This document shows positions 1 through 54,509 of a stretch of 54,509 nt of DNA, in pieces. The position numbers were made by a program, and so were the translations under genes. How positions within the stretch are numbered: the first letter of the stretch is position 1; each line of letters begins with the position of its first letter. The DNA is from a virus. A model generated the notes under the pieces. The model was given only the letters and a program-made list of their open reading frames with translations, ran no database searches and was not told the origin of the DNA. The DNA lies in IMG/VR virus record IMGVR_UViG_3300020477_000032, positions 1-54,509 of that record; one strand, written 5' to 3'.

Positions 1-1
1 A

Positions 2-217
2 ACATTTAAGATTGGGTGTGCAACGGATGCTACCAATACAATATTAGAAAATACACAGACCACAGACCTAACGGCTGCAAAGAAAAGAGAGAGGTACATT
101 CCAAACAATTCAGAAGATGGTCTACAAACTATAACTGTAGAAATTTCAACTGGAGCATCTGCTACGACTGCCAAAGGAAGATTTTATTTCAAGGGCATGT
201 TAGTCGAAGATGAATAA
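2..217 (+). CDS. C-terminal end of a gene that starts before the window
   Basis: An open frame runs from the first bases of the window to a TAA stop and encodes 71 residues. It is the end of a longer protein whose start lies outside. The composition (Thr, Asn and Gly rich, ending GRFYFKGMLVEDE) looks like a phage structural protein. A second frame over the same bases opens with an ATG at 16, but it is unusually rich in Cys, Arg and Trp and has no ribosome binding site, so I read it as a shadow. A late promoter follows directly after the stop. The family cannot be identified from this fragment. Confidence 0.7.
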   Translation, partial: TFKIGCATDATNTILENTQTTDLTAAKKRERYIPNNSEDGLQTITVEISTGASATTAKGRFYFKGMLVEDE

Positions 218-219
218 CA

Positions 220-232
220 TATAAATAACAAT
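220..232 (+). promoter_or_regulatory. T4-type late promoter
   Basis: TATAAATAACAAT begins three bases after the preceding stop and 56 bases before the next ATG. The first eight bases match the T4 late -10 box read by gp55-programmed polymerase. The ACAAT extension recurs at three other late promoters in this window. Confidence 0.85.
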
Positions 233-275
233 ACCAAGAAAATTTTGGTATGATTACTATTTAAGGAGAAAACAA

Positions 276-584
276 ATGGCATTTACAGCAAGTGTTACAG
301 AATTCGGACATACTTTTACCGATGCGGTGGTAGAAGTTACAGAAGCAAATTTAGAATATCGTTTAAACGATTTTGGTGCAGGCCCAGAGGGAGAAACCCC
401 ATCACCTACTACTAAACTAAGAATTAATTATAAAGTCTATGTCAGTCAGGCCGCAAAAGATGCTGGTGGACGAGAAATTATAAATGAATGGGATGAGTCT
501 GATGCTGGTGATGATACCGACATCGTAGACGGAAATCTTTTGGCAGTTGCCGAAGCAATAGTGGCGGCAAAATTAGCAAGTTAA
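276..584 (+). CDS. small late protein of unknown function
   Basis: A 102-residue acidic protein directly behind a late promoter, with a strong ribosome binding site (TTAAGGAG) before its ATG. It is predicted to be mostly beta strand in its first half (MAFTASVTEFGHTF), has a Pro/Glu/Thr-rich turn near residues 38-46, and ends in an Ala-rich helix (LLAVAEAIVAAKLAS). There is no signal peptide or membrane segment. Late expression and the surrounding fibre and neck genes suggest a small virion or fibre-associated protein, but I do not recognise the family. Confidence 0.75.
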   Translation: MAFTASVTEFGHTFTDAVVEVTEANLEYRLNDFGAGPEGETPSPTTKLRINYKVYVSQAAKDAGGREIINEWDESDAGDDTDIVDGNLLAVAEAIVAAKLAS

Positions 585-617
585 ATTATTTTACTAACTT
601 TTTGAAGTGAGGTCGTA

Positions 618-1523
618 ATGGATTTTGATAAGATTATTTTCCACGCAAATGGTGGCATCGGCAAAAATGTCGTTGCTACTGCGGTTTTGAAAGCAATAAA
701 GAAAAAATATGATTTGCCCATTTATGTTGTTACAGGATGGCCAGAGATTTATAAATTCGATCCAAACGTGGCAAGGGTGTTCAAATTTGGAGCAACCCAA
801 TATTTCTACGAGGATAATATTAAAAGAGGGAAACCTTTAATTTTAGCACAGGAGCCTTACTTATCAACACAACATATTGTTGAACGTAAACCATTGCGAC
901 AAAGTTGGATTGAAATGTATGGGCTGGAATACGATAATGAGTATCCAGAACTACATTTCAATCACCGACATCATGAAATAGTAAGGCAGAATTTTCAAAG
1001 AGACAAACCAACAGTTTTAATACAAACTAATGGTGGAGCTCCAGACCCCGAAGGAAAGAGATTATATAGTTGGGCAAGAGATATGCCAATGATTACGGCA
1101 CAGGGTGTCGTAGATAGATTGAAATCTAAATATCATTTCTTTCAAATCTGTTACAATGAACAACAAGTTTTAAAGGATGCAGAACCAATACAGGGTTTGA
1201 ATGAAATGGAACTTTTCGCATTACTAAAAGAAACAAAGGGTAGGGTATTGATAGACAGTTCGATGCAACATGGTGCAGGGGCAATGAATTTGCCGAGTAC
1301 AGTAGTTTGGATTGCAAACGAACCAGAGGTATGGAGTTATACCTGTCATAGTCATATTTTACCGAAAGTAGAGAAAAAATTCGATACACCAGCAAAGGAC
1401 TTATATCAGAGGTATGATATTGGTGGATCAACTGACGAATATCCGTATGAAACGGATGATATATTTGATGTAGATGAAATAGTGAGTTCAGTTGAGAAAC
1501 AAATCAACGAATCTGGTGTTTAG
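618..1523 (+). CDS. glycosyltransferase-like protein (GT9/heptosyltransferase type)
   Basis: The 301-residue product resembles the GT-B fold of glycosyltransferase family 9. Near the N-terminus it has a Gly-rich start followed by a helix (HANGGIGKNVVATAVL, residues 9-24), like the GD-x-x-x-T-x-P region of heptosyltransferases. Near residues 211-230 it has DSSMQHGAGAMNLPSTVVW, which matches the GT9 C-terminal pattern D-S-x-x-x-H-x-A-x-A-x-x-x-P. It starts after GAGGT and precedes the giant fibre gene. In this position it may modify fibre or other virion proteins, or host surface sugars, during late infection. The acceptor is unknown. The family call rests on two motifs and is moderately sure. 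Confidence 0.6.
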   Translation: MDFDKIIFHANGGIGKNVVATAVLKAIKKKYDLPIYVVTGWPEIYKFDPNVARVFKFGATQYFYEDNIKRGKPLILAQEPYLSTQHIVERKPLRQSWIEMYGLEYDNEYPELHFNHRHHEIVRQNFQRDKPTVLIQTNGGAPDPEGKRLYSWARDMPMITAQGVVDRLKSKYHFFQICYNEQQVLKDAEPIQGLNEMELFALLKETKGRVLIDSSMQHGAGAMNLPSTVVWIANEPEVWSYTCHSHILPKVEKKFDTPAKDLYQRYDIGGSTDEYPYETDDIFDVDEIVSSVEKQINESGV

Positions 1524-1534
1524 TAAGTAAATAC

Positions 1535-1568
1535 GGTTTCCTAGTTCCCCACTAGGAAACCTTTATCT
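1535..1568 (+). terminator. hairpin between glycosyltransferase and fibre genes
   Basis: A perfect 10-bp stem (GGTTTCCTAG / CTAGGAAACC) with a 7-base loop lies 12 bases after the stop of the preceding gene and is followed by only a short T run (TTTAT). It is terminator-like. With so weak a U tract it may be leaky or may be an mRNA 5' stabiliser for the fibre transcript. Confidence 0.55.
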
Positions 1569-1582
1569 AAGGACTAGGACAT

Positions 1583-4500
1583 ATGGCACTATATAAATTT
1601 AATTTCGGAGCAGATACAGACACGACACTTTTTCACAATTCTGATGCGAGTGGTCGTGATTTTAACATGTATTCCACTTGCCATAGTGCTGGTGAAGCAG
1701 TTTTCGGGAATATTAGGGTTTCAGGAACTTCTCAATTTGGCATTATTTGTGCCGATTCATGTATTCATTTAATCAAATCATCTGGAAATGCAATTATAAA
1801 ATCAGAAAGTGGTAATAATGCTGGTGATTTATACCTAATCGGAAATCGAACTTCTAACAATGATACTAGTAACCTAACTTTCTACAATTCTTCTGAACCA
1901 ATTGCAAGGATAAGAGCATATCGACATGGAGCAAATGATGCTGGAAAATTAACATTTGCCACTCAAGCAACTGGTGGAAATCCAGTTGAACATATGACGA
2001 TATGTCCAGATGGCAAGGTATGTGCAACAAGTGCTTTTTATGGTCATTTATACGGTGTTGATCTTAAAATTACTGGTACATCTTGTTTTCAACAAAATAT
2101 ATGTTTGCAGGGTGGAAATCGTGCAGTAGTTGTTCCTAGTGGATATGGTGCTTTACAGGCAGGGTCTTGCGAGAATATCAGATTTTGTACTAATGGAATT
2201 GTCTATGTAAATTCCACTCTTTGTACTGGTAATAAATGGAAAGTTACTGAAGATGGTGTAACTTCTTGGGGTGATAGTCAAGCACAAGGTACACTTACAT
2301 GGGATACTGGTAAGGCCGTAGTGGGTGGTTTATCAGGAAATGCTTTATCACTTATTGCTGGTGGTTCTTCAAAATTGTTTATCTGCACAGGTGGCAACGT
2401 AGGAATAGGAACTGCCTCGCCAGCAAAGATACTTGAAATATCTTGTGCTGACCAACAGGTAGAACCAAGAATTACATCTACTCATGCTAGTGGGTATCCT
2501 TCTTTAAATTTCTATGTAGATACAACTACACATACAGGAAGAATTCAAGGTGGGTTGAATGATGCATATAATGCTCATGGTTCTAATTTGTTTATACATA
2601 GTCCAGAATCTGGCAGTAAGGTAGTAATTAGAGCATATCAGTGCAATGCAGTTTATATAGTTAATGATGGCAATGTAGGAATCGGAACTGCTACACCTTG
2701 TACTAGTTTAACAGTTGCCACACCAAGTACATTTACCGACCACGAATGCATCAAACATAAAATTTGTTGTAGTGGGATACACATTCTAGGTGGAACATAT
2801 GCATCTGGTAATGCATATGGAGGTTTGGTCTGGTCTGATTCCGATCAACCAACAAAACCAAAAGCAGGGATATGGTCTAAGGTTAGTTCTTCTGGTTCTT
2901 GTATAATAATGGGAACATCGAACAGTTATGTTACTGGTATCACTAATAATGCATTTGTTATGGATCAGGCCGGAAATTTTTATTTTTATGGCAATGCATA
3001 TGTAGTTGGCACTGGGGCAAGGACATGTATAAATGATGGAACTAATGTGGTACAGATGGGATTATGGGATGGTGCTACCAATAGAATAGAATCTTTTGGA
3101 GGTAGACCACTATTTATTACTTCTTATAGTGGTGGAATACGATGGGGTCTTTCTGGTAGTGTTCATATGTGTATGGATACTTCTGGAAACTTAGGAATTG
3201 GAAGTAGTTTTGACCCAACAGCAAAATTGATGGTTTCTGCTGGTGGAACTAAAGCAAAGACAGGAAGTGTATTCCATGCTATAGCTGGTAATAGTTACTC
3301 AGATACTTTATCTGGTGGGGCAAATTTTGTATTTGAAAATCCATCAACATCTCAGAATGCTGGTGATGGAGTTGTCTTAATAAAAACGGCAACTACTACT
3401 GGTACTGCTTTTGCGGTCTGTAATAATACTGCTAATATATTTAATATCTGTAATAGTGGCAACGTAGGAATCGGAACTGATACACCAGCAGTACCACTTC
3501 ATGTTTCTGGTGTAACTTGTTCTTCTTGGTTTTGTGCTGATACTGGTGTTTGTTTCAAATCTAGTAGTGCTTGTATTTCTCTCAATCAGCATTACTTTGA
3601 TACGAGGGGTGCTTCTGGTGCTTGGTGTGGATTTTCTGCTATATTTAGAACAGCAGCTGGTAATGACCCCAATAATAAATGGGTTGGAATAGGAGCAACT
3701 AACGATCATGGTTGGTTAAGTTTTGCCTCTGGTGCAGATAAACATTTGGTATTGTGTTCAGATGGAAAAGTAGGAATCGGAACTACTGCACCAGATACGA
3801 AATTAGAAGTCAAGACTTCTGTTAGTGGTGCATCAGCAAGATGTACACCACATTCTTCATTCATTCTTTATCCACATCATTCAGGTGATATACCTTATGG
3901 TCATATTACTGGTGGAAATTTTGGTACAGGTATAGAATGGAAATCCAGAACATATAACAATAGTACAGTAAAGGTTCGTGGTTATATTAGATATGGGTTA
4001 TGGGATAATTCTTCATGTACAGGTGCTGGTTATGGGCCAGGACTTGCATTTGGTCTTTCTGATTGTGGGAATGATGCTTGTGATCCTACTACTTTAATGA
4101 CTTTAAGAAGTAGTGGCAACGTAGGAATCGGAACTACTTCACCAGCACAGAAATTACATGTTTGCGGTACTGGTCAGACTCAGGTACTAATTCAAAGCAA
4201 TGGTTCTAGTAGAGCTCAACTGAAGATATATACACAACATAATGAACCAAATGACATTATCTTTGGTAGTAATGGTGATGAAGATAGATTTTCTTTATCA
4301 GGAAGGGGTTCTTCTCAAAGTCATCAATTAATAATGTATTCAAATAATGCTGGATGGCAAGAACTTCAGAAATGGCATTTTGATTGTGATGTTGTATCTT
4401 TTCCTTCTGGTTGTGTAGGAATCGGAACTGATACACCATCAGAAAAATTAACTGTTAGATGCTCTCAAGGAAGTTCTGCTTCAGTTCAGACGTTGTTGCA

Positions 4501-7500
4501 TTTGGGTCTTAATGATGGTACTGCGGTTGGAACTGGTTCTGCATTATTTCTCAAGACATCAAACAATCAAACAAGTAATAGATATGGTGCAAGAATATGG
4601 GCTCAACGTTCATCTGCTGATAATGGTGAAGCAGATTTTGGTATTGATTTAGAGTGTAGCAATGCTGGTCAGGTTAATAGATTTTTTATAGATGGTGGAA
4701 CTGGCAACGTAGGAATAGGATGTGCAGACCCAACAGAGAAACTTCATGTTAATGGTAGTATTTTGGTAGATGGTTTTAATAATGCTGGTCATGGAATATT
4801 TTTTAGACCAACTTATAGCACAAGTGGTTCAAATTCCGCATGTAATGGTGGGGTATTTACTGGTGATTTTAATGGAAGTGGTCATTATGATGGATTGAAA
4901 ATTGCTGGTTGGGATGGATTGGGTTTTTATACCAATAACGAAGAACGTATAAGAATTTGTAATAATGGCAACGTAGGAATTGGACAAGATAATCCAACTG
5001 CTAAATTTCATCTTAGTGCAAACCAAACTGGATACACTGGAGTCTTTTATAATAGTAATGCAGCCTCTGAAGGTGTAACTATTCGTGCTGGAAATACGAG
5101 TAGTCAGAACTCGTTAAGTGTTCAGAATTATGATGGTAATACTGCTATCCTGACTGCTCGTAGTGATGGCAACGTAGGAATCGGAGACGCAAATCCAGAC
5201 CACTTACTATCATTACAGAAAACTGATGGTGCAGCCATTATTGCTATTGATGCAAAAACGGGAACTAATACTTCTGGTATAATACTGAGAAATGAAGAAG
5301 CAGATAAATGGATTATTAAAAATGATGGTGGTGCAGATCAATTTGCTATTTACAATTATGCAGTTTCAAATACTGCCTTTTATATAGACCCAAATGTTTG
5401 TGCGATTGGACTTGGTAGAGCTCATACGGTAACTGCTGGTTCAAGGTCAACTGCAATCGGTTTTGAAGCAAAGGCAACTGGAGCAGCTTCTGTTCATGTT
5501 ACAGGTGATGGTGGGTGTGCAGTTGGTGATGTTTCTTCTGCCTTTGGAAAGGCAAGTAAAGCAATTGGTGCATGTTCTACTGCGATAGGTGCTTGTAATG
5601 TAGCAGAAGCTGCAGGTTCGACAGCAATAGGATTCAATGCATCAACTAACCAAGCTTGTGCATTAATTCTAGGTGGGTGTACGGTAGGAATCGGAACTTC
5701 TTCACCAGCATCGAAATTAGTTGTTGCTGGATGTTTGACTCCTTCTCAACCTGCGGCGAATGGTACAGTAAGTGGAGCAGCTGCAGATTTTGATGGTGGT
5801 GATATATATACTGGTCGTGCCTTTTTTCAAGGTTATAAAAAACAAAATGCTGGAGATTTGATTGGTATTAATAGGGAAAGTAATAATCTAATTTTTTATA
5901 ATTATACTGATGGATGTCCATTATTAAGACTTTATGAGAATGGTTGTGTTGTTGGATGCCATTTCGTAACCAATTGTCAACTTTGGAGTTCTTCTGACAT
6001 GGCAGTTGGTAATTTCCTTATTGGTGGTGCTAATGGGGCATCTGATTCTTTCAAGATGGATCAGGGAACATCTGTTTTTGATATGTGGGTTAAAGATTCT
6101 AGCATTACCTGTCCTAGAAATATATTTCGTGCTTATAATAATGGTTCATGTATAGTAATCGGTCAAGGATGCAATGCTGATGATACTGCATCTATTCCTG
6201 TCTATTTTTGTGGTGGAGTGGGAGGAAGATTAGGATTGAATTGTGGTCTATGTCATGCTTGGAAAGGAATTGACCTGACAGCTGGTTCATATAACAAGTT
6301 TTATCCAGTTGGTGTGAATGTTGGTTGTGGAGATTATTGGTCTGATGATGAAGTAGAAATTGTCCAATATAATGTACACTCCCCTTCTAGTGGTTGTGGT
6401 GCTATGTATCTTAAATTCAGGGCAAATATTACTGGTTGGGGTCATATCAATCCCGGCGTTATAGTTGAGAAGTACAATTCTGGTGGAGCCAACCAGTTGG
6501 TTTCACAGATACGAAACTGCGACCATTTTACATGTCGATATGTAGTTTGGTTAAGAGGTGGTCTGAGTTATTGTGGTAGAACTTGCATGGGTGGTGAATT
6601 TAGTAATATTACTAATAGTAGTGATGATAATTGTCTGGTTTATGACAATTCTAATAATGCTTATGACCGATATGCTCAATATGTTACTTCAATCGGTGAT
6701 CCTGAATTTGCACAGTTAGACCACAATGGTGGTGATGTAGCAATGTCATTAACCAGTAATAATATTGATAATACTCTATCTGCTGGTTGTTATGCACCAA
6801 TAGTATATGCCTGTTCATATCTTAGAGGTGGAGGATTACTCTTAACGCCGGGTACTGCTAATAATGTATCTGGTGGTTGTGATGCAACTTTATGGATTGA
6901 AGCACCAAGTGATAATGATTGGGGTCTGGTAATAAATAAAGCAAGTAATGAATATGGACAGATAATAAAGATGAAATCTGATTCTACTCATGCTTTTGGT
7001 GTTGAATTTGGTGGTACTAGAAAATTTGATGTGAGACACGATTATGCTTGTCATAATACTAAAATTTCTTCACCTATTGTTAATATTGGTGGTAGTGGTT
7101 GTTTTCAATGTCTTAGTGGAAATACAAGTTCCATTAATCTCAAAGGTGTTGGTACTACTGACATGAGATTTGGTTTTATGAATTCTTCTGGTACTCAACT
7201 GGGTTTCCTTTACGGTACTAATAATTTAGATTTTGGTTTTTTGGATGCGGGTGGGTCATGGTCATATAGACATACTAACGATGCTTCTCATTGTTGGTTT
7301 ACTAATGGTGGAACTTTCAGGGCATTATTAACTAATGGTGGTACTTTTTGTGCTACGGGGGATGTTATAGCATATTCTTCCGATAAAAGATTGAAATGCA
7401 ATGTCTTGACTATTAGTTGTGCCATAGATAGAATAAAATCAATTCGTGGTGTTGAGTTTGAATGGGATAGAGAATATATCTGTAACAACAAACTTACATT

Positions 7501-7768
7501 TACACCTTCAGAAAACGAAAAAACATTCGGTTTTATTGCACAGGAATTAGGTGAAGTAATACCTACTGCGATGGTCGAAGCACCATTTGAAGAAGCATTA
7601 TGTAGAGAGGTATCTTGGGAAGAAAAATATAAAACGATTAAACCAGAAAAGGTGATACCACTTCTGGTAGAAGCAACCAAAGAGCAACAGTGTACCATCG
7701 AAAAACAACAAAGACAAATAGATACCTTGACATGTCAGGTAGAATTGTTACTAAAGAGGTGTGCATAG
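1583..7768 (+). CDS. giant tail fibre-like protein with S74 endosialidase-type chaperone
   Basis: A 2061-residue virion fibre or adhesin. Residues about 270-1370 carry eleven copies of a GNVGIGT-type beta motif, each typically followed by xxPxxKLxV. Residues about 1273-1370 contain YadA/Hep_Hag-like repeats (AIGFEAKATG, AIGACSTAIG). The C-terminus (about 1932-2061) matches the Peptidase_S74 intramolecular chaperone: SSDKRLK at 1932-1938 with the autocleavage Ser region, RGVEFEW, FGFIAQELGEVIP, and a terminal coiled coil that trimerises and is then released. I count about 79 cysteines (3.8%), very high for a phage fibre. Cys often sits a few residues before GNVGIG (ICNNGNVGIG, ICNSGNVGIG). The start follows CTAAGGACTAGGACAT. 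The next gene begins directly at the stop. Confidence 0.88.
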   Translation: MALYKFNFGADTDTTLFHNSDASGRDFNMYSTCHSAGEAVFGNIRVSGTSQFGIICADSCIHLIKSSGNAIIKSESGNNAGDLYLIGNRTSNNDTSNLTFYNSSEPIARIRAYRHGANDAGKLTFATQATGGNPVEHMTICPDGKVCATSAFYGHLYGVDLKITGTSCFQQNICLQGGNRAVVVPSGYGALQAGSCENIRFCTNGIVYVNSTLCTGNKWKVTEDGVTSWGDSQAQGTLTWDTGKAVVGGLSGNALSLIAGGSSKLFICTGGNVGIGTASPAKILEISCADQQVEPRITSTHASGYPSLNFYVDTTTHTGRIQGGLNDAYNAHGSNLFIHSPESGSKVVIRAYQCNAVYIVNDGNVGIGTATPCTSLTVATPSTFTDHECIKHKICCSGIHILGGTYASGNAYGGLVWSDSDQPTKPKAGIWSKVSSSGSCIIMGTSNSYVTGITNNAFVMDQAGNFYFYGNAYVVGTGARTCINDGTNVVQMGLWDGATNRIESFGGRPLFITSYSGGIRWGLSGSVHMCMDTSGNLGIGSSFDPTAKLMVSAGGTKAKTGSVFHAIAGNSYSDTLSGGANFVFENPSTSQNAGDGVVLIKTATTTGTAFAVCNNTANIFNICNSGNVGIGTDTPAVPLHVSGVTCSSWFCADTGVCFKSSSACISLNQHYFDTRGASGAWCGFSAIFRTAAGNDPNNKWVGIGATNDHGWLSFASGADKHLVLCSDGKVGIGTTAPDTKLEVKTSVSGASARCTPHSSFILYPHHSGDIPYGHITGGNFGTGIEWKSRTYNNSTVKVRGYIRYGLWDNSSCTGAGYGPGLAFGLSDCGNDACDPTTLMTLRSSGNVGIGTTSPAQKLHVCGTGQTQVLIQSNGSSRAQLKIYTQHNEPNDIIFGSNGDEDRFSLSGRGSSQSHQLIMYSNNAGWQELQKWHFDCDVVSFPSGCVGIGTDTPSEKLTVRCSQGSSASVQTLLHLGLNDGTAVGTGSALFLKTSNNQTSNRYGARIWAQRSSADNGEADFGIDLECSNAGQVNRFFIDGGTGNVGIGCADPTEKLHVNGSILVDGFNNAGHGIFFRPTYSTSGSNSACNGGVFTGDFNGSGHYDGLKIAGWDGLGFYTNNEERIRICNNGNVGIGQDNPTAKFHLSANQTGYTGVFYNSNAASEGVTIRAGNTSSQNSLSVQNYDGNTAILTARSDGNVGIGDANPDHLLSLQKTDGAAIIAIDAKTGTNTSGIILRNEEADKWIIKNDGGADQFAIYNYAVSNTAFYIDPNVCAIGLGRAHTVTAGSRSTAIGFEAKATGAASVHVTGDGGCAVGDVSSAFGKASKAIGACSTAIGACNVAEAAGSTAIGFNASTNQACALILGGCTVGIGTSSPASKLVVAGCLTPSQPAANGTVSGAAADFDGGDIYTGRAFFQGYKKQNAGDLIGINRESNNLIFYNYTDGCPLLRLYENGCVVGCHFVTNCQLWSSSDMAVGNFLIGGANGASDSFKMDQGTSVFDMWVKDSSITCPRNIFRAYNNGSCIVIGQGCNADDTASIPVYFCGGVGGRLGLNCGLCHAWKGIDLTAGSYNKFYPVGVNVGCGDYWSDDEVEIVQYNVHSPSSGCGAMYLKFRANITGWGHINPGVIVEKYNSGGANQLVSQIRNCDHFTCRYVVWLRGGLSYCGRTCMGGEFSNITNSSDDNCLVYDNSNNAYDRYAQYVTSIGDPEFAQLDHNGGDVAMSLTSNNIDNTLSAGCYAPIVYACSYLRGGGLLLTPGTANNVSGGCDATLWIEAPSDNDWGLVINKASNEYGQIIKMKSDSTHAFGVEFGGTRKFDVRHDYACHNTKISSPIVNIGGSGCFQCLSGNTSSINLKGVGTTDMRFGFMNSSGTQLGFLYGTNNLDFGFLDAGGSWSYRHTNDASHCWFTNGGTFRALLTNGGTFCATGDVIAYSSDKRLKCNVLTISCAIDRIKSIRGVEFEWDREYICNNKLTFTPSENEKTFGFIAQELGEVIPTAMVEAPFEEALCREVSWEEKYKTIKPEKVIPLLVEATKEQQCTIEKQQRQIDTLTCQVELLLKRCA
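2393..5695 (+). repeat. in-frame dispersed DNA repeat inside the fibre gene
   Basis: The 20-base element ggcaacgtaggaatcggaac, or close variants, occurs in frame near 2393, 2669, 3185, 3458, 3764, 4115, 4409, 4703, 4967, 5168 and 5678. Most copies are 190-350 bases apart. Synonymous positions are largely conserved (often identical gga-atc-gga codons), while the sequence between copies is divergent. It encodes GNVGIG. The nucleotide-level identity suggests recombination or conversion between modules. Confidence 0.85.
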
Positions 7769-9265
7769 ATGAATTTTTACGAATACCCCATTACACAGGA
7801 TTATAGTTACATTTCCACACCATATAATGAGACTTCTTATTATGCTATGCCAGAGACGATTCATATGGCAACTTCTGGCACATTGAGTTTAGGAACGTCT
7901 GCTGGTGTTGGTCAATGTGCTTGTTTTGTTACAATGGCATGTCCGAGTGGTCTTTCGACACTCACTAATAATAATGCTAGAGATATTTCGGGTATTTCAG
8001 CAATACAATGTGGTTATATTATTACTGGAGCCCATGAACAGGGGGTTGCTTCTTGGAGTTTTGATACTTGTATGCAACCCGATTCAGCTGTCTGTCAAAT
8101 ACTTCGATCATGTAGTGGTTGTTATGTTGCTATTTCAGATGCGGTTGCTTCTTGTGAAGCAGATGGTTATGTTTTTTTAGGAACTTGTTACGGAAATGGT
8201 GCATTCGGTGTTTGTTGTAATGGAGTTATATCTATCCACGTTGGGTCAAACGGATGCTTAACACTTAAAGATTCGGAAAATGTTTCTTGGGGGAGTAACA
8301 ATTATGGTCAGGTGGCGGGTGGTATGTATCATGACCAAAAGAGTAAATTTATCTATGTAAATACATATGAAGGCCCATCAATCTATTGCTATAATTCTTC
8401 AGATGGAAGTCTTACTGTTTGTAGTTTCTGTTATGCAATTGATTCAATGGGGAGGGGCATATATGCTATGGATTTTTATGGATGTTGTTATCTATTAACA
8501 GCAAATGATACATATGGAATATATGCATACTGTTTACATCAGGGAACAAATTGTATTTGTACTGGAGCTGCCTACTACAATAGTGGAAATTGTAAGATTG
8601 GATGTGGTTATAGTTCTACGTCAGCGGGGTATGGAATGAATTATGGTATTAATAGTAATTGTCCTGCTTGTCATATTTGGGGTGGTTGTGCCACACATTG
8701 TGATGCAGACGATGGTGGTTTTTTTGTTACTTCAAACGGTAGGTGTCTTTATATTATGTGTCTTTGGTGTAACAATTTAAATCCATTTGTAATGTGCTTG
8801 AAATGTAGTTATGAACTTCATAATAGTAGTTCGTCTAGTTGCCAAATTCATGGTGTGTCGGGTGATGATGAATATATTTATGTCATACAATGTAGTTGGA
8901 TTCAGGTATTTTCTATTTCTACCAGTGGAGCAGTAACTAGAATTTCGTGCTGTCCTAATAGTTATTCACCTAATAGTGGTAGATATACCATTAATGCAGT
9001 TCCGAATAATTCTAATTATGCTTCTACATGTCATGTATGGGTGTCTTGGCGTTCTGAATGGGCATCAAATAATAGTCAGAAAGGAAGATTATTGGCATAT
9101 ACTAAACCAGCACAACACAGAAGTATTAGAGGATTGTTTGGTGGTTCTGCTCCTGATGCTATTTCCGAATATTATGCAGGGGGTAGTTATGTTCCGAGTT
9201 GGAATAGTGGAGTACCAACAAGTGGTGAAATAACATTTTCAGATTTCTATAACGCAGGTAAGTAA
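7769..9265 (+). CDS. cysteine-rich virion-associated protein, unknown family
   Basis: A 498-residue protein starting at the first base after the fibre stop, with AGAGGTG upstream. I count about 37 cysteines (7.4%), many in pairs or CxC/CxxC arrangements (CNGVIS region, YGCCYL, NCICTG, CLWCNN, CLKCSY, SCCPNS). The body looks like a beta-propeller or beta-helix with repeats rich in Tyr, Gly and Ser, about one Cys-bearing strand every 10-20 residues. The last 60 residues (IRGLFGGSAPDAISEYYAGG) lack Cys and look like a separate attachment tail. No signal peptide is present, so the cysteines are not explained by periplasmic folding in a leader-dependent way. Being coupled to the fibre, it is probably a fibre partner or tip protein. 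The family is not recognised. Confidence 0.75.
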   Translation: MNFYEYPITQDYSYISTPYNETSYYAMPETIHMATSGTLSLGTSAGVGQCACFVTMACPSGLSTLTNNNARDISGISAIQCGYIITGAHEQGVASWSFDTCMQPDSAVCQILRSCSGCYVAISDAVASCEADGYVFLGTCYGNGAFGVCCNGVISIHVGSNGCLTLKDSENVSWGSNNYGQVAGGMYHDQKSKFIYVNTYEGPSIYCYNSSDGSLTVCSFCYAIDSMGRGIYAMDFYGCCYLLTANDTYGIYAYCLHQGTNCICTGAAYYNSGNCKIGCGYSSTSAGYGMNYGINSNCPACHIWGGCATHCDADDGGFFVTSNGRCLYIMCLWCNNLNPFVMCLKCSYELHNSSSSSCQIHGVSGDDEYIYVIQCSWIQVFSISTSGAVTRISCCPNSYSPNSGRYTINAVPNNSNYASTCHVWVSWRSEWASNNSQKGRLLAYTKPAQHRSIRGLFGGSAPDAISEYYAGGSYVPSWNSGVPTSGEITFSDFYNAGK

Positions 9266-9266
9266 T

Positions 9267-9548
9267 ATGTATAATTTTTTAGCAGATTTTTCGGATAATA
9301 GAAGAACTGAATCTGATGTAGAAGTCATTTTAGTTACCTTTAATTATTTTTATAGTGTACCAGAACAACAGACATTGAGAATTGGTTATGAATTACATTT
9401 CGATAGTGATTTAGAACAAAAAGTTATAGAAGTTAGTGGTGAAATTCTTGAAACCTTTAATATAAATAACAGAGATACTGTTGAAGAATGTGTTCTTGAT
9501 TATCTGAAAACAAAAAGTGAATTTAGCAATATTAGAAATGTTACATAA
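9267..9548 (+). CDS. small protein of unknown function
   Basis: A 93-residue acidic protein starting one base after the preceding stop, so probably translated by coupling. It has alternating beta strands (VEVILVTFNYFYSV, TLRIGYELHF) and a C-terminal helix (VEECVLDYLKTKSEF). No membrane segment or metal motif is seen. A late promoter overlaps its last codons and serves the next gene. Its place at the end of the fibre operon suggests a fibre-assembly or chaperone role, but that is positional inference only. Confidence 0.65.
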   Translation: MYNFLADFSDNRRTESDVEVILVTFNYFYSVPEQQTLRIGYELHFDSDLEQKVIEVSGEILETFNINNRDTVEECVLDYLKTKSEFSNIRNVT

Positions 9549-9556
9549 ATAACAAT
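9544..9556 (+). promoter_or_regulatory. late promoter variant
   Basis: CATAAATAACAAT matches the late box with one change (C for the first T) and keeps the ACAAT extension shared with other late promoters here. It overlaps the end of the preceding gene and lies about 35 bases before the next ATG. Confidence 0.7.
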
Positions 9557-9588
9557 GTATAGAAAAAAAAGAAGGAGAATAGTAAATC

Positions 9589-9954
9589 ATGTCTGAACAA
9601 TTAGCATTAGATCAAAATGAATTGACAGAGGCACAAACTCACATCAATCTGATTCAAAAGGCATATCGCAAACTTGAATCAGCACAATACGCAGCTCGGG
9701 AATTAGAAAACGATTTTCGTGATCTAATCAATACCCATATCCAATCAAAAGGGGGTGATCCTAATCTGCAATACACCCTAAACACCGATACGGGAAGTTT
9801 AGAAGTCGTAACTGAACAACAGGTTCAGCAACAAGAAGGAAATCAAAGTAATGGATCAGCACCAAACTCGGAGGAAGTTGATCCGACAGGAAATTTTAAA
9901 TTTGGAGATGAATCAACAGGAGCATTCAAAGACGGAGACGCAGACGAGGTGTAA
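9589..9954 (+). CDS. small coiled-coil protein, probably structural
   Basis: A 121-residue protein behind a late promoter and a strong GAAGGAG ribosome binding site. Residues 1-52 are charged and strongly helical (coiled-coil character: ELTEAQTHINLIQKAYRKLE, AARELENDFRDLI). The C-terminal half is Gln, Ser and Gly rich and disordered, ending in two short repeats of the form (GNF/GAF)K(F/D)GD. It heads the transcription unit of the 715-residue repeat protein and the neck genes. It may be a fibre-linking or assembly protein. The family is not recognised. Confidence 0.7.
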   Translation: MSEQLALDQNELTEAQTHINLIQKAYRKLESAQYAARELENDFRDLINTHIQSKGGDPNLQYTLNTDTGSLEVVTEQQVQQQEGNQSNGSAPNSEEVDPTGNFKFGDESTGAFKDGDADEV

Positions 9955-9964
9955 AAAATAAAAT

Positions 9965-12112
9965 ATGCCAACTAAAATACCACTCAGGGCAACGTATGAT
10001 GCATCTGGCAACGTTGCAACTGGTTTATCTGAATATCAAACCAATGAGTTCATTTCTACCACTTTTGGTGGAACTGGTGCGAATACCTATGCTCAGGGTG
10101 AGATTTTAGTTGGTAATGCTTCTGGTTCATTAACGAAAAGTACCATACAAGGTACTGCTGGTCAAATAACCGTAACAACGGGTGGAAACACAGTTACTAT
10201 TGGTTTGGATAGTTCATTAGGATTTAATACTGCAACCAAAAATATATTAGGAACAGTTAAAGTTCCAGATAGATTAGCAGTTACAGAATTTTGCTCTAAT
10301 ATATCAGGTGGAACTGGTTATTCTGATGCAAATAATGTTCTTACAAGAGGTGGTGCAGTTGGTTCTTCTGGATTGACGGTTAATATTTCTACTGATAATT
10401 CTGGTGGGGTTTGCTCTGCTACAGTTGTAACTTCAGGTACTAGATATGCTGTTGATGATGTCATAACAATTACAAGAGCAGTATCCAATTTAGAAACTTC
10501 AACACCTACTCCTTCTGGAGCATGGAAAACTTCGACAACATATAGTAATGTATCCTCAACAGCAGAAGTTTGCACTGGAATTGAAACTGTTTCGGATTTA
10601 ACCCCAACACCGTCTGGTGTATGGCAATGCGAACAAACATATAATAATGTTGCACCATCTCAAAATTCTGGAAGTGGAAACGGTGCATTATTTACAATTT
10701 CTACTGGTGTTGATGGGAATCCACTTTTTGTATTGTCTAATGCTGGTAATGGTTATACGATAGGTGATACATTACAATTTACCGATCCTGGCGACACTAG
10801 CAATACAGCATCATTCAAAATATGTACATTACTAACTGCTAGTGGTGTAAGTGCTGGTGCTGGTGCAACCTTTGACATAACCACTGATAGTTCAGGAGAT
10901 CCTACTCTTTCTGTCAATTCGGGTGGACAAAGTTATATCAAAACGGATCAAATTGTTGTAACAGAACCAACAGGTTCTCTTATTAATTTAAGTGATACAA
11001 CACCTACTGAAGCAGAAGGTACTTTATCTTGTTATTGGCAACCTAATCAAAATACCGTTGTTTTAACGCAATGTGCTACCTCTGGTTCTGGTACTGGGGC
11101 ATCATTTAATGTTACTACTGATAATAATGGAAATCCAACTTTTGTATTGAATAATATCGGTCAAGATTATAAAATTGGTGAAACTATTACAATCGTTGAT
11201 GGTGGTACAACATCAGAAACTGCAACATTAACAGTTTCGTGTGCTAATGATAGTTATATCTCTAACGTATGGCAGTCAAGTGTAACACATTCTTCAATTG
11301 CACCTTCTTCGACTTCGGGTTCAGGTACAGGTTCGACTTTTAGTGCAACAACAGATACAAATGGTTTTCCTACATTTGCTATTGTTGGTGGTGGTTCTGA
11401 TTATGTAGTAGGAGATACGGTTACTATAACAGAACCAACAGGTGTATTAACAGTTTTTAGTACTTTGCCAGAACCATCAGATGCATGGGAACCAAATCAA
11501 TCACATACAGGTGTTTCACAACACTATACTGCTGGTAATGGAACTGGTATCTCTGTTAATATTACAACAGACGGAGACGGGAATCCATCTTTTACATTGG
11601 TTGATGGTGGTGCTGGTTATGCAATGAACGATCAAATAAGATTTACCGATCCACATTCAAATACAACTAGTTGTGCAACTTTAGTGGTTACTAGTATTAT
11701 TGTTCAAGCAACTGCTATATTAACTGTAAAGACTATTAATAGTGGGGCAATAACTGCAATATCTAATACAATTCCAATTAAACGATCTACTGCAATTGTT
11801 AGTAGTTCCAACCAAGATGCAACAGCAAATGTTAAAACTATTTCAAATGGTGGGTTGGCAGTTGATTCACAGGGAAATTTGAGTATTGCCAAATTGGTAG
11901 GTATGTCTGATGGAGCAATTTTTAATAATAATAACACTTATTTAGAAGTAATTACTCGATTGGATATAGACGAAGGTGGTCGTGTTACGAATATAGATAA
12001 AAAGGAAATGCAGTTTAAAGATGGTGTGCAATTAAAGCAAAACGATAATGGAACTATGCAAGTTCAATCAGATGGGTTAGCAGTAGCAATGTCTATTGTC
12101 TTTGGGGGATAG
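9965..12112 (+). CDS. repeat-rich structural/fibre protein
   Basis: A 715-residue late protein. The first about 50 residues (IPLRATYDASGNVATG, then FGGTGANTYAQGEILVG) resemble the N-terminus of the 132-residue protein encoded at 12705, which suggests a shared attachment domain. Residues about 115-585 hold six units built on the pattern G-x-G-x-x-F-x-[IVA]-[ST]-T-D-x-x-G-x-P-x-F, then G-x-x-Y-x-x-[GN]-[DE]-x-[IL]. Several units are preceded by a linker ending in W plus about 6 residues and S/N-x-V/I. The same unit type is inserted twice in the tail sheath gene. The last 100 residues lack repeats (KEMQFKDGVQLKQNDNGTMQ). It is likely a virion fibre or decoration protein. No enzymatic motif is seen. 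Confidence 0.75.
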   Translation: MPTKIPLRATYDASGNVATGLSEYQTNEFISTTFGGTGANTYAQGEILVGNASGSLTKSTIQGTAGQITVTTGGNTVTIGLDSSLGFNTATKNILGTVKVPDRLAVTEFCSNISGGTGYSDANNVLTRGGAVGSSGLTVNISTDNSGGVCSATVVTSGTRYAVDDVITITRAVSNLETSTPTPSGAWKTSTTYSNVSSTAEVCTGIETVSDLTPTPSGVWQCEQTYNNVAPSQNSGSGNGALFTISTGVDGNPLFVLSNAGNGYTIGDTLQFTDPGDTSNTASFKICTLLTASGVSAGAGATFDITTDSSGDPTLSVNSGGQSYIKTDQIVVTEPTGSLINLSDTTPTEAEGTLSCYWQPNQNTVVLTQCATSGSGTGASFNVTTDNNGNPTFVLNNIGQDYKIGETITIVDGGTTSETATLTVSCANDSYISNVWQSSVTHSSIAPSSTSGSGTGSTFSATTDTNGFPTFAIVGGGSDYVVGDTVTITEPTGVLTVFSTLPEPSDAWEPNQSHTGVSQHYTAGNGTGISVNITTDGDGNPSFTLVDGGAGYAMNDQIRFTDPHSNTTSCATLVVTSIIVQATAILTVKTINSGAITAISNTIPIKRSTAIVSSSNQDATANVKTISNGGLAVDSQGNLSIAKLVGMSDGAIFNNNNTYLEVITRLDIDEGGRVTNIDKKEMQFKDGVQLKQNDNGTMQVQSDGLAVAMSIVFGG

Positions 12113-12114
12113 TA

Positions 12115-12480
12115 ATGGCAACCGATTTTCAAACTAAAACAATTAAAGATGCACCTACTGATATTACCAATGCAAATGCAGTTCTAACAGGTGTTTATAC
12201 TTCTGGTGAAGCAACAGTTCATGCAATTTATATTTCTAATAAAAACAATGCTAGTAGAACTGTTAATTTAGGGTTATATGATGGTGCTGGAACAGGAGAG
12301 TCTAACAGACAAGCATATATATTATACAATACGGAAGTTCCACCAGCATCAACTTTAGTTTTAGAAAAACCTATAAATTTGAATACTAGCACAACGACAT
12401 CAGAACAAAGACAGTTGAGAATTAGTGCTAGTGCTGGATCGTCAATAGATGTTATGGCATCAGTATTAGTAATTACATAG
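12115..12480 (+). CDS. small beta-rich structural protein, unknown
   Basis: A 121-residue protein two bases after the preceding stop. It is predicted to be beta-sandwich-like: alternating hydrophobic strands (ATVHAIYISNKN, RTVNLGLYDG, DVMASVLVIT) and no membrane segment. Small proteins of this look (ATVHAIYISN followed by a Gly/Asp turn) occur in T4-like marine phages as virion components, but I cannot name the family. It lies in the late structural operon just before the neck genes. Confidence 0.65.
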   Translation: MATDFQTKTIKDAPTDITNANAVLTGVYTSGEATVHAIYISNKNNASRTVNLGLYDGAGTGESNRQAYILYNTEVPPASTLVLEKPINLNTSTTTSEQRQLRISASAGSSIDVMASVLVIT

Positions 12481-12487
12481 GTGTGTT

Positions 12488-12694
12488 ATGCTAAAATATA
12501 TAGGAATAGACGCATCAAGAATAAAGGCAAAGTATAAAGAATTTATTGATTTGACTATTTTTAAAGAAACAGATCATAGCAAAAAAGTAGTGCTGTCAAC
12601 AGCACATGATGGAACAGATTTAGAATTACAGATAACAGATGGTTCTACTGGAGATGTAGTAATAGATTGCGGATCATTGCCATCAGTATCATAA
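12488..12694 (+). CDS. small hypothetical protein
   Basis: A 68-residue protein with GGTGTG just upstream of its ATG and a gap of only 7 bases to the preceding gene. The sequence is mixed alpha/beta (FIDLTIFKETDHSKKVVLST, ELQITDGSTGDVVIDCG). No domain is recognised. It is kept because spacing, frame and ribosome binding site fit the operon and there is no competing frame. Confidence 0.55.
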   Translation: MLKYIGIDASRIKAKYKEFIDLTIFKETDHSKKVVLSTAHDGTDLELQITDGSTGDVVIDCGSLPSVS

Positions 12695-12704
12695 GGAGAG
12701 GGTC

Positions 12705-13103
12705 ATGGCAAATCAAATACCATTAAAAGCACTTTTTGATGAAAATGGAAATGTAACTAGTTTGGGGCAATTTACACCAACTGATACCGTTTCGGTTGCT
12801 GATGGTGGAACAGGTGAAACATCTTTTACGATAGGAAATATTATTATTGGAAATGGTACTAATGGTTTTCAATCAATATCGAGAGGTTCGTTGATTGCTG
12901 GAGATGCATCTGTTACGGTTACGGGTGGAGCAAATTCAGTTGTTGGTGGTAATGTTACTATACAATTTAATACTGGAAATATAGATATTTCTCAGACTTC
13001 TGGTTTTTTACCAGCAAATAGGGTTACAGCAAATTTGAGTGATCAATGGATCGAATCTAAAATTCCATCGTTAGATGGAAATAAAAGTACAGGAAATTTT
13101 TAG
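12705..13103 (+). CDS. small structural protein with N-terminus shared with the 715-residue protein
   Basis: A 132-residue late protein with AAGGAGAG before the ATG. Residues 1-60 (IPLKALFDENGNVTSLGQ, then DGGTGETSFTIGNIIIGNG) align by eye with residues 1-57 of the protein encoded at 9965, including the Gly-Gly-Thr-Gly and I-x-x-G-N-x motifs. It then diverges into a short beta domain and a charged tail. It is probably a short paralogue that docks at an equivalent site in the virion. The function is not known. Confidence 0.68.
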   Translation: MANQIPLKALFDENGNVTSLGQFTPTDTVSVADGGTGETSFTIGNIIIGNGTNGFQSISRGSLIAGDASVTVTGGANSVVGGNVTIQFNTGNIDISQTSGFLPANRVTANLSDQWIESKIPSLDGNKSTGNF

Positions 13104-13112
13104 GAGATTCTA

Positions 13113-13853
13113 ATGGCAGTTCCAAATTCCAGAGCAACATTAAAAACATATTGTAAACGAAGATTAGGTTCTGGTATGGTGGATATTAACATCACTTCAG
13201 ATCAAGAAGACGATGTTATAGATGACGCATTGCAATTTTATCAGGATTATCATTATGATGCAATCGTAAGAAGTTTTCTCAAGCATCAAGTTACTTCATC
13301 AGATAAGACGAATAAATATATTTCAATTGGAACTAGTGTAACTGGTGTTATTAATGTCTATCCGATTAGTTCTGATTCTACGGTCAATATGTTCGATCTC
13401 AAATATCAAATGAGACTCAACGATTTGCACGATTTTTCTGACGTTCAGATGATGCACTATTCGATGGTTAGTCAAAATTTAGAATTGATTGACCAAATGT
13501 TGGTAGGAAAACATCCTTTCGATTTTTCCAGACACCAAGATCGTTTGCATATTCACATGGATTGGACAAATGATATTGCAACAGATGAATATTTACTTAT
13601 CGAAGCATATGAAATTTTGAGTCCAGAAACATATACATCAGTTTATAACGACAGGTTCCTAAAGCAATACGCAACGGCATTGATGAAAAGACAATGGGGT
13701 CAAAATTTAAGCAAATTTGAAGGTTTGCAACTTCCCGGCGGTGTAACCTATAGTGGTAGTACCCTGATGCAAGAAGCAACTACAGAAATAGAAACACTTG
13801 AAACACAAATGCAAATGAGATACGAAGAAATGCCACAATTTTTAGTGGGGTAA
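13113..13853 (+). CDS. gp13: neck protein gp13
   Basis: The 246-residue product corresponds to T4 gp13, which with gp14 forms the neck that closes the filled head and joins it to the tail. Recognisable stretches shared with marine T4-like gp13 are the N-terminal helix (RATLKTYCKRRLG), DDALQFYQDYHYDAI (about 38-52), the strand MFDLKYQMRLNDL, and LKQYATALMKRQWGQNL followed by FEGLQLPGG near the C-terminus. It starts after TAGGAG and is followed three bases later by gp14. It is shorter than T4 gp13 (309 residues), as in other marine relatives. Confidence 0.9.
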   Translation: MAVPNSRATLKTYCKRRLGSGMVDINITSDQEDDVIDDALQFYQDYHYDAIVRSFLKHQVTSSDKTNKYISIGTSVTGVINVYPISSDSTVNMFDLKYQMRLNDLHDFSDVQMMHYSMVSQNLELIDQMLVGKHPFDFSRHQDRLHIHMDWTNDIATDEYLLIEAYEILSPETYTSVYNDRFLKQYATALMKRQWGQNLSKFEGLQLPGGVTYSGSTLMQEATTEIETLETQMQMRYEEMPQFLVG

Positions 13854-13856
13854 GAA

Positions 13857-14480
13857 ATGACAGTCAGAACGGGTTTTACACATCATTCGTCTACAACTGA
13901 ACAAAGCATGGTTCAGAATCTAGTAACTGAAGCAATACAAATTGCTGGATTTGATATTAATTATTTGCCTAGAACTAGCAACAATATTGATACATTGTTT
14001 GATGATGCAGAAAAAAATTCATTTACGACTTCGTATACCATAGAAATGTATTTTGGACAAGATACCATTAATGGTATGGGTGGTACAGGAGATATTGCTG
14101 GTAGATTTGGGTTAGAAATACAAGATACCTGTCAATTAGTTTGTTCAGTTCAAAGATTTACCGATGTTGTAACCGCAGGGGATGCGACTATAACTAAACC
14201 CAGAGAAGGTGATTTAATATATCTTCCTTTATCGAGTCAGTTGTATGAGATTACTTTTACGGAAGACATGGTTCCATTTTTTCAATTAGGAAAAAATTAT
14301 GTCTGGCAGATGGAATGTTCATTATTCCGTTATGCACAAGATACAATGGATACTGGTATTACAGCAGTTGATGCTATTGCCACAGAAACAGACAACTTTA
14401 CACAAAGCACAGATATTGAATCTGATGCTGATGGTGGTATTGTTGATTTTACAGAATCTAATCCATTTGGTGTATTCTAA
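13857..14480 (+). CDS. gp14: neck protein gp14
   Basis: The 207-residue product is the partner neck protein of gp13. Evidence is position (always after gp13 in these phages), size, and the conserved stretch with PREGDLIYLPL (about 119-129), LYEITFTEDMVPFFQLGKNY (about 133-152) and WQMECSLFRY. The C-terminal 45 residues are acidic and Thr/Asp rich. Its TAA stop overlaps the ATG of gp15 by one base, which implies translational coupling. Confidence 0.88.
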   Translation: MTVRTGFTHHSSTTEQSMVQNLVTEAIQIAGFDINYLPRTSNNIDTLFDDAEKNSFTTSYTIEMYFGQDTINGMGGTGDIAGRFGLEIQDTCQLVCSVQRFTDVVTAGDATITKPREGDLIYLPLSSQLYEITFTEDMVPFFQLGKNYVWQMECSLFRYAQDTMDTGITAVDAIATETDNFTQSTDIESDADGGIVDFTESNPFGVF

Positions 14481-15235
14481 TGCTTGGAACAACATTTTAT
14501 AACGAATCTATTAGAAAAGCACTTGTTGCTTTTGGTACGTTGTTTAACAATATTACTATTCAACGTGTGGATTCTAGCAACAATACACAGAATATTCTTG
14601 TACCATTAGCATATGCTCCTAGAGCAAGGTTTAGACAGTTGGCACAAGCGGCAACAGGTGTAGAAACCCAATTTGAACTGCCAAGAATGAGTTTTGAATG
14701 GACATCTCTGACATACGATTCAACTAGAAAATTAAATACCATGCAAAAAATAGGAACTGCTGTTAGTGGTGATACCTCACAAGTAAACTATAGATGGCAA
14801 AGAGTTCCTTATAATTTGGATATTACATTGTCAATTGCTTGCGATCAGACAGAAGATGGATTAAAAGTTGTAGAGCAAATTTTGCCTTATTTTACACCAG
14901 AATTAACTGTTGCTATTAATGATGTTGTTAAACATGACATGCCAGTTATTTTATCGGATGTTTCACAAGAGGATCAATGGGAAGGTGGATTAACTGGTGA
15001 AAGACGATTAATTATTTGGACATTAAATTTCCAGTTAAAAACTTATTTATACGGCCCAAGTGCGACATCTAAAGTTGTTACAGAAGCAATTGCACAGATG
15101 TATAGTAATGTATTTAACGATTTTGATACTATTGGTCATACATCAGGAGATCATTCTGAGACATTAGACGCAGATGGAAAGGCAGTTAGTCGAATTATAA
15201 GAACTAATACGACAAATGTCAAAACGGATAGATAA
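14480..15235 (+). CDS. gp15: tail sheath stabiliser / tail completion protein gp15
   Basis: The 251-residue protein matches T4 gp15, the hexameric cap that terminates the contractile sheath and contacts the neck. Typical segments are the N-terminus MLGTTFYNESIRKALVAFG, VPLAYAPRARFRQL (about 41-54), LPRMSFEWTSLTYD (about 68-81) and YRWQRVPYNLDITLSIACDQ, followed by QILPYFTPELTVAIND. Its ATG overlaps the gp14 stop. It is similar in length to T4 gp15 (272). Confidence 0.9.
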   Translation: MLGTTFYNESIRKALVAFGTLFNNITIQRVDSSNNTQNILVPLAYAPRARFRQLAQAATGVETQFELPRMSFEWTSLTYDSTRKLNTMQKIGTAVSGDTSQVNYRWQRVPYNLDITLSIACDQTEDGLKVVEQILPYFTPELTVAINDVVKHDMPVILSDVSQEDQWEGGLTGERRLIIWTLNFQLKTYLYGPSATSKVVTEAIAQMYSNVFNDFDTIGHTSGDHSETLDADGKAVSRIIRTNTTNVKTDR

Positions 15236-15237
15236 TT

Positions 15238-15672
15238 ATGAATCACAAAGTGGATTATATTCTTAACGATATTTTTGATATGGAAGAACCAGAAACCAAA
15301 GAAGTGGAAGAAAATTTACAGGTGGTAGAATCCAATCCAGAAAATCGAACAATTGACGTTGAAGAAGATTACATAAAAAGTCGGGAACATTACTATAAAT
15401 TATTTAATCAAGGTGTTGATGCAATGGAATATGCTCTGGAATTAGCAAAGCAATCAGATAATCCAAGAGCATTTGAGGTATATGGGCAACTGTTAAAGAA
15501 TACATCCGAAGTCAATGATCGTTTGATTGATTTACAAAAGAAAATGGAAGAACTGAAAGCAATAGAAAAAAAAGGAAATCCGACAAAGGTTACAAATGCT
15601 TTGTTCGTGGGTTCCACATCTGAATTACAGAAATTAATCAAGAATAAAAAGAAAGAAGATGCAGTCGATTAA
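15238..15672 (+). CDS. gp16: small terminase subunit gp16
   Basis: The 144-residue protein lies directly before the large terminase and overlaps it by 14 bases, the usual place of gp16. It is acidic at the N-terminus with a central pair of long helices (REHYYKLFNQGVDAMEYALE; PRAFEVYGQLLKNTSEVNDR; IDLQKKMEELKAIEKKG) typical of the oligomerising coiled coil of gp16. The C-terminus, NALFVGSTSELQKLIKNKKK, is conserved in this family. It recognises or regulates packaging of the DNA concatemer and stimulates gp17 ATPase. Confidence 0.9.
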   Translation: MNHKVDYILNDIFDMEEPETKEVEENLQVVESNPENRTIDVEEDYIKSREHYYKLFNQGVDAMEYALELAKQSDNPRAFEVYGQLLKNTSEVNDRLIDLQKKMEELKAIEKKGNPTKVTNALFVGSTSELQKLIKNKKKEDAVD

Positions 15673-17269
15673 TTATCTAGGAAATCCTTTACTAAAGAAG
15701 GCAAATGTACCGATAGATTTTACACCAGAACAGGTGGAAGAATATATCAAATGTGCCGATGATCCGATTTATTTCATCAAAACATACATGAAAATTGTAA
15801 CGGTGGATGACGGTTTGATTGGATTTGATATGTGGGATTTTCAAGAGGATATGGTTCAGCAATTTCATGATAACAGATTTGTTATTTGTAAAATGCCCCG
15901 ACAGACGGGAAAATCGACTACCATTATTTCATATTTGCTTCATTATGTACTTTTTAATCAAGATGTTAGGATAGGAATTCTAGCAAACAAGGGAAGCACA
16001 GCAAGAGAGTTACTAGGACGATGGCAATTAGCATATGAAAATTTGCCAATTTGGATGCAACAAGGTGTAGTTGAATGGAACAAAGGTAATATCGAACTAG
16101 AAAATGGTTCTAAAATTCTCGCATCATCTACATCGTCAAGTGCAATCAGGGGTGGAACATTCAATATTATATTTTTAGATGAATTTGCCTTTGTACCAGA
16201 ACATATTGCTGAAGATTTTTTCAGATCAGTTTATCCTACAATTTCATCTGGTAATACAACTAAAGTATTGATAGTTTCAACACCTAATGGTATGAATCAG
16301 TTTTATAAAATGTGGACTGATTCAGTAGAAGGACGTAGTGATTATGTACCGATTGACGTACATTGGTCAGCAGTTCCTGGCCGGGATAGTAAATGGAAAG
16401 AACAAACCATACGAAACACCTCAGAAGATCAATTCAGGATAGAATTTGAAACTGAGTTTATAGGTTCAACCAATACACTAATTTCACCTAGCAAATTGAC
16501 AACATTGGCATTCAGAGAACCGATTGCTAGAGGTGATAGTCTGGATATTTACGAAACGGCAAAGAAAGGACATATTTACATGATGTCTTGTGATGTTGCT
16601 AGAGGTGCTGGTAAGGATTATTCAGCATTTTCGGTGATTGATATTACAGATACACCTTATAAATTGGTAGCAAAATATCGTGATAATCACATTTCACCTT
16701 TATTATATCCCAATGTTATAGAAAAGGTAGCAAGGGATTATAATGAAGCATATGTATTAGTAGAAGTAAATGATATTGGTGGTCAAGTTGCTGACACACT
16801 TTATCAGGATTTAGAATATGAAAATCTTTTATCATCTACTGTTAAGGGTCGTGCTGGACAAGTGCTGAGTGCTGGTTTTGGTCGTGGTTCAGAAATGGGA
16901 ATCAAAACAACCGCACAGGTCAAAAGAATAGGTTGTCGAGTACTAAAAACTTTGATAGAAGAAGATAAATTATTGATAGTTGATTTTCAGACTATTGCTG
17001 AATTGACTTGTTTTGCAGTCAAAGGAAAAAGTTATCAAGCAACAGAAGGTTCGCATGACGACTTAGTTATGACGTTGGTATTATTTTCTTGGGTAAGTAA
17101 TCAAAGATATTTTAAAGATTTGATGGATCAAGATTTAAGATTGAAATTGCATGAACAGAGAATTCGTGAAATAGAAGATGATGTAACTCCTTTTGGAATT
17201 ATCAATACTGGATTGGAGATTGAAACTTTTTTGGATTCAGATGGTCAGATGTGGGAAGTTGTCGAGTGA
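15659..17269 (+). CDS. gp17: large terminase (DNA packaging motor) gp17
   Basis: The 536-residue ATPase-nuclease drives DNA into the prohead and cuts the concatemer. The ATPase domain shows Walker A MPRQTGKST (79-87), Walker B NIIFLDEF (169-176) and the coupling motif STPNG (207-211). The nuclease domain has the RNase H-fold acidic residues at D312 (SCDVARGAGKD), E369 (VLVEVND) and D467/D468 (SHDDLVM), matching the D-E-D triad of T4 gp17. All catalytic positions appear intact. It overlaps gp16 by 14 bases and is followed by a late promoter that restarts transcription for the sheath gene. Confidence 0.97.
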   Translation: MQSINYLGNPLLKKANVPIDFTPEQVEEYIKCADDPIYFIKTYMKIVTVDDGLIGFDMWDFQEDMVQQFHDNRFVICKMPRQTGKSTTIISYLLHYVLFNQDVRIGILANKGSTARELLGRWQLAYENLPIWMQQGVVEWNKGNIELENGSKILASSTSSSAIRGGTFNIIFLDEFAFVPEHIAEDFFRSVYPTISSGNTTKVLIVSTPNGMNQFYKMWTDSVEGRSDYVPIDVHWSAVPGRDSKWKEQTIRNTSEDQFRIEFETEFIGSTNTLISPSKLTTLAFREPIARGDSLDIYETAKKGHIYMMSCDVARGAGKDYSAFSVIDITDTPYKLVAKYRDNHISPLLYPNVIEKVARDYNEAYVLVEVNDIGGQVADTLYQDLEYENLLSSTVKGRAGQVLSAGFGRGSEMGIKTTAQVKRIGCRVLKTLIEEDKLLIVDFQTIAELTCFAVKGKSYQATEGSHDDLVMTLVLFSWVSNQRYFKDLMDQDLRLKLHEQRIREIEDDVTPFGIINTGLEIETFLDSDGQMWEVVE

Positions 17270-17282
17270 AAAATGTGTTTTT

Positions 17283-17295
17283 TATAAATAACAAT
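17283..17295 (+). promoter_or_regulatory. late promoter for tail sheath
   Basis: TATAAATAACAAT lies 13 bases after the gp17 stop and 65 bases before the sheath ATG. It is identical over 13 bases to the promoters at 220 and 23290. Confidence 0.88.
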
Positions 17296-17359
17296 ACAAT
17301 CTTAATTGATATTTAAGAAAACGAAAAGTTTCAAAAACAATTGAACAAGGAGAAAGAAT

Positions 17360-19684
17360 ATGGCATTTCAAGTAAGTCCAGGCGTAAGTGTTTCGGAAAT
17401 TGATGCTACTAATGTCTTAGCACCGAGTGTTTCATCAAATACTGGGTTTGCATCTGCCTTTGTGTGGGGGCCCGCAGACAAAATAGTTTCGATTACTTCT
17501 GAACAAGACTTAGCAAATATATTTGGAAAACCGACAAATACAGATGTTGAAGGAAATTGGCACGTTGCTTCTAGTACTTTAGCATATGGTGGATCATTAA
17601 ACGTTGTTAGAACATTGGGTACAAACTCATTAAATGCATTAGATGGAGCATCTGTTACGAGTGAAGGTACAGTTGTATCTTTTAATGGTGGTGTAATTCA
17701 AACAGTAGAAATTGCAACAGGTGGTTCTAGTTATGCCGATGCAACTGGTTTGGCAGCTTCTGGTGGAACTGGCACAGGTGCAACAGTTGATATTGATGCA
17801 ACTGGTGGTGTAATTCAAACTATTACTGTAAATAATGGTGGTAGAGGATATAAATCAGGGGATACATTAACTGTTACGCAAGGTGGTGCAAGTGGTGGTA
17901 CTTTTACGGTTGAAACCGTTGACGGTGCAGTTGTTTTAGGAACAACGGAACTCCTTACATCCAATGCATGGAATGGTGGAACCGATCAAACAAACGTAGC
18001 ATCTGGTGCTACTACTGTAAGTCCAGCTGGTGGAACTGGTTTTACTGCCACTCTCACAACCACCAATAGTGGAACTAAAGTCAAAATCGTTTCAATAACT
18101 AATGCTGGTTCAGGATATAGTTCTGGTGATGTAATTACAATCGAAGATCCTGGCTCTACTGAAAATACAGTTTCGTTAGTGATAATGGATACTTCTTCAG
18201 ATGGTGGTCAGAAAATTGCTAATGAAGATGTTTTCGATAGTAATGATAGTGGTTCAACAAATTCCTCTGCTGGAACTGCTAGTTTTGCCGCTCGGTATGC
18301 TGGTGCATTAGGAAATGCAATACAAGTTAGATTGTTCCATCAAACAGGAGCATTAGCAGGGTGGAATGGTTCTTATACTCAAAATGGATCAGCAAAAACA
18401 GTAGATTTTGGTGGTTTGTTTGATAGAAAACCGAATACCTCAGATTATGTTCTAAATAATAATGGTGGTACGGATGTCAATGACGAAGTACATTTAGTCG
18501 TTGTTGATAGAACAGGTGAAATTTCTGGTATTGCAGGTACTGTTTTAGAAAAATATGCTCATGTTTCACTTGCAACAGATGCTAAAGATTCTCAGGGAAA
18601 TAGTAACTACATTAAAGATGTAGTTCGTAGAGATTCAAAATACATCTATGTTACAGGACAATGGGATAATATTCAGAGTGCATGGGAAGGGAAAAATTCA
18701 GCAAACACAACTGCTTTCACTGCTTCAGCTGCACAATCCATCAACCTCTCAGGAGGAGTTAGTGATGATGATTCTGGTGCTGGTGGTGGAAATCATTCTG
18801 CAAAACGTTATTCCGCAACAACTGGTTATGGATTATTTTCAGATAAAGAAGCAATTGACATTGATTTATTGCCAATAGGTGTAGATTCATCTGGTGCATT
18901 AGCAATACAAGTAATCGACAATATTGCTAAAATTCGTAAAGATTGTATCGTTTTTCTTTCACCTGATAGTGCAAGTGTTCTTGGAACTAGTACAACAAAA
19001 GCAGATTCTGTGATAACAGATTCTGAACAATCTGGATTATCCAGTACATCATATGCTGTTATGGATTCTGGATGGAAAAGAACATACAACAGATATACAG
19101 ATAAATATATAGACATACCATTAAATGGTGATGTTGCTGGTCTTTGTGTTAGTGTTGATAATGCATTAGGTGCTTGGTGGAGTCCAGCAGGGTTAAATCG
19201 TGGAGCAATTCGCAATTTAGTAAAATTGCACTTCGATCCAAATAAGACAGACAGAGATAAATTGTATAAAGCAAATGTTAATCCAGTTGCTACTATTTCT
19301 GGTGCTGGTACAATATTATACGGAGATAAAACATTCTTGAAAAAACCTAGTGCTTTTGATAGAATTAATGTACGCAGACTATTTAACCTACTAGAACGAA
19401 CAATTGCGAATTCTGCTAAGTATATGTTATTTGAATTTAATGACGAATTTACTAGAGCATCATTCCGTAATATGGTAGAACCATTCCTTGCTGGTATTAA
19501 AGCAAAACGTGGTATCTTCGATTATAAAGTTGTTTGTGATACTTCCAATAATACAGCAGATGTAGTTGATAGAAATGAATTTGTTGGTGATATTTACATT
19601 AAACCAGCACGTTCCATCAATTATATTCAATTGAACTTTATTGCTGTTAGAACTGGTGTATCGTTCTCAGAGGTTGCAGGATAA
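17360..19684 (+). CDS. gp18: tail sheath protein gp18 with inserted repeat domain
   Basis: The 774-residue contractile sheath subunit. The N-terminus (FQVSPGVSVSEIDATN), ARYAGALGNAIQVRLF (about 311-326), and the C-terminal IRNLVKLHFDPNKTDRDKLY, INVRRLFNLLERTIANSAKY and FIAVRTGVSFSEV segments are diagnostic. It is about 115 residues longer than T4 gp18 (659). Residues about 95-285 contain two Gly-rich units (GTGATVDIDATGG...GRGYKSGDTLTV and GTGFTATLTTTNSG...GSGYSSGDVITI) of the same kind as those in the 715-residue protein at 9965. This insertion probably projects from the sheath surface. A GAACAAGGAGAAAG ribosome binding site precedes the start. Confidence 0.95.
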   Translation: MAFQVSPGVSVSEIDATNVLAPSVSSNTGFASAFVWGPADKIVSITSEQDLANIFGKPTNTDVEGNWHVASSTLAYGGSLNVVRTLGTNSLNALDGASVTSEGTVVSFNGGVIQTVEIATGGSSYADATGLAASGGTGTGATVDIDATGGVIQTITVNNGGRGYKSGDTLTVTQGGASGGTFTVETVDGAVVLGTTELLTSNAWNGGTDQTNVASGATTVSPAGGTGFTATLTTTNSGTKVKIVSITNAGSGYSSGDVITIEDPGSTENTVSLVIMDTSSDGGQKIANEDVFDSNDSGSTNSSAGTASFAARYAGALGNAIQVRLFHQTGALAGWNGSYTQNGSAKTVDFGGLFDRKPNTSDYVLNNNGGTDVNDEVHLVVVDRTGEISGIAGTVLEKYAHVSLATDAKDSQGNSNYIKDVVRRDSKYIYVTGQWDNIQSAWEGKNSANTTAFTASAAQSINLSGGVSDDDSGAGGGNHSAKRYSATTGYGLFSDKEAIDIDLLPIGVDSSGALAIQVIDNIAKIRKDCIVFLSPDSASVLGTSTTKADSVITDSEQSGLSSTSYAVMDSGWKRTYNRYTDKYIDIPLNGDVAGLCVSVDNALGAWWSPAGLNRGAIRNLVKLHFDPNKTDRDKLYKANVNPVATISGAGTILYGDKTFLKKPSAFDRINVRRLFNLLERTIANSAKYMLFEFNDEFTRASFRNMVEPFLAGIKAKRGIFDYKVVCDTSNNTADVVDRNEFVGDIYIKPARSINYIQLNFIAVRTGVSFSEVAG

Positions 19685-19700
19685 AAGGAGAAATAAGTAA

Positions 19701-20339
19701 ATGGATATTTCTGGTTTCAAACAAGCAATGGCAGGGGGTGGGGCAAGACCCACTCTCTACTATGTTCAAATTATGCCCCCATCAGGTCTGAGTGGAAATG
19801 TTGGAACGCAAGGTTCCAATTTTATTCAATTCATGGCACAAACTGCTTCTATACCAGCAGGTACTATCGGAATGATAGAAGTACCTTTTATGGGAAGAAA
19901 AGTTAAGATGGCAGGGGATAGGACGTATGAAGATTGGAATACAACGATTGTCAACGATGAAGGGTTTACGGTCAGAAATTATGTCGAAAAATGGCAAGAA
20001 TTGATTAATGGCCCTATAAGTAATCTAACTTCTGCTAAAGATTATGCAGATTATACATCTGTTGCTCATGTTGTTCACTTATCAAAATCTGGTGAAAAAA
20101 TTGCTGAATATGCCATGCAAGATTGCTGGCCCAGCACAGTTGCCGCTATTGAATTGGGATGGGAAACTAACGATTCATTAGAAACTTTTGATATAACTTG
20201 GACATTTAATCAATGGGTTAATCTAGGTTCTGAAAATAGTTCTACTGATTTGGGAGATGAGGTTATAACACCTATTATAAATAAAATGAGAGATGGATTA
20301 TCACAAAGAATTACTAGTTTAACAGACAAATTAGTATAA
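19701..20339 (+). CDS. gp19: tail tube protein gp19
   Basis: The 212-residue inner tube subunit. The features ARPTLYYVQIMPP, AQTASIPAGTIGMIEVPFMG, GDRTYEDWNTTIVNDEGFTV and KWQELINGPISN follow the T4 gp19 pattern (163 residues), with a longer C-terminal tail. It sits 16 bases after gp18 behind AAAAGGAG and is closed by a hairpin terminator. Sheath and tube therefore share one late transcript. Confidence 0.94.
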   Translation: MDISGFKQAMAGGGARPTLYYVQIMPPSGLSGNVGTQGSNFIQFMAQTASIPAGTIGMIEVPFMGRKVKMAGDRTYEDWNTTIVNDEGFTVRNYVEKWQELINGPISNLTSAKDYADYTSVAHVVHLSKSGEKIAEYAMQDCWPSTVAAIELGWETNDSLETFDITWTFNQWVNLGSENSSTDLGDEVITPIINKMRDGLSQRITSLTDKLV

Positions 20340-20352
20340 TAAAAAAACAATC

Positions 20353-20380
20353 GGGGGGAGTTACAAATATCCCCCCATTT
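20353..20380 (+). terminator. terminator-like hairpin after gp19
   Basis: A 7-bp stem GGGGGGA / TCCCCCC with a 10-base loop lies 13 bases after the gp19 stop. It is followed by ATTTCTC, so the U tract is weak. It separates sheath/tube from portal, where no late box is visible, so read-through must supply gp20 or an unrecognised promoter exists. Confidence 0.65.
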
Positions 20381-20395
20381 CTCTAGGTATCAAAG

Positions 20396-22048
20396 ATGGC
20401 AAAATTTTTAGGATTTGAAATAACGAGAGCAAAGAAAAAGAATTTAGAAACGTTTGCTCCACCAGAAAACGATGACGGTGCGTTGCCTATTGCGTCAGGT
20501 GGTGCATTTGGTCAATACGTTGATATGGCAGGGTCTATCAAAAATGAGATAGAACTGATTAATCGTTATCGTGATATGGCACTTCACCCAGAATGCGATG
20601 CAGCTATAGATGATATAGTAAATGAAGCAGTCATAATGCCAGAAGATGAAGAAAGTGTTGTCAAATTAGATTTAAATCAATTGGGTGCGCCCGATACTGT
20701 CAAGAAAAAAATACATCAATCCTTTGATGAAATAGTTGACAAACTAAAGTTTGACACCCAAGCATATGAAATTTTTAGACGATGGTATGTTGATGGTAGA
20801 CTCTATTATCACATAATTATTGATGAAAAAAATAAAAAACAAGGAATTCAAGAACTTAGGTACGTTGATCCAAGAAAGATCAGAAAGGTCAGAGAAAATA
20901 AAAAAGTAAAGACCGATAAAGGTGATATGGTCAAGAAGACCGAAGAATATTTTGTATACAATGAAAAAGCAATAAAACCAGATGCACAAATATCAGAAGC
21001 AGTTAGGATATTGCCTGATGCAATTGCCCATGTAACATCTGGTTTGTTTGACCACGCAAAGAATGTGGTCGTAAGTCATTTGCATAAAGCAATAAAACCG
21101 TTAAATCAATTGAGGATGATGGAAGATGCGTTAGTAATCTACCGTATCAGTCGGGCTCCAGAAAGACGACTATTCTACATTGATGTAGGAAACTTACCCA
21201 AAGCAAAAGCAGAACAATATTTGCAAGACACAATGAATCGGTATCGTAATAAACTGGTTTATAATGCTGATACGGGTGAGATTAGAGATGACAGGAAGCA
21301 TATGTCAATGTTAGAGGATTTCTGGTTGCCTAGACGAGAAGGTGGACGAGGTACAGAAATTTCAACATTGCCCGGCGGTCAGAATTTAGGAGAAATGGAA
21401 GATGTTATTTACTTCCTCCAGAAATTCTACAAGTCGTTGAATGTACCATCGTCCAGAATTGATGACCAGAATAGTTCTGGTTTCTCTTTAGGTAGAGAAT
21501 CGGAAATAACAAGAGATGAATTGAAATTTTCAAAGTTTGTTCAGAGGTTGAGAACAGAATTCACTGATTTCTTCAATCAACTGCTCAAGGCACAATTAGT
21601 ACTACAGGGCATAATCAAACCTCAAGATTGGGATAAGATTAAGCACGAAATTCAGTACGTCTATGCAGAAGATAACTTTTATAGAGAACAGAAGAACAGT
21701 GAAATTTTAAACATGCGATTGGAAGCACTCAGCACAATATCCGAGTATGCTGGACGTTACTTCTCAATGGCATGGATAAAAAAGAATATTATGCAAATGA
21801 CGGATAAGGAAATAGTCGAAATGCAAAAACAGATTGATGCAGAGGTTGATGGTGGGAAAATTGTTAAAGATGCTACAATCGAGTGGGGTGGTGTAGGGCC
21901 ACAGGGGCCTCCAGAACCCGAAGTTCCAGAAAAACCACCCGAACAAGCACCTGACAATCAACCATCACCAACCGATGCACCAACTGAAGAGGAAGTACAA
22001 TTTTTAAAAGAATTAGACACAATTCATAGTCAAATAGAGGATGTATAA
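20396..22048 (+). CDS. gp20: portal protein gp20
   Basis: The 550-residue dodecameric portal, the DNA gate and head assembly initiator. Diagnostic stretches are YRDMALHPECDAAIDDIVNE (about 59-78), FRRWYVDGRLYYH, LRYVDPRKIRKVR, ISRAPERRLFYIDVGNLPK, LEDFWLPRREGGRGTEI, LPGGQNLG and IDDQNSSGFSLGRESEITRD. The C-terminal about 50 residues are Pro/Glu rich (PPEPEVPEKPPEQAPDNQPS) and probably disordered. It is close to T4 gp20 in length (524). The start follows CTAGG at a short distance and no better ATG is present. Confidence 0.96.
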   Translation: MAKFLGFEITRAKKKNLETFAPPENDDGALPIASGGAFGQYVDMAGSIKNEIELINRYRDMALHPECDAAIDDIVNEAVIMPEDEESVVKLDLNQLGAPDTVKKKIHQSFDEIVDKLKFDTQAYEIFRRWYVDGRLYYHIIIDEKNKKQGIQELRYVDPRKIRKVRENKKVKTDKGDMVKKTEEYFVYNEKAIKPDAQISEAVRILPDAIAHVTSGLFDHAKNVVVSHLHKAIKPLNQLRMMEDALVIYRISRAPERRLFYIDVGNLPKAKAEQYLQDTMNRYRNKLVYNADTGEIRDDRKHMSMLEDFWLPRREGGRGTEISTLPGGQNLGEMEDVIYFLQKFYKSLNVPSSRIDDQNSSGFSLGRESEITRDELKFSKFVQRLRTEFTDFFNQLLKAQLVLQGIIKPQDWDKIKHEIQYVYAEDNFYREQKNSEILNMRLEALSTISEYAGRYFSMAWIKKNIMQMTDKEIVEMQKQIDAEVDGGKIVKDATIEWGGVGPQGPPEPEVPEKPPEQAPDNQPSPTDAPTEEEVQFLKELDTIHSQIEDV

Positions 22049-22059
22049 GGAGTTTTTAG

Positions 22060-22242
22060 ATGGCAACAACCGATTTAGTAAATGCGATTTTGAATGATGA
22101 TAATGTAGAAGCAATGAATCAGTTCAATATAGTTCTTGCTGATAAAATAAATGATGCTTTAGATGTTAAAAAAGAACTTGTTGCCACTGATTGGTTGAAT
22201 AGCATCGACAATGAAGAAGAAGTCGAAACAGAGGTAAAGTAA
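22060..22242 (+). CDS. gp67: prohead core protein, gp67-like
   Basis: A 60-residue protein between portal and protease, the position of gene 67 in T4-like phages. The sequence DLVNAILNDDNVEAMNQFN, then ADKINDALDVKKELVA, matches the short core proteins annotated there in marine relatives. It is acidic and helical. It is expected to be part of the scaffold core degraded by gp21 during head maturation. An AAGGAG ribosome binding site precedes it. The assignment rests on position and this pattern. Confidence 0.75.
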   Translation: MATTDLVNAILNDDNVEAMNQFNIVLADKINDALDVKKELVATDWLNSIDNEEEVETEVK

Positions 22243-22243
22243 T

Positions 22244-22621
22244 ATGGCACAAAAAGTTTTATTCGATCAATCGACAATAAAAGGAAAGGCATCGTATTTA
22301 ATCAATCTTGCTAGTGGTGGTTCCGAAACGTTAGATATTTCTGCGTTGGATGATTCTAGTGGTGCAACAGCAAGAGTTAATATAGTTGATGTAAAATGGA
22401 CATCTGCCGCTGGTGTAACTATTGCTTGGGATGCTGGAACAGATGAAACAGCAATGCAATTATCAGGAAATGGTGTCTGGAAAGAAGCACAACTTCCATA
22501 TAGTACTGCTAGTGGTGCAACTGGTGATATTATAGTAACTGCTGGTAGTGGTGTTGCAACTGTTGTCATTACCGTTAGAAAAGTTGCTGGTTTCACTGGT
22601 AGAACAGACTATTCTGGATAA
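22244..22621 (+). CDS. small beta-rich protein between core and protease genes
   Basis: A 125-residue protein starting one base after the preceding stop. It is predicted to be mostly beta strand (ARVNIVDVKWTS, GVTIAWDAGTDE, TGDIIVTAGSGVATVVITVR), with Ser/Gly/Ala-rich loops like a small capsid decoration or head protein. I know of no T4 gene in this exact place, so it appears to be an insertion between gp67 and gp21. Its function is unknown; a head-surface role is inference from context. Confidence 0.68.
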   Translation: MAQKVLFDQSTIKGKASYLINLASGGSETLDISALDDSSGATARVNIVDVKWTSAAGVTIAWDAGTDETAMQLSGNGVWKEAQLPYSTASGATGDIIVTAGSGVATVVITVRKVAGFTGRTDYSG

Positions 22622-22631
22622 AGGGGTAAAA

Positions 22632-23285
22632 ATGAAACTTATAACGGAAGTTAATGAAGAATTGGAAGTTATTGAGATTGAAGAAGGTACAGACGGCAAA
22701 AAAGGTCTGTATTTAGAAGGTGTTTTCCTTCAATCCGAAACTGTCAATCGTAACAAAAGGTCTTATCCAAGATCAATCTTGGAGAGGGAAGTAAAACGAT
22801 ATAAGAAAGATTATATCAAAGAAAATCGTGCTTTTGGTGAACTTGGACATCCAGAAGGCCCGACTATCAACTTAGAACGTGTGTCTCACATGATAACTGA
22901 ATTGCGAAGATCTGGCAACGATTGGGTCGGCAAAGCAAAGGTTATGCGTGATACACCATACGGAAAAATAGTTGAAAGTTTGCTCAAAGAAGGTGCTAGA
23001 CTTGGTGTATCTTCTAGGGGTATGGGTTCATTAGATGAACAGTCAAATGGTACGAAGATAGTAAAAGATGATTTTCATCTGGCAACTGCCGCTGACATTG
23101 TTGCTGATCCGTCTGCACCTAATGCATTTGTTAATGGTATTATGGAAGGAAAAGAATGGGTCTGGAATAACGGTATTATTCAAGAATCTGATGTTGCTGA
23201 AATGAAACAGAAGGTAGATGTACCAAAACAAGAACGTGAACAAATCGCATTACAAGAATTTGAAAGGTTTTTGTCAAAATTATAG
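22632..23285 (+). CDS. gp21: prohead core protease gp21
   Basis: The 217-residue protease cleaves scaffold, capsid and targeted internal proteins after the motif (L/I)xE. The frame is open further upstream, but the ATG at 22632 follows AAAGGGG and gives the family N-terminus (MKLITE); the upstream extension overlaps the previous gene. The herpesvirus-type serine protease fold is indicated by GLYLEGVFLQSETVNRNKR, the catalytic His in GELGHPEGP (H73) and Ser in RLGVSSRGMG (S127/S128), as in T4 gp21. Its own substrates are probably gp22, gp23 and the five proteins with N-terminal targeting sequences encoded from 48442 on. Confidence 0.94.
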   Translation: MKLITEVNEELEVIEIEEGTDGKKGLYLEGVFLQSETVNRNKRSYPRSILEREVKRYKKDYIKENRAFGELGHPEGPTINLERVSHMITELRRSGNDWVGKAKVMRDTPYGKIVESLLKEGARLGVSSRGMGSLDEQSNGTKIVKDDFHLATAADIVADPSAPNAFVNGIMEGKEWVWNNGIIQESDVAEMKQKVDVPKQEREQIALQEFERFLSKL

Positions 23286-23289
23286 TTAT

Positions 23290-23302
23290 TATAAATAACA
23301 AT
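23290..23302 (+). promoter_or_regulatory. late promoter for scaffold gene
   Basis: TATAAATAACAAT lies 4 bases after the gp21 stop and 41 bases before the gp22 ATG. It is identical to the cores at 220 and 17283. Confidence 0.88.
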
Positions 23303-23342
23303 ACAAATAAATCTATACATAGATTAGCAAGGAGAAAGTAAC

Positions 23343-24764
23343 ATGGAAGCATTGGAAAAAGATTTTCAAGACTTAGTTGCTTCTGAAGAACAGGAAATTT
23401 TGGATGCGGTAGAACCAATCCAAGAAGAACCAGTTGCTGAAGAAGATACTGAAGAAATTCTTGAAGAAGAAGAAGAAATAACTGCTGAAGAACTCGAAGC
23501 ATTTAAAGAGTTAATTGCTGAACTCAAAAAGGAAAATCCTGACATCGACTTCGATAATGTTGATATAGTAATATCCGAAGATGGTGAGGTTGAAGTGTAT
23601 GAAGAAAAATTTGCAAAAGGTTCAACACCACAATCAAGACGAAATGCTAGATTACGGTATAAGGCAAATAAGGTCAAAATTAAACTACAACGAAAGCAAA
23701 GGGCAAACAAACCCATTGACAAAGAAAAGTCAAAAAGAATGAAAAAGGCCTTTGCATTATTAAAACATTTTGACCCATCTGATGTTGCTTCTGATGATGC
23801 CGTTGCAATCGGTGAAGAACAGCAAGACGTTCAAGAATATACTGCTGGTGTTCAAAAACGACCAGTTAATGTCCTAGTATGGAGAACTATTGGTGGTGAA
23901 CTAAAGAAAGTAAAACGTTGGACAAGCAAAGGTAAAAAAGGTATCAACAAAGGGCCGAAATCTGCCGCTCATAAAACTGCTATTTCCAAAGCAATGTTAA
24001 GAGCATGGAAACCCGGCGGAGCTGCTCGAAAAGCTGCTGGTAAAGCAGAAGAATCAGTTGATTACATTGATGCTTTAGGAAACGGTGAAACGTTATCCGA
24101 AACCTTTAAAGATAAAGCAAAAGTTATCTTTGAATCCGCAGTAAACACCGAAGTCGAATCAGTTTTGAATACTTTGGAAGAAGAAGTACATGCTATCTTT
24201 GACGAAGAATATCAAACTGCTGTCAACGAAATGACCACTAAAGTCGATTCTTATATGGCATATGTCGTAGAAGGATGGATGGAAGAAAATAAAATGACAA
24301 TCGAATCTGGCATTCGTGCTGATATTGCCGAAGATTTCATGTCAGGTCTGAAAAAACTGTTTACAGAAAATTACATCACCGTTCCAGAAGAAAAGGTTGA
24401 TGTGGTAGAAGAATTGGCAACTAAGGTCAAGGTGCTTGAAGAAAAATTGAACCAAGAAGTTACTGCCAATATCGAGTATAAGAAAGAATTGTCAGAACAC
24501 AAGCAATCTGACATACTAACTTCTTTGACATCCGATTTAACTTTCAATGACCAAGAAAAATTGAGAGAAGTCGCAAAGGGTGTTATTTTTGAAAACGAAT
24601 CGGATTATACTGAAAAAATCCAAACGTTAAAAGAAAGTTATTTTCCTAAAGAAGAAAAAGAGCAAGAAAGTGCTTTACTTACGGAAGATACTGAACCAAC
24701 GTTTGAACAGTCATCAGGTTCAATGGATGTTTACACGCAAGCAATTGCCAGATCAATCAAATAA
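23343..24764 (+). CDS. gp22: prohead core scaffold gp22, with N-terminal extension
   Basis: A 473-residue scaffold, much longer than T4 gp22 (269). Residues about 255-473 are the helical acidic gp22-like part (SAVNTEVESVLNTLEEEVHA, EGWMEENKMTIESGIRADIA, then a coiled coil VEELATKVKVLEEKLNQEV). The first about 90 residues are extremely acidic. Residues about 98-215 form a strongly basic block (SRRNARLRYKANKVKIKLQR, KKVKRWTSKGKKGINKG) unlike the rest. This may be a fusion of a separate core protein to gp22. LLTE followed by DTEP near the C-terminus fits a gp21 cleavage site. It lies between two late promoters and just before the capsid gene. Confidence 0.85.
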   Translation: MEALEKDFQDLVASEEQEILDAVEPIQEEPVAEEDTEEILEEEEEITAEELEAFKELIAELKKENPDIDFDNVDIVISEDGEVEVYEEKFAKGSTPQSRRNARLRYKANKVKIKLQRKQRANKPIDKEKSKRMKKAFALLKHFDPSDVASDDAVAIGEEQQDVQEYTAGVQKRPVNVLVWRTIGGELKKVKRWTSKGKKGINKGPKSAAHKTAISKAMLRAWKPGGAARKAAGKAEESVDYIDALGNGETLSETFKDKAKVIFESAVNTEVESVLNTLEEEVHAIFDEEYQTAVNEMTTKVDSYMAYVVEGWMEENKMTIESGIRADIAEDFMSGLKKLFTENYITVPEEKVDVVEELATKVKVLEEKLNQEVTANIEYKKELSEHKQSDILTSLTSDLTFNDQEKLREVAKGVIFENESDYTEKIQTLKESYFPKEEKEQESALLTEDTEPTFEQSSGSMDVYTQAIARSIK

Positions 24765-24771
24765 CAAGTTT

Positions 24772-24779
24772 TATAAATA
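24772..24779 (+). promoter_or_regulatory. late promoter for major capsid gene
   Basis: TATAAATA followed by GGAATAG lies 7 bases after the gp22 stop and 34 bases before the gp23 ATG. It keeps the T4 core but not the ACAAT extension. Confidence 0.82.
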
Positions 24780-24813
24780 GGAATAGAACATTCCGAACAC
24801 AAGGAGAAAAGAA

Positions 24814-26211
24814 ATGCAAGGGATTTCACAACATTTAATCGAAAAATGGAAACCTGTTTTGGATCACGAAGCACTCCCTGCTATCAGTGATTCTTACAGA
24901 CGATCCGTAACTGCCATGCTTCTTGAAAATCAAGAAAAGGCAATATCCGAACAAAAATTGGCAGAAAATTCAATCGGTTTACTGACTGAAGCTGCTCCAA
25001 CAAACTCTGCTGGAACTGGTGGTTTTGCTACTGCTGGTGGAAGTGGTGTTGCTGGTTACGATCCAATTCTAATTAGTTTGGTTCGTAGAGCTGCTCCTCA
25101 AATGATTGCTTATGACATTTGTGGTGTTCAACCAATGTCTGGCCCATCTGGTTTGATTTTCTATATGAAATCATCCTATGTTGGAGATCAAGCAACTGAT
25201 GGAACTATGGCAAAAATCTCTGACCCAGAAGCACTCTTTGGTGAATCACAGACTGCTTTCTCGGCATCCGAAGAACAGGATGAAGTTGCTGGTATTGATA
25301 CTGCCGCTACTAACGCTGCTTCGACAGACCCCTTTGCCGCTGATTACTATGGTGCTAGTCAAGACACCGTAACTGGTATGAATACGTCAAAGGCAGAAGC
25401 ATTAGGTGGTGCAACTGTTAATAATTTCCGTGAGATGGGATTCACCATCGACAAGGAAACTGTAACTGCCGTAACCAGAGCATTAAAAGCAGAATATAGT
25501 ACCGAATTAGCACAAGACTTGAAAGCAGTTCATGGTCTTGATGCTGAAACCGAACTGTCAAATATCCTCTCAACTGAGATCTTATCCGAAATCAACCGAG
25601 AAGTTATCCGTACAGTTATTGGTTCTGCTAAATATGGAGCTCAAACTGGAACCACAACTGAAGGTACTTTTGACTTAGATACCGACAGTAATGGTCGTTG
25701 GTCAGTCGAAAAGTTCAAAGGTCTACATTTTAGTTTAGACCGAGATGCTAATGCTATTGCCGTTGATACCAGACGTGGACGTGGAAATATCATCATCTGT
25801 AGTGCTGATGTTGCTTCTGCTCTGTCAATGACAGGTACGTTGGATACTGGTGGTGGTGGTGGACAAGGTGGATTATCTGCTGATGGTGTTACTGGTAATA
25901 CCTTTGTAGGTACTCTGAATGGCAAATACAAAGTATATGTCGATCCTTATTTCAATGCCGCTCATGAATTCTACACAGTTGGATATAAAGGTTCTTCACC
26001 ATTTGATGCTGGAATCTTCTATTGTCCATATGTACCATTACAAATGGTCAAAGCAACTGGTGAGCAAACATTCCAACCAAAAATCGGATTTAAAACCCGA
26101 TATGGTTTGACTGCTAATCCGTTTACTACGTTGACTGAACCATCTTCAGTAGCAAATGCCACTAATGGTAATGCTTATTATCGTAAAGTTAAAGTTTCAA
26201 ACCTAATGTAA
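24814..26211 (+). CDS. gp23: major capsid protein gp23
   Basis: The 465-residue HK97-fold capsid precursor. Conserved stretches are LISLVRRAAPQMIAYDICGV (about 89-108), QPMSGPSGLIFYMKS, EMGFTIDKETVTAVTRALKA, ELSNILSTEILSEINREVIR and the C-terminal PLQMVKATGEQTFQPKIGFK, then TRYGLTANPF. The predicted gp21 cleavage is after L57-T58-E59 in IGLLTEAAPT, close to the T4 cleavage at residue 65. It has AAGGAG before the start and a strong terminator after the stop. No separate vertex protein (gp24) gene is present in this window. Confidence 0.97.
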   Translation: MQGISQHLIEKWKPVLDHEALPAISDSYRRSVTAMLLENQEKAISEQKLAENSIGLLTEAAPTNSAGTGGFATAGGSGVAGYDPILISLVRRAAPQMIAYDICGVQPMSGPSGLIFYMKSSYVGDQATDGTMAKISDPEALFGESQTAFSASEEQDEVAGIDTAATNAASTDPFAADYYGASQDTVTGMNTSKAEALGGATVNNFREMGFTIDKETVTAVTRALKAEYSTELAQDLKAVHGLDAETELSNILSTEILSEINREVIRTVIGSAKYGAQTGTTTEGTFDLDTDSNGRWSVEKFKGLHFSLDRDANAIAVDTRRGRGNIIICSADVASALSMTGTLDTGGGGGQGGLSADGVTGNTFVGTLNGKYKVYVDPYFNAAHEFYTVGYKGSSPFDAGIFYCPYVPLQMVKATGEQTFQPKIGFKTRYGLTANPFTTLTEPSSVANATNGNAYYRKVKVSNLM

Positions 26212-26235
26212 GATTAGTTCTACCTTAGGGCTAAC

Positions 26236-26275
26236 AAAGGGGAGTTCCATCGACCTACTGGACTCCCCTTTTTTT
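26236..26275 (+). terminator. strong rho-independent terminator after gp23
   Basis: AAAGGGGAGT pairs with ACTCCCCTTT (10 bp plus wobble and C-G extension) around a 16-base interior and runs into seven T residues. It is the clearest terminator of the head operon and ends the abundant capsid transcript. Confidence 0.92.
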
Positions 26276-26285
26276 GTTGCCTAAA

Positions 26286-26293
26286 TATAAATG
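26286..26293 (+). promoter_or_regulatory. probable late promoter for gp3
   Basis: TATAAATG, one change from the late core, lies 10 bases after the terminator T tract and 15 bases before the gp3 ATG. The short leader still leaves a GAGGGG ribosome binding site downstream of the box. Confidence 0.6.
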
Positions 26294-26307
26294 ATTAGAG
26301 GGGTATT

Positions 26308-26841
26308 ATGAGTTTCTTAGACAACTTACCAGACAATTATAATTTACTATCACCAGTTGGGTTTCGTTTGACTTTTAGAAAGTTGCCTAATGTAGCATAT
26401 TTTTGTCAAACCATCAATATACCCGATCTTTCAGTTTCTGAAATAACTGTACCGACACCAATGCGTGATTTTCCTATTTTTGGAGATAATTTGACCATTG
26501 GAACAGTTGATTTGAGTTTCGTGGTTGATGAAGATTTAGCAAACTATCAGGAAATACAGTTATGGATGCGTGGACTGACATCACCAGATGATTTTACTTC
26601 ACACAGATCATTGATTGATTCACCTACTAATAATTTTTCAGATGAAGGTGATCTGCTCTCGGATGCAACTTTGCATATATTAACTAATACAATGAACAAT
26701 AATAAAAATGTAGAATTCAAGGGCATGTTTCCGACATCTCTGGGAGCAGTAGAATTTACAACACAGGATACCGAAGTTTCTGCCATTACGGTTAGTGCTT
26801 CGTTTGCTATAAGGGATTATATAATTAAAACAGTTACATGA
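26308..26841 (+). CDS. gp3: tail tube terminator / tail completion protein gp3
   Basis: A 177-residue protein at the gp23-uvsY junction, where gp3 sits in marine T4-like phages, and equal in length to T4 gp3 (176). The fold is tube-protein like: FRLTFRKLPNVAYFCQTINI, PDLSVSEITVPTP and a central EIQLWMRGLTSPDDF of the kind seen in tube-derived proteins. T4 gp54 shares the LW-x-x-GL-x-x-P-x-DF pattern, so gp54 is the alternative; position and length favour gp3. Its stop overlaps the uvsY start. Confidence 0.72.
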   Translation: MSFLDNLPDNYNLLSPVGFRLTFRKLPNVAYFCQTINIPDLSVSEITVPTPMRDFPIFGDNLTIGTVDLSFVVDEDLANYQEIQLWMRGLTSPDDFTSHRSLIDSPTNNFSDEGDLLSDATLHILTNTMNNNKNVEFKGMFPTSLGAVEFTTQDTEVSAITVSASFAIRDYIIKTVT

Positions 26842-27260
26842 TGACGTTACAACAATTATATGCAGAAACAGAAAAAGATGTGGGGGATGATCTGATAACC
26901 ACGAATAGTAAAATACCATATCTTTATGATAAATATCTAAAATTATTGATTACAAACCGTTTAGAACTCACCAGAAAAAAACAAGAATACAGCAGAGTAT
27001 ATAAAGACAAACACGAATATTATACTGGAAAAAAATCACCACAGGTCTATAAAGAAAAACCTTTTGATATTAAAGTTCTGAAAGGAGATTTGCCGATTTA
27101 TCTTGATGCAGATGATGATTTGGCAAAATTGAATGAAGGTGTTGAGTATCAAAAGGCAAAAGTTGAATTTCTTGAGCAAACTCTAAAGAATATTAGTAAC
27201 AAGTCGTTTGCTTGTAAAAACTATATTGAATGGGAAAAATTACAGAATGGTATCACCTAA
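26838..27260 (+). CDS. uvsY: recombination mediator UvsY
   Basis: The 140-residue basic helical protein loads UvsX recombinase on gp32-coated single-stranded DNA. Length matches T4 UvsY (137). The Lys/Tyr-rich core (LYDKYLKLLITNRLELTRKK, YKDKHEYYTGKK) and the C-terminal helix ending in CKNYIEWEKLQNG fit the family. It overlaps the gp3 stop by four bases and the uvsW start by 14 bases. Two ATGs in tandem (26838 and 26841) are possible starts. Confidence 0.88.
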   Translation: MMTLQQLYAETEKDVGDDLITTNSKIPYLYDKYLKLLITNRLELTRKKQEYSRVYKDKHEYYTGKKSPQVYKEKPFDIKVLKGDLPIYLDADDDLAKLNEGVEYQKAKVEFLEQTLKNISNKSFACKNYIEWEKLQNGIT

Positions 27261-28719
27261 TGCATTATACATCTCAAAAATAGATGAGGTGTATATTAAA
27301 ATTGATTGTGAAATGGGAATTGCTCAAGAACTATGTGATTTTTTTACATTCTATGTTCCTGGCTACACTTTTGTTCCATCTTATCGTGCCAAACTTTGGG
27401 ATGGAAAGATTCGTTTATATTCCATTGCAACTAGAAAACTCTATGGTGGTCTGCTACCATACGTTTTACAATTTGCTGATAAACGGAAATATAAATATGA
27501 GTACCCCAAAGAAATGAAAATAGAACGGACTCAAGTTAGTAATGAGTTCGTTGATTCATTGAAATTACAGTCTAATGGAAAGGGAATTGATGTTCGTGAT
27601 TATCAAAAAGATGCCATTAATCATGCACTTACCAGCAAAAAAGCACTTCTCATTTCACCAACAGCATCTGGAAAATCTTTAATAATTTATACCATATTGA
27701 GATATTTGCAAAAACAGTCATTGATAATTGTTCCTACCACTTCTTTGGTTGAACAAATGTATAACGATTTTATGGATTATTCGACTAATGATAAATGGTA
27801 TGTTGATCTGAATTGTCATAGGATATATTCAGGTCAGTCGAGGAAAACAGATTTGCCTATTGTTATATCGACATGGCAATCGTTAGTAAACGAAAAAAAG
27901 GATTTCTTTAAAAGGTTTGAAGTGGTTATTGGTGATGAAGCACATGGTTTTAAGGCAAAATCCTTAACTTCTATTATGACTAAATTGGTCAATGCAGAAT
28001 ATAGGATTGGAACAACTGGAACTTTGGATGGAACAAAAACCCATCAGTTAGTGCTTGAAGGATTGTTTGGTGTTGTCAAGCAAGTTACAACAACCAAAAA
28101 ATTGATGACTGAAAACCATTTGGCAAATTTAGACATACATTGTATTGTTTTAAAATATCCAAAGGAAATATGCCAACAGACCAGAGAATATGATTATCAA
28201 CAGGAAATAGATTTTTTAGTAACTAATGAATTGAGGAATAATTTCCTAGTGGAAATGGTTTCCAAACTGAAAGGAAATACATTAGTCTTATACCAATTAG
28301 TCGAAAAGCATGGAATTATATTGTACGATTTAATCAAAGAAAAACTGCCTAATAAAAATGTCAGTTTTATACATGGTGGGGTAAAAACTCTTGAAAGAGA
28401 AAGAATACGAAATGAAACTGAGGTTGGAGATAGTAATATTATCGTTGCATCCTACGGAACGTATAGCACTGGTGTCAACATCCGTAACTTACATAACATT
28501 GTATTTGCCTCACCGACCAAAAGTAGAATACGCAATTTGCAGAGTATCGGGCGTGTTCTCAGAAAATCCGAAAGCAAAATAAAAGCAAATCTTTTTGATG
28601 TTTCGGATAATCTTACCTACTTATCACATCAAAATTACACTTGGAAACATTTATTGGAGAGATTGAAAATATATCGTGATGAGAAATTTGACTTCCATGT
28701 AAAGGAATTTTCCCTGTAA
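27247..28719 (+). CDS. uvsW: RNA-DNA / branch-migration helicase UvsW
   Basis: The 490-residue SF2 helicase unwinds R-loops and Holliday junctions and shuts off origin-dependent replication late in T4. An N-terminal domain (ISKIDEVYIKIDCEMGIAQE, FRAKLWDGKIRLY-like) precedes Walker A SPTASGKS (137-144), the DEAH box GDEAHGF, the TGTLDGT motif III region and the C-terminal ASYGTYSTGVNIRNLHNIVF with motif VI QSIGRVLRKSESK. The start at 27247 is chosen because it aligns with the T4 N-terminus; the frame opens 13 codons earlier within uvsY. Length agrees with T4 UvsW. Confidence 0.95.
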   Translation: MVSPNALYISKIDEVYIKIDCEMGIAQELCDFFTFYVPGYTFVPSYRAKLWDGKIRLYSIATRKLYGGLLPYVLQFADKRKYKYEYPKEMKIERTQVSNEFVDSLKLQSNGKGIDVRDYQKDAINHALTSKKALLISPTASGKSLIIYTILRYLQKQSLIIVPTTSLVEQMYNDFMDYSTNDKWYVDLNCHRIYSGQSRKTDLPIVISTWQSLVNEKKDFFKRFEVVIGDEAHGFKAKSLTSIMTKLVNAEYRIGTTGTLDGTKTHQLVLEGLFGVVKQVTTTKKLMTENHLANLDIHCIVLKYPKEICQQTREYDYQQEIDFLVTNELRNNFLVEMVSKLKGNTLVLYQLVEKHGIILYDLIKEKLPNKNVSFIHGGVKTLERERIRNETEVGDSNIIVASYGTYSTGVNIRNLHNIVFASPTKSRIRNLQSIGRVLRKSESKIKANLFDVSDNLTYLSHQNYTWKHLLERLKIYRDEKFDFHVKEFSL

Positions 28720-28789
28720 TTTGCTCCCTCTTGGCAAGACGAGCCAAGCTTACCATATAAAATTTCATTTGTCAAGTTTTTTTTATTTC

Positions 28790-28818
28790 TTGACTTTTTT
28801 AGTAAAATATGTTATAAT
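28790..28818 (+). promoter_or_regulatory. host-type (sigma70) promoter for gp55
   Basis: TTGACT, 17-bp spacer, and an extended -10 TGTTATAAT. It decides the gp55 start: the ATG at 28819 touches the -10 box and would not be transcribed, so translation must begin at 28846. A 6-bp inverted repeat (GTCAAG 28771 / CTTGAC 28789) overlaps the -35, and a 6-bp hairpin CTTGGC/GCCAAG lies at 28730-28748. Confidence 0.85.
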
Positions 28819-28845
28819 ATGTCAAATATCAAAAATGAGGGAATC

Positions 28846-29391
28846 ATGAAGAATGATAAACATTACATTGATAATAAGTTATTCTATCAAGAGATGGTCG
28901 ATTTCAGAAAAAGAGTAGATCAAGCAAGAGAAGAAGGGAATCCTGATCCACCAGCAACAGAATTTATGGGCAAGTGTTTTTTGGGAATTGCTAATGGTCT
29001 TTCATATCGACCTAATTTTATTAATTATACCTACAAAGAAGAAATGATTGCTGATGGCATAGAAAATTGTTTACAATATTGTTCTAACTTCAATCCAGAA
29101 GCATCAAAAAATCCATTTTCATACTTTACTCAAATAATATATTATGCATTCGTTCGTAGAATTGAAAAAGAAAAAAAGCAATCGTACATAAAAAGCAAAA
29201 TTGCAATGAAAATGATAGATGAAAAAACATTGGCAGAATTTTCAGAACAGGATGATATTTTGTCTAAGAGATATTTAGAAGATTTGGTTACGACTGATCC
29301 AGAGAATGTAATTGCTTTTGAAAATCAATTAGCAAGAAGAAAGGAAGGTCGTAAAAAATATAAGAAAAATTTAGAGAGGTTTATGGAGTGA
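28846..29391 (+). CDS. gp55: late-transcription sigma factor gp55
   Basis: The 181-residue divergent sigma factor redirects host RNA polymerase to TATAAATA late promoters, several of which are in this window. Sigma region 2-like features are EEMIADGIENCLQYCSNFNP, then NPFSYFTQIIYYAFVRRIEK, which resembles the core-binding and -10-reading helices of gp55. The ATG at 28846 follows GAGG; an in-frame ATG at 28819 lies within the promoter and is rejected. Length is close to T4 gp55 (185). The stop overlaps the GTG start of gp47. Confidence 0.92.
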   Translation: MKNDKHYIDNKLFYQEMVDFRKRVDQAREEGNPDPPATEFMGKCFLGIANGLSYRPNFINYTYKEEMIADGIENCLQYCSNFNPEASKNPFSYFTQIIYYAFVRRIEKEKKQSYIKSKIAMKMIDEKTLAEFSEQDDILSKRYLEDLVTTDPENVIAFENQLARRKEGRKKYKKNLERFME

Positions 29392-30428
29392 AAGTTGCAC
29401 TTATTACCGATACCCATTTTGGTGCAAGAAATGATAATAGAGTAATTCAGAAACATATTAATCAGTTTTTTGATGATACCTTTTTCCCGTATTTAAAGGA
29501 ACACGATATAAGGGAAATAGTACATTTAGGGGATTTGATGGACAAAAGAAAATCTGTTTCCTATTTGACTTTAAAGTATGTTCGAGAAAATTTTATAGAG
29601 AAAATAACTGAAAATGCTATTCAGACTCACGTTATAGTCGGGAATCATGATGCTTACTATAAAAACACCAATCAGGTTAATTCGGTCAATGAGTTATATG
29701 GTGAAACTCCGTATTTGCATATTTACGATACAGCAAAAACTGTAAATTTGGGTGATAAACTCAAAGTTTGTTTCATTCCCTGGCTCTGTGCAGAAAATGA
29801 AGTTGCATCTTATATTCATATGGACAAAACAGATGCTGAAATTGCAATGGGTCATTTGGAATTAACAGGATTTTTGATGTTTAAAGGTTCTATTGCAACA
29901 CATGGACTAGACAAAGATATATTTGCCAAATTTGATAGAGTGTATTCTGGACATTTTCATTTGAAGAACGATGATGGACATATTTACTATCTAGGCACAC
30001 CATATGAGTTGATGTGGTCAGATTATGGTACGGATCGTGGTTTTCATATATTTGATTTAGAAACACAAGAATTGGAATTTATTCGTAACCCAAACACTTT
30101 ATTCACCAAGATTTTTTATGATGAAAAGAAACCATTAGAAGACTTGAGTGTTTATACTGATAAATTTGTTAGGGTGGTTGTGGCAGAAAAACCGACTGAC
30201 CCATATAGATTTAATCTCTATATTGACCGTTTATATGAGGTTAATCCAGCACAATTAACAGTTGTAGAAAATTTTGAAGAATATCAGGAAGAACAGCAAA
30301 TTGAAGGTACTGAGGATACAATTACTATATTGGGAAATTATATCAGAGGTTATCGAACAGATTTGGATTCTGCAAAATTGGAAAATATGGTTAGGACATT
30401 ATATACAGAGGCATTGAGTGTAGAATGA
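29388..30428 (+). CDS. gp47: recombination nuclease subunit gp47 (Mre11-like)
   Basis: The 346-residue metallophosphoesterase partner of gp46 resects DNA ends for recombination-dependent replication. Phosphoesterase motifs are in order: DTHFG (8-12), HLGDLMDKR, VGNHDAYY, MGHLELTG and SGHFHLK. Translation starts at GTG and the upstream gp55 stop overlaps it. The downstream gp46 ATG overlaps its stop (ATGA). Length equals the T4 protein (339) within a few residues. Confidence 0.96.
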   Translation: MKVALITDTHFGARNDNRVIQKHINQFFDDTFFPYLKEHDIREIVHLGDLMDKRKSVSYLTLKYVRENFIEKITENAIQTHVIVGNHDAYYKNTNQVNSVNELYGETPYLHIYDTAKTVNLGDKLKVCFIPWLCAENEVASYIHMDKTDAEIAMGHLELTGFLMFKGSIATHGLDKDIFAKFDRVYSGHFHLKNDDGHIYYLGTPYELMWSDYGTDRGFHIFDLETQELEFIRNPNTLFTKIFYDEKKPLEDLSVYTDKFVRVVVAEKPTDPYRFNLYIDRLYEVNPAQLTVVENFEEYQEEQQIEGTEDTITILGNYIRGYRTDLDSAKLENMVRTLYTEALSVE

Positions 30429-32137
30429 TCGTTTTTAAAAAGGTACGATGGAAAAATTTTCTATCAACAGGCAACGCATTTACCGAAATGGATTTGACTG
30501 CTTCACCCACTACATTGATTGTGGGTGAAAATGGTTCTGGTAAGTCAACTATGTTGGATGTATTGACATATGTACTCTATTCTAAACCATTTCGTAGAAT
30601 AAATAAACCACAATTGATAAATTCTGTTAATAATGTAGATTTGCTAGTTGAGGTTGAATTTACGGTAGGAAGTAAAGAGTATAAAATCCGAAGAGGAATG
30701 AAACCCAATCTATTTGAGATTTTTGTTGATGGTAAAATGATGGATCAAGACTCAACGGTTCGTGATTATCAGGAACGGTTAGAAAAATATATTCTCAAAC
30801 TGAATTATAAAAGTTTTACGCAGATTATCGTTTTGGGGTCTAGTTCTTTTCAACCATTTATGCAATTATCTGCATCAAATCGTAGAGAAGTAATAGAGGA
30901 TTTGCTGGATATTGGTATTTTTTCGACTATGAATCAACTATTGCGTGAACGAGTGGTTGAGACTCGTATGAAATTGAATCGGTTTGAGCAAGATTTAAAA
31001 ATGACCGATGAACGTATTGCAATTCAACAAAAATATATTGATGATGTTGCTGAAATCCAAAACAATAAAATTGAAGACACGTTGAAAGAATTGGATTCTG
31101 CCGAAAGACAAAGATCCGAATTGGATTTGGAAATTCAGTTAATTAAGAATCGAATTGCTGTACTAGAACCAGATGTTGATGGTATTGAGGTTATAAGAGA
31201 ACGATTGCAAAAACTGAAGACGATGGAGAAGAAGATAAGAAGTAACCTCAAAAAAGTAGATGCCGATATAAAATTTTATGATGACAATGATAATTGCCCA
31301 ACGTGTGGTCAGACTTTGGATTATCAGCATGTTCAATTAATATTATCCGAAAAACAAAAACAGGCAGATGAATTTAGACAAGGGTCGGTTGATATTTCGG
31401 AAGAAATTCATTCAACCGAAAAGGGAGTAGAAACCAAAGAGATTATAGAAGGTGAAATACAAAATCATGAAATTTCTATCACCAATTGTGCTAATAGTAC
31501 GGTAGCACTCAACAAATATATCAATAAATTAAATAAGGATATTGAGTATTTACATCAGGTTCGTGATAAATCTGATGGTGATCTTGAGAAGATTACTAAA
31601 CTCAATGAAGAACGATATAGGATTGCTGAAGCAATAACTGAATTGGCAGAAGAACAGAAATATTATCATACTATGGGAGACATGCTTAAGGATGGTGGAA
31701 TTAAAACCCAGATCATCAAGCAATATTTGCCCGTAATGAATAATTTGGTTAATAAATATCTGACTGCAATGGAATCTTATTTTAATTTCACTATTGACGA
31801 ACAGTTTAACGAAATCATCAAAAGTAGGTATCGTGATGAATTTAGTTATGCTTCATTTAGTGAAGGTGAGAAAATGAGAATCGACCTAGCACTCCTATTT
31901 ACTTGGAGATCGGTTGCTCAATTGAAAAATAGTGCTAATACAAATCTGCTGATTTTGGACGAAGTGTTTGACAGTTCACTTGATACAAACGGCACAGATG
32001 AGTTTCTGAAACTCTTGCAGTCATTAGATTCCAAGAGCAACGTTTTCGTAATTTCGCATAAAGGTGATACTTTGTATGATAAATTCGATTCTACGATAAA
32101 ATTTGAGAAAATACAGAATTTTAGTAAGGTGGTATAA
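30425..32137 (+). CDS. gp46: recombination nuclease subunit gp46 (Rad50/SbcC-like)
   Basis: The 570-residue SMC-type ATPase. Walker A GENGSGKST lies at 34-42, followed by long coiled-coil arms, a zinc hook CPTCGQ near residue 292, the signature YASFSEGEKMRIDLAL near 478, and Walker B LLILDEVFDSSLD near 513. It works with gp47 in end resection. All ATPase and hook residues are present. The ATG overlaps the gp47 stop. Confidence 0.96.
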   Translation: MIVFKKVRWKNFLSTGNAFTEMDLTASPTTLIVGENGSGKSTMLDVLTYVLYSKPFRRINKPQLINSVNNVDLLVEVEFTVGSKEYKIRRGMKPNLFEIFVDGKMMDQDSTVRDYQERLEKYILKLNYKSFTQIIVLGSSSFQPFMQLSASNRREVIEDLLDIGIFSTMNQLLRERVVETRMKLNRFEQDLKMTDERIAIQQKYIDDVAEIQNNKIEDTLKELDSAERQRSELDLEIQLIKNRIAVLEPDVDGIEVIRERLQKLKTMEKKIRSNLKKVDADIKFYDDNDNCPTCGQTLDYQHVQLILSEKQKQADEFRQGSVDISEEIHSTEKGVETKEIIEGEIQNHEISITNCANSTVALNKYINKLNKDIEYLHQVRDKSDGDLEKITKLNEERYRIAEAITELAEEQKYYHTMGDMLKDGGIKTQIIKQYLPVMNNLVNKYLTAMESYFNFTIDEQFNEIIKSRYRDEFSYASFSEGEKMRIDLALLFTWRSVAQLKNSANTNLLILDEVFDSSLDTNGTDEFLKLLQSLDSKSNVFVISHKGDTLYDKFDSTIKFEKIQNFSKVV

Positions 32138-32248
32138 AAATATAAGAAAAAAGTTGATTTGACCTAAACCTTTTGGGTGTCTCATACGTCTAATATAGTG
32201 TAAGGGGTAAGGGTTGAGTATGAAAAACTTTGATTTGACGAGGTTATT

Positions 32249-32458
32249 ATGATTAGTACATTTATGCATCCGAGTTTTCTGCGACAGAGCAAGATTGCCA
32301 ATTTCAGTACATTGGAACAATATCAACTATATAACGAAGTCCAACGTGCCAAACGTGAAGTACGAATAGAAGCAACCGTAGAGTTGGCAAGGCATGAGAG
32401 GAAGAAAGTAAATTCTACCAAAGCAGGGTTTGGAACAAAATTGGATATTTATGCCTAA
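32249..32458 (+). CDS. small basic protein of unknown function
   Basis: A 69-residue protein with a central charged helix (LYNEVQRAKREVRIEATVEL, then ARHERKKVN) and a C-terminus GFGTKLDIYA. It has a GAGG-like site upstream. A 10-codon reading frame (32220-32252, starting MKNFDLTRLL) ends by overlapping its ATG (ATGA) and might be a coupling leader. No promoter of either class is clear in the 112-base gap before it. The family is not recognised. Confidence 0.6.
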   Translation: MISTFMHPSFLRQSKIANFSTLEQYQLYNEVQRAKREVRIEATVELARHERKKVNSTKAGFGTKLDIYA

Positions 32459-32459
32459 A

Positions 32460-32503
32460 AAGTGCTTTTTCTCTTGACAAGCACTTGCCGAATGTGGTAT
32501 AAT
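32460..32503 (+). promoter_or_regulatory. promoter with overlapping inverted repeat before the methyltransferase cassette
   Basis: TTGACA (32474-32479), 18-bp spacer, extended -10 TGGTATAAT (box 32498-32503). An 8-bp inverted repeat AAGTGCTT (32460-32467) / AAGCACTT (32479-32486) surrounds the -35. It has no T tract after it, so it looks more like an operator than a terminator, though a weak terminator for the preceding gene is possible. Confidence 0.72.
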
Positions 32504-32567
32504 ATAGACGTAACAAGGGGGAAAGAAAAAGTTCTTCCCCAATCAAACTTGAATTATGGAGTACATA

Positions 32568-33686
32568 ATGGATAGAGAATTACATTACATTCAAGATGCG
32601 TTAGAAGCATACTGTGTTGCTAAATTGACCGAATTATCGGAGAATGATGGTTTATCCATCAGCAATGATTCTCATGAAAAATATCGAGTATATAAAGAAT
32701 ATTGTGATACGAGACAAATAGATCCTTCTACTGATAAAAAGGGTAAGGTTTACTACAAATTGTATAATGAATATCTTCCCGTATTTTGGAATAATCTAAA
32801 AAACGAATATCCTGATTCCAAGATAGATTTTGTTGATGTTGAAAAAGAATATAGAAATCTGAAGAAAAAGGGTGATTTTCTGATTAAGGTAGAGAATGGT
32901 GTTACCAAGTCAGTTTCATTGAAAGCATATAAAAAAAGCATTAAAAGAATTCAGGTATGTAGTGGAACTTTTAATTCCTTTATTACCAATTTCCTGTTTG
33001 ACGGAAAGGGTGTCGGTACTTATTATACTGAATCTGGTGATAGTTTTAATAGTAAGAACGTGGAAGCAAGAGATTCTGAAATAGAAAAATTGGGATTGGG
33101 TAGTATCTTGCCTGATTTACATGAACTTGATAGAATAAATGCAGTTGTTAAAGAGAAATTTGTTTATGGTACAAAATCTGCATGGTATCAGGATATAGAA
33201 CAGGATTGGGTTCATGATCGTAAAAGTTATGGTCATTCGGCAAAAGATCTAACACTGAAAATTATTAGTGAAAATTTTACAGATGAACAGGTTAAGTCCA
33301 GACTATTAGAACAGGTCGGATTTAATGGTGAAGAAGAATTGTTGTTGTTAGACCCCGATAGAGTTATTGATAGTATTACGAATGAGAAGTTTAAAACTCT
33401 TATACATAATGTCAGATTTAATTCTTCGATTGAGTATTATATAAAGGGGCAAGGAATTAATTTTGATTTTATCGGTAAAGATGGTAGTGTTTTATTGAGT
33501 GTGAATATACCATTTACTTTGAATTCAAATGGTGCTTGGTTTCTTCCTAAAAACAAAAAGGGAAGTTTTAATGAAAAAGAAGAAATTTTCTTGGAATACG
33601 GACAACGTAGACCGAAAAAATCAAAGGAACTCGCCACTTCAATCAACTCATATGTTAATCTTGGCAAGACGGGTATTCTAGGTTGA
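32568..33686 (+). CDS. possible PD-(D/E)XK-type nuclease, first gene of methyltransferase cassette
   Basis: A 372-residue protein. The ATG at 32568 is chosen over one four codons earlier because GGAG lies 6 bases before it. Residues about 100-135 show KKGDFLIKV (D103), then SVSLKAY (S117-L-K119), then QVCSGTFNSF. The pattern D...SxK...QxxSG resembles a PD-(D/E)XK nuclease core with Ser replacing the second acid, and it also occurs in the 518-residue protein at 48442. The N-terminus is helical and acidic; the C-terminus is beta-rich. It overlaps a DNA methyltransferase by four bases, which fits a restriction enzyme. The function is inferred from motif plus context and is not certain. Confidence 0.5.
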   Translation: MDRELHYIQDALEAYCVAKLTELSENDGLSISNDSHEKYRVYKEYCDTRQIDPSTDKKGKVYYKLYNEYLPVFWNNLKNEYPDSKIDFVDVEKEYRNLKKKGDFLIKVENGVTKSVSLKAYKKSIKRIQVCSGTFNSFITNFLFDGKGVGTYYTESGDSFNSKNVEARDSEIEKLGLGSILPDLHELDRINAVVKEKFVYGTKSAWYQDIEQDWVHDRKSYGHSAKDLTLKIISENFTDEQVKSRLLEQVGFNGEEELLLLDPDRVIDSITNEKFKTLIHNVRFNSSIEYYIKGQGINFDFIGKDGSVLLSVNIPFTLNSNGAWFLPKNKKGSFNEKEEIFLEYGQRRPKKSKELATSINSYVNLGKTGILG

Positions 33687-34978
33687 ATTTCAGAAATATA
33701 GTGGGAAATCCACCTTTTCAGGATACTGCCAATCGTGGTAAAACTCAGCATAAGGTATGGATAGATTTCACTGCACGAATTTTCGATCAGGTGTTATCAT
33801 TTGGTGGCAATTTCGGTTGGATAACACCTACTAGTTTTTCAAGTCCTAGTAATAAAGTATTAAATTTGTTTCGAGAACATGAAGTCAAAGTCATCGACTT
33901 TGACACTGGTAGGTATTTTCCAACCGTTGGTTCTACTTTCAGCAATTATACTATTGTTAAAGGAAGAAATCAGACAAATACCACAATGGTTAGAAGAAAT
34001 GCTAGAGAATTCGAGGTTTGTTTTGATAACAGTACATTTTATTTACCCAATGATTTTTGTGATGAATCGTATTCCATTCATAAAAAAGTTATGTTTGATA
34101 ATGTAGACAGGTTTAATGTTAAGAAGGATTATGTAAGTTGTCATAATATTTTGTTGAACAAGGAAAATTCGACATTGAGTAAAACCAAAACGGACAAACA
34201 TATTTATCCTGTTTTTCATACCAACAGACAAAAATGGTTTACAACATTTAAACAGGATTTTGCTGATTCAAAGAAAGTTATGTGGACAAGAAGTGGTTAT
34301 ACCAAACCATTTTATGATGATGGTACTATGGGGTGTACTGATATGGGTTATTACATTACAGTACAGACTGATGAAGATGGCATAAACTTGGAAAACAATT
34401 TCGATACAGAGTTATTCAGATATATTTTCAAAACCGCAAAGTGGTCTGGTTTCGGGAACGAAAAGGTTTTTTCGGCATTACCAGAGATTCCGATAGATAG
34501 GAAAATGACCGATGATGAAATGTATAATTTCTTTTCCATATCAGACGATGAAATTAATTACATAAAAACCTTTAGTAATAAAAAAGTATTAAAAGATAAA
34601 ACTAAAAAACTTATTAAGTCTGATACCAGAGTTAAGAATTTGGGAGAAGTTTTTACACCCAAAGAACTAGTTAATACAATATTGGATACTTTTCCGCAAG
34701 AAGAATTCAGTTCAAATCAACTTTTTTTAGATCCGTCTTGTGGGAATGGTAATTTTTTGGTTGAGGTGGTCAAAAGAAAGAAGAACATGGGTATACCAGA
34801 TGATAAAAATGCGAGTACTATTTACGGGGTTGACATTATGGAAGACAATGTTTCAGAGTGTAGGGAAAGATTACTAAGTATATTGGGAAATAAATATAAA
34901 AGGGTTTTGGACAATAATATACTATGTACAAATGGTTTTGAGTATGATTATAGTTTTTTTGATTTATATAGTATATGA
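33683..34978 (+). CDS. adenine-type DNA methyltransferase with permuted motif order
   Basis: A 431-residue SAM-dependent DNA methyltransferase. It opens at TTG (TTGA overlap with the preceding stop) and places the catalytic motif IV NPPF at residues 9-12. A target-recognition-like region follows, then LGEVFTPKELVNTILDTF (motif X-like, about 318-335), SAM-binding motif I FLDPSCGNGNFL (about 348-359) and motif II IYGVDIMEDN. Catalytic-before-SAM-binding order is the beta-class arrangement, yet NPPF and VFTPKELV resemble gamma/Eco57I-type enzymes. It probably makes N6-methyladenine. It is coupled to a second methyltransferase by an ATGA overlap. Confidence 0.85.
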   Translation: MNFRNIVGNPPFQDTANRGKTQHKVWIDFTARIFDQVLSFGGNFGWITPTSFSSPSNKVLNLFREHEVKVIDFDTGRYFPTVGSTFSNYTIVKGRNQTNTTMVRRNAREFEVCFDNSTFYLPNDFCDESYSIHKKVMFDNVDRFNVKKDYVSCHNILLNKENSTLSKTKTDKHIYPVFHTNRQKWFTTFKQDFADSKKVMWTRSGYTKPFYDDGTMGCTDMGYYITVQTDEDGINLENNFDTELFRYIFKTAKWSGFGNEKVFSALPEIPIDRKMTDDEMYNFFSISDDEINYIKTFSNKKVLKDKTKKLIKSDTRVKNLGEVFTPKELVNTILDTFPQEEFSSNQLFLDPSCGNGNFLVEVVKRKKNMGIPDDKNASTIYGVDIMEDNVSECRERLLSILGNKYKRVLDNNILCTNGFEYDYSFFDLYSI

Positions 34979-35814
34979 AATATCAATTGATTCGTGGTGA
35001 TTGTCTTGTTGAGATGAAGAAAATTGATGATGCAAGTATTGACTTGATTTTATGTGATTTGCCTTATGGTACAACTGACCAATACAGTGATAGCAATGAA
35101 AACAGAGTTTTCGATTGGGATATGGTCATTCCATTAGATTTGTTATGGGAACAGTATAAAAGAATATTGAAACCGAAGGGAACAGTTGTTTTAACTGCTG
35201 ACCAACCTTTTACTTCACAATTGGTCATTTCAAATTATGAATGGTTTAAGTACGAGTGGATTTGGGTTAAGGAGAAAGTGATTGGGTTTTTATTGGCAAA
35301 TTATCGACCAATGAAACAGACAGAAGATATTCTGGTTTTTTCACCAGCAGGGGCATCTGCTGGTTCTGCCAAATCTGGAAATTCTATGACATATAATCCG
35401 CAAGGGTTGATACCTAAACGGGTCAAGAAAAGGAATAATCCTAAACGACTTGGTGTTGTTATACATAATCCAGATCATTTGGGTAGTGGCAATAAATTAT
35501 TAACGGATTCGGAATATGAGCAGAAATTTACTAATTATCCATCAGAAATAATAAATTGCTCACTTGATGATGAACGTGTTCATCCTACACAAAAACCAGT
35601 TGCTTTGATGGAATATCTGATTCGGACACATTCAAACGAAGATGATTTGGTTTTGGATAATTGTATGGGCAGTGGAACAACTGGTGTTGCTTGTGGTCGA
35701 ACAGGCAGGAGATTTGTCGGGATAGAACAGAATCAAGAATTTTTTACTATCGCAGAAGAAAGGATCAAAGACTCCTATTTTAATTTAGAAACTATGTTTG
35801 GGGGAGACAAATGA
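34975..35814 (+). CDS. beta-class DNA methyltransferase (N4-cytosine or N6-adenine)
   Basis: A 279-residue methyltransferase of the N6_N4_Mtase family. Motif IV DLPYG is at 28-32, the family block VHPTQKPVALMEYLI at 202-216, and SAM-binding motif I LDNCMGSGTTGVAC at 227-240. It is complete, and its ATG overlaps the preceding methyltransferase stop. Two methyltransferases with different architectures behind a possible nuclease suggest a two-strand or two-specificity protection system. An orphan phage methylation role (hiding from host restriction) is the simpler alternative. Confidence 0.9.
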   Translation: MKYQLIRGDCLVEMKKIDDASIDLILCDLPYGTTDQYSDSNENRVFDWDMVIPLDLLWEQYKRILKPKGTVVLTADQPFTSQLVISNYEWFKYEWIWVKEKVIGFLLANYRPMKQTEDILVFSPAGASAGSAKSGNSMTYNPQGLIPKRVKKRNNPKRLGVVIHNPDHLGSGNKLLTDSEYEQKFTNYPSEIINCSLDDERVHPTQKPVALMEYLIRTHSNEDDLVLDNCMGSGTTGVACGRTGRRFVGIEQNQEFFTIAEERIKDSYFNLETMFGGDK

Positions 35815-35990
35815 AATGGTTTTTCGATTTTTTGAGCAATAACTCACACGAAGTTTATTGCTGGTCTTGGGCAATAACAATTTGTACTGCTTGCTTGCTT
35901 TTTCTTTTAATAATAGATAGATATTGGACTCAGGCATATTCAGAAGGATATGAACAGGGGTTCAAAGATGGTTGTGAAGAAAGTTCTTGA
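35811..35990 (+). CDS. tiny single-pass membrane protein
   Basis: A 59-residue frame with ATG overlapping the methyltransferase stop (ATGA) and GGGGAG just upstream. Residues about 23-39 form one hydrophobic segment (AITICTACLLFLLIIDRYW), followed by a charged tail (YSEGYEQGFKDGCEESS). The tail's Tyr/Gly/Phe-x-x-Gly pattern is typical of small phage membrane proteins of unknown role. The stop overlaps the -35 of the next promoter, so it ends the methyltransferase operon. Confidence 0.6.
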   Translation: MKWFFDFLSNNSHEVYCWSWAITICTACLLFLLIIDRYWTQAYSEGYEQGFKDGCEESS

Positions 35991-36015
35991 CAAAATGATT
36001 TTTTTGTGGTATAAT
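35987..36015 (+). promoter_or_regulatory. host-type promoter
   Basis: TTGACA, 17-bp spacer, extended -10 TGGTATAAT, 26 bases before the ATG of the downstream gene. The -35 shares bases with the stop codon of the upstream membrane protein. Confidence 0.85.
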
Positions 36016-36041
36016 ATACCTGTTATATGATGAGGGAAAAA

Positions 36042-36524
36042 ATGAACGTATTTTACTTACACCATAATCCTAAAACCTGTGCCAAATATCATAATGACAA
36101 ACATTGTGTCAAAATGATATTAGAATATGCACAATTGATGTCAACTGCACATCGCATCGTAGATGGTGATGATGCAGACAATTTAGTTTATAAGGCAACG
36201 CATAAAAATCACCCATCAGCAATATGGGCAAGACATTCCGATCTCAATTATGATTGGTTGTATAAATTATTTGAAGAATTGTCAAGTGAATATACCCATC
36301 GTTATGGCAAACAACATTTGTCATATACCAAACTCAAGGATATTCTACGGTATCCACCAGACAATATTACTATTGGTGAATTTACCCAACCTACTCCAGC
36401 AATGCCAGAACATTGCAAAATTCCTAACGATTCGATTGCTTCCTACCGAAATTATTACAAAACAGAAAAAAGTCATTTAGCAAAATGGACTGCTCGACCA
36501 GTTCCAAAGTGGTATAAAAAATGA
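36042..36524 (+). CDS. conserved phage protein of unknown function
   Basis: A 160-residue soluble protein. ATG 36042 follows GAGGG at good spacing; an ATG five codons earlier is nearer the -10 box and has no site before it. The N-terminus NVFYLHHNPKTCAKYHNDKH, HCVKMILEYAQLMSTAHRI and the C-terminus SYRNYYKTEKSHLAKWTARP form a pattern I associate with a widespread phage and bacterial family without known function. It is rich in His and Tyr (HH, YHNDKHC, HKNHPS), so metal binding is possible. It is the first gene after its own promoter. Confidence 0.75.
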   Translation: MNVFYLHHNPKTCAKYHNDKHCVKMILEYAQLMSTAHRIVDGDDADNLVYKATHKNHPSAIWARHSDLNYDWLYKLFEELSSEYTHRYGKQHLSYTKLKDILRYPPDNITIGEFTQPTPAMPEHCKIPNDSIASYRNYYKTEKSHLAKWTARPVPKWYKK

Positions 36525-36595
36525 ATGAGAATATTAGAATAGCATTAACAATTTGGTTTGTATTTGTGTTTATATTTTTTGTAGGTAGTTGTTAG
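36521..36595 (+). CDS. possible 24-residue membrane peptide
   Basis: A very short frame whose ATG overlaps the preceding stop (ATGA) and which ends three bases before the next gene. The peptide is MNENIRIALTIWFVFVFIFF plus VGSC, almost entirely one hydrophobic helix. There is no independent ribosome binding site, so translation would depend on coupling. The short length makes the call uncertain, but three other peptides of this type occur in the window. Confidence 0.4.
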   Translation: MNENIRIALTIWFVFVFIFFVGSC

Positions 36596-36598
36596 ATT

Positions 36599-37708
36599 AT
36601 GGAATTGAGTTACGATGATACGATGCATGTAAAAAAGGTCTATGAGGATTTTTATGGACAGTTGACAGATGTTTCTGATTATATGCGAATCAAGAAATTA
36701 GAAGCACTTTCGCAACTTCCACCACAACTTTTCAGTCATTCTGATGATTACTTTGACTCTTATGATATGAGTCCAATGGACATGGATTTCGAGATAGTTG
36801 ACGTATCACAACAACAATTTACGAGTTTATTAGAATACACTACATCGTGGGGATTTGAAACAACACCCGGCCGATTATTGCGGTATGGGATTAAGGAAAA
36901 GAATACAAATAGATTTATAGGTTTGATTAAAATGGGTTCACCTGTTATTAATATGAAACCGAGAAATGTAATGCTTGGTGGTGTTCCTAAATTGCCAATT
37001 TTCAACCGACATGCAACAATGGGTTTTTGTATTGTACCTATGCAACCATTTGGATTTAACTATTTGGGTGGTAAATTACTTGCTCTGATATGTGCATCGC
37101 ATTTTATCAGACGGGAATGGAACAAAAAATACGATACAGAAATATGTATGTTTGAAACTACATCCTTGTATGGTGATATAAAGGGTGTTTCGCAATATGA
37201 TGGACTCAAACCATTTATGCGTTATAAGGGTTTGAGTGAATCTAAATTTTTACAGAGTTTTTTGGATAAACAGTATGACTATTTGAGGGATTTCTTTAAA
37301 ATTAGGAATGGTGGTGTTCCTATCTTAAAACGACCACAAGCAAGTTATCGAATGAAAATTCAAAATATGATTTTAGGTATTTTGAAGAAGAATTTGAGAA
37401 TACACGATCAACAGATGTACGATGATTTTAGTAAATTTATTAGTGAACGGGTTTCTCTGACTAGCAAAAAACGGTATTATGTAGGTCATTATGGTTATAA
37501 AAATGCATTAGAATATATTAAGGGTGATGAACCAAAACTAATCAAGAATGTAAATTTTGACCGTTTTGAAATGGATAATGTCATTGAGTGGTGGAGAAAA
37601 AAAGCACAACGCAGATTCGAGACATTAAAAAAGGATGGTAGATATAGAACTGAACAGGAAATTTGGGATATTAACGAGGTCAGGAAAGAATTTGATATCA
37701 TTAGATGA
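36599..37708 (+). CDS. DUF4338 (DruA-like) protein
   Basis: A 369-residue protein. Residues about 75-225 match the DUF4338 pattern: a loop with GRLLRYGIKEKNTNRFIGLI, KMGSPVINMKPRNVMLGG, then a strand/helix FNYLGGKLLALICASHFIRR, and FETTSLYGDIKGVSQYDGLK. DUF4338 is known from DruA of the Druantia anti-phage system and from T4-like marine phages, where its role is undefined. The C-terminal 140 residues are basic and helical (KKRYYVGHYGYKNALEYIKG, WWRKKAQRRFE) and may bind nucleic acid. No strong ribosome binding site is visible; coupling to the upstream peptide is possible. Confidence 0.7.
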   Translation: MELSYDDTMHVKKVYEDFYGQLTDVSDYMRIKKLEALSQLPPQLFSHSDDYFDSYDMSPMDMDFEIVDVSQQQFTSLLEYTTSWGFETTPGRLLRYGIKEKNTNRFIGLIKMGSPVINMKPRNVMLGGVPKLPIFNRHATMGFCIVPMQPFGFNYLGGKLLALICASHFIRREWNKKYDTEICMFETTSLYGDIKGVSQYDGLKPFMRYKGLSESKFLQSFLDKQYDYLRDFFKIRNGGVPILKRPQASYRMKIQNMILGILKKNLRIHDQQMYDDFSKFISERVSLTSKKRYYVGHYGYKNALEYIKGDEPKLIKNVNFDRFEMDNVIEWWRKKAQRRFETLKKDGRYRTEQEIWDINEVRKEFDIIR

Positions 37709-37715
37709 TTTAGTC

Positions 37716-37744
37716 TTGACTTTTAGTAAAATATGTGGTATAAT
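37716..37744 (+). promoter_or_regulatory. host-type promoter for DUF3310/gp45 operon
   Basis: TTGACT, 17-bp spacer, extended -10 TGGTATAAT. It excludes the in-frame ATG at 37733, which lies inside the promoter, and sets the DUF3310 start at 37754. The downstream transcript probably continues through gp45, gp44, gp62 and regA. Confidence 0.85.
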
Positions 37745-37753
37745 AGGTGTATT

Positions 37754-38086
37754 ATGAAATATGATTACAAAAAGGTATTAGAGGATGTGAATGACTATGT
37801 TTCATCTTTTCGGGGTAATAATTATTATTCTGATGGTGATGATGGTGTGGAAGTGATAGATTTGCTCAAGGCAAAAGACCATTTAGAGGGATTTTGTATT
37901 GGCAATATTATAAAATATATATCCAGAGCAGGGATCAAAACTGAAGATTCACGTTCTGATTTGATGAAGTGTTTTCATTATTTAATTATTTTGATGGTTC
38001 TGGAAAATCCAGAACGATATGGAGATAAAAATTATGCAATTGACAAAGGCAACGGTGGATTTGCTGAAGAATTTCTCGACCATTAA
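37754..38086 (+). CDS. DUF3310 family protein
   Basis: A 110-residue protein. The stretch VEVIDLLKAKDHLEGFCIGN followed by IIKYISRAG and SDLMKCFHYLIIL is the typical DUF3310 pattern (VIDxxxxxxLxFxxGNAIKYIxRxxxK...DLxKAxxYL), found in many phages, usually near nucleotide-metabolism or replication genes. The biochemical role is not established. Its 3' end overlaps the start of gp45 by 53 bases in another frame, unusually long, so the two may be coupled. Confidence 0.8.
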   Translation: MKYDYKKVLEDVNDYVSSFRGNNYYSDGDDGVEVIDLLKAKDHLEGFCIGNIIKYISRAGIKTEDSRSDLMKCFHYLIILMVLENPERYGDKNYAIDKGNGGFAEEFLDH

Positions 38087-38720
38087 TGGTTCTATTTTAG
38101 TAAAGGCAGGGAAGAAATTAGAAACTATTTCTGCAACTAAAAATATTTTGGCATCAGCAGATGTATCGGAGACTTTTGAAACACAATTTGGTATTTACGA
38201 TTTGAATGAATTTTTGAATTTGGCAACTTCTGAAGCATTTATTGGTGCAGATTTGCAATTTCAAGAGAAATCTGTTGTACTGAAAAATGGTCGTTCTCGA
38301 TCACGATATTATTATGCTGATCCTAGTACAATTATTTCACCTACGCAAATGTTGACAATGCCTGATATTGATGTTAGGGTCAAGATTAGTTCAGATGATT
38401 TGAAACGAATTAAAAGTATGGCATCAATTCTAGGCAAGAATGACTTTACTATTTCTGGTGTAGACGATGAAATAATTATGTCAGTTTCAGACAAGAAAGA
38501 TCCGACAACTAATAATTTTGAGATGAACATTGCAAAGTTTGATGAAAATGATGTGTATGAACCGTTTTCAATGAGTATGAAAATAGAAAATCTGAAACTT
38601 ATGGGGGGAGATTATGTCGTTAATCTGGCATCTAAAGGTATTGCACATTTCGTCAATAGTGATGTACCTGTGGAGTATTATATAGCAATGGCAGATGCAT
38701 CTTATGGAAAAGAGGGTTAA
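38034..38720 (+). CDS. gp45: sliding clamp gp45
   Basis: The 228-residue trimeric DNA polymerase processivity clamp, which in T4 also activates late transcription with gp33 and gp55. The ATG at 38034 aligns with the T4 start (MQLTKATVDLLKNFSTING versus MKLSKDTTALLKNFATINS); a five-codon longer version is possible but lacks support. FGIYDLNEFLNL and RYYYADPSTIISPTQ match T4 gp45. GGAG lies 11 bases upstream, inside the DUF3310 gene. Confidence 0.94.
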   Translation: MQLTKATVDLLKNFSTINGSILVKAGKKLETISATKNILASADVSETFETQFGIYDLNEFLNLATSEAFIGADLQFQEKSVVLKNGRSRSRYYYADPSTIISPTQMLTMPDIDVRVKISSDDLKRIKSMASILGKNDFTISGVDDEIIMSVSDKKDPTTNNFEMNIAKFDENDVYEPFSMSMKIENLKLMGGDYVVNLASKGIAHFVNSDVPVEYYIAMADASYGKEG

Positions 38721-38727
38721 GTAATTT

Positions 38728-39666
38728 ATGCGTGAAGAATTTCTTTGGGTTGAAAAATATCGACCTAAAACAATAGATGAATGTATTTTGCCCGAAGATT
38801 TAAAGAGTACCTTTGGGCAATTCGTGGATAACAAAGAAATTCCAAATTTGTTATTATCTGGCACATCTGGCATCGGTAAAACCACCGTTGCCAGAGCATT
38901 GTGCGAACAGTTGGATACTGATTATATTCTTATCAATGGTTCAGAAGAAAGTGGTATTGGGGTATTGCGTACTAAAATTAAAGACTTTGCTAGTACAGTT
39001 TCCTTATCTGGGATGGCAAAAGTAATCATTTTAGATGAAGCAGATTATCTTGAACCGAATTCTACACAACCAGCATTAAGGGGGTTTATTGAAGAATTTA
39101 GCAAAAATTGTCGATTTATATTGACTGCAAATTATGCCAATAAGATCATTAAACCTTTGCATTCCAGATGTAGTGTAATTCGTTTTTCTATTCCACAATC
39201 AATAATGGCACATATGGCAAGTGGTTTTATGCAACGTGCTATATATATTCTTGGAGAAGAAAAGGTTAATTATGAAGCAAGGGTGCTTGCGGAATTGATT
39301 ACTAAATACTTACCAGATTGGAGAAGAATATTGAACGAACTCCAACGGTATTCTGCGAGTGGAACTATTGATGTTGGTATTCTAACTAACTGGAAAGAAA
39401 AACCAATTACAGATTTGGTTGCATTGATAAAGAAGAAGAATTTTACCGAAATGCGAAAATGGGTTGAGCAAAATTTGGATAACGATCCAAGTGTGATGTT
39501 TCGTAAAATTTATGATGTCATGGGTGAAGATTTGACCCCACAAACACTACCACTTGCAGTTGTTTCGATTGCTGATTATAGTTATAAATCAGCATTTGTG
39601 GTAGATCAAGAGATAAACATGGTAGCATGTTTGACTGAGATTATGGGGCAATGTGAGTTTAAGTAA
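38728..39666 (+). CDS. gp44: clamp loader large subunit gp44
   Basis: The 312-residue AAA+ ATPase opens and loads gp45. The N-terminus LWVEKYRPKTIDECILP is conserved. Walker A GTSGIGKTT is at 45-53, Walker B VIILDEADYL at 99-108, and the sensor/arginine-finger region KPLHSRCSVIRF is present. Length is close to T4 gp44 (319). The stop overlaps the gp62 ATG by one base. Confidence 0.96.
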   Translation: MREEFLWVEKYRPKTIDECILPEDLKSTFGQFVDNKEIPNLLLSGTSGIGKTTVARALCEQLDTDYILINGSEESGIGVLRTKIKDFASTVSLSGMAKVIILDEADYLEPNSTQPALRGFIEEFSKNCRFILTANYANKIIKPLHSRCSVIRFSIPQSIMAHMASGFMQRAIYILGEEKVNYEARVLAELITKYLPDWRRILNELQRYSASGTIDVGILTNWKEKPITDLVALIKKKNFTEMRKWVEQNLDNDPSVMFRKIYDVMGEDLTPQTLPLAVVSIADYSYKSAFVVDQEINMVACLTEIMGQCEFK

Positions 39667-40055
39667 TGGCATTATTTGATTTTATAAATGCAATCAATTA
39701 TAATAAGAACAAGGATTTATACAAGGAAGATCCTTTAGCAGACAAAGAGTATAAACCATTTGTGATAAACAAGTTTCTATCACAGCATCTCGATTGCGTA
39801 TTGTTCGTAAATGAGATGAACATTAGACCACATTGTGATAATGAGTTACAATTTCATTATTTTATAAATAGTCTTAGGAAGAAAAAAAGAATTGCCAAAA
39901 AATGGCATAAATCCGAATTATCTGATGATGTCAAGTGCATACAAGAATATTACAACTATAGCAGACAGAAGGCAGAAGATGCACTTACTATTCTTGGTAG
40001 TGAGGAACTTTCTTATATTAAGGAGAGACTATATAAAGGTGGTACTAAAAAATGA
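39666..40055 (+). CDS. gp62: clamp loader small subunit gp62
   Basis: A 129-residue protein between gp44 and regA, shorter than T4 gp62 (187) but like the marine versions. Recognisable parts are the N-terminus MALFDFINAINYNKNKDLY, YKPFVINKFLSQHLDCVLFV and LQFHYFINSLRKKKRIAKKW. One gp62 binds four gp44 subunits in the loader. The stop overlaps the regA start by four bases (ATGA). Confidence 0.9.
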   Translation: MALFDFINAINYNKNKDLYKEDPLADKEYKPFVINKFLSQHLDCVLFVNEMNIRPHCDNELQFHYFINSLRKKKRIAKKWHKSELSDDVKCIQEYYNYSRQKAEDALTILGSEELSYIKERLYKGGTKK

Positions 40056-40435
40056 TAGATACTATGATAGAAGTTGCTCTGGCAGAACCAGACGATTTTC
40101 TAAAGATAAAGGAAACATTGAGTCGAATTGGTGTTGCTTCACGCAACGATAGGAAATTGTTCCAATCATGTCATATTCTGCATAAGCAGGGTAGATATTA
40201 TATTGTCCATTTCAAGGAATTGTTTGCTTTAGATGGAAAACCAACTAATTTTTCGGAGAATGACGAAGCACGAAGGAATACGATTGTTAATTTGCTAAAG
40301 GAATGGGGATTACTAACTATTGTGAGAGGTGATACAGAAACAAATATTGCACCTCTAAATCAAATAAAAGTTCTTGCTTATGCCGATAAGGATGAATGGG
40401 AACTAATTCCGAAATATAATATCGGAAAAAAATAA
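40052..40435 (+). CDS. regA: translational repressor RegA
   Basis: The 127-residue mRNA-binding repressor of early genes (in T4 it binds initiation regions, including those of gp44 and its own). The similarity is strong by eye: EPDDFLKIKETLSRIGVASR, LFQSCHILHKQGRYYIVHFK and WELIPKYNIGKK parallel T4 RegA (122 residues). The start at 40052 gives an ATGA overlap with gp62 and GGTGG at reasonable spacing. An internal ATG at 40064 aligns better with the T4 N-terminus but is too far from the site. Confidence 0.95.
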   Translation: MIDTMIEVALAEPDDFLKIKETLSRIGVASRNDRKLFQSCHILHKQGRYYIVHFKELFALDGKPTNFSENDEARRNTIVNLLKEWGLLTIVRGDTETNIAPLNQIKVLAYADKDEWELIPKYNIGKK

Positions 40436-40441
40436 GGATGT

Positions 40442-40537
40442 TGGGTATCGGGGTTGTCCTGATACCCACTTTACAAGTGGTTGATTCTTAGAATAACCAC
40501 GAAATTTCAATCTTGCTTACAAGATAAGGAGACTATT
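40442..40537 (+). promoter_or_regulatory. structured leader of hsp20 with mutually exclusive hairpins
   Basis: Three stems can form. Stem 1 is 40442-40452 with 40458-40468 (TGGGTATCGGG / CCTGATACCCA, 11 bp with one G-U). Stem 3 is 40477-40487 with 40491-40500 (GTGGTTgATTC / GAATAACCAC, one bulge). Stem 2 is CCACTT 40466-40471 with AAGTGG 40475-40480. Stem 2 overlaps both others, so it excludes them. A small stem TCTTG/CAAGA sits just before the AAGGAG site. Neither large stem has a T tract, so a pure terminator is unlikely. Confidence 0.55.
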
Positions 40538-40972
40538 ATGACTAGAATGCTTGCAACTTTAAATCGTAATACTATTGATCCATTTTTCGTAGGGTTTGAC
40601 CGTTTATTCGATCAACTCAATTCTTTTGATCCTTCCAAAAAACCTACAAATTATCCACCGTATAATATCATCGAAACGGGTGAAAACACTTATACAATTG
40701 AGATTGCACTTGCAGGGTTTACCGAAGACCAGATAGAAATTACCCATTTGCCAGAAAAGAGCAGTTTGGTTGTTTCTGGTTCAAATGAAACCGAAGACAA
40801 TAATTATTTGCATCAAGGAATTTCTAGTAGAAAATTCCAGAGAACATGGACTGTTGCGGATACTATTGAAGTTAGGGGTGCTGAGTTTGTCAATGGAATT
40901 TTGCAAATTCAGTTGGAAAATGTCATTCCAGAAGAAAAGAAACCGAAACAGATTAAAATTACATCTAAATAA
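40538..40972 (+). CDS. hsp20: small heat shock protein Hsp20
   Basis: A 144-residue alpha-crystallin-type chaperone, a common auxiliary gene in marine T4-like phages at this locus. The N-terminus (LATLNRNTIDPFFVGFDRLF) precedes the crystallin domain from about residue 35 (NIIETGENTYTIEIALAGFT, EDQIEITHLPEKSSLVVSGS) to the C-terminal GILQIQLENVIPEEKKPKQI, which carries the assembly tail. ATG 40538 follows AAGGAG; an upstream in-frame ATG at 40481 lies in the leader hairpins and is rejected. It probably protects virion assembly or host proteins during infection. Confidence 0.92.
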   Translation: MTRMLATLNRNTIDPFFVGFDRLFDQLNSFDPSKKPTNYPPYNIIETGENTYTIEIALAGFTEDQIEITHLPEKSSLVVSGSNETEDNNYLHQGISSRKFQRTWTVADTIEVRGAEFVNGILQIQLENVIPEEKKPKQIKITSK

Positions 40973-40994
40973 TTGCAACTTGTTGTAATATATC

Positions 40995-41024
40995 AGGGTA
41001 GGGTAAAACCTACCCTATTTTTTT
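40995..41024 (+). terminator. rho-independent terminator after hsp20
   Basis: An 8-bp stem AGGGTAGG / CCTACCCT with a 6-base loop is followed by ATTTTTTTG. It ends 4 bases before the -35 of the polymerase promoter, so the two transcripts are cleanly separated. Confidence 0.92.
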
Positions 41025-41027
41025 GTC

Positions 41028-41056
41028 TTGACTTTTTTAAAAAAATGTGGTATAAT
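41028..41056 (+). promoter_or_regulatory. host-type promoter for DNA polymerase gene
   Basis: TTGACT, 17-bp spacer, extended -10 TGGTATAAT, 7 bases before the gp43 ATG (start at 41064). The frame of gp43 stays open through the promoter back to a TTG at 41028, which cannot be a start because it is the -35 box. Confidence 0.87.
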
Positions 41057-41063
41057 AAGGACT

Positions 41064-43544
41064 ATGAAAAAGTTTTATACAAACGTTCTGACATTGGGAA
41101 ATAAGGTCTGTGTTCGTTCCATCGAGAATGGTGAACGCAGAAAATATAGAGATGAATTTAAACCTACTGTTTTTGTTCCATCAAAGAAAAGAGGAAGTAG
41201 ATATAAGACTATTGATGGGGTAGTTGTTGAATCCATACAGCCGGGAACCATTAAAGAAACTAGAGATTATATCAAAGAATATAAAGGAATACCCAATTTT
41301 CAAGTATATGGGTATACTGAGTGGTCGAATCAGTATATTGGTGAAAATTTTGATAATTGTGATTTTGATACTGAACAGATAAAGACATGTATTATTGATA
41401 TTGAAGTTGCGTCTGAAATGGGATTTCCCACTGTATCTGAGGCAAGAGAAGAAATTATTGCAATCACGATGAAAGACAGTACTACGGGAAATCTATATGT
41501 TCTTGGTCGTGAACCCGTTGTTATTGATCGGGATGATGTTTATTATCTATGTTGTCCAACTGAGACAGAATTATTAGAAAAGTTTTTAAATATATGGCAG
41601 ACTATGGAACCAGATGTTATAACTGGTTGGAATAGCAAAATGTATGATATGCCATATTTGGTTAGAAGAATCGAGAAAATCTTGGGTAAGAAAGAGGTGA
41701 AACGTCTTTCTATCTGGGAATTTGTTAAAGAAAAAACTGTTCGTGTGATGAACAGAGAAGAAATTGTTTATATGGTCGGTGGTTTGGCACAACTTGATTA
41801 TCTTGATCTATATCGAAAATTTACATATCAGAATCAAGAAAGTTACAAATTGGATCACATTGCTTTTGTGGAATTAGGAGAGAAAAAGTTATCATATGCT
41901 GAACATGATAGTATGCACACATTCTATAAAGAGGATTATCAGAAGTTTATAGAATACAATATCAAGGACGTTGAGTTAGTCAGTCGTCTTGAAGATAAAA
42001 TGAAACTGATTGATTTGGCAGTTGTAATGGCATATGATGCTGGTATAAATTATGAAGATGTCTTTGGTCAAACACGATATTGGGATGCAATGATTTACAA
42101 TCATTTACGCAGAAAGAATATTGTTGTACCAAGAAAACCAGAAGATGCAGATAAACCAAAATTGGTTGGTGCATATGTTAAAGAAATTCCAGATGGTGGT
42201 ATTTCATCTGATTGGGTTGTATCATTCGATCTGAACAGTCTATATCCACATTTGATTATGCAGTATAATATTTCACCTGAGACATTGTTGGAAGATGTTC
42301 CAAAGTGGGAAGGCAATATTGATGATTTGGTTACAGGTCAGGCAAAATTACCCAATGTCAAGAACGGATCTATGGCAGGGAACGGTTGGTATTTTCGTAA
42401 TGATACGCAAGGATTTTTACCTGAATTGATGCAACAGTTGTATGATGATAGGGTTACATATAAAAAGTTGTATTTGGAAGCAGAAAAGGCAAATGATGAT
42501 GTTAATAAGTCTAAATATAACAATCGACAAATGGCACGAAAAATATCACTAAATAGTGCTTATGGTGCTATTGGTAATGAATATTTTCGGTATTTTGATA
42601 TTCGTAAAGCAGAAGCAATTACGATGTCAGGTCAATTAGCAATTCGTTGGATTGAACGAAAAATGAATGATTATATGAATGGATTGTTACAGACAGAGGA
42701 TGTTGATTATGTGGTTGCAAGTGATACCGATTCTGTGTATATTAACATGGGAGATGTGGTTGAAAAGTTTTTATCTAAAATAGACGATAAAAATAAAATT
42801 GTTGATGCTTTGTCTCAATTTTGTGATGATAAAGTTGAACCATTTATTGATGGTGCATATCAAGAATTGGCAGATTATATGAATTCATATCAGCAACGAA
42901 TGGTGATGAAACGAGAGGTCATTGCTGATCGTGGTTTATGGACTGCTAAAAAACGATATATTTTAAATGTACATGACAGTGAGGGTATACGTTATGATGA
43001 ACCAAAGTTAAAAATTATGGGAATTGAAGCAGTTCGTAGTTCAACCCCATCTGCTTGTAGGGATACGATTCTGGAGACTATGAAATTGATTCTAAATGGT
43101 ACAGAAGATGAATTGATTGATTATGTTTCTAATTTTCGTGATGAATTTATGGAATTGCCAGCAGAAGAAATTTCATTTCCACGTTCTGTTAGGGGGTTGG
43201 ATAAATATTATGATAGTGTTACAAGATATACTAAAGGAACACCAATTCATGTGAAAGGTAGTTTGATACATAATCTTTTATTGAAGGAAAAATCGTTATC
43301 TAGCAAATTTATGACCATCAAAGATGGTGATAAAATAAAATTTACATATTTAAAAGAACCGAATCCGACAAAGGATAAAGTGATTGCATTTGCAAATGCG
43401 TTGCCAAGTGAATTTGATTTGGATTCCCATATTGATAGGGATATGCAATTTGAAAAAGCATATCTCGAACCCATTAAAACTGTTTTGAATGTTGTGGGAT
43501 GGCAACACGAAAAACAAGAAAGTTTAGAATCATTTTTTGTATGA
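41064..43544 (+). CDS. gp43: family B DNA polymerase gp43
   Basis: The 826-residue replicative polymerase with proofreading. Exonuclease motif I is IIDIEVASE (near residue 112), exo II VITGWNSKMYDMPYL and exo III EYNIKDVELV. Polymerase motif A is FDLNSLYPHLIMQYN, motif B KISLNSAYGAIGNEYFRYFD and motif C ASDTDSVYINMGD. It is slightly shorter than T4 gp43 (898), as in other marine relatives. No split or intein is seen. The C-terminus ESLESFFV resembles the T4 clamp-binding tail. The leader is very short, so start-site initiation depends on AAGGA. Confidence 0.97.
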   Translation: MKKFYTNVLTLGNKVCVRSIENGERRKYRDEFKPTVFVPSKKRGSRYKTIDGVVVESIQPGTIKETRDYIKEYKGIPNFQVYGYTEWSNQYIGENFDNCDFDTEQIKTCIIDIEVASEMGFPTVSEAREEIIAITMKDSTTGNLYVLGREPVVIDRDDVYYLCCPTETELLEKFLNIWQTMEPDVITGWNSKMYDMPYLVRRIEKILGKKEVKRLSIWEFVKEKTVRVMNREEIVYMVGGLAQLDYLDLYRKFTYQNQESYKLDHIAFVELGEKKLSYAEHDSMHTFYKEDYQKFIEYNIKDVELVSRLEDKMKLIDLAVVMAYDAGINYEDVFGQTRYWDAMIYNHLRRKNIVVPRKPEDADKPKLVGAYVKEIPDGGISSDWVVSFDLNSLYPHLIMQYNISPETLLEDVPKWEGNIDDLVTGQAKLPNVKNGSMAGNGWYFRNDTQGFLPELMQQLYDDRVTYKKLYLEAEKANDDVNKSKYNNRQMARKISLNSAYGAIGNEYFRYFDIRKAEAITMSGQLAIRWIERKMNDYMNGLLQTEDVDYVVASDTDSVYINMGDVVEKFLSKIDDKNKIVDALSQFCDDKVEPFIDGAYQELADYMNSYQQRMVMKREVIADRGLWTAKKRYILNVHDSEGIRYDEPKLKIMGIEAVRSSTPSACRDTILETMKLILNGTEDELIDYVSNFRDEFMELPAEEISFPRSVRGLDKYYDSVTRYTKGTPIHVKGSLIHNLLLKEKSLSSKFMTIKDGDKIKFTYLKEPNPTKDKVIAFANALPSEFDLDSHIDRDMQFEKAYLEPIKTVLNVVGWQHEKQESLESFFV

Positions 43545-43553
43545 GGTATAACA

Positions 43554-44018
43554 ATGCGAGTTTATGAATTATCAAAAGAATATGGCAAAGTTTCCACTGA
43601 ATTTCTTGATGAAATACAGGGTTATGGTGTTGATGTCAAAAGTCATTTAGCATCATTAACTGACGATCAAGTTGCAGTTATAAGACAGAAGATTGCAGAT
43701 CAAGAAAAACCAGAAGTTAAAGAATTTTTACCACCACCAGATGTGGTAAAACCTGATGCTATAACAGAAATAAATGAGTCTGCTAATAATTTGCTTGAGG
43801 AAACTGCCGAAAAAACAAAAAGATTGGCAGATGAAACACAAAAAACTGCTGAACGTTTGAAGGAAAGACGTGAAGAACGTATTTCTGAACAACAAGCAGA
43901 ATTGGAGAAAAGAGCAGAAGAAGTGAAGTCCAAATTGCAGGAAGTTAAGGAACAGCAATGGGCAGAAATTGATAAACCAAAGGGTTTCTTTGGTTGGTTG
44001 GCAAGTTTATTTACATAG
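43554..44018 (+). CDS. IF2_N-like domain plus coiled coil, unknown function
   Basis: A 154-residue protein. Residues 1-47 (MRVYELSKEYGKVSTEFLDE, then GYGVDVKSHLASLTDDQVAV) match the IF2_N module at the N-terminus of bacterial translation initiation factor 2 (V-Y-E-L-A-K-E-L...G-V-x-V-K-S-H-x-S-x-L). Residues about 70-140 are a highly charged coiled coil (ETQKTAERLKERREERISEQ, AELEKRAEEVKSKLQE). The last 12 residues, KGFFGWLASLFT, are an aromatic amphipathic tail that could bind membrane. It lies between gp43 and uvsX. It may target host translation or ribosomes, or only reuse a small nucleic-acid-binding module. Confidence 0.7.
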   Translation: MRVYELSKEYGKVSTEFLDEIQGYGVDVKSHLASLTDDQVAVIRQKIADQEKPEVKEFLPPPDVVKPDAITEINESANNLLEETAEKTKRLADETQKTAERLKERREERISEQQAELEKRAEEVKSKLQEVKEQQWAEIDKPKGFFGWLASLFT

Positions 44019-44270
44019 ATGTTAGATAATTCAAAGATTATAGTACCAGATGATACCTCATCTGATGGGGCAAATCCAAGCATGTGGGGTCAGTTTCTTG
44101 GTGGTGAAGCAGATATTGGTGTGTTTAGATGCACCTTTTGCTTCAGAACTATCGAAGCAAAATTTCCGAGATATGATAAGATTTTAGATAGAACATACGA
44201 GGTTGATAATTCTATTACGAAAAAATGGAAATCACCTTGTTGCGTACATAGTATAGAGAGGATAAAATAA
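44019..44270 (+). CDS. small putative zinc-binding protein
   Basis: An 83-residue protein starting at the first base after the preceding stop. It has CTFC near residues 38-41 (VFRCTFCFRTIEAKF) and CC near residues 74-75 (SPCCVHSIE), so a four-Cys zinc site is likely. It sits directly before uvsX (the uvsX ATG follows its stop with no gap). Function unknown. A DNA-binding helper of recombination or replication is possible from position only. Confidence 0.7.
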   Translation: MLDNSKIIVPDDTSSDGANPSMWGQFLGGEADIGVFRCTFCFRTIEAKFPRYDKILDRTYEVDNSITKKWKSPCCVHSIERIK

Positions 44271-45344
44271 ATGAGTTTTTTAACTGATCTTGTAAAAGAA
44301 TTAGATGATGAACATACTACTATAGCGGCAGATGCAAAATCATCTGCCGAGTTTAGTGGTACAATAGATACAGGTTCGCATATTTTGAATGCTGTATTGT
44401 CTGGTTCTTTATGGGGTGGTGTACCCAATAATAAAATAACAGTATTTGCTGGTGAATCGGCAACTGGTAAGACATTTTTCGTGTTGGGTGTGATAAATCA
44501 GTTTTTGAAAACATATCCTGATGGGGGTGTGATATATTTTGATACTGAAAGTGCTGTAACCAATGAAATGATGCGAAGTCGAGGTATAGATTCACGACAA
44601 GTTATTAAATCTGAACCAGAGACTATTCAGAAATTTCGTCATACATCATTGCAGATAATTGACAATTATTTAGCACAGGATGAATCAGAACGAAGACCTA
44701 TGATAATGGTACTTGATAGTTTGGGTCAATTATCCAGTACTAAAGAAATTGAAGATACGGCAAAAGGTGAAGAAACGAGAGATATGACTAAAGCACAGAT
44801 TTTAAAGGCAACATTTAGGGTGTTGAATTTGAAATTATCAAAGGCACAAGTTCCTCTGATTGTTTGTAATCATATTTATGATGTGGTTGGTTCATATGTT
44901 CCTATGAAAGAAATGTCAGGTGGTTCTGGTCTGAAATATTCTGCATCTACTATTGCATTTTTGTCGAAAAAGAAAGAAAGGGATGGTACTGATGTTGTTG
45001 GAAATATTATTAAAGTTAAGATGCAGAAAAGTCGTTTGTCCAAAGAAAATAAGGAAGTTTCTTGTTTGCTTAATTATGAAAAGGGTTTAGATAGGTATTA
45101 TGGATTGCTCGATTTAGGTGTAGATGCTGGTATATTCAAGAAGGTATCAAATAGGATAGAACTACCAGATGGTAAGAAACTATATGCCAAGCAGATATAT
45201 GAAAATCCAAAGGAGTATTTTACAGATGGAGTGATGGAAGATTTAGAAAAGTATTGTAATTCAGAGTATATGTACGGTGTATCCGAAAGTTCAGAAGATG
45301 TTGAACCAAGTACATTGGCATTGATTGATAGTGATGTGGAATGA
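44271..45344 (+). CDS. uvsX: RecA-like recombinase UvsX
   Basis: The 357-residue strand-exchange ATPase. Walker A GESATGKTF is at 61-69, with an IYFDTESAV segment following. Walker B is in MIMVLDSLGQLSS, and LIVCNHIYDV and EMSGGSGLKYSASTIAFLSK include the DNA-binding L2 region. Length is close to T4 UvsX (391). It works with UvsY and UvsW, encoded earlier in the window. Its stop overlaps a 32-residue membrane-like frame. Confidence 0.96.
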   Translation: MSFLTDLVKELDDEHTTIAADAKSSAEFSGTIDTGSHILNAVLSGSLWGGVPNNKITVFAGESATGKTFFVLGVINQFLKTYPDGGVIYFDTESAVTNEMMRSRGIDSRQVIKSEPETIQKFRHTSLQIIDNYLAQDESERRPMIMVLDSLGQLSSTKEIEDTAKGEETRDMTKAQILKATFRVLNLKLSKAQVPLIVCNHIYDVVGSYVPMKEMSGGSGLKYSASTIAFLSKKKERDGTDVVGNIIKVKMQKSRLSKENKEVSCLLNYEKGLDRYYGLLDLGVDAGIFKKVSNRIELPDGKKLYAKQIYENPKEYFTDGVMEDLEKYCNSEYMYGVSESSEDVEPSTLALIDSDVE

Positions 45345-45439
45345 TAGGAATTTTGTTGAATGAGTTATGGGCAATCGGACTTGTTTCGATTTGTTATTGG
45401 ATGGTATATTATATTTTTATGGTGAATGAGGATGAATGA
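45341..45439 (+). CDS. possible 32-residue membrane peptide
   Basis: ATG overlaps the uvsX stop (ATGA) and the frame ends 13 bases inside the purM gene. The peptide is one hydrophobic segment (ILLNELWAIGLVSICYWMVY, then YIFMVNEDE). No separate ribosome binding site is visible, so translation would be coupled to uvsX. The gap between uvsX and purM is otherwise unexplained in a genome this compact, which supports it. Confidence 0.45.
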   Translation: MIGILLNELWAIGLVSICYWMVYYIFMVNEDE

Positions 45440-46403
45440 ATCTATAGCAAAAATTGGTGAATTGGTTGAGTCTACAAACCGTTCTGAGGTTTTGGGTGAT
45501 ATAGGGTCGTTTGGTGGTTTGTTTGCTTTGCGAAAATACGAGAAACCCGTACTAGTATCTAGTACGGATGGGGTTGGTACAAAGTTAAAAGTTGCTACAA
45601 TGCTAAACAGACATGATACAGTTGGTTATGATCTTGTTGCCCATTGTGGAAACGATATTGCAGTTCATGGTGCAGAACCATTATTCTTTTTAGATTATTT
45701 TGGTACAAGCAAACTAAATCAAGATGTGTTTTTGGAAGTTATTCGTGGTATGACTGAGGGATGTCGGGAGATTGGTGCAACACTTATTGGTGGTGAAACT
45801 GCTGAAATGGCAGATTTTTATCACAACGAAGATGAATATGAGTTAGTCGGTACTATTGTGGGTGTGGTAGAACAAGATCAACTAATAACTGGTGAGAATA
45901 TCAGAAGTGGTGATGTGATACTTGGAGTACCGTCTTTGGGATTGCACACAAATGGATACACATTAGCAAGGGAGATTTTCTTTGATAAATGCGGATATTC
46001 ACCTGATGATTATATTGAGAGATTAGGTTGTACTGTTGGAGAAGAACTGTTAAAAAACCATTGTAGTTATGTTAGTATAATTGACTATATTAAGCATTAT
46101 CGACCAATTCATGGATTGGCACATATAACAGGTGGTGGTATTTCTGGCAATTTGGTCAGAATTTTGCCTGATAATTGCTGTGCAGTTATAGATAAAAAAT
46201 TATTACCCACTTTACCCATCTTTCCATTTTTAAAGACTAAGGGTGAATTGAGTGAAACAGAAATGTTTGATACATTCAATATGGGTGTTGGTTTGGTTAT
46301 TGTTGTAAATTCAGATAGTGCTAAGTTTATACTAAATAGATTCAAGCAAGTCAAAAAAATCGGAGAAATAAAGGAGTACCAAATTGGAGTTGTAATAAAA
46401 TGA
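45426..46403 (+). CDS. purM: phosphoribosylformylglycinamidine cyclo-ligase PurM
   Basis: The 325-residue AIR synthetase converts FGAM plus ATP to aminoimidazole ribotide in purine synthesis. Conserved features are SSTDGVGTKLKVA (about 45-57), GYDLVAHCGNDIAVHGAEPL, GATLIGGETAEM and VPSLGLHTNGYTLAR, then HITGGGISGNLVRIL and FNMGVGLVIVV. All look intact. purM is a known auxiliary gene of marine T4-like phages, presumed to raise purine supply for phage DNA. A second ATG at 45432 is a possible start. Confidence 0.95.
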   Translation: MRMNESIAKIGELVESTNRSEVLGDIGSFGGLFALRKYEKPVLVSSTDGVGTKLKVATMLNRHDTVGYDLVAHCGNDIAVHGAEPLFFLDYFGTSKLNQDVFLEVIRGMTEGCREIGATLIGGETAEMADFYHNEDEYELVGTIVGVVEQDQLITGENIRSGDVILGVPSLGLHTNGYTLAREIFFDKCGYSPDDYIERLGCTVGEELLKNHCSYVSIIDYIKHYRPIHGLAHITGGGISGNLVRILPDNCCAVIDKKLLPTLPIFPFLKTKGELSETEMFDTFNMGVGLVIVVNSDSAKFILNRFKQVKKIGEIKEYQIGVVIK

Positions 46404-46750
46404 GCAACATGAAAAAATGGACAATGGTTGTTAATGAATTTGTCCAGATATGTCAGAGATATAAAATCCCTGCACCAAAATTTGAATATTCTAGTGATGA
46501 AGAATATACAACTTCGGAGTTAGTCAGATTAACACCTGATGCTGAACCAAGACATGTATTTGGTCATTATCTTATAGACTTACACGAAAAGGAACCAGAT
46601 GTTGTTGCTGATTGTATCAAAGATATGATTATCAATAATGAGAGATTTATGTCTGTCAGGGGGTTAGATTATTTTGATAGGGGTGATTTCAAATGGTGGA
46701 CGAAGTGGTTAGACCCAATTAAAGAAGAAAAGGATAGGATTAGTGAATGA
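46400..46750 (+). CDS. small conserved phage protein, unknown function
   Basis: A 116-residue acidic protein overlapping the purM stop by four bases (ATGA) and overlapped in turn by the next gene. It has a helical N-terminus (VVNEFVQICQRYKIPAPKFE), a central ARPRHVFGHYLIDL-like segment and a Trp-rich C-terminus (FKWWTKWLD). No catalytic motif is recognised. The tight coupling suggests it belongs to the uvsX-purM transcript. Confidence 0.7.
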   Translation: MSNMKKWTMVVNEFVQICQRYKIPAPKFEYSSDEEYTTSELVRLTPDAEPRHVFGHYLIDLHEKEPDVVADCIKDMIINNERFMSVRGLDYFDRGDFKWWTKWLDPIKEEKDRISE

Positions 46751-46971
46751 GAGTCGTATTACATATCGGAGAGGGTAGTGCTGAATATTATGTACCAGAA
46801 AAAATGTATGCTAGATTTCAGAAGGAGATAATGGAATATCACGAAGCAAAGAAAAATCGAGAGGGGTGGGTTTGCACCGAATGTGGTGAATCTACCTATG
46901 AAGTTGATTATGATTATCTATCTGCACCTAATTTACATCTAAGTTGTGCTTTAGAACTTGACAAACAATAG
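46747..46971 (+). CDS. small putative zinc-ribbon protein
   Basis: A 74-residue protein coupled to the preceding gene (ATGA). It has WVCTECGE near residues 41-48 and a later Cys in HLSCALEL, giving CxxC plus His/Cys as a likely single zinc site. The N-terminus is beta (MRVVLHIGEGSAEYYVP). Function unknown. The gp41 promoter overlaps its last codons. Confidence 0.68.
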   Translation: MRVVLHIGEGSAEYYVPEKMYARFQKEIMEYHEAKKNREGWVCTECGESTYEVDYDYLSAPNLHLSCALELDKQ

Positions 46972-46987
46972 CATTTTATGGTATAAT
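46958..46987 (+). promoter_or_regulatory. host-type promoter for gp41
   Basis: TTGACA, 18-bp spacer, extended -10 TGGTATAAT, 24 bases before the gp41 ATG. The -35 is inside the end of the upstream gene. Confidence 0.84.
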
Positions 46988-47010
46988 ATATTGTAAAATA
47001 GTGAGGAAAA

Positions 47011-48396
47011 ATGCGAATAGAAAAGACGATTCTAAGGAATTTGCTGTATAATGAAGAATTTACCCGAAAAGTATTACCGTTTATTGATAACAAATATTTC
47101 CACGATTCAACGGAGAAAGTTTTATTTGAGAGAATAACAGAACACATACACAAATACAATGGTTTGCCTAGCAAGGAAGCAATCGAAATTTCGATTAATG
47201 ATATAGATGATATATCAGATACCATATTCCAGCAGACTATTGATTTGATTGGAGAGTTAGAAACTGAGAAGGATACAGCAACTGATGAAGATTGGTTGCT
47301 TGCTGAAACAGAGAAATTTTGTCAAGAAAAGGCAGTTTATAATGCCATTATGAAGTCGATACAGATCATTGACGATAAAAATGGCAAAACAGGTCAGGGT
47401 GAAATACCAAAGATTTTAAGTGATGCATTATCAGTTAGTTTCGATCCCAACATTGGTCATGATTATTTTGAGGATATAGAAGAACGGTTCGATTTTTATC
47501 ATCGTGAGGAAACTAAAATACCGTTTGATATTTCGTTATTAAATTCCATCACAAAGGGTGGTTTGCCTAATAAGTCTTTGAATATTGTAATGGCAGGTAC
47601 TGGTGTTGGAAAAAGTTTATTCATGTGTCATTGTGCAGGGGCAAACTTGAACGATGGCAAGAATGTATTGTATATAACTTTAGAAATGGCAGAGGAAAGA
47701 ATTGCAGAACGAATTGATGCTAATTTGCTTGATATGGATATTGCCGATTTGGTCGGATTATCTAAGGACAATTACAACAGAAAAGTCGAGAACGTCCAAA
47801 GCAAAACAGTTGGTAGATTGATTGTTAAAGAATATCCAACTGCGGTTGCTAGTTCAACACATTTTCGTCATTTGTTGAATGAGTTACACCTAAAAAAGAA
47901 TTTCAAACCAGATGTCATCTATATAGATTATCTAAATATTTGTGCATCTAGTAGGATAAAGATGGGAGCAAATGCGAATTCTTACACGTTGGTTAAATCT
48001 ATTGCAGAAGAATTACGGGGTCTGGCAGTTGAGTATGATGTTCCAGTGGTTTCTGCAACACAAACTACCAGAACTGGTTTCTCTAGTGGTGATCTTGAAC
48101 TCACTGATACTTCAGAAAGTTTTGGATTGCCAGCAACTGCGGATTTTATGGTAGGGATGATTTCGTCCGAAGAATTAGAAGAACAGGGTTTGGTCATTAT
48201 CAAACAATTGAAAAATCGGTATAACGATTTGACCAAAAACAAACGGTTTACGGTTGGTATTGATAGAGATAAGATGCGTCTATTTGATTCAGAAGATCAG
48301 GAATTTATGCATCAGGTCAATGATGATGAAGATGATTATCAAATGAGTCAACCATTTGGCAATCGAAAGCAATTGGATTTTAGTCAAATGGTTTAG
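47011..48396 (+). CDS. gp41: replicative DNA helicase gp41 (DnaB-like)
   Basis: The 461-residue hexameric helicase of the phage primosome. An N-terminal DnaB-like helical domain (LRNLLYNEEFTRKVLPFIDN) is followed by Walker A GTGVGKS near 197-203, LYITLEMAEERIAERIDANL, Walker B DVIYIDYLNICASS and VVSATQTTRTG. Length is close to T4 gp41 (475). A GAGG site precedes the ATG. The primase gene (gp61) is not in this window. A late promoter follows immediately after the stop. Confidence 0.96.
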   Translation: MRIEKTILRNLLYNEEFTRKVLPFIDNKYFHDSTEKVLFERITEHIHKYNGLPSKEAIEISINDIDDISDTIFQQTIDLIGELETEKDTATDEDWLLAETEKFCQEKAVYNAIMKSIQIIDDKNGKTGQGEIPKILSDALSVSFDPNIGHDYFEDIEERFDFYHREETKIPFDISLLNSITKGGLPNKSLNIVMAGTGVGKSLFMCHCAGANLNDGKNVLYITLEMAEERIAERIDANLLDMDIADLVGLSKDNYNRKVENVQSKTVGRLIVKEYPTAVASSTHFRHLLNELHLKKNFKPDVIYIDYLNICASSRIKMGANANSYTLVKSIAEELRGLAVEYDVPVVSATQTTRTGFSSGDLELTDTSESFGLPATADFMVGMISSEELEEQGLVIIKQLKNRYNDLTKNKRFTVGIDRDKMRLFDSEDQEFMHQVNDDEDDYQMSQPFGNRKQLDFSQMV

Positions 48397-48399
48397 AAT

Positions 48400-48407
48400 T
48401 ATAAATA
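48400..48407 (+). promoter_or_regulatory. late promoter for the capsid-targeted operon
   Basis: TATAAATAG lies 4 bases after the gp41 stop and 35 bases before the next ATG. It is the only promoter-like element I see between here and the window end, so it probably drives the whole downstream operon, including amtB. Confidence 0.82.
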
Positions 48408-48441
48408 GATATATGCTACAAAATAAAAGGGCAAGTGTCTT

Positions 48442-49998
48442 ATGCTAAGTTTTAAAAGTTTTTTATTAGAAGCATCTTTAGAAAAAAACCATTTAGTATT
48501 GGGAAATAAGTACAGAAATCGAATTATTAGTGCTATTGAAAACGATGATTTACAACTTGCTAAATCACCCAATACTAAAATTGTGGTCATAAATAAGGAA
48601 GATTTGATTCAGAGAATAAAAGATGCAAAGACCAAAGATCAACTGAGTGCGATATTCAATCGGGATACATATCCATTTGAAACTAAAGAACATGGTAAAT
48701 TAAAACTAAAGGATATTGACAAATCACCATTTAGTGGTTATGGTGGTAGTGGTGGTAAAATATCAGGTGCTGATTGGGAAAAGGTTATATGTGTTGCTTG
48801 GAATCAATATATTATGAAACAAGATGAAGAAAAGGCAAAGAGTGATGCTGGAATTACCGAATGGAAACCACATTTTTCTGATGAAGTTTCCGAAAGTGGA
48901 ATTATCATAACAGATATAATGTTAAAAAATGGTGCAAGCAAATTCAAAAATAAACCTATGTTGCATTATGGTGCTGGAAGTGTTTCGGTTTCGGCAACAT
49001 GGAAAAAACATTACGATGATATGCGTTCGCACATTAAAGGATGGAAAGCATCAGATCAACCAGCATCTGCTAGTCGAACACCCAAAACAGATATGCGTTT
49101 TGAGAATGGTCATAAAATTTCTGCGAAGAAAAGTGGTGGTTCTCAATTAATGAGTGGTGGGGATTTTGAGACAGTAGGAACCATAGCAGTTGCTATGGCA
49201 AAGATACGAGAGCATTCGGATTTTTCCAAAGAATTGGAAACGAAATTGAAACGTCATGAATCGGATATTTTAAAAGAAGTGCGACCTAAAGTTGATAAAA
49301 CTGGTGCAAAAACTGGTAAGGGGTTTATTACCAAAGGGTTTACCGATATTTGGCAGACTATGAGTGGTGCATCAGGGGCTCAAACACAAATGAAAATTGA
49401 TCCTAAAGCAAAACGAGGAGAAAGAGCAAGTCTCAAAAAGGGTGTTAAAGATTCAGATGGGTTTTTGAAATGGATGGTAGAAACGACTAATATGCAAGAT
49501 AGAGTACAACAAAGTTTGGAATCTATTATTAATGAGGGTGATATTGGGTTTTTGTTTCAAAAGGCAATGGTTCACGAAGCAATGACAGGTCAGGTTAAAT
49601 TCGGAGAAGATTCTGATGCTTCTGCTGATTGGATTTTGAAATGGACTGAATCTGGTGAAGGAACTGAGTATCATGCAATTGGAAGTGCTGATAGTGATTA
49701 TGTGGAGTATGTTACCAAAAAAACTGGTTTTAATGTATCTTTTAAAACTTCTGGTGCTGGAAAATCTGCATGGTCTGCATTGAAAATGATTTTTGGAGAA
49801 TCCTTCGAGGAATTGGGTGGACAATATTTATCAGAACAAGATATGTTAGACGAAGGTGTAATTTGGAATTTTATCAAAAAATGGATTAGTCGAGCATGGA
49901 AGAAAATCGTTTCATTAGTTAGGAAATCTCTGAGCAAATTGATGGAGATTTTTGGACTAACTTTACAGGTAGATTTGAGAAAAAATTATACATTCTAA
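48442..49998 (+). CDS. predicted capsid-targeted protein with nuclease-like core
   Basis: A 518-residue protein. The first ten residues, MLSFKSFLLE, followed by A, match the T4 capsid-targeting sequence (such as MKTYQEFIAE of IPIII) with the gp21 cleavage motif L-x-E at position 10. Residues about 213-240 read TPKTDMRFENGHKISAKK, then GGSQLMSGG. This fits a PD-(D/E)XK-like core (D217, S227-x-K229) with Ser for the second acid, and a possible helix A acid in GADWEKV. The C-terminus (WNFIKKWISRAWKKIVSLVR) is a basic amphipathic helix. It is late-expressed, so probably packaged in the head and injected. The nuclease function is inference. Confidence 0.7.
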   Translation: MLSFKSFLLEASLEKNHLVLGNKYRNRIISAIENDDLQLAKSPNTKIVVINKEDLIQRIKDAKTKDQLSAIFNRDTYPFETKEHGKLKLKDIDKSPFSGYGGSGGKISGADWEKVICVAWNQYIMKQDEEKAKSDAGITEWKPHFSDEVSESGIIITDIMLKNGASKFKNKPMLHYGAGSVSVSATWKKHYDDMRSHIKGWKASDQPASASRTPKTDMRFENGHKISAKKSGGSQLMSGGDFETVGTIAVAMAKIREHSDFSKELETKLKRHESDILKEVRPKVDKTGAKTGKGFITKGFTDIWQTMSGASGAQTQMKIDPKAKRGERASLKKGVKDSDGFLKWMVETTNMQDRVQQSLESIINEGDIGFLFQKAMVHEAMTGQVKFGEDSDASADWILKWTESGEGTEYHAIGSADSDYVEYVTKKTGFNVSFKTSGAGKSAWSALKMIFGESFEELGGQYLSEQDMLDEGVIWNFIKKWISRAWKKIVSLVRKSLSKLMEIFGLTLQVDLRKNYTF

Positions 49999-51251
49999 TG
50001 AAAACATTTGCCGATTTTATAACAGAACAAGCAGTCAAGAATCTACACCTAGAACACATCGAAGATGAAGTGTTCAATAATGGTATAGTTGGTGCAAGGG
50101 AATCTATAAATTTTGTACAATCCTTGCGAGACATGCTTTCTGGTAGTTCAGACTCCAGTGTTGATGTTACGGTCAAGTTCGATGGAGCTCCAGCAATATT
50201 TGTTGGTACTGACCCAAGTGATGGTGAATTTTTCGTAGGAACTAAAGGTGTTTTCAATAAGAATCCAAAGTTGATTAAAAGACCAACTGACATAGCAAGA
50301 TTTGGGTATAGTGGTCAGTTGGCAGAGAAATTGCTAATTTCTTTTGTTGAGTTGAAGAAATTAGGCATAAAGAATGTGCTTCAAGGTGATATGATGTATA
50401 CGTCAAAAGACCTAGATAGCATTGTAGTTGATGGAGAACAATATATTTCTTTTCAACCTAATACCATCGTGTATGCTGTACCGAAAAGGTCGGAAATGGC
50501 ACGAAAAATATTAAAGTCAAAGATTGGTATAGTTTTTCATACAACCTACAACGGTGCGTCATTAGAAGAAATGAGTGCCGAGTTTGGAGCAGATATTTCT
50601 GGTCTAAACGAAATTGATAGTGTATGGTTTTCTAATGCAGAATATAATGATAAATCAGGAACTATCACATTTACAAAACAGGAAACCAGTGTCATCACTG
50701 GTTTCCTTTCTAATGCTGGTAAGGCATTTCGCAAGGTCAAATCAGCAGAACTCAAAAACTTTTTAGAATTCCAAGAATCACTTCCATCTGGAGTCGCAGG
50801 GATAAAAATAAAAACTTATCTCAACTCACTGATTCGACAAGGTACTTCTATAACAGGGGTCAAAGATCATGTTAGCAATTATGTCCAGTATGTTACAGAC
50901 TATGCGGAAACTAAAACAATTGGAAAAGTCAAAACCGAAAAAGCAAAAAAAGCAAAGACCGAACAAAGAGATCAAATCATCGCAAACATTAAGCAAAATG
51001 AAAGAACCATTCTAGCAGTCATGGAAATATATGCGAATCTGACGTATTCCAAAGAAATGATTTTGAACAAATTGGATACGGGGGTTCGTTTATTTCCCAA
51101 TACATTTATTAGAACTGATAATGGTTATAAGATTGTTAATGACGAAGGATATGTTGCCATTGATAAAATGAAGGGCAACGCAGTCAAACTGATAGACCGA
51201 TTGGAGTTTTCATATAACAACTTCAACGGTATTAAAAACTGGGATAAATAG
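49998..51251 (+). CDS. predicted capsid-targeted protein with KxDG nucleotidyltransferase motif
   Basis: A 417-residue protein. MKTFADFITE (1-10) then Q is a targeting sequence with a cleavable I-T-E. Residues 58-70 (TVKFDGAPAIFVG) contain K60-x-D-G, motif I of covalent nucleotidyltransferases (DNA and RNA ligases, capping enzymes). GTKGVFNKNPK, VLQGDMMYT (motif III-like, about 127-135) and KIGIVFHTTYNG (motif IV-like, about 175-186) follow in the family order. This family (HLEHIEDEVF, then GARESINFVQSLRDML) is widespread in T4-like marine phages, often annotated as unknown. A ligase-like activity acting on injected DNA or host RNA is plausible but unproven. It overlaps the upstream stop by one base. 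Confidence 0.75.
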   Translation: MKTFADFITEQAVKNLHLEHIEDEVFNNGIVGARESINFVQSLRDMLSGSSDSSVDVTVKFDGAPAIFVGTDPSDGEFFVGTKGVFNKNPKLIKRPTDIARFGYSGQLAEKLLISFVELKKLGIKNVLQGDMMYTSKDLDSIVVDGEQYISFQPNTIVYAVPKRSEMARKILKSKIGIVFHTTYNGASLEEMSAEFGADISGLNEIDSVWFSNAEYNDKSGTITFTKQETSVITGFLSNAGKAFRKVKSAELKNFLEFQESLPSGVAGIKIKTYLNSLIRQGTSITGVKDHVSNYVQYVTDYAETKTIGKVKTEKAKKAKTEQRDQIIANIKQNERTILAVMEIYANLTYSKEMILNKLDTGVRLFPNTFIRTDNGYKIVNDEGYVAIDKMKGNAVKLIDRLEFSYNNFNGIKNWDK

Positions 51252-51262
51252 GAGATTTATAC

Positions 51263-52522
51263 ATGGTGGATACATTAGAAATTCTTAGGGATGATTCAAA
51301 CATTTTATGGACTTGTATAGCGGCATTTTTAGTGTTTTTTATGCAAGCAGGGTTTGCGTTAGTTGAAGCAGGGTTCACCAGAGCAAAGAATGTATGTAAT
51401 ATAATCATGAAGAATTTAATGGATGTTTCCATTGGGTCTGTTATTTTTTGGTTATTTGGTTTCGGTTTGATGTTTGGTGCATCGAATGGATATTTCGGTA
51501 CAAATTTCTTTATGTTCGATGGTTCGTCTGAAATAGCAAAGGAAACAGGAAATTCGGTTGGTTTTAACTGGGCATTTTTATTATTTCAAACAGTGTTTTG
51601 TGCAACTACAGCAACCATAGTTAGTGGTGCGGTAGCAGAACGTACTAAATTCACATCGTATTTGTTATTTTCACTAATTATTTGTGGTTTGATTTATCCT
51701 ATTTTTGGTTCGTGGGCATGGGGTAGTCTATATGCTGGTGAGGGATGGTTGGAAATAATAGGGTTTCACGATTTTGCTGGTTCAACTGTAGTTCATTCTA
51801 TTGGTGGTTGGGCGGCATTAGCAGGGGCAATAGTTGTAGGTGCTAGACGAGGAAAATATTTAGAAAATGGAACTATGAGATTGATTGCACCACATAATGT
51901 ACCAATAGGTGCGTTGGGTGTGTTTATTCTATGGTTGGGTTGGTTTGGATTTAATGCTGGTAGTACAACTTCACTTGGTGGAGATTTGGCATTTATTGCA
52001 GTCGTTACAAATTTATCTGCATGTGCAGGAGCAATTGGTGCTGGTTTATTGAGTTGGTTTTTATATCGAAAACCAGACCCAACGTTAGCATTGAATGGTG
52101 CTTTAGCAGGGTTGGTTTCGATAACTGCTGGATGTGATATTATTTCACCTAGTATGGCAGTTTTAACAGGTTTGATTGGTGGTGTTATTGTTGTTAGTGC
52201 AGTTAGATTATTCGATAGGTTGAAAATTGATGATCCAGTTGGTGCAATTTCGGTGCATGGAGTTTGTGGTGCATGGGGTACGTTAGCAATAGGATTGTTA
52301 AGTTCTAAAGCAAGTCTTGGACAACTCTTTATACAGTCCGTTGGAGTTTTTGTTGCCTTTTTATGGGCATTTGGACTGAGTTTTCCATTATTTCTTCTAA
52401 TCAAACATACTATCGGAATCAGGGTTGATGAACGTGAAGAATTTGAAGGTTTAGACATTGCAGAGCATGGAATTTCTGGTTACGAAGGAGTACCGATTCT
52501 AGTGAATCAAAGAGAGATGTAG
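51263..52522 (+). CDS. amtB: ammonium channel AmtB
   Basis: A 419-residue Amt/Mep/Rh channel that moves ammonium/ammonia into the cell. About 11 hydrophobic helices are visible. Pore signatures are intact: D170 in FHDFAGSTVVH with the first pore His (H178), the second pore His H332 in DDPVGAISVHGVCGAWG, and AERTKF and GFNAGST in the conserved core. The cytoplasmic C-terminal region FEGLDIAEHGISGYEG keeps the allosteric pattern of host AmtB, where PII proteins bind. No glnK/PII gene is nearby. It lies between predicted capsid-targeted genes behind a late promoter and has a strong TAGGAG site. It is full length and most likely functional. Confidence 0.95.
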   Translation: MVDTLEILRDDSNILWTCIAAFLVFFMQAGFALVEAGFTRAKNVCNIIMKNLMDVSIGSVIFWLFGFGLMFGASNGYFGTNFFMFDGSSEIAKETGNSVGFNWAFLLFQTVFCATTATIVSGAVAERTKFTSYLLFSLIICGLIYPIFGSWAWGSLYAGEGWLEIIGFHDFAGSTVVHSIGGWAALAGAIVVGARRGKYLENGTMRLIAPHNVPIGALGVFILWLGWFGFNAGSTTSLGGDLAFIAVVTNLSACAGAIGAGLLSWFLYRKPDPTLALNGALAGLVSITAGCDIISPSMAVLTGLIGGVIVVSAVRLFDRLKIDDPVGAISVHGVCGAWGTLAIGLLSSKASLGQLFIQSVGVFVAFLWAFGLSFPLFLLIKHTIGIRVDEREEFEGLDIAEHGISGYEGVPILVNQREM

Positions 52523-52585
52523 ATGTCAGAATTTGAACTTGCCGTTATGGTATTGATGGTAGTTCTTATTATACTGAATAATTAA
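52523..52585 (+). CDS. possible 20-residue membrane microprotein next to amtB
   Basis: The ATG is the first base after the amtB stop, with AGAGAGA upstream. The peptide MSEFELAVMVLMVVLIILNN is one hydrophobic helix with a short charged N-terminus. It ends 15 bases before the next gene. Small transporter-binding peptides of this size are known in bacteria, so it might modulate AmtB, but this is inference from position and hydropathy. Confidence 0.45.
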   Translation: MSEFELAVMVLMVVLIILNN

Positions 52586-52599
52586 AAAGGGGCAGAACG

Positions 52600-52941
52600 A
52601 TGCAAGGAACAATAATGGAAAAATATGTACAAGCAATCGACCATCTTGAGGAAGGTGGTCGTTCTTCGCAAGGTACATTATTTCAAGCAATTGGTTGGAT
52701 TGATAACAGTCGATATATCCGAAAGGGTAGTGTAGTTGGGAATACTAAAACTAATTCCATTTCATTCAAAATGAATGATGGTACTGATATAACTATCAAT
52801 AACGTTGTTTACAAGAAGGATAAAAGAAAATTTTGCTACGATGAAATATTGGGTGTCGAAGATGATTTTAATAGAACTTCTGATATAATAAATACTTTAG
52901 CAGAAATTGGTATAGACTTCAATACAGACGAGAAATATTAA
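52600..52941 (+). CDS. protein of unknown function in the capsid-targeted operon
   Basis: A 113-residue protein without a targeting N-terminus (MQGTIMEKYVQAIDHLEEGG). It has a beta-rich middle (GTLFQAIGWIDNSRYIRKGS, SISFKMNDGTDITINNVVYK) and an acidic C-terminal helix. GGGGCAG precedes the ATG; a second ATG at 52615 with AAGGA at good spacing is an alternative start. I do not recognise it. It may be a cytoplasmic partner of the neighbouring proteins. Confidence 0.65.
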   Translation: MQGTIMEKYVQAIDHLEEGGRSSQGTLFQAIGWIDNSRYIRKGSVVGNTKTNSISFKMNDGTDITINNVVYKKDKRKFCYDEILGVEDDFNRTSDIINTLAEIGIDFNTDEKY

Positions 52942-52943
52942 AA

Positions 52944-53396
52944 ATGAAATCGTTCAGGAACTTCATCACCGAAAATAGGAATTTGGCATTACAAATTTCA
53001 GATGTTATATATAGATTTACCAGTGGTCTTCTTTTCGGTGATGATAGAGTTCAGTGCCATGAATCTGTCAAAAAAGTTAAAGAAGAAGGTCAGGAATTAC
53101 AGGTTGGTAAATTTAGATTTCACGGAATTCTAAGTTTCATAGAGTGGGATGAGTCAAAATGGGATTTATTTGAAAAGGTTGTAAAATCCGATACATCGTG
53201 GAAAAAAATAAATATCAAAGAATTTCAGAATTTGGTTATAGACATTTCTGATGGGTCGGTAAATGGGCATAGTTTTATAAAGGTATTTGATTATTATATT
53301 GACCCGTATTTTAATTCTGCTGGTTTAAGTTTTCAGGAAATACAAAAATCTTGTAAATGGTTTGCAAAGATTTACAAGAAAATGGGGATAATATGA
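52944..53396 (+). CDS. predicted capsid-targeted protein, unknown
   Basis: A 150-residue protein beginning MKSFRNFITE then N: the 10-residue targeting sequence with the I-T-E cleavage motif exactly at position 10. The mature part is alpha/beta with several aromatic strands (FRFHGILSFIEWDESKWDLF, FIKVFDYYIDPYF) and a basic C-terminal helix (KSCKWFAKIYKKMGII). No catalytic motif is recognised. Its stop overlaps the next gene by four bases (ATGA). Confidence 0.72.
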   Translation: MKSFRNFITENRNLALQISDVIYRFTSGLLFGDDRVQCHESVKKVKEEGQELQVGKFRFHGILSFIEWDESKWDLFEKVVKSDTSWKKINIKEFQNLVIDISDGSVNGHSFIKVFDYYIDPYFNSAGLSFQEIQKSCKWFAKIYKKMGII

Positions 53397-54421
53397 TAAG
53401 TTTTAAGCAATTCATTACAGAAGCAGTTGGACAACGAGAACTGAAAGACATGGTTTTTGTTCCTTTCAGTAGAACTGATGCCAGTTCAGATAATGTTAGT
53501 TTTATGCGACAGTTGGTAATGCCAATGTCTAAAAAGATGTCTCAACGTCTTTTTGGTGAAAGAAATCGAGTTAAAGCGGCACATATCACCAGTGAAGGTT
53601 CTGTGGATGGATTGGTTAAAATGCAAGGAACCCAAAAATCATTGGCATGTATGACCAATCCATCTGACCCAAAAATATGGAGAGAAGGTGTTGCAACGGG
53701 TGGTGGTATTGTTTTTATTGTTGAAGGTTATCCTACACTCATTGCTAATATTGACTTATATAGCAGATTAGACCAACAAGGTAGACGTTTTATACCTTTG
53801 TCGAGTTTATTTCCACTTGACAGAGGTGAGTTCACATATCCACCTGAGCATGACAAGTTAATGAAGCAATTACGCAGTACAATATTCAGACAGATTAAAG
53901 AAGCACAGAGCAATATTCTTTTCAATTTGGTTTCTAGCAAATTAGTCAAGGGCAATGATAACTTGGTAAATCATATAATGCAGTCTGGATTCCATAACAT
54001 TCCAAAACTGAAAATCAAGGAATGGGGTGATTGGTTGGGTGTTGATAAAAAACTCTATGGAAAAATTATGTCATTTTGTATTAAGATGTGGTTCGATGAA
54101 ATGGAAAAAATATGGAAATCCAACTACAGAAAAATGGAATATATTTTCGATCCAGAAATGATGTCAGAACGAAGGATGGGTTGGGATGAAATCAATTTGG
54201 TTGATATAAAATTGCTCAAGTGTTATGTTGTATCTGAAACTGCTGGTGATTTATGGGGAGATTTCGGAGTACAAGATGACGATATTTGGAATGATGGTGA
54301 AGAAGTTGATACAGGTGGAGTTCCAATTGCTGGATATTTGGAAATTGATATGTCTCATGATGAATATTCAGAAAAGGGTTGGAAGGCAGTTCGAGATATA
54401 CAACAGGAGATACGTCAATGA
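53393..54421 (+). CDS. predicted capsid-targeted protein, possible effector
   Basis: A 342-residue protein. ATG 53393 overlaps the preceding stop and gives MISFKQFITE then A, a targeting sequence with I-T-E at position 10; the frame is open 12 codons further but that start falls inside the previous gene. The central region (VKAAHITSEGSVDGLVKMQG, QKSLACMT, GGGIVFIVEG, LDQQGRRFIPL) loosely recalls ADP-ribosyltransferase-like phage effectors with H-x-T and a K-S-L strand. Without a search this is only a suggestion. T4 Alt is a known packaged ADP-ribosyltransferase, so the idea fits. Its stop overlaps the next gene. Confidence 0.7.
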   Translation: MISFKQFITEAVGQRELKDMVFVPFSRTDASSDNVSFMRQLVMPMSKKMSQRLFGERNRVKAAHITSEGSVDGLVKMQGTQKSLACMTNPSDPKIWREGVATGGGIVFIVEGYPTLIANIDLYSRLDQQGRRFIPLSSLFPLDRGEFTYPPEHDKLMKQLRSTIFRQIKEAQSNILFNLVSSKLVKGNDNLVNHIMQSGFHNIPKLKIKEWGDWLGVDKKLYGKIMSFCIKMWFDEMEKIWKSNYRKMEYIFDPEMMSERRMGWDEINLVDIKLLKCYVVSETAGDLWGDFGVQDDDIWNDGEEVDTGGVPIAGYLEIDMSHDEYSEKGWKAVRDIQQEIRQ

Positions 54422-54509
54422 AATCGTTTAAGCAATTTATCACTGAAGGTACTGCTTCCGAAATTAAGGAATTGATTTTTGTAGATAGTGAGTATGAGTA
54501 TCCAATTCC
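54418..54509 (+). CDS. start of another predicted capsid-targeted protein, cut by window end
   Basis: About 30 codons are visible: MKSFKQFITE then G, with I-T-E at position 10, followed by TASEIKELIFVDSEYEYPI. The first 22 residues resemble those of the preceding protein (MISFKQFITE, then ELKDMVFV), so the two may be tandem paralogues. ATG overlaps the preceding stop (ATGA). The rest of the gene is outside the window. Confidence 0.72.
   Translation, partial: MKSFKQFITEGTASEIKELIFVDSEYEYPI

Follow-up and report, generated by a model that had tools for sequence, protein, structure and literature searches.

The window analysed here (the whole 54,509-nucleotide stretch of IMG/VR virus record IMGVR_UViG_3300020477_000032) encodes a DUF6267 protein that we interpret as a divergent RNA-ligase-type adenylyltransferase, injected with the genome in the clade of phages whose copies carry a T4-type leader (rough probability 0.55). 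The reaction class is known; DUF6267 would be an unrecognised and very divergent family within it. The gene is:

49998..51251 (+), DUF6267 coding sequence, 417 aa, predicted divergent covalent nucleotidyltransferase (PF19782 / PHROG_455)

The reading frame is intact over exactly 49998-51251 (+), with an ATG start and the N-terminus MKTFADFITEQ. In the profile search it matched Pfam PF19782 (DUF6267) with 346.5 bits against a cut-off of 27 (E 3e-103), the only family above the curated Pfam cut-offs; PF09414 (RNA_ligase) and PF09511 (RNA_lig_T4_1) were not reached. The same ORF corresponds to PHROG_455, category unknown function. Using tblastn, we found relatives in 454 phage records, with cyanophages predominating and Pelagibacter phage HTVC008M, Methylophilales phage Melnitz and Stenotrophomonas phage DLP6 among the other carriers. 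Nearly every one of the matches listed is annotated as hypothetical, in agreement with the original prediction that the family is common in marine T4-like phages and has no assigned activity. Each of three viral-contig scans gave more than 550 confirmed relatives, counts to be read as at least that many. A scan of prokaryote genomes yielded 40 DUF6267 loci, mostly on MAG contigs that resemble contaminating phage sequence; they did not make up a clear family of cellular origin. DUF6267 is mentioned nowhere in the literature searched.

The motifs on which the interpretation is built are located as follows (bridge proteins are the jumbo-phage proteins described below):

50175..50186 (+), motif I, K60-F-D-G, with K60 the predicted AMP-accepting lysine (K60, D62 and G63 in 241/241)
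50229..50246 (+), motif Ia-like FFVGTK, residues 78-83, K83 invariant (alignment; bridge-protein comparison)
50382..50390 (+), motif III-like Q129-G-D131, with D replacing the usual E (Q129 and D131 in 241/241)
50457..50474 (+), motif IIIa-like P154-N-T-I-V-Y159 (N155 and Y159 never vary, either in DUF6267 or in the bridge proteins)
50556..51089 (+), mostly helical insertion, residues 187-364, separating IIIa from IV (model; alignment)
51144..51155 (+), motif IV, E383-G-Y-V386 (E383 and G384 in 238/238 ungapped)
51186..51200 (+), motif V, K397-L-I-D-R401 (K397 in 238/238 ungapped)

In the alignment, K60, D62, G63, K83, Q129, D131, Y159 and H181 are identical in all 241 homologues, and E383, G384 and K397 in all 238 that are complete at those positions. 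Distant members at about 20-25% identity (the Xanthomonas jumbo phage XaC1 and two Firmicutes-MAG sequences were compared) keep the full catalytic set, and conservation of the KxDG and associated positions is well beyond chance. Motif spacings are 67-75 residues from I to III, 156-264 from III to IV and 11-15 from IV to V; the insertion between IIIa and IV is about 100 aa shorter in the short forms of the family. The original prediction had described a KxDG motif followed in order by motif III-like and IV-like segments. These are present, as Q129-G-D131 and E383-G-Y-V386, and K60, whose conservation across homologues had been set beforehand as a refuting test, is kept in 241/241.

An AlphaFold2 model built from 138 sequences (mean pLDDT 91.3, pTM 0.88) places these residues on a consistent set of strands. 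K60 closes strand 55-60 and D62-G63 leads into strand 66-71, the acidic position of motif III (invariably D131 and not the usual E) lies inside strand 127-135, E383 stands just before strand 384-389, and K397 falls within strand 394-398. On the predicted-structure test, the model shows the order strand-KxDG-strand, strand-D, EG-strand, strand-K, which leaves the nucleotidyltransferase reading unrefuted. Residues 1-12 are modelled as disordered (pLDDT <50). The OB domain is absent from the model: the chain stops 20 residues past K397 with only helix 401-410 there, and beyond the helical insertion no nucleic-acid-binding C-terminal domain is seen.

Searching the PDB by fold gave nothing reaching E 0.001. 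The rows of highest probability are human DNA ligase I (1x9n) and an archaeal DNA ligase (4eq5), with a probability of 0.51 but an E of 0.12 for the best ligase rows, and an archaeal RNA ligase is also among the best non-noise matches; by this model the resemblance to ligases is only suggestive. Carbonic-anhydrase rows in the same search (probability <=0.06) were set aside as noise. PDB sequence searches with the single protein and with family, bridge and joint profiles gave no meaningful match. In BFVD, the fold search also led outside the family, to a protein of PA5oct (E 3e-5) and to one of Atu_ph07 that is named RNA ligase (E 1e-3, probability 0.97).

Direct hhalign comparison of DUF6267 with profiles of T4 Rnl1, T4 Rnl2, bacterial RNA ligase and DNA ligase was not significant (probability <=2%) with the insertion kept, with it removed or with the short forms used, and some control families equalled the ligase profiles. 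A connection appears through jumbo-phage ORFs that serve as a bridge, including Atu_ph07 AUZ94878 (324 aa, equal in length to the BFVD entry), PA5oct QCG76109 (446 aa) and Phosso XYS97603. They carry KLDG/KIDG, a motif III E, PN(T/S/V)(I/V)xY, EGVV/EGYV and K(V/I)(V/F)D. Their own link to RNA_ligase lies under the Pfam cut-off, at 18.7 bits against 27 (E 0.002) for AUZ94878 and more weakly (E 0.085) for the Phosso protein. The profile of this bridge, made of four sequences, aligned with DUF6267 over 247-259 columns at a probability of 83-90% (E 2e-6 to 9e-6); motifs I, IIIa, IV and V line up, and FFVGTK stands opposite ERKG/QRKD/TSREG; as controls, 14 same-locus profiles and reversed profiles all stayed at <=0.5%. 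K60, D62, G63, G130, N155, Y159, E383, G384, K397, F404 and N408 recur in each of the 11 jointly aligned sequences. The profile comparison with ligases that had been proposed stays below significance when made directly; RNA-ligase-like jumbo-phage proteins span most of the distance.

We therefore base the superfamily assignment on the motifs, the predicted topology and the bridge, and not on a direct match. The invariant motifs, the strand topology and the profile-profile link support the covalent-nucleotidyltransferase reading, and from sequence and model DUF6267 very probably belongs to that superfamily. It could be objected that the protein is a structural or scaffolding one whose KxDG and EGxV arose by chance, as the direct profile and PDB fold comparisons under significance might suggest; but it is exactly the catalytic positions that are strictly invariant across very divergent members, the strand positions match, and the bridge to KxDG/EGVV proteins is backed by controls, so that we regard a chance resemblance as very improbable.

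The N-terminus of the protein and those of neighbouring ORFs resemble T4 capsid-targeting leaders:

49998..50027 (+), capsid-targeting-like leader propeptide MKTFADFITE, residues 1-10, prohead-protease cleavage predicted after E10 (T4 ipII/ipIII comparison)
48442..49998 (+), 518-aa ORF with leader MLSFKSFLLEA, without known domain (sequence)
52944..53396 (+), 150-aa ORF with leader MKSFRNFITEN (sequence)
53393..54421 (+), 342-aa ORF with leader MISFKQFITEA (sequence)

Set against the T4 record, MKTFADFITE|Q here corresponds to MKTYQEFIAE|A in ipII/ipIII, and short T4 capsid-targeting propeptides are enough to package foreign proteins (PMC3012670, PMC5694885). The stop of the 518-aa ORF overlaps the DUF6267 ATG by one base, and weak relatives of this ORF lie at the corresponding place in HTVC008M and Melnitz. 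By their T4-type leaders, the ORFs at 52944-53396 and 53393-54421 (+) are further candidate injected proteins.

Among the DUF6267 ORFs, 59/246 match the leader pattern; the figure is 95/1367 for the remaining ORFs of the same loci and 7/1613 after shuffling. A leader is present in no more than 58-59 of the roughly 241 family members (57/160 long forms versus 1/81 short forms, the latter being cyanophage), and cyanophage DUF6267 usually starts directly ahead of a conserved HxxHxED block. Judged from the sequences, the leader is a feature of a clade and not of the family as a whole. The capsid targeting proposed in the original prediction accordingly stands for the protein of the window and its close relatives, by the leader match, and does not extend to the family; in the leader-bearing clade, we infer that the protein is likely packaged in heads.

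A recurrent partner was detected next to the gene. In 133 of the 188 loci having at least 1.5 kb downstream, we found an NMNAT-like HIGH nucleotidyltransferase (FGRFNPPTxGH...SASKxR), which lies directly downstream in 105 loci and is fused to DUF6267 in three (L210, L219 and L221; 590-591 aa). Neither the window nor loci L001/L002 showed this partner within the few kb of downstream sequence that they contain. Cyanophage S-SM1 has DUF6267 as T4-GC71, directly followed downstream by T4-GC190 (cytidyltransferase), and the T4-GC190 product is reported from purified S-SM1 virions (PMC3037559). In the article text examined, no proteomics result named DUF6267. S-CREM2 virions contain a cytidylyltransferase, for which the original authors note possible carry-over; the S-CREM2 virion protein ORF160 (297 aa) has a size compatible with a short DUF6267, a likeness of size alone with no identity claimed. 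In the S-PM2 record AJ630128 (L456:2498-4277), DUF6267 is split into a 193-aa fragment (T4-GC71) and a T4-GC190 ORF overlapping its second half, unlike the 591-aa S-PM2 protein in UniProt (A0A0M6VVW4); the two forms probably reflect a frameshift or a sequencing difference.

The frequency of this partner, together with the lack of an OB or C-terminal nucleic-acid-binding domain past the helical insertion, would fit an adenylyltransferase that does not ligate and instead transfers a nucleotide, AMP or another, to a protein, a small molecule or the end of an RNA, in concert with the adjacent HIGH enzyme. We consider this unlikely: the nearest relatives found are RNA-ligase-like, and the partner was not seen in the window or L001/L002 over the few kb covered. 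More speculatively, DUF6267 and the adjacent or fused enzyme might form one module, packed into the head in some phages, in which DUF6267, as a ligase or adenylyltransferase, takes AMP from NAD+ and sets NMN free, and the NMNAT-like enzyme turns that NMN back to NAD+; we give this idea little credence, although, if true, repair could run within the first minute of infection even in hosts whose defences deplete NAD+.

Upstream of DUF6267, the window encodes uvsX and a DnaB-type helicase, as do relatives, where the gene often comes after uvsX, gp41 and mazG. Between the uvsX and helicase genes of the window lies an AIR synthase-related gene (45426-46403, +; PF00586/PF02769), a purM-like gene of purine synthesis. 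Directly downstream of DUF6267, an ammonium transporter (51263-52522, +; PF00909, E 1e-117) is likely an auxiliary metabolic gene for nitrogen uptake. A 369-aa ORF elsewhere (36599-37708, +) has a Druantia DruA domain (PF14236, E 3e-13), which is unexpected in a T4-like phage.

The frequent position after uvsX, gp41 and mazG speaks for a further proposal, in which DUF6267 fills the place of the DNA ligase that marine T4-like phages lack, as a non-orthologous substitute for T4 gp30 sealing Okazaki fragments or the nicks of injected DNA. It is also favoured by ten DUF6267-bearing genomes of marine T4-like phages, which gave no match to PF01068, PF01653, PF09414 or PF09511 in a search where T4, as positive control, gave all three expected matches. 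DNA ligases require an OB-fold domain, however, and here that domain is absent from a chain that ends 20 residues past K397; host LigA could do the sealing. DUF6267 also occurs beside classical ligases in three distant phages, with a DNA ligase in DLP6 and with DNA and RNA ligases in XaC1 and Vibrio 2.275.O, and because these carry both it is not simply a ligase replacement. Service as a gp30 substitute is in our judgement improbable.

The absence of the OB domain points to an RNA-ligase-like enzyme over one of the DNA-ligase or capping type. We infer with some confidence that DUF6267 performs nucleic-acid ligation; were it to ligate, RNA would be a somewhat better candidate substrate than DNA, given the missing OB domain and the RNA-ligase-like character of the bridge. 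In the mechanism we propose, K60 would attack ATP to form lysyl-AMP, with D131 and E383 holding ribose and metal and K83 and K397 holding the phosphates; the AMP would then pass to a nucleic-acid 5'-phosphate, and that end would be sealed to a 3'-OH. In the leader-bearing clade, the T4-type leader would direct the protein to the prohead, where the prohead protease would cut after E10. The mature enzyme may then enter the host along with the phage DNA and repair RNA (tRNA most likely) or nicked DNA as infection starts. Sealing of injected DNA and modification of host RNA, the examples given in the original prediction, are candidate roles.

The assignment would give the ten marine T4-like genomes examined their only recognisable ligase-type enzyme, and K60-AMP is a precise prediction that follows from it. 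If the leader acts as in T4, a nucleic-acid-modifying enzyme would be delivered with the genome, akin to T4 Alt but directed at nucleic acids. Molecular biology might also gain a new ligase from DUF6267.

Among known systems, the jumbo-phage bridge proteins are the closest in layout: like DUF6267, they have KxDG, a basic Ia segment, PNxIxY after motif III, a long insertion before EG(V/Y)V, and K-x-x-D followed by F and N. They differ in having E in motif III and about 80-130 aa extra C-terminal to motif V, and they are without the T4-type leader and the HxxHxED N-terminal block. The T4 RNA ligase 1 and 2 families (PF09511, PF09414) share the motif order I-Ia-III-IIIa-IV-V and likewise have no OB domain, and in a best-path alignment the EGYV and motif V lysine of T4 Rnl1 are in register with DUF6267. 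Compared with the T4 enzymes, DUF6267 has D for E in motif III, 156-264 residues from III to IV, and its helical domain inserted instead of C-terminal. ATP-dependent DNA ligases (PF01068) can also be brought into register by best-path alignment at the KWDG, QGD/DGE and EG motifs, but DUF6267 is without their OB domain and the fold-match E-values are not significant. For an earlier divergent KxDG family, C12orf29/RLIG1, minimal RNA ligase activity was demonstrated (PMC11071452); it has no phage-head targeting, and we liken it to DUF6267 by description, not by sequence. What is distinctive in DUF6267 is the D of motif III, the inserted helical domain, the NMNAT-like enzyme so often beside it and the head-targeting leader that some members carry. 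In this last respect it resembles T4 IPII/IPIII and Alt, which have a short N-terminal leader ending x-E, with MKT-aromatic-xx-FI-x-E shared between ipII/ipIII and the DUF6267 protein; the mature part is an internal protein or an ADP-ribosyltransferase in those T4 proteins, whereas in DUF6267 it is a predicted nucleotidyltransferase.
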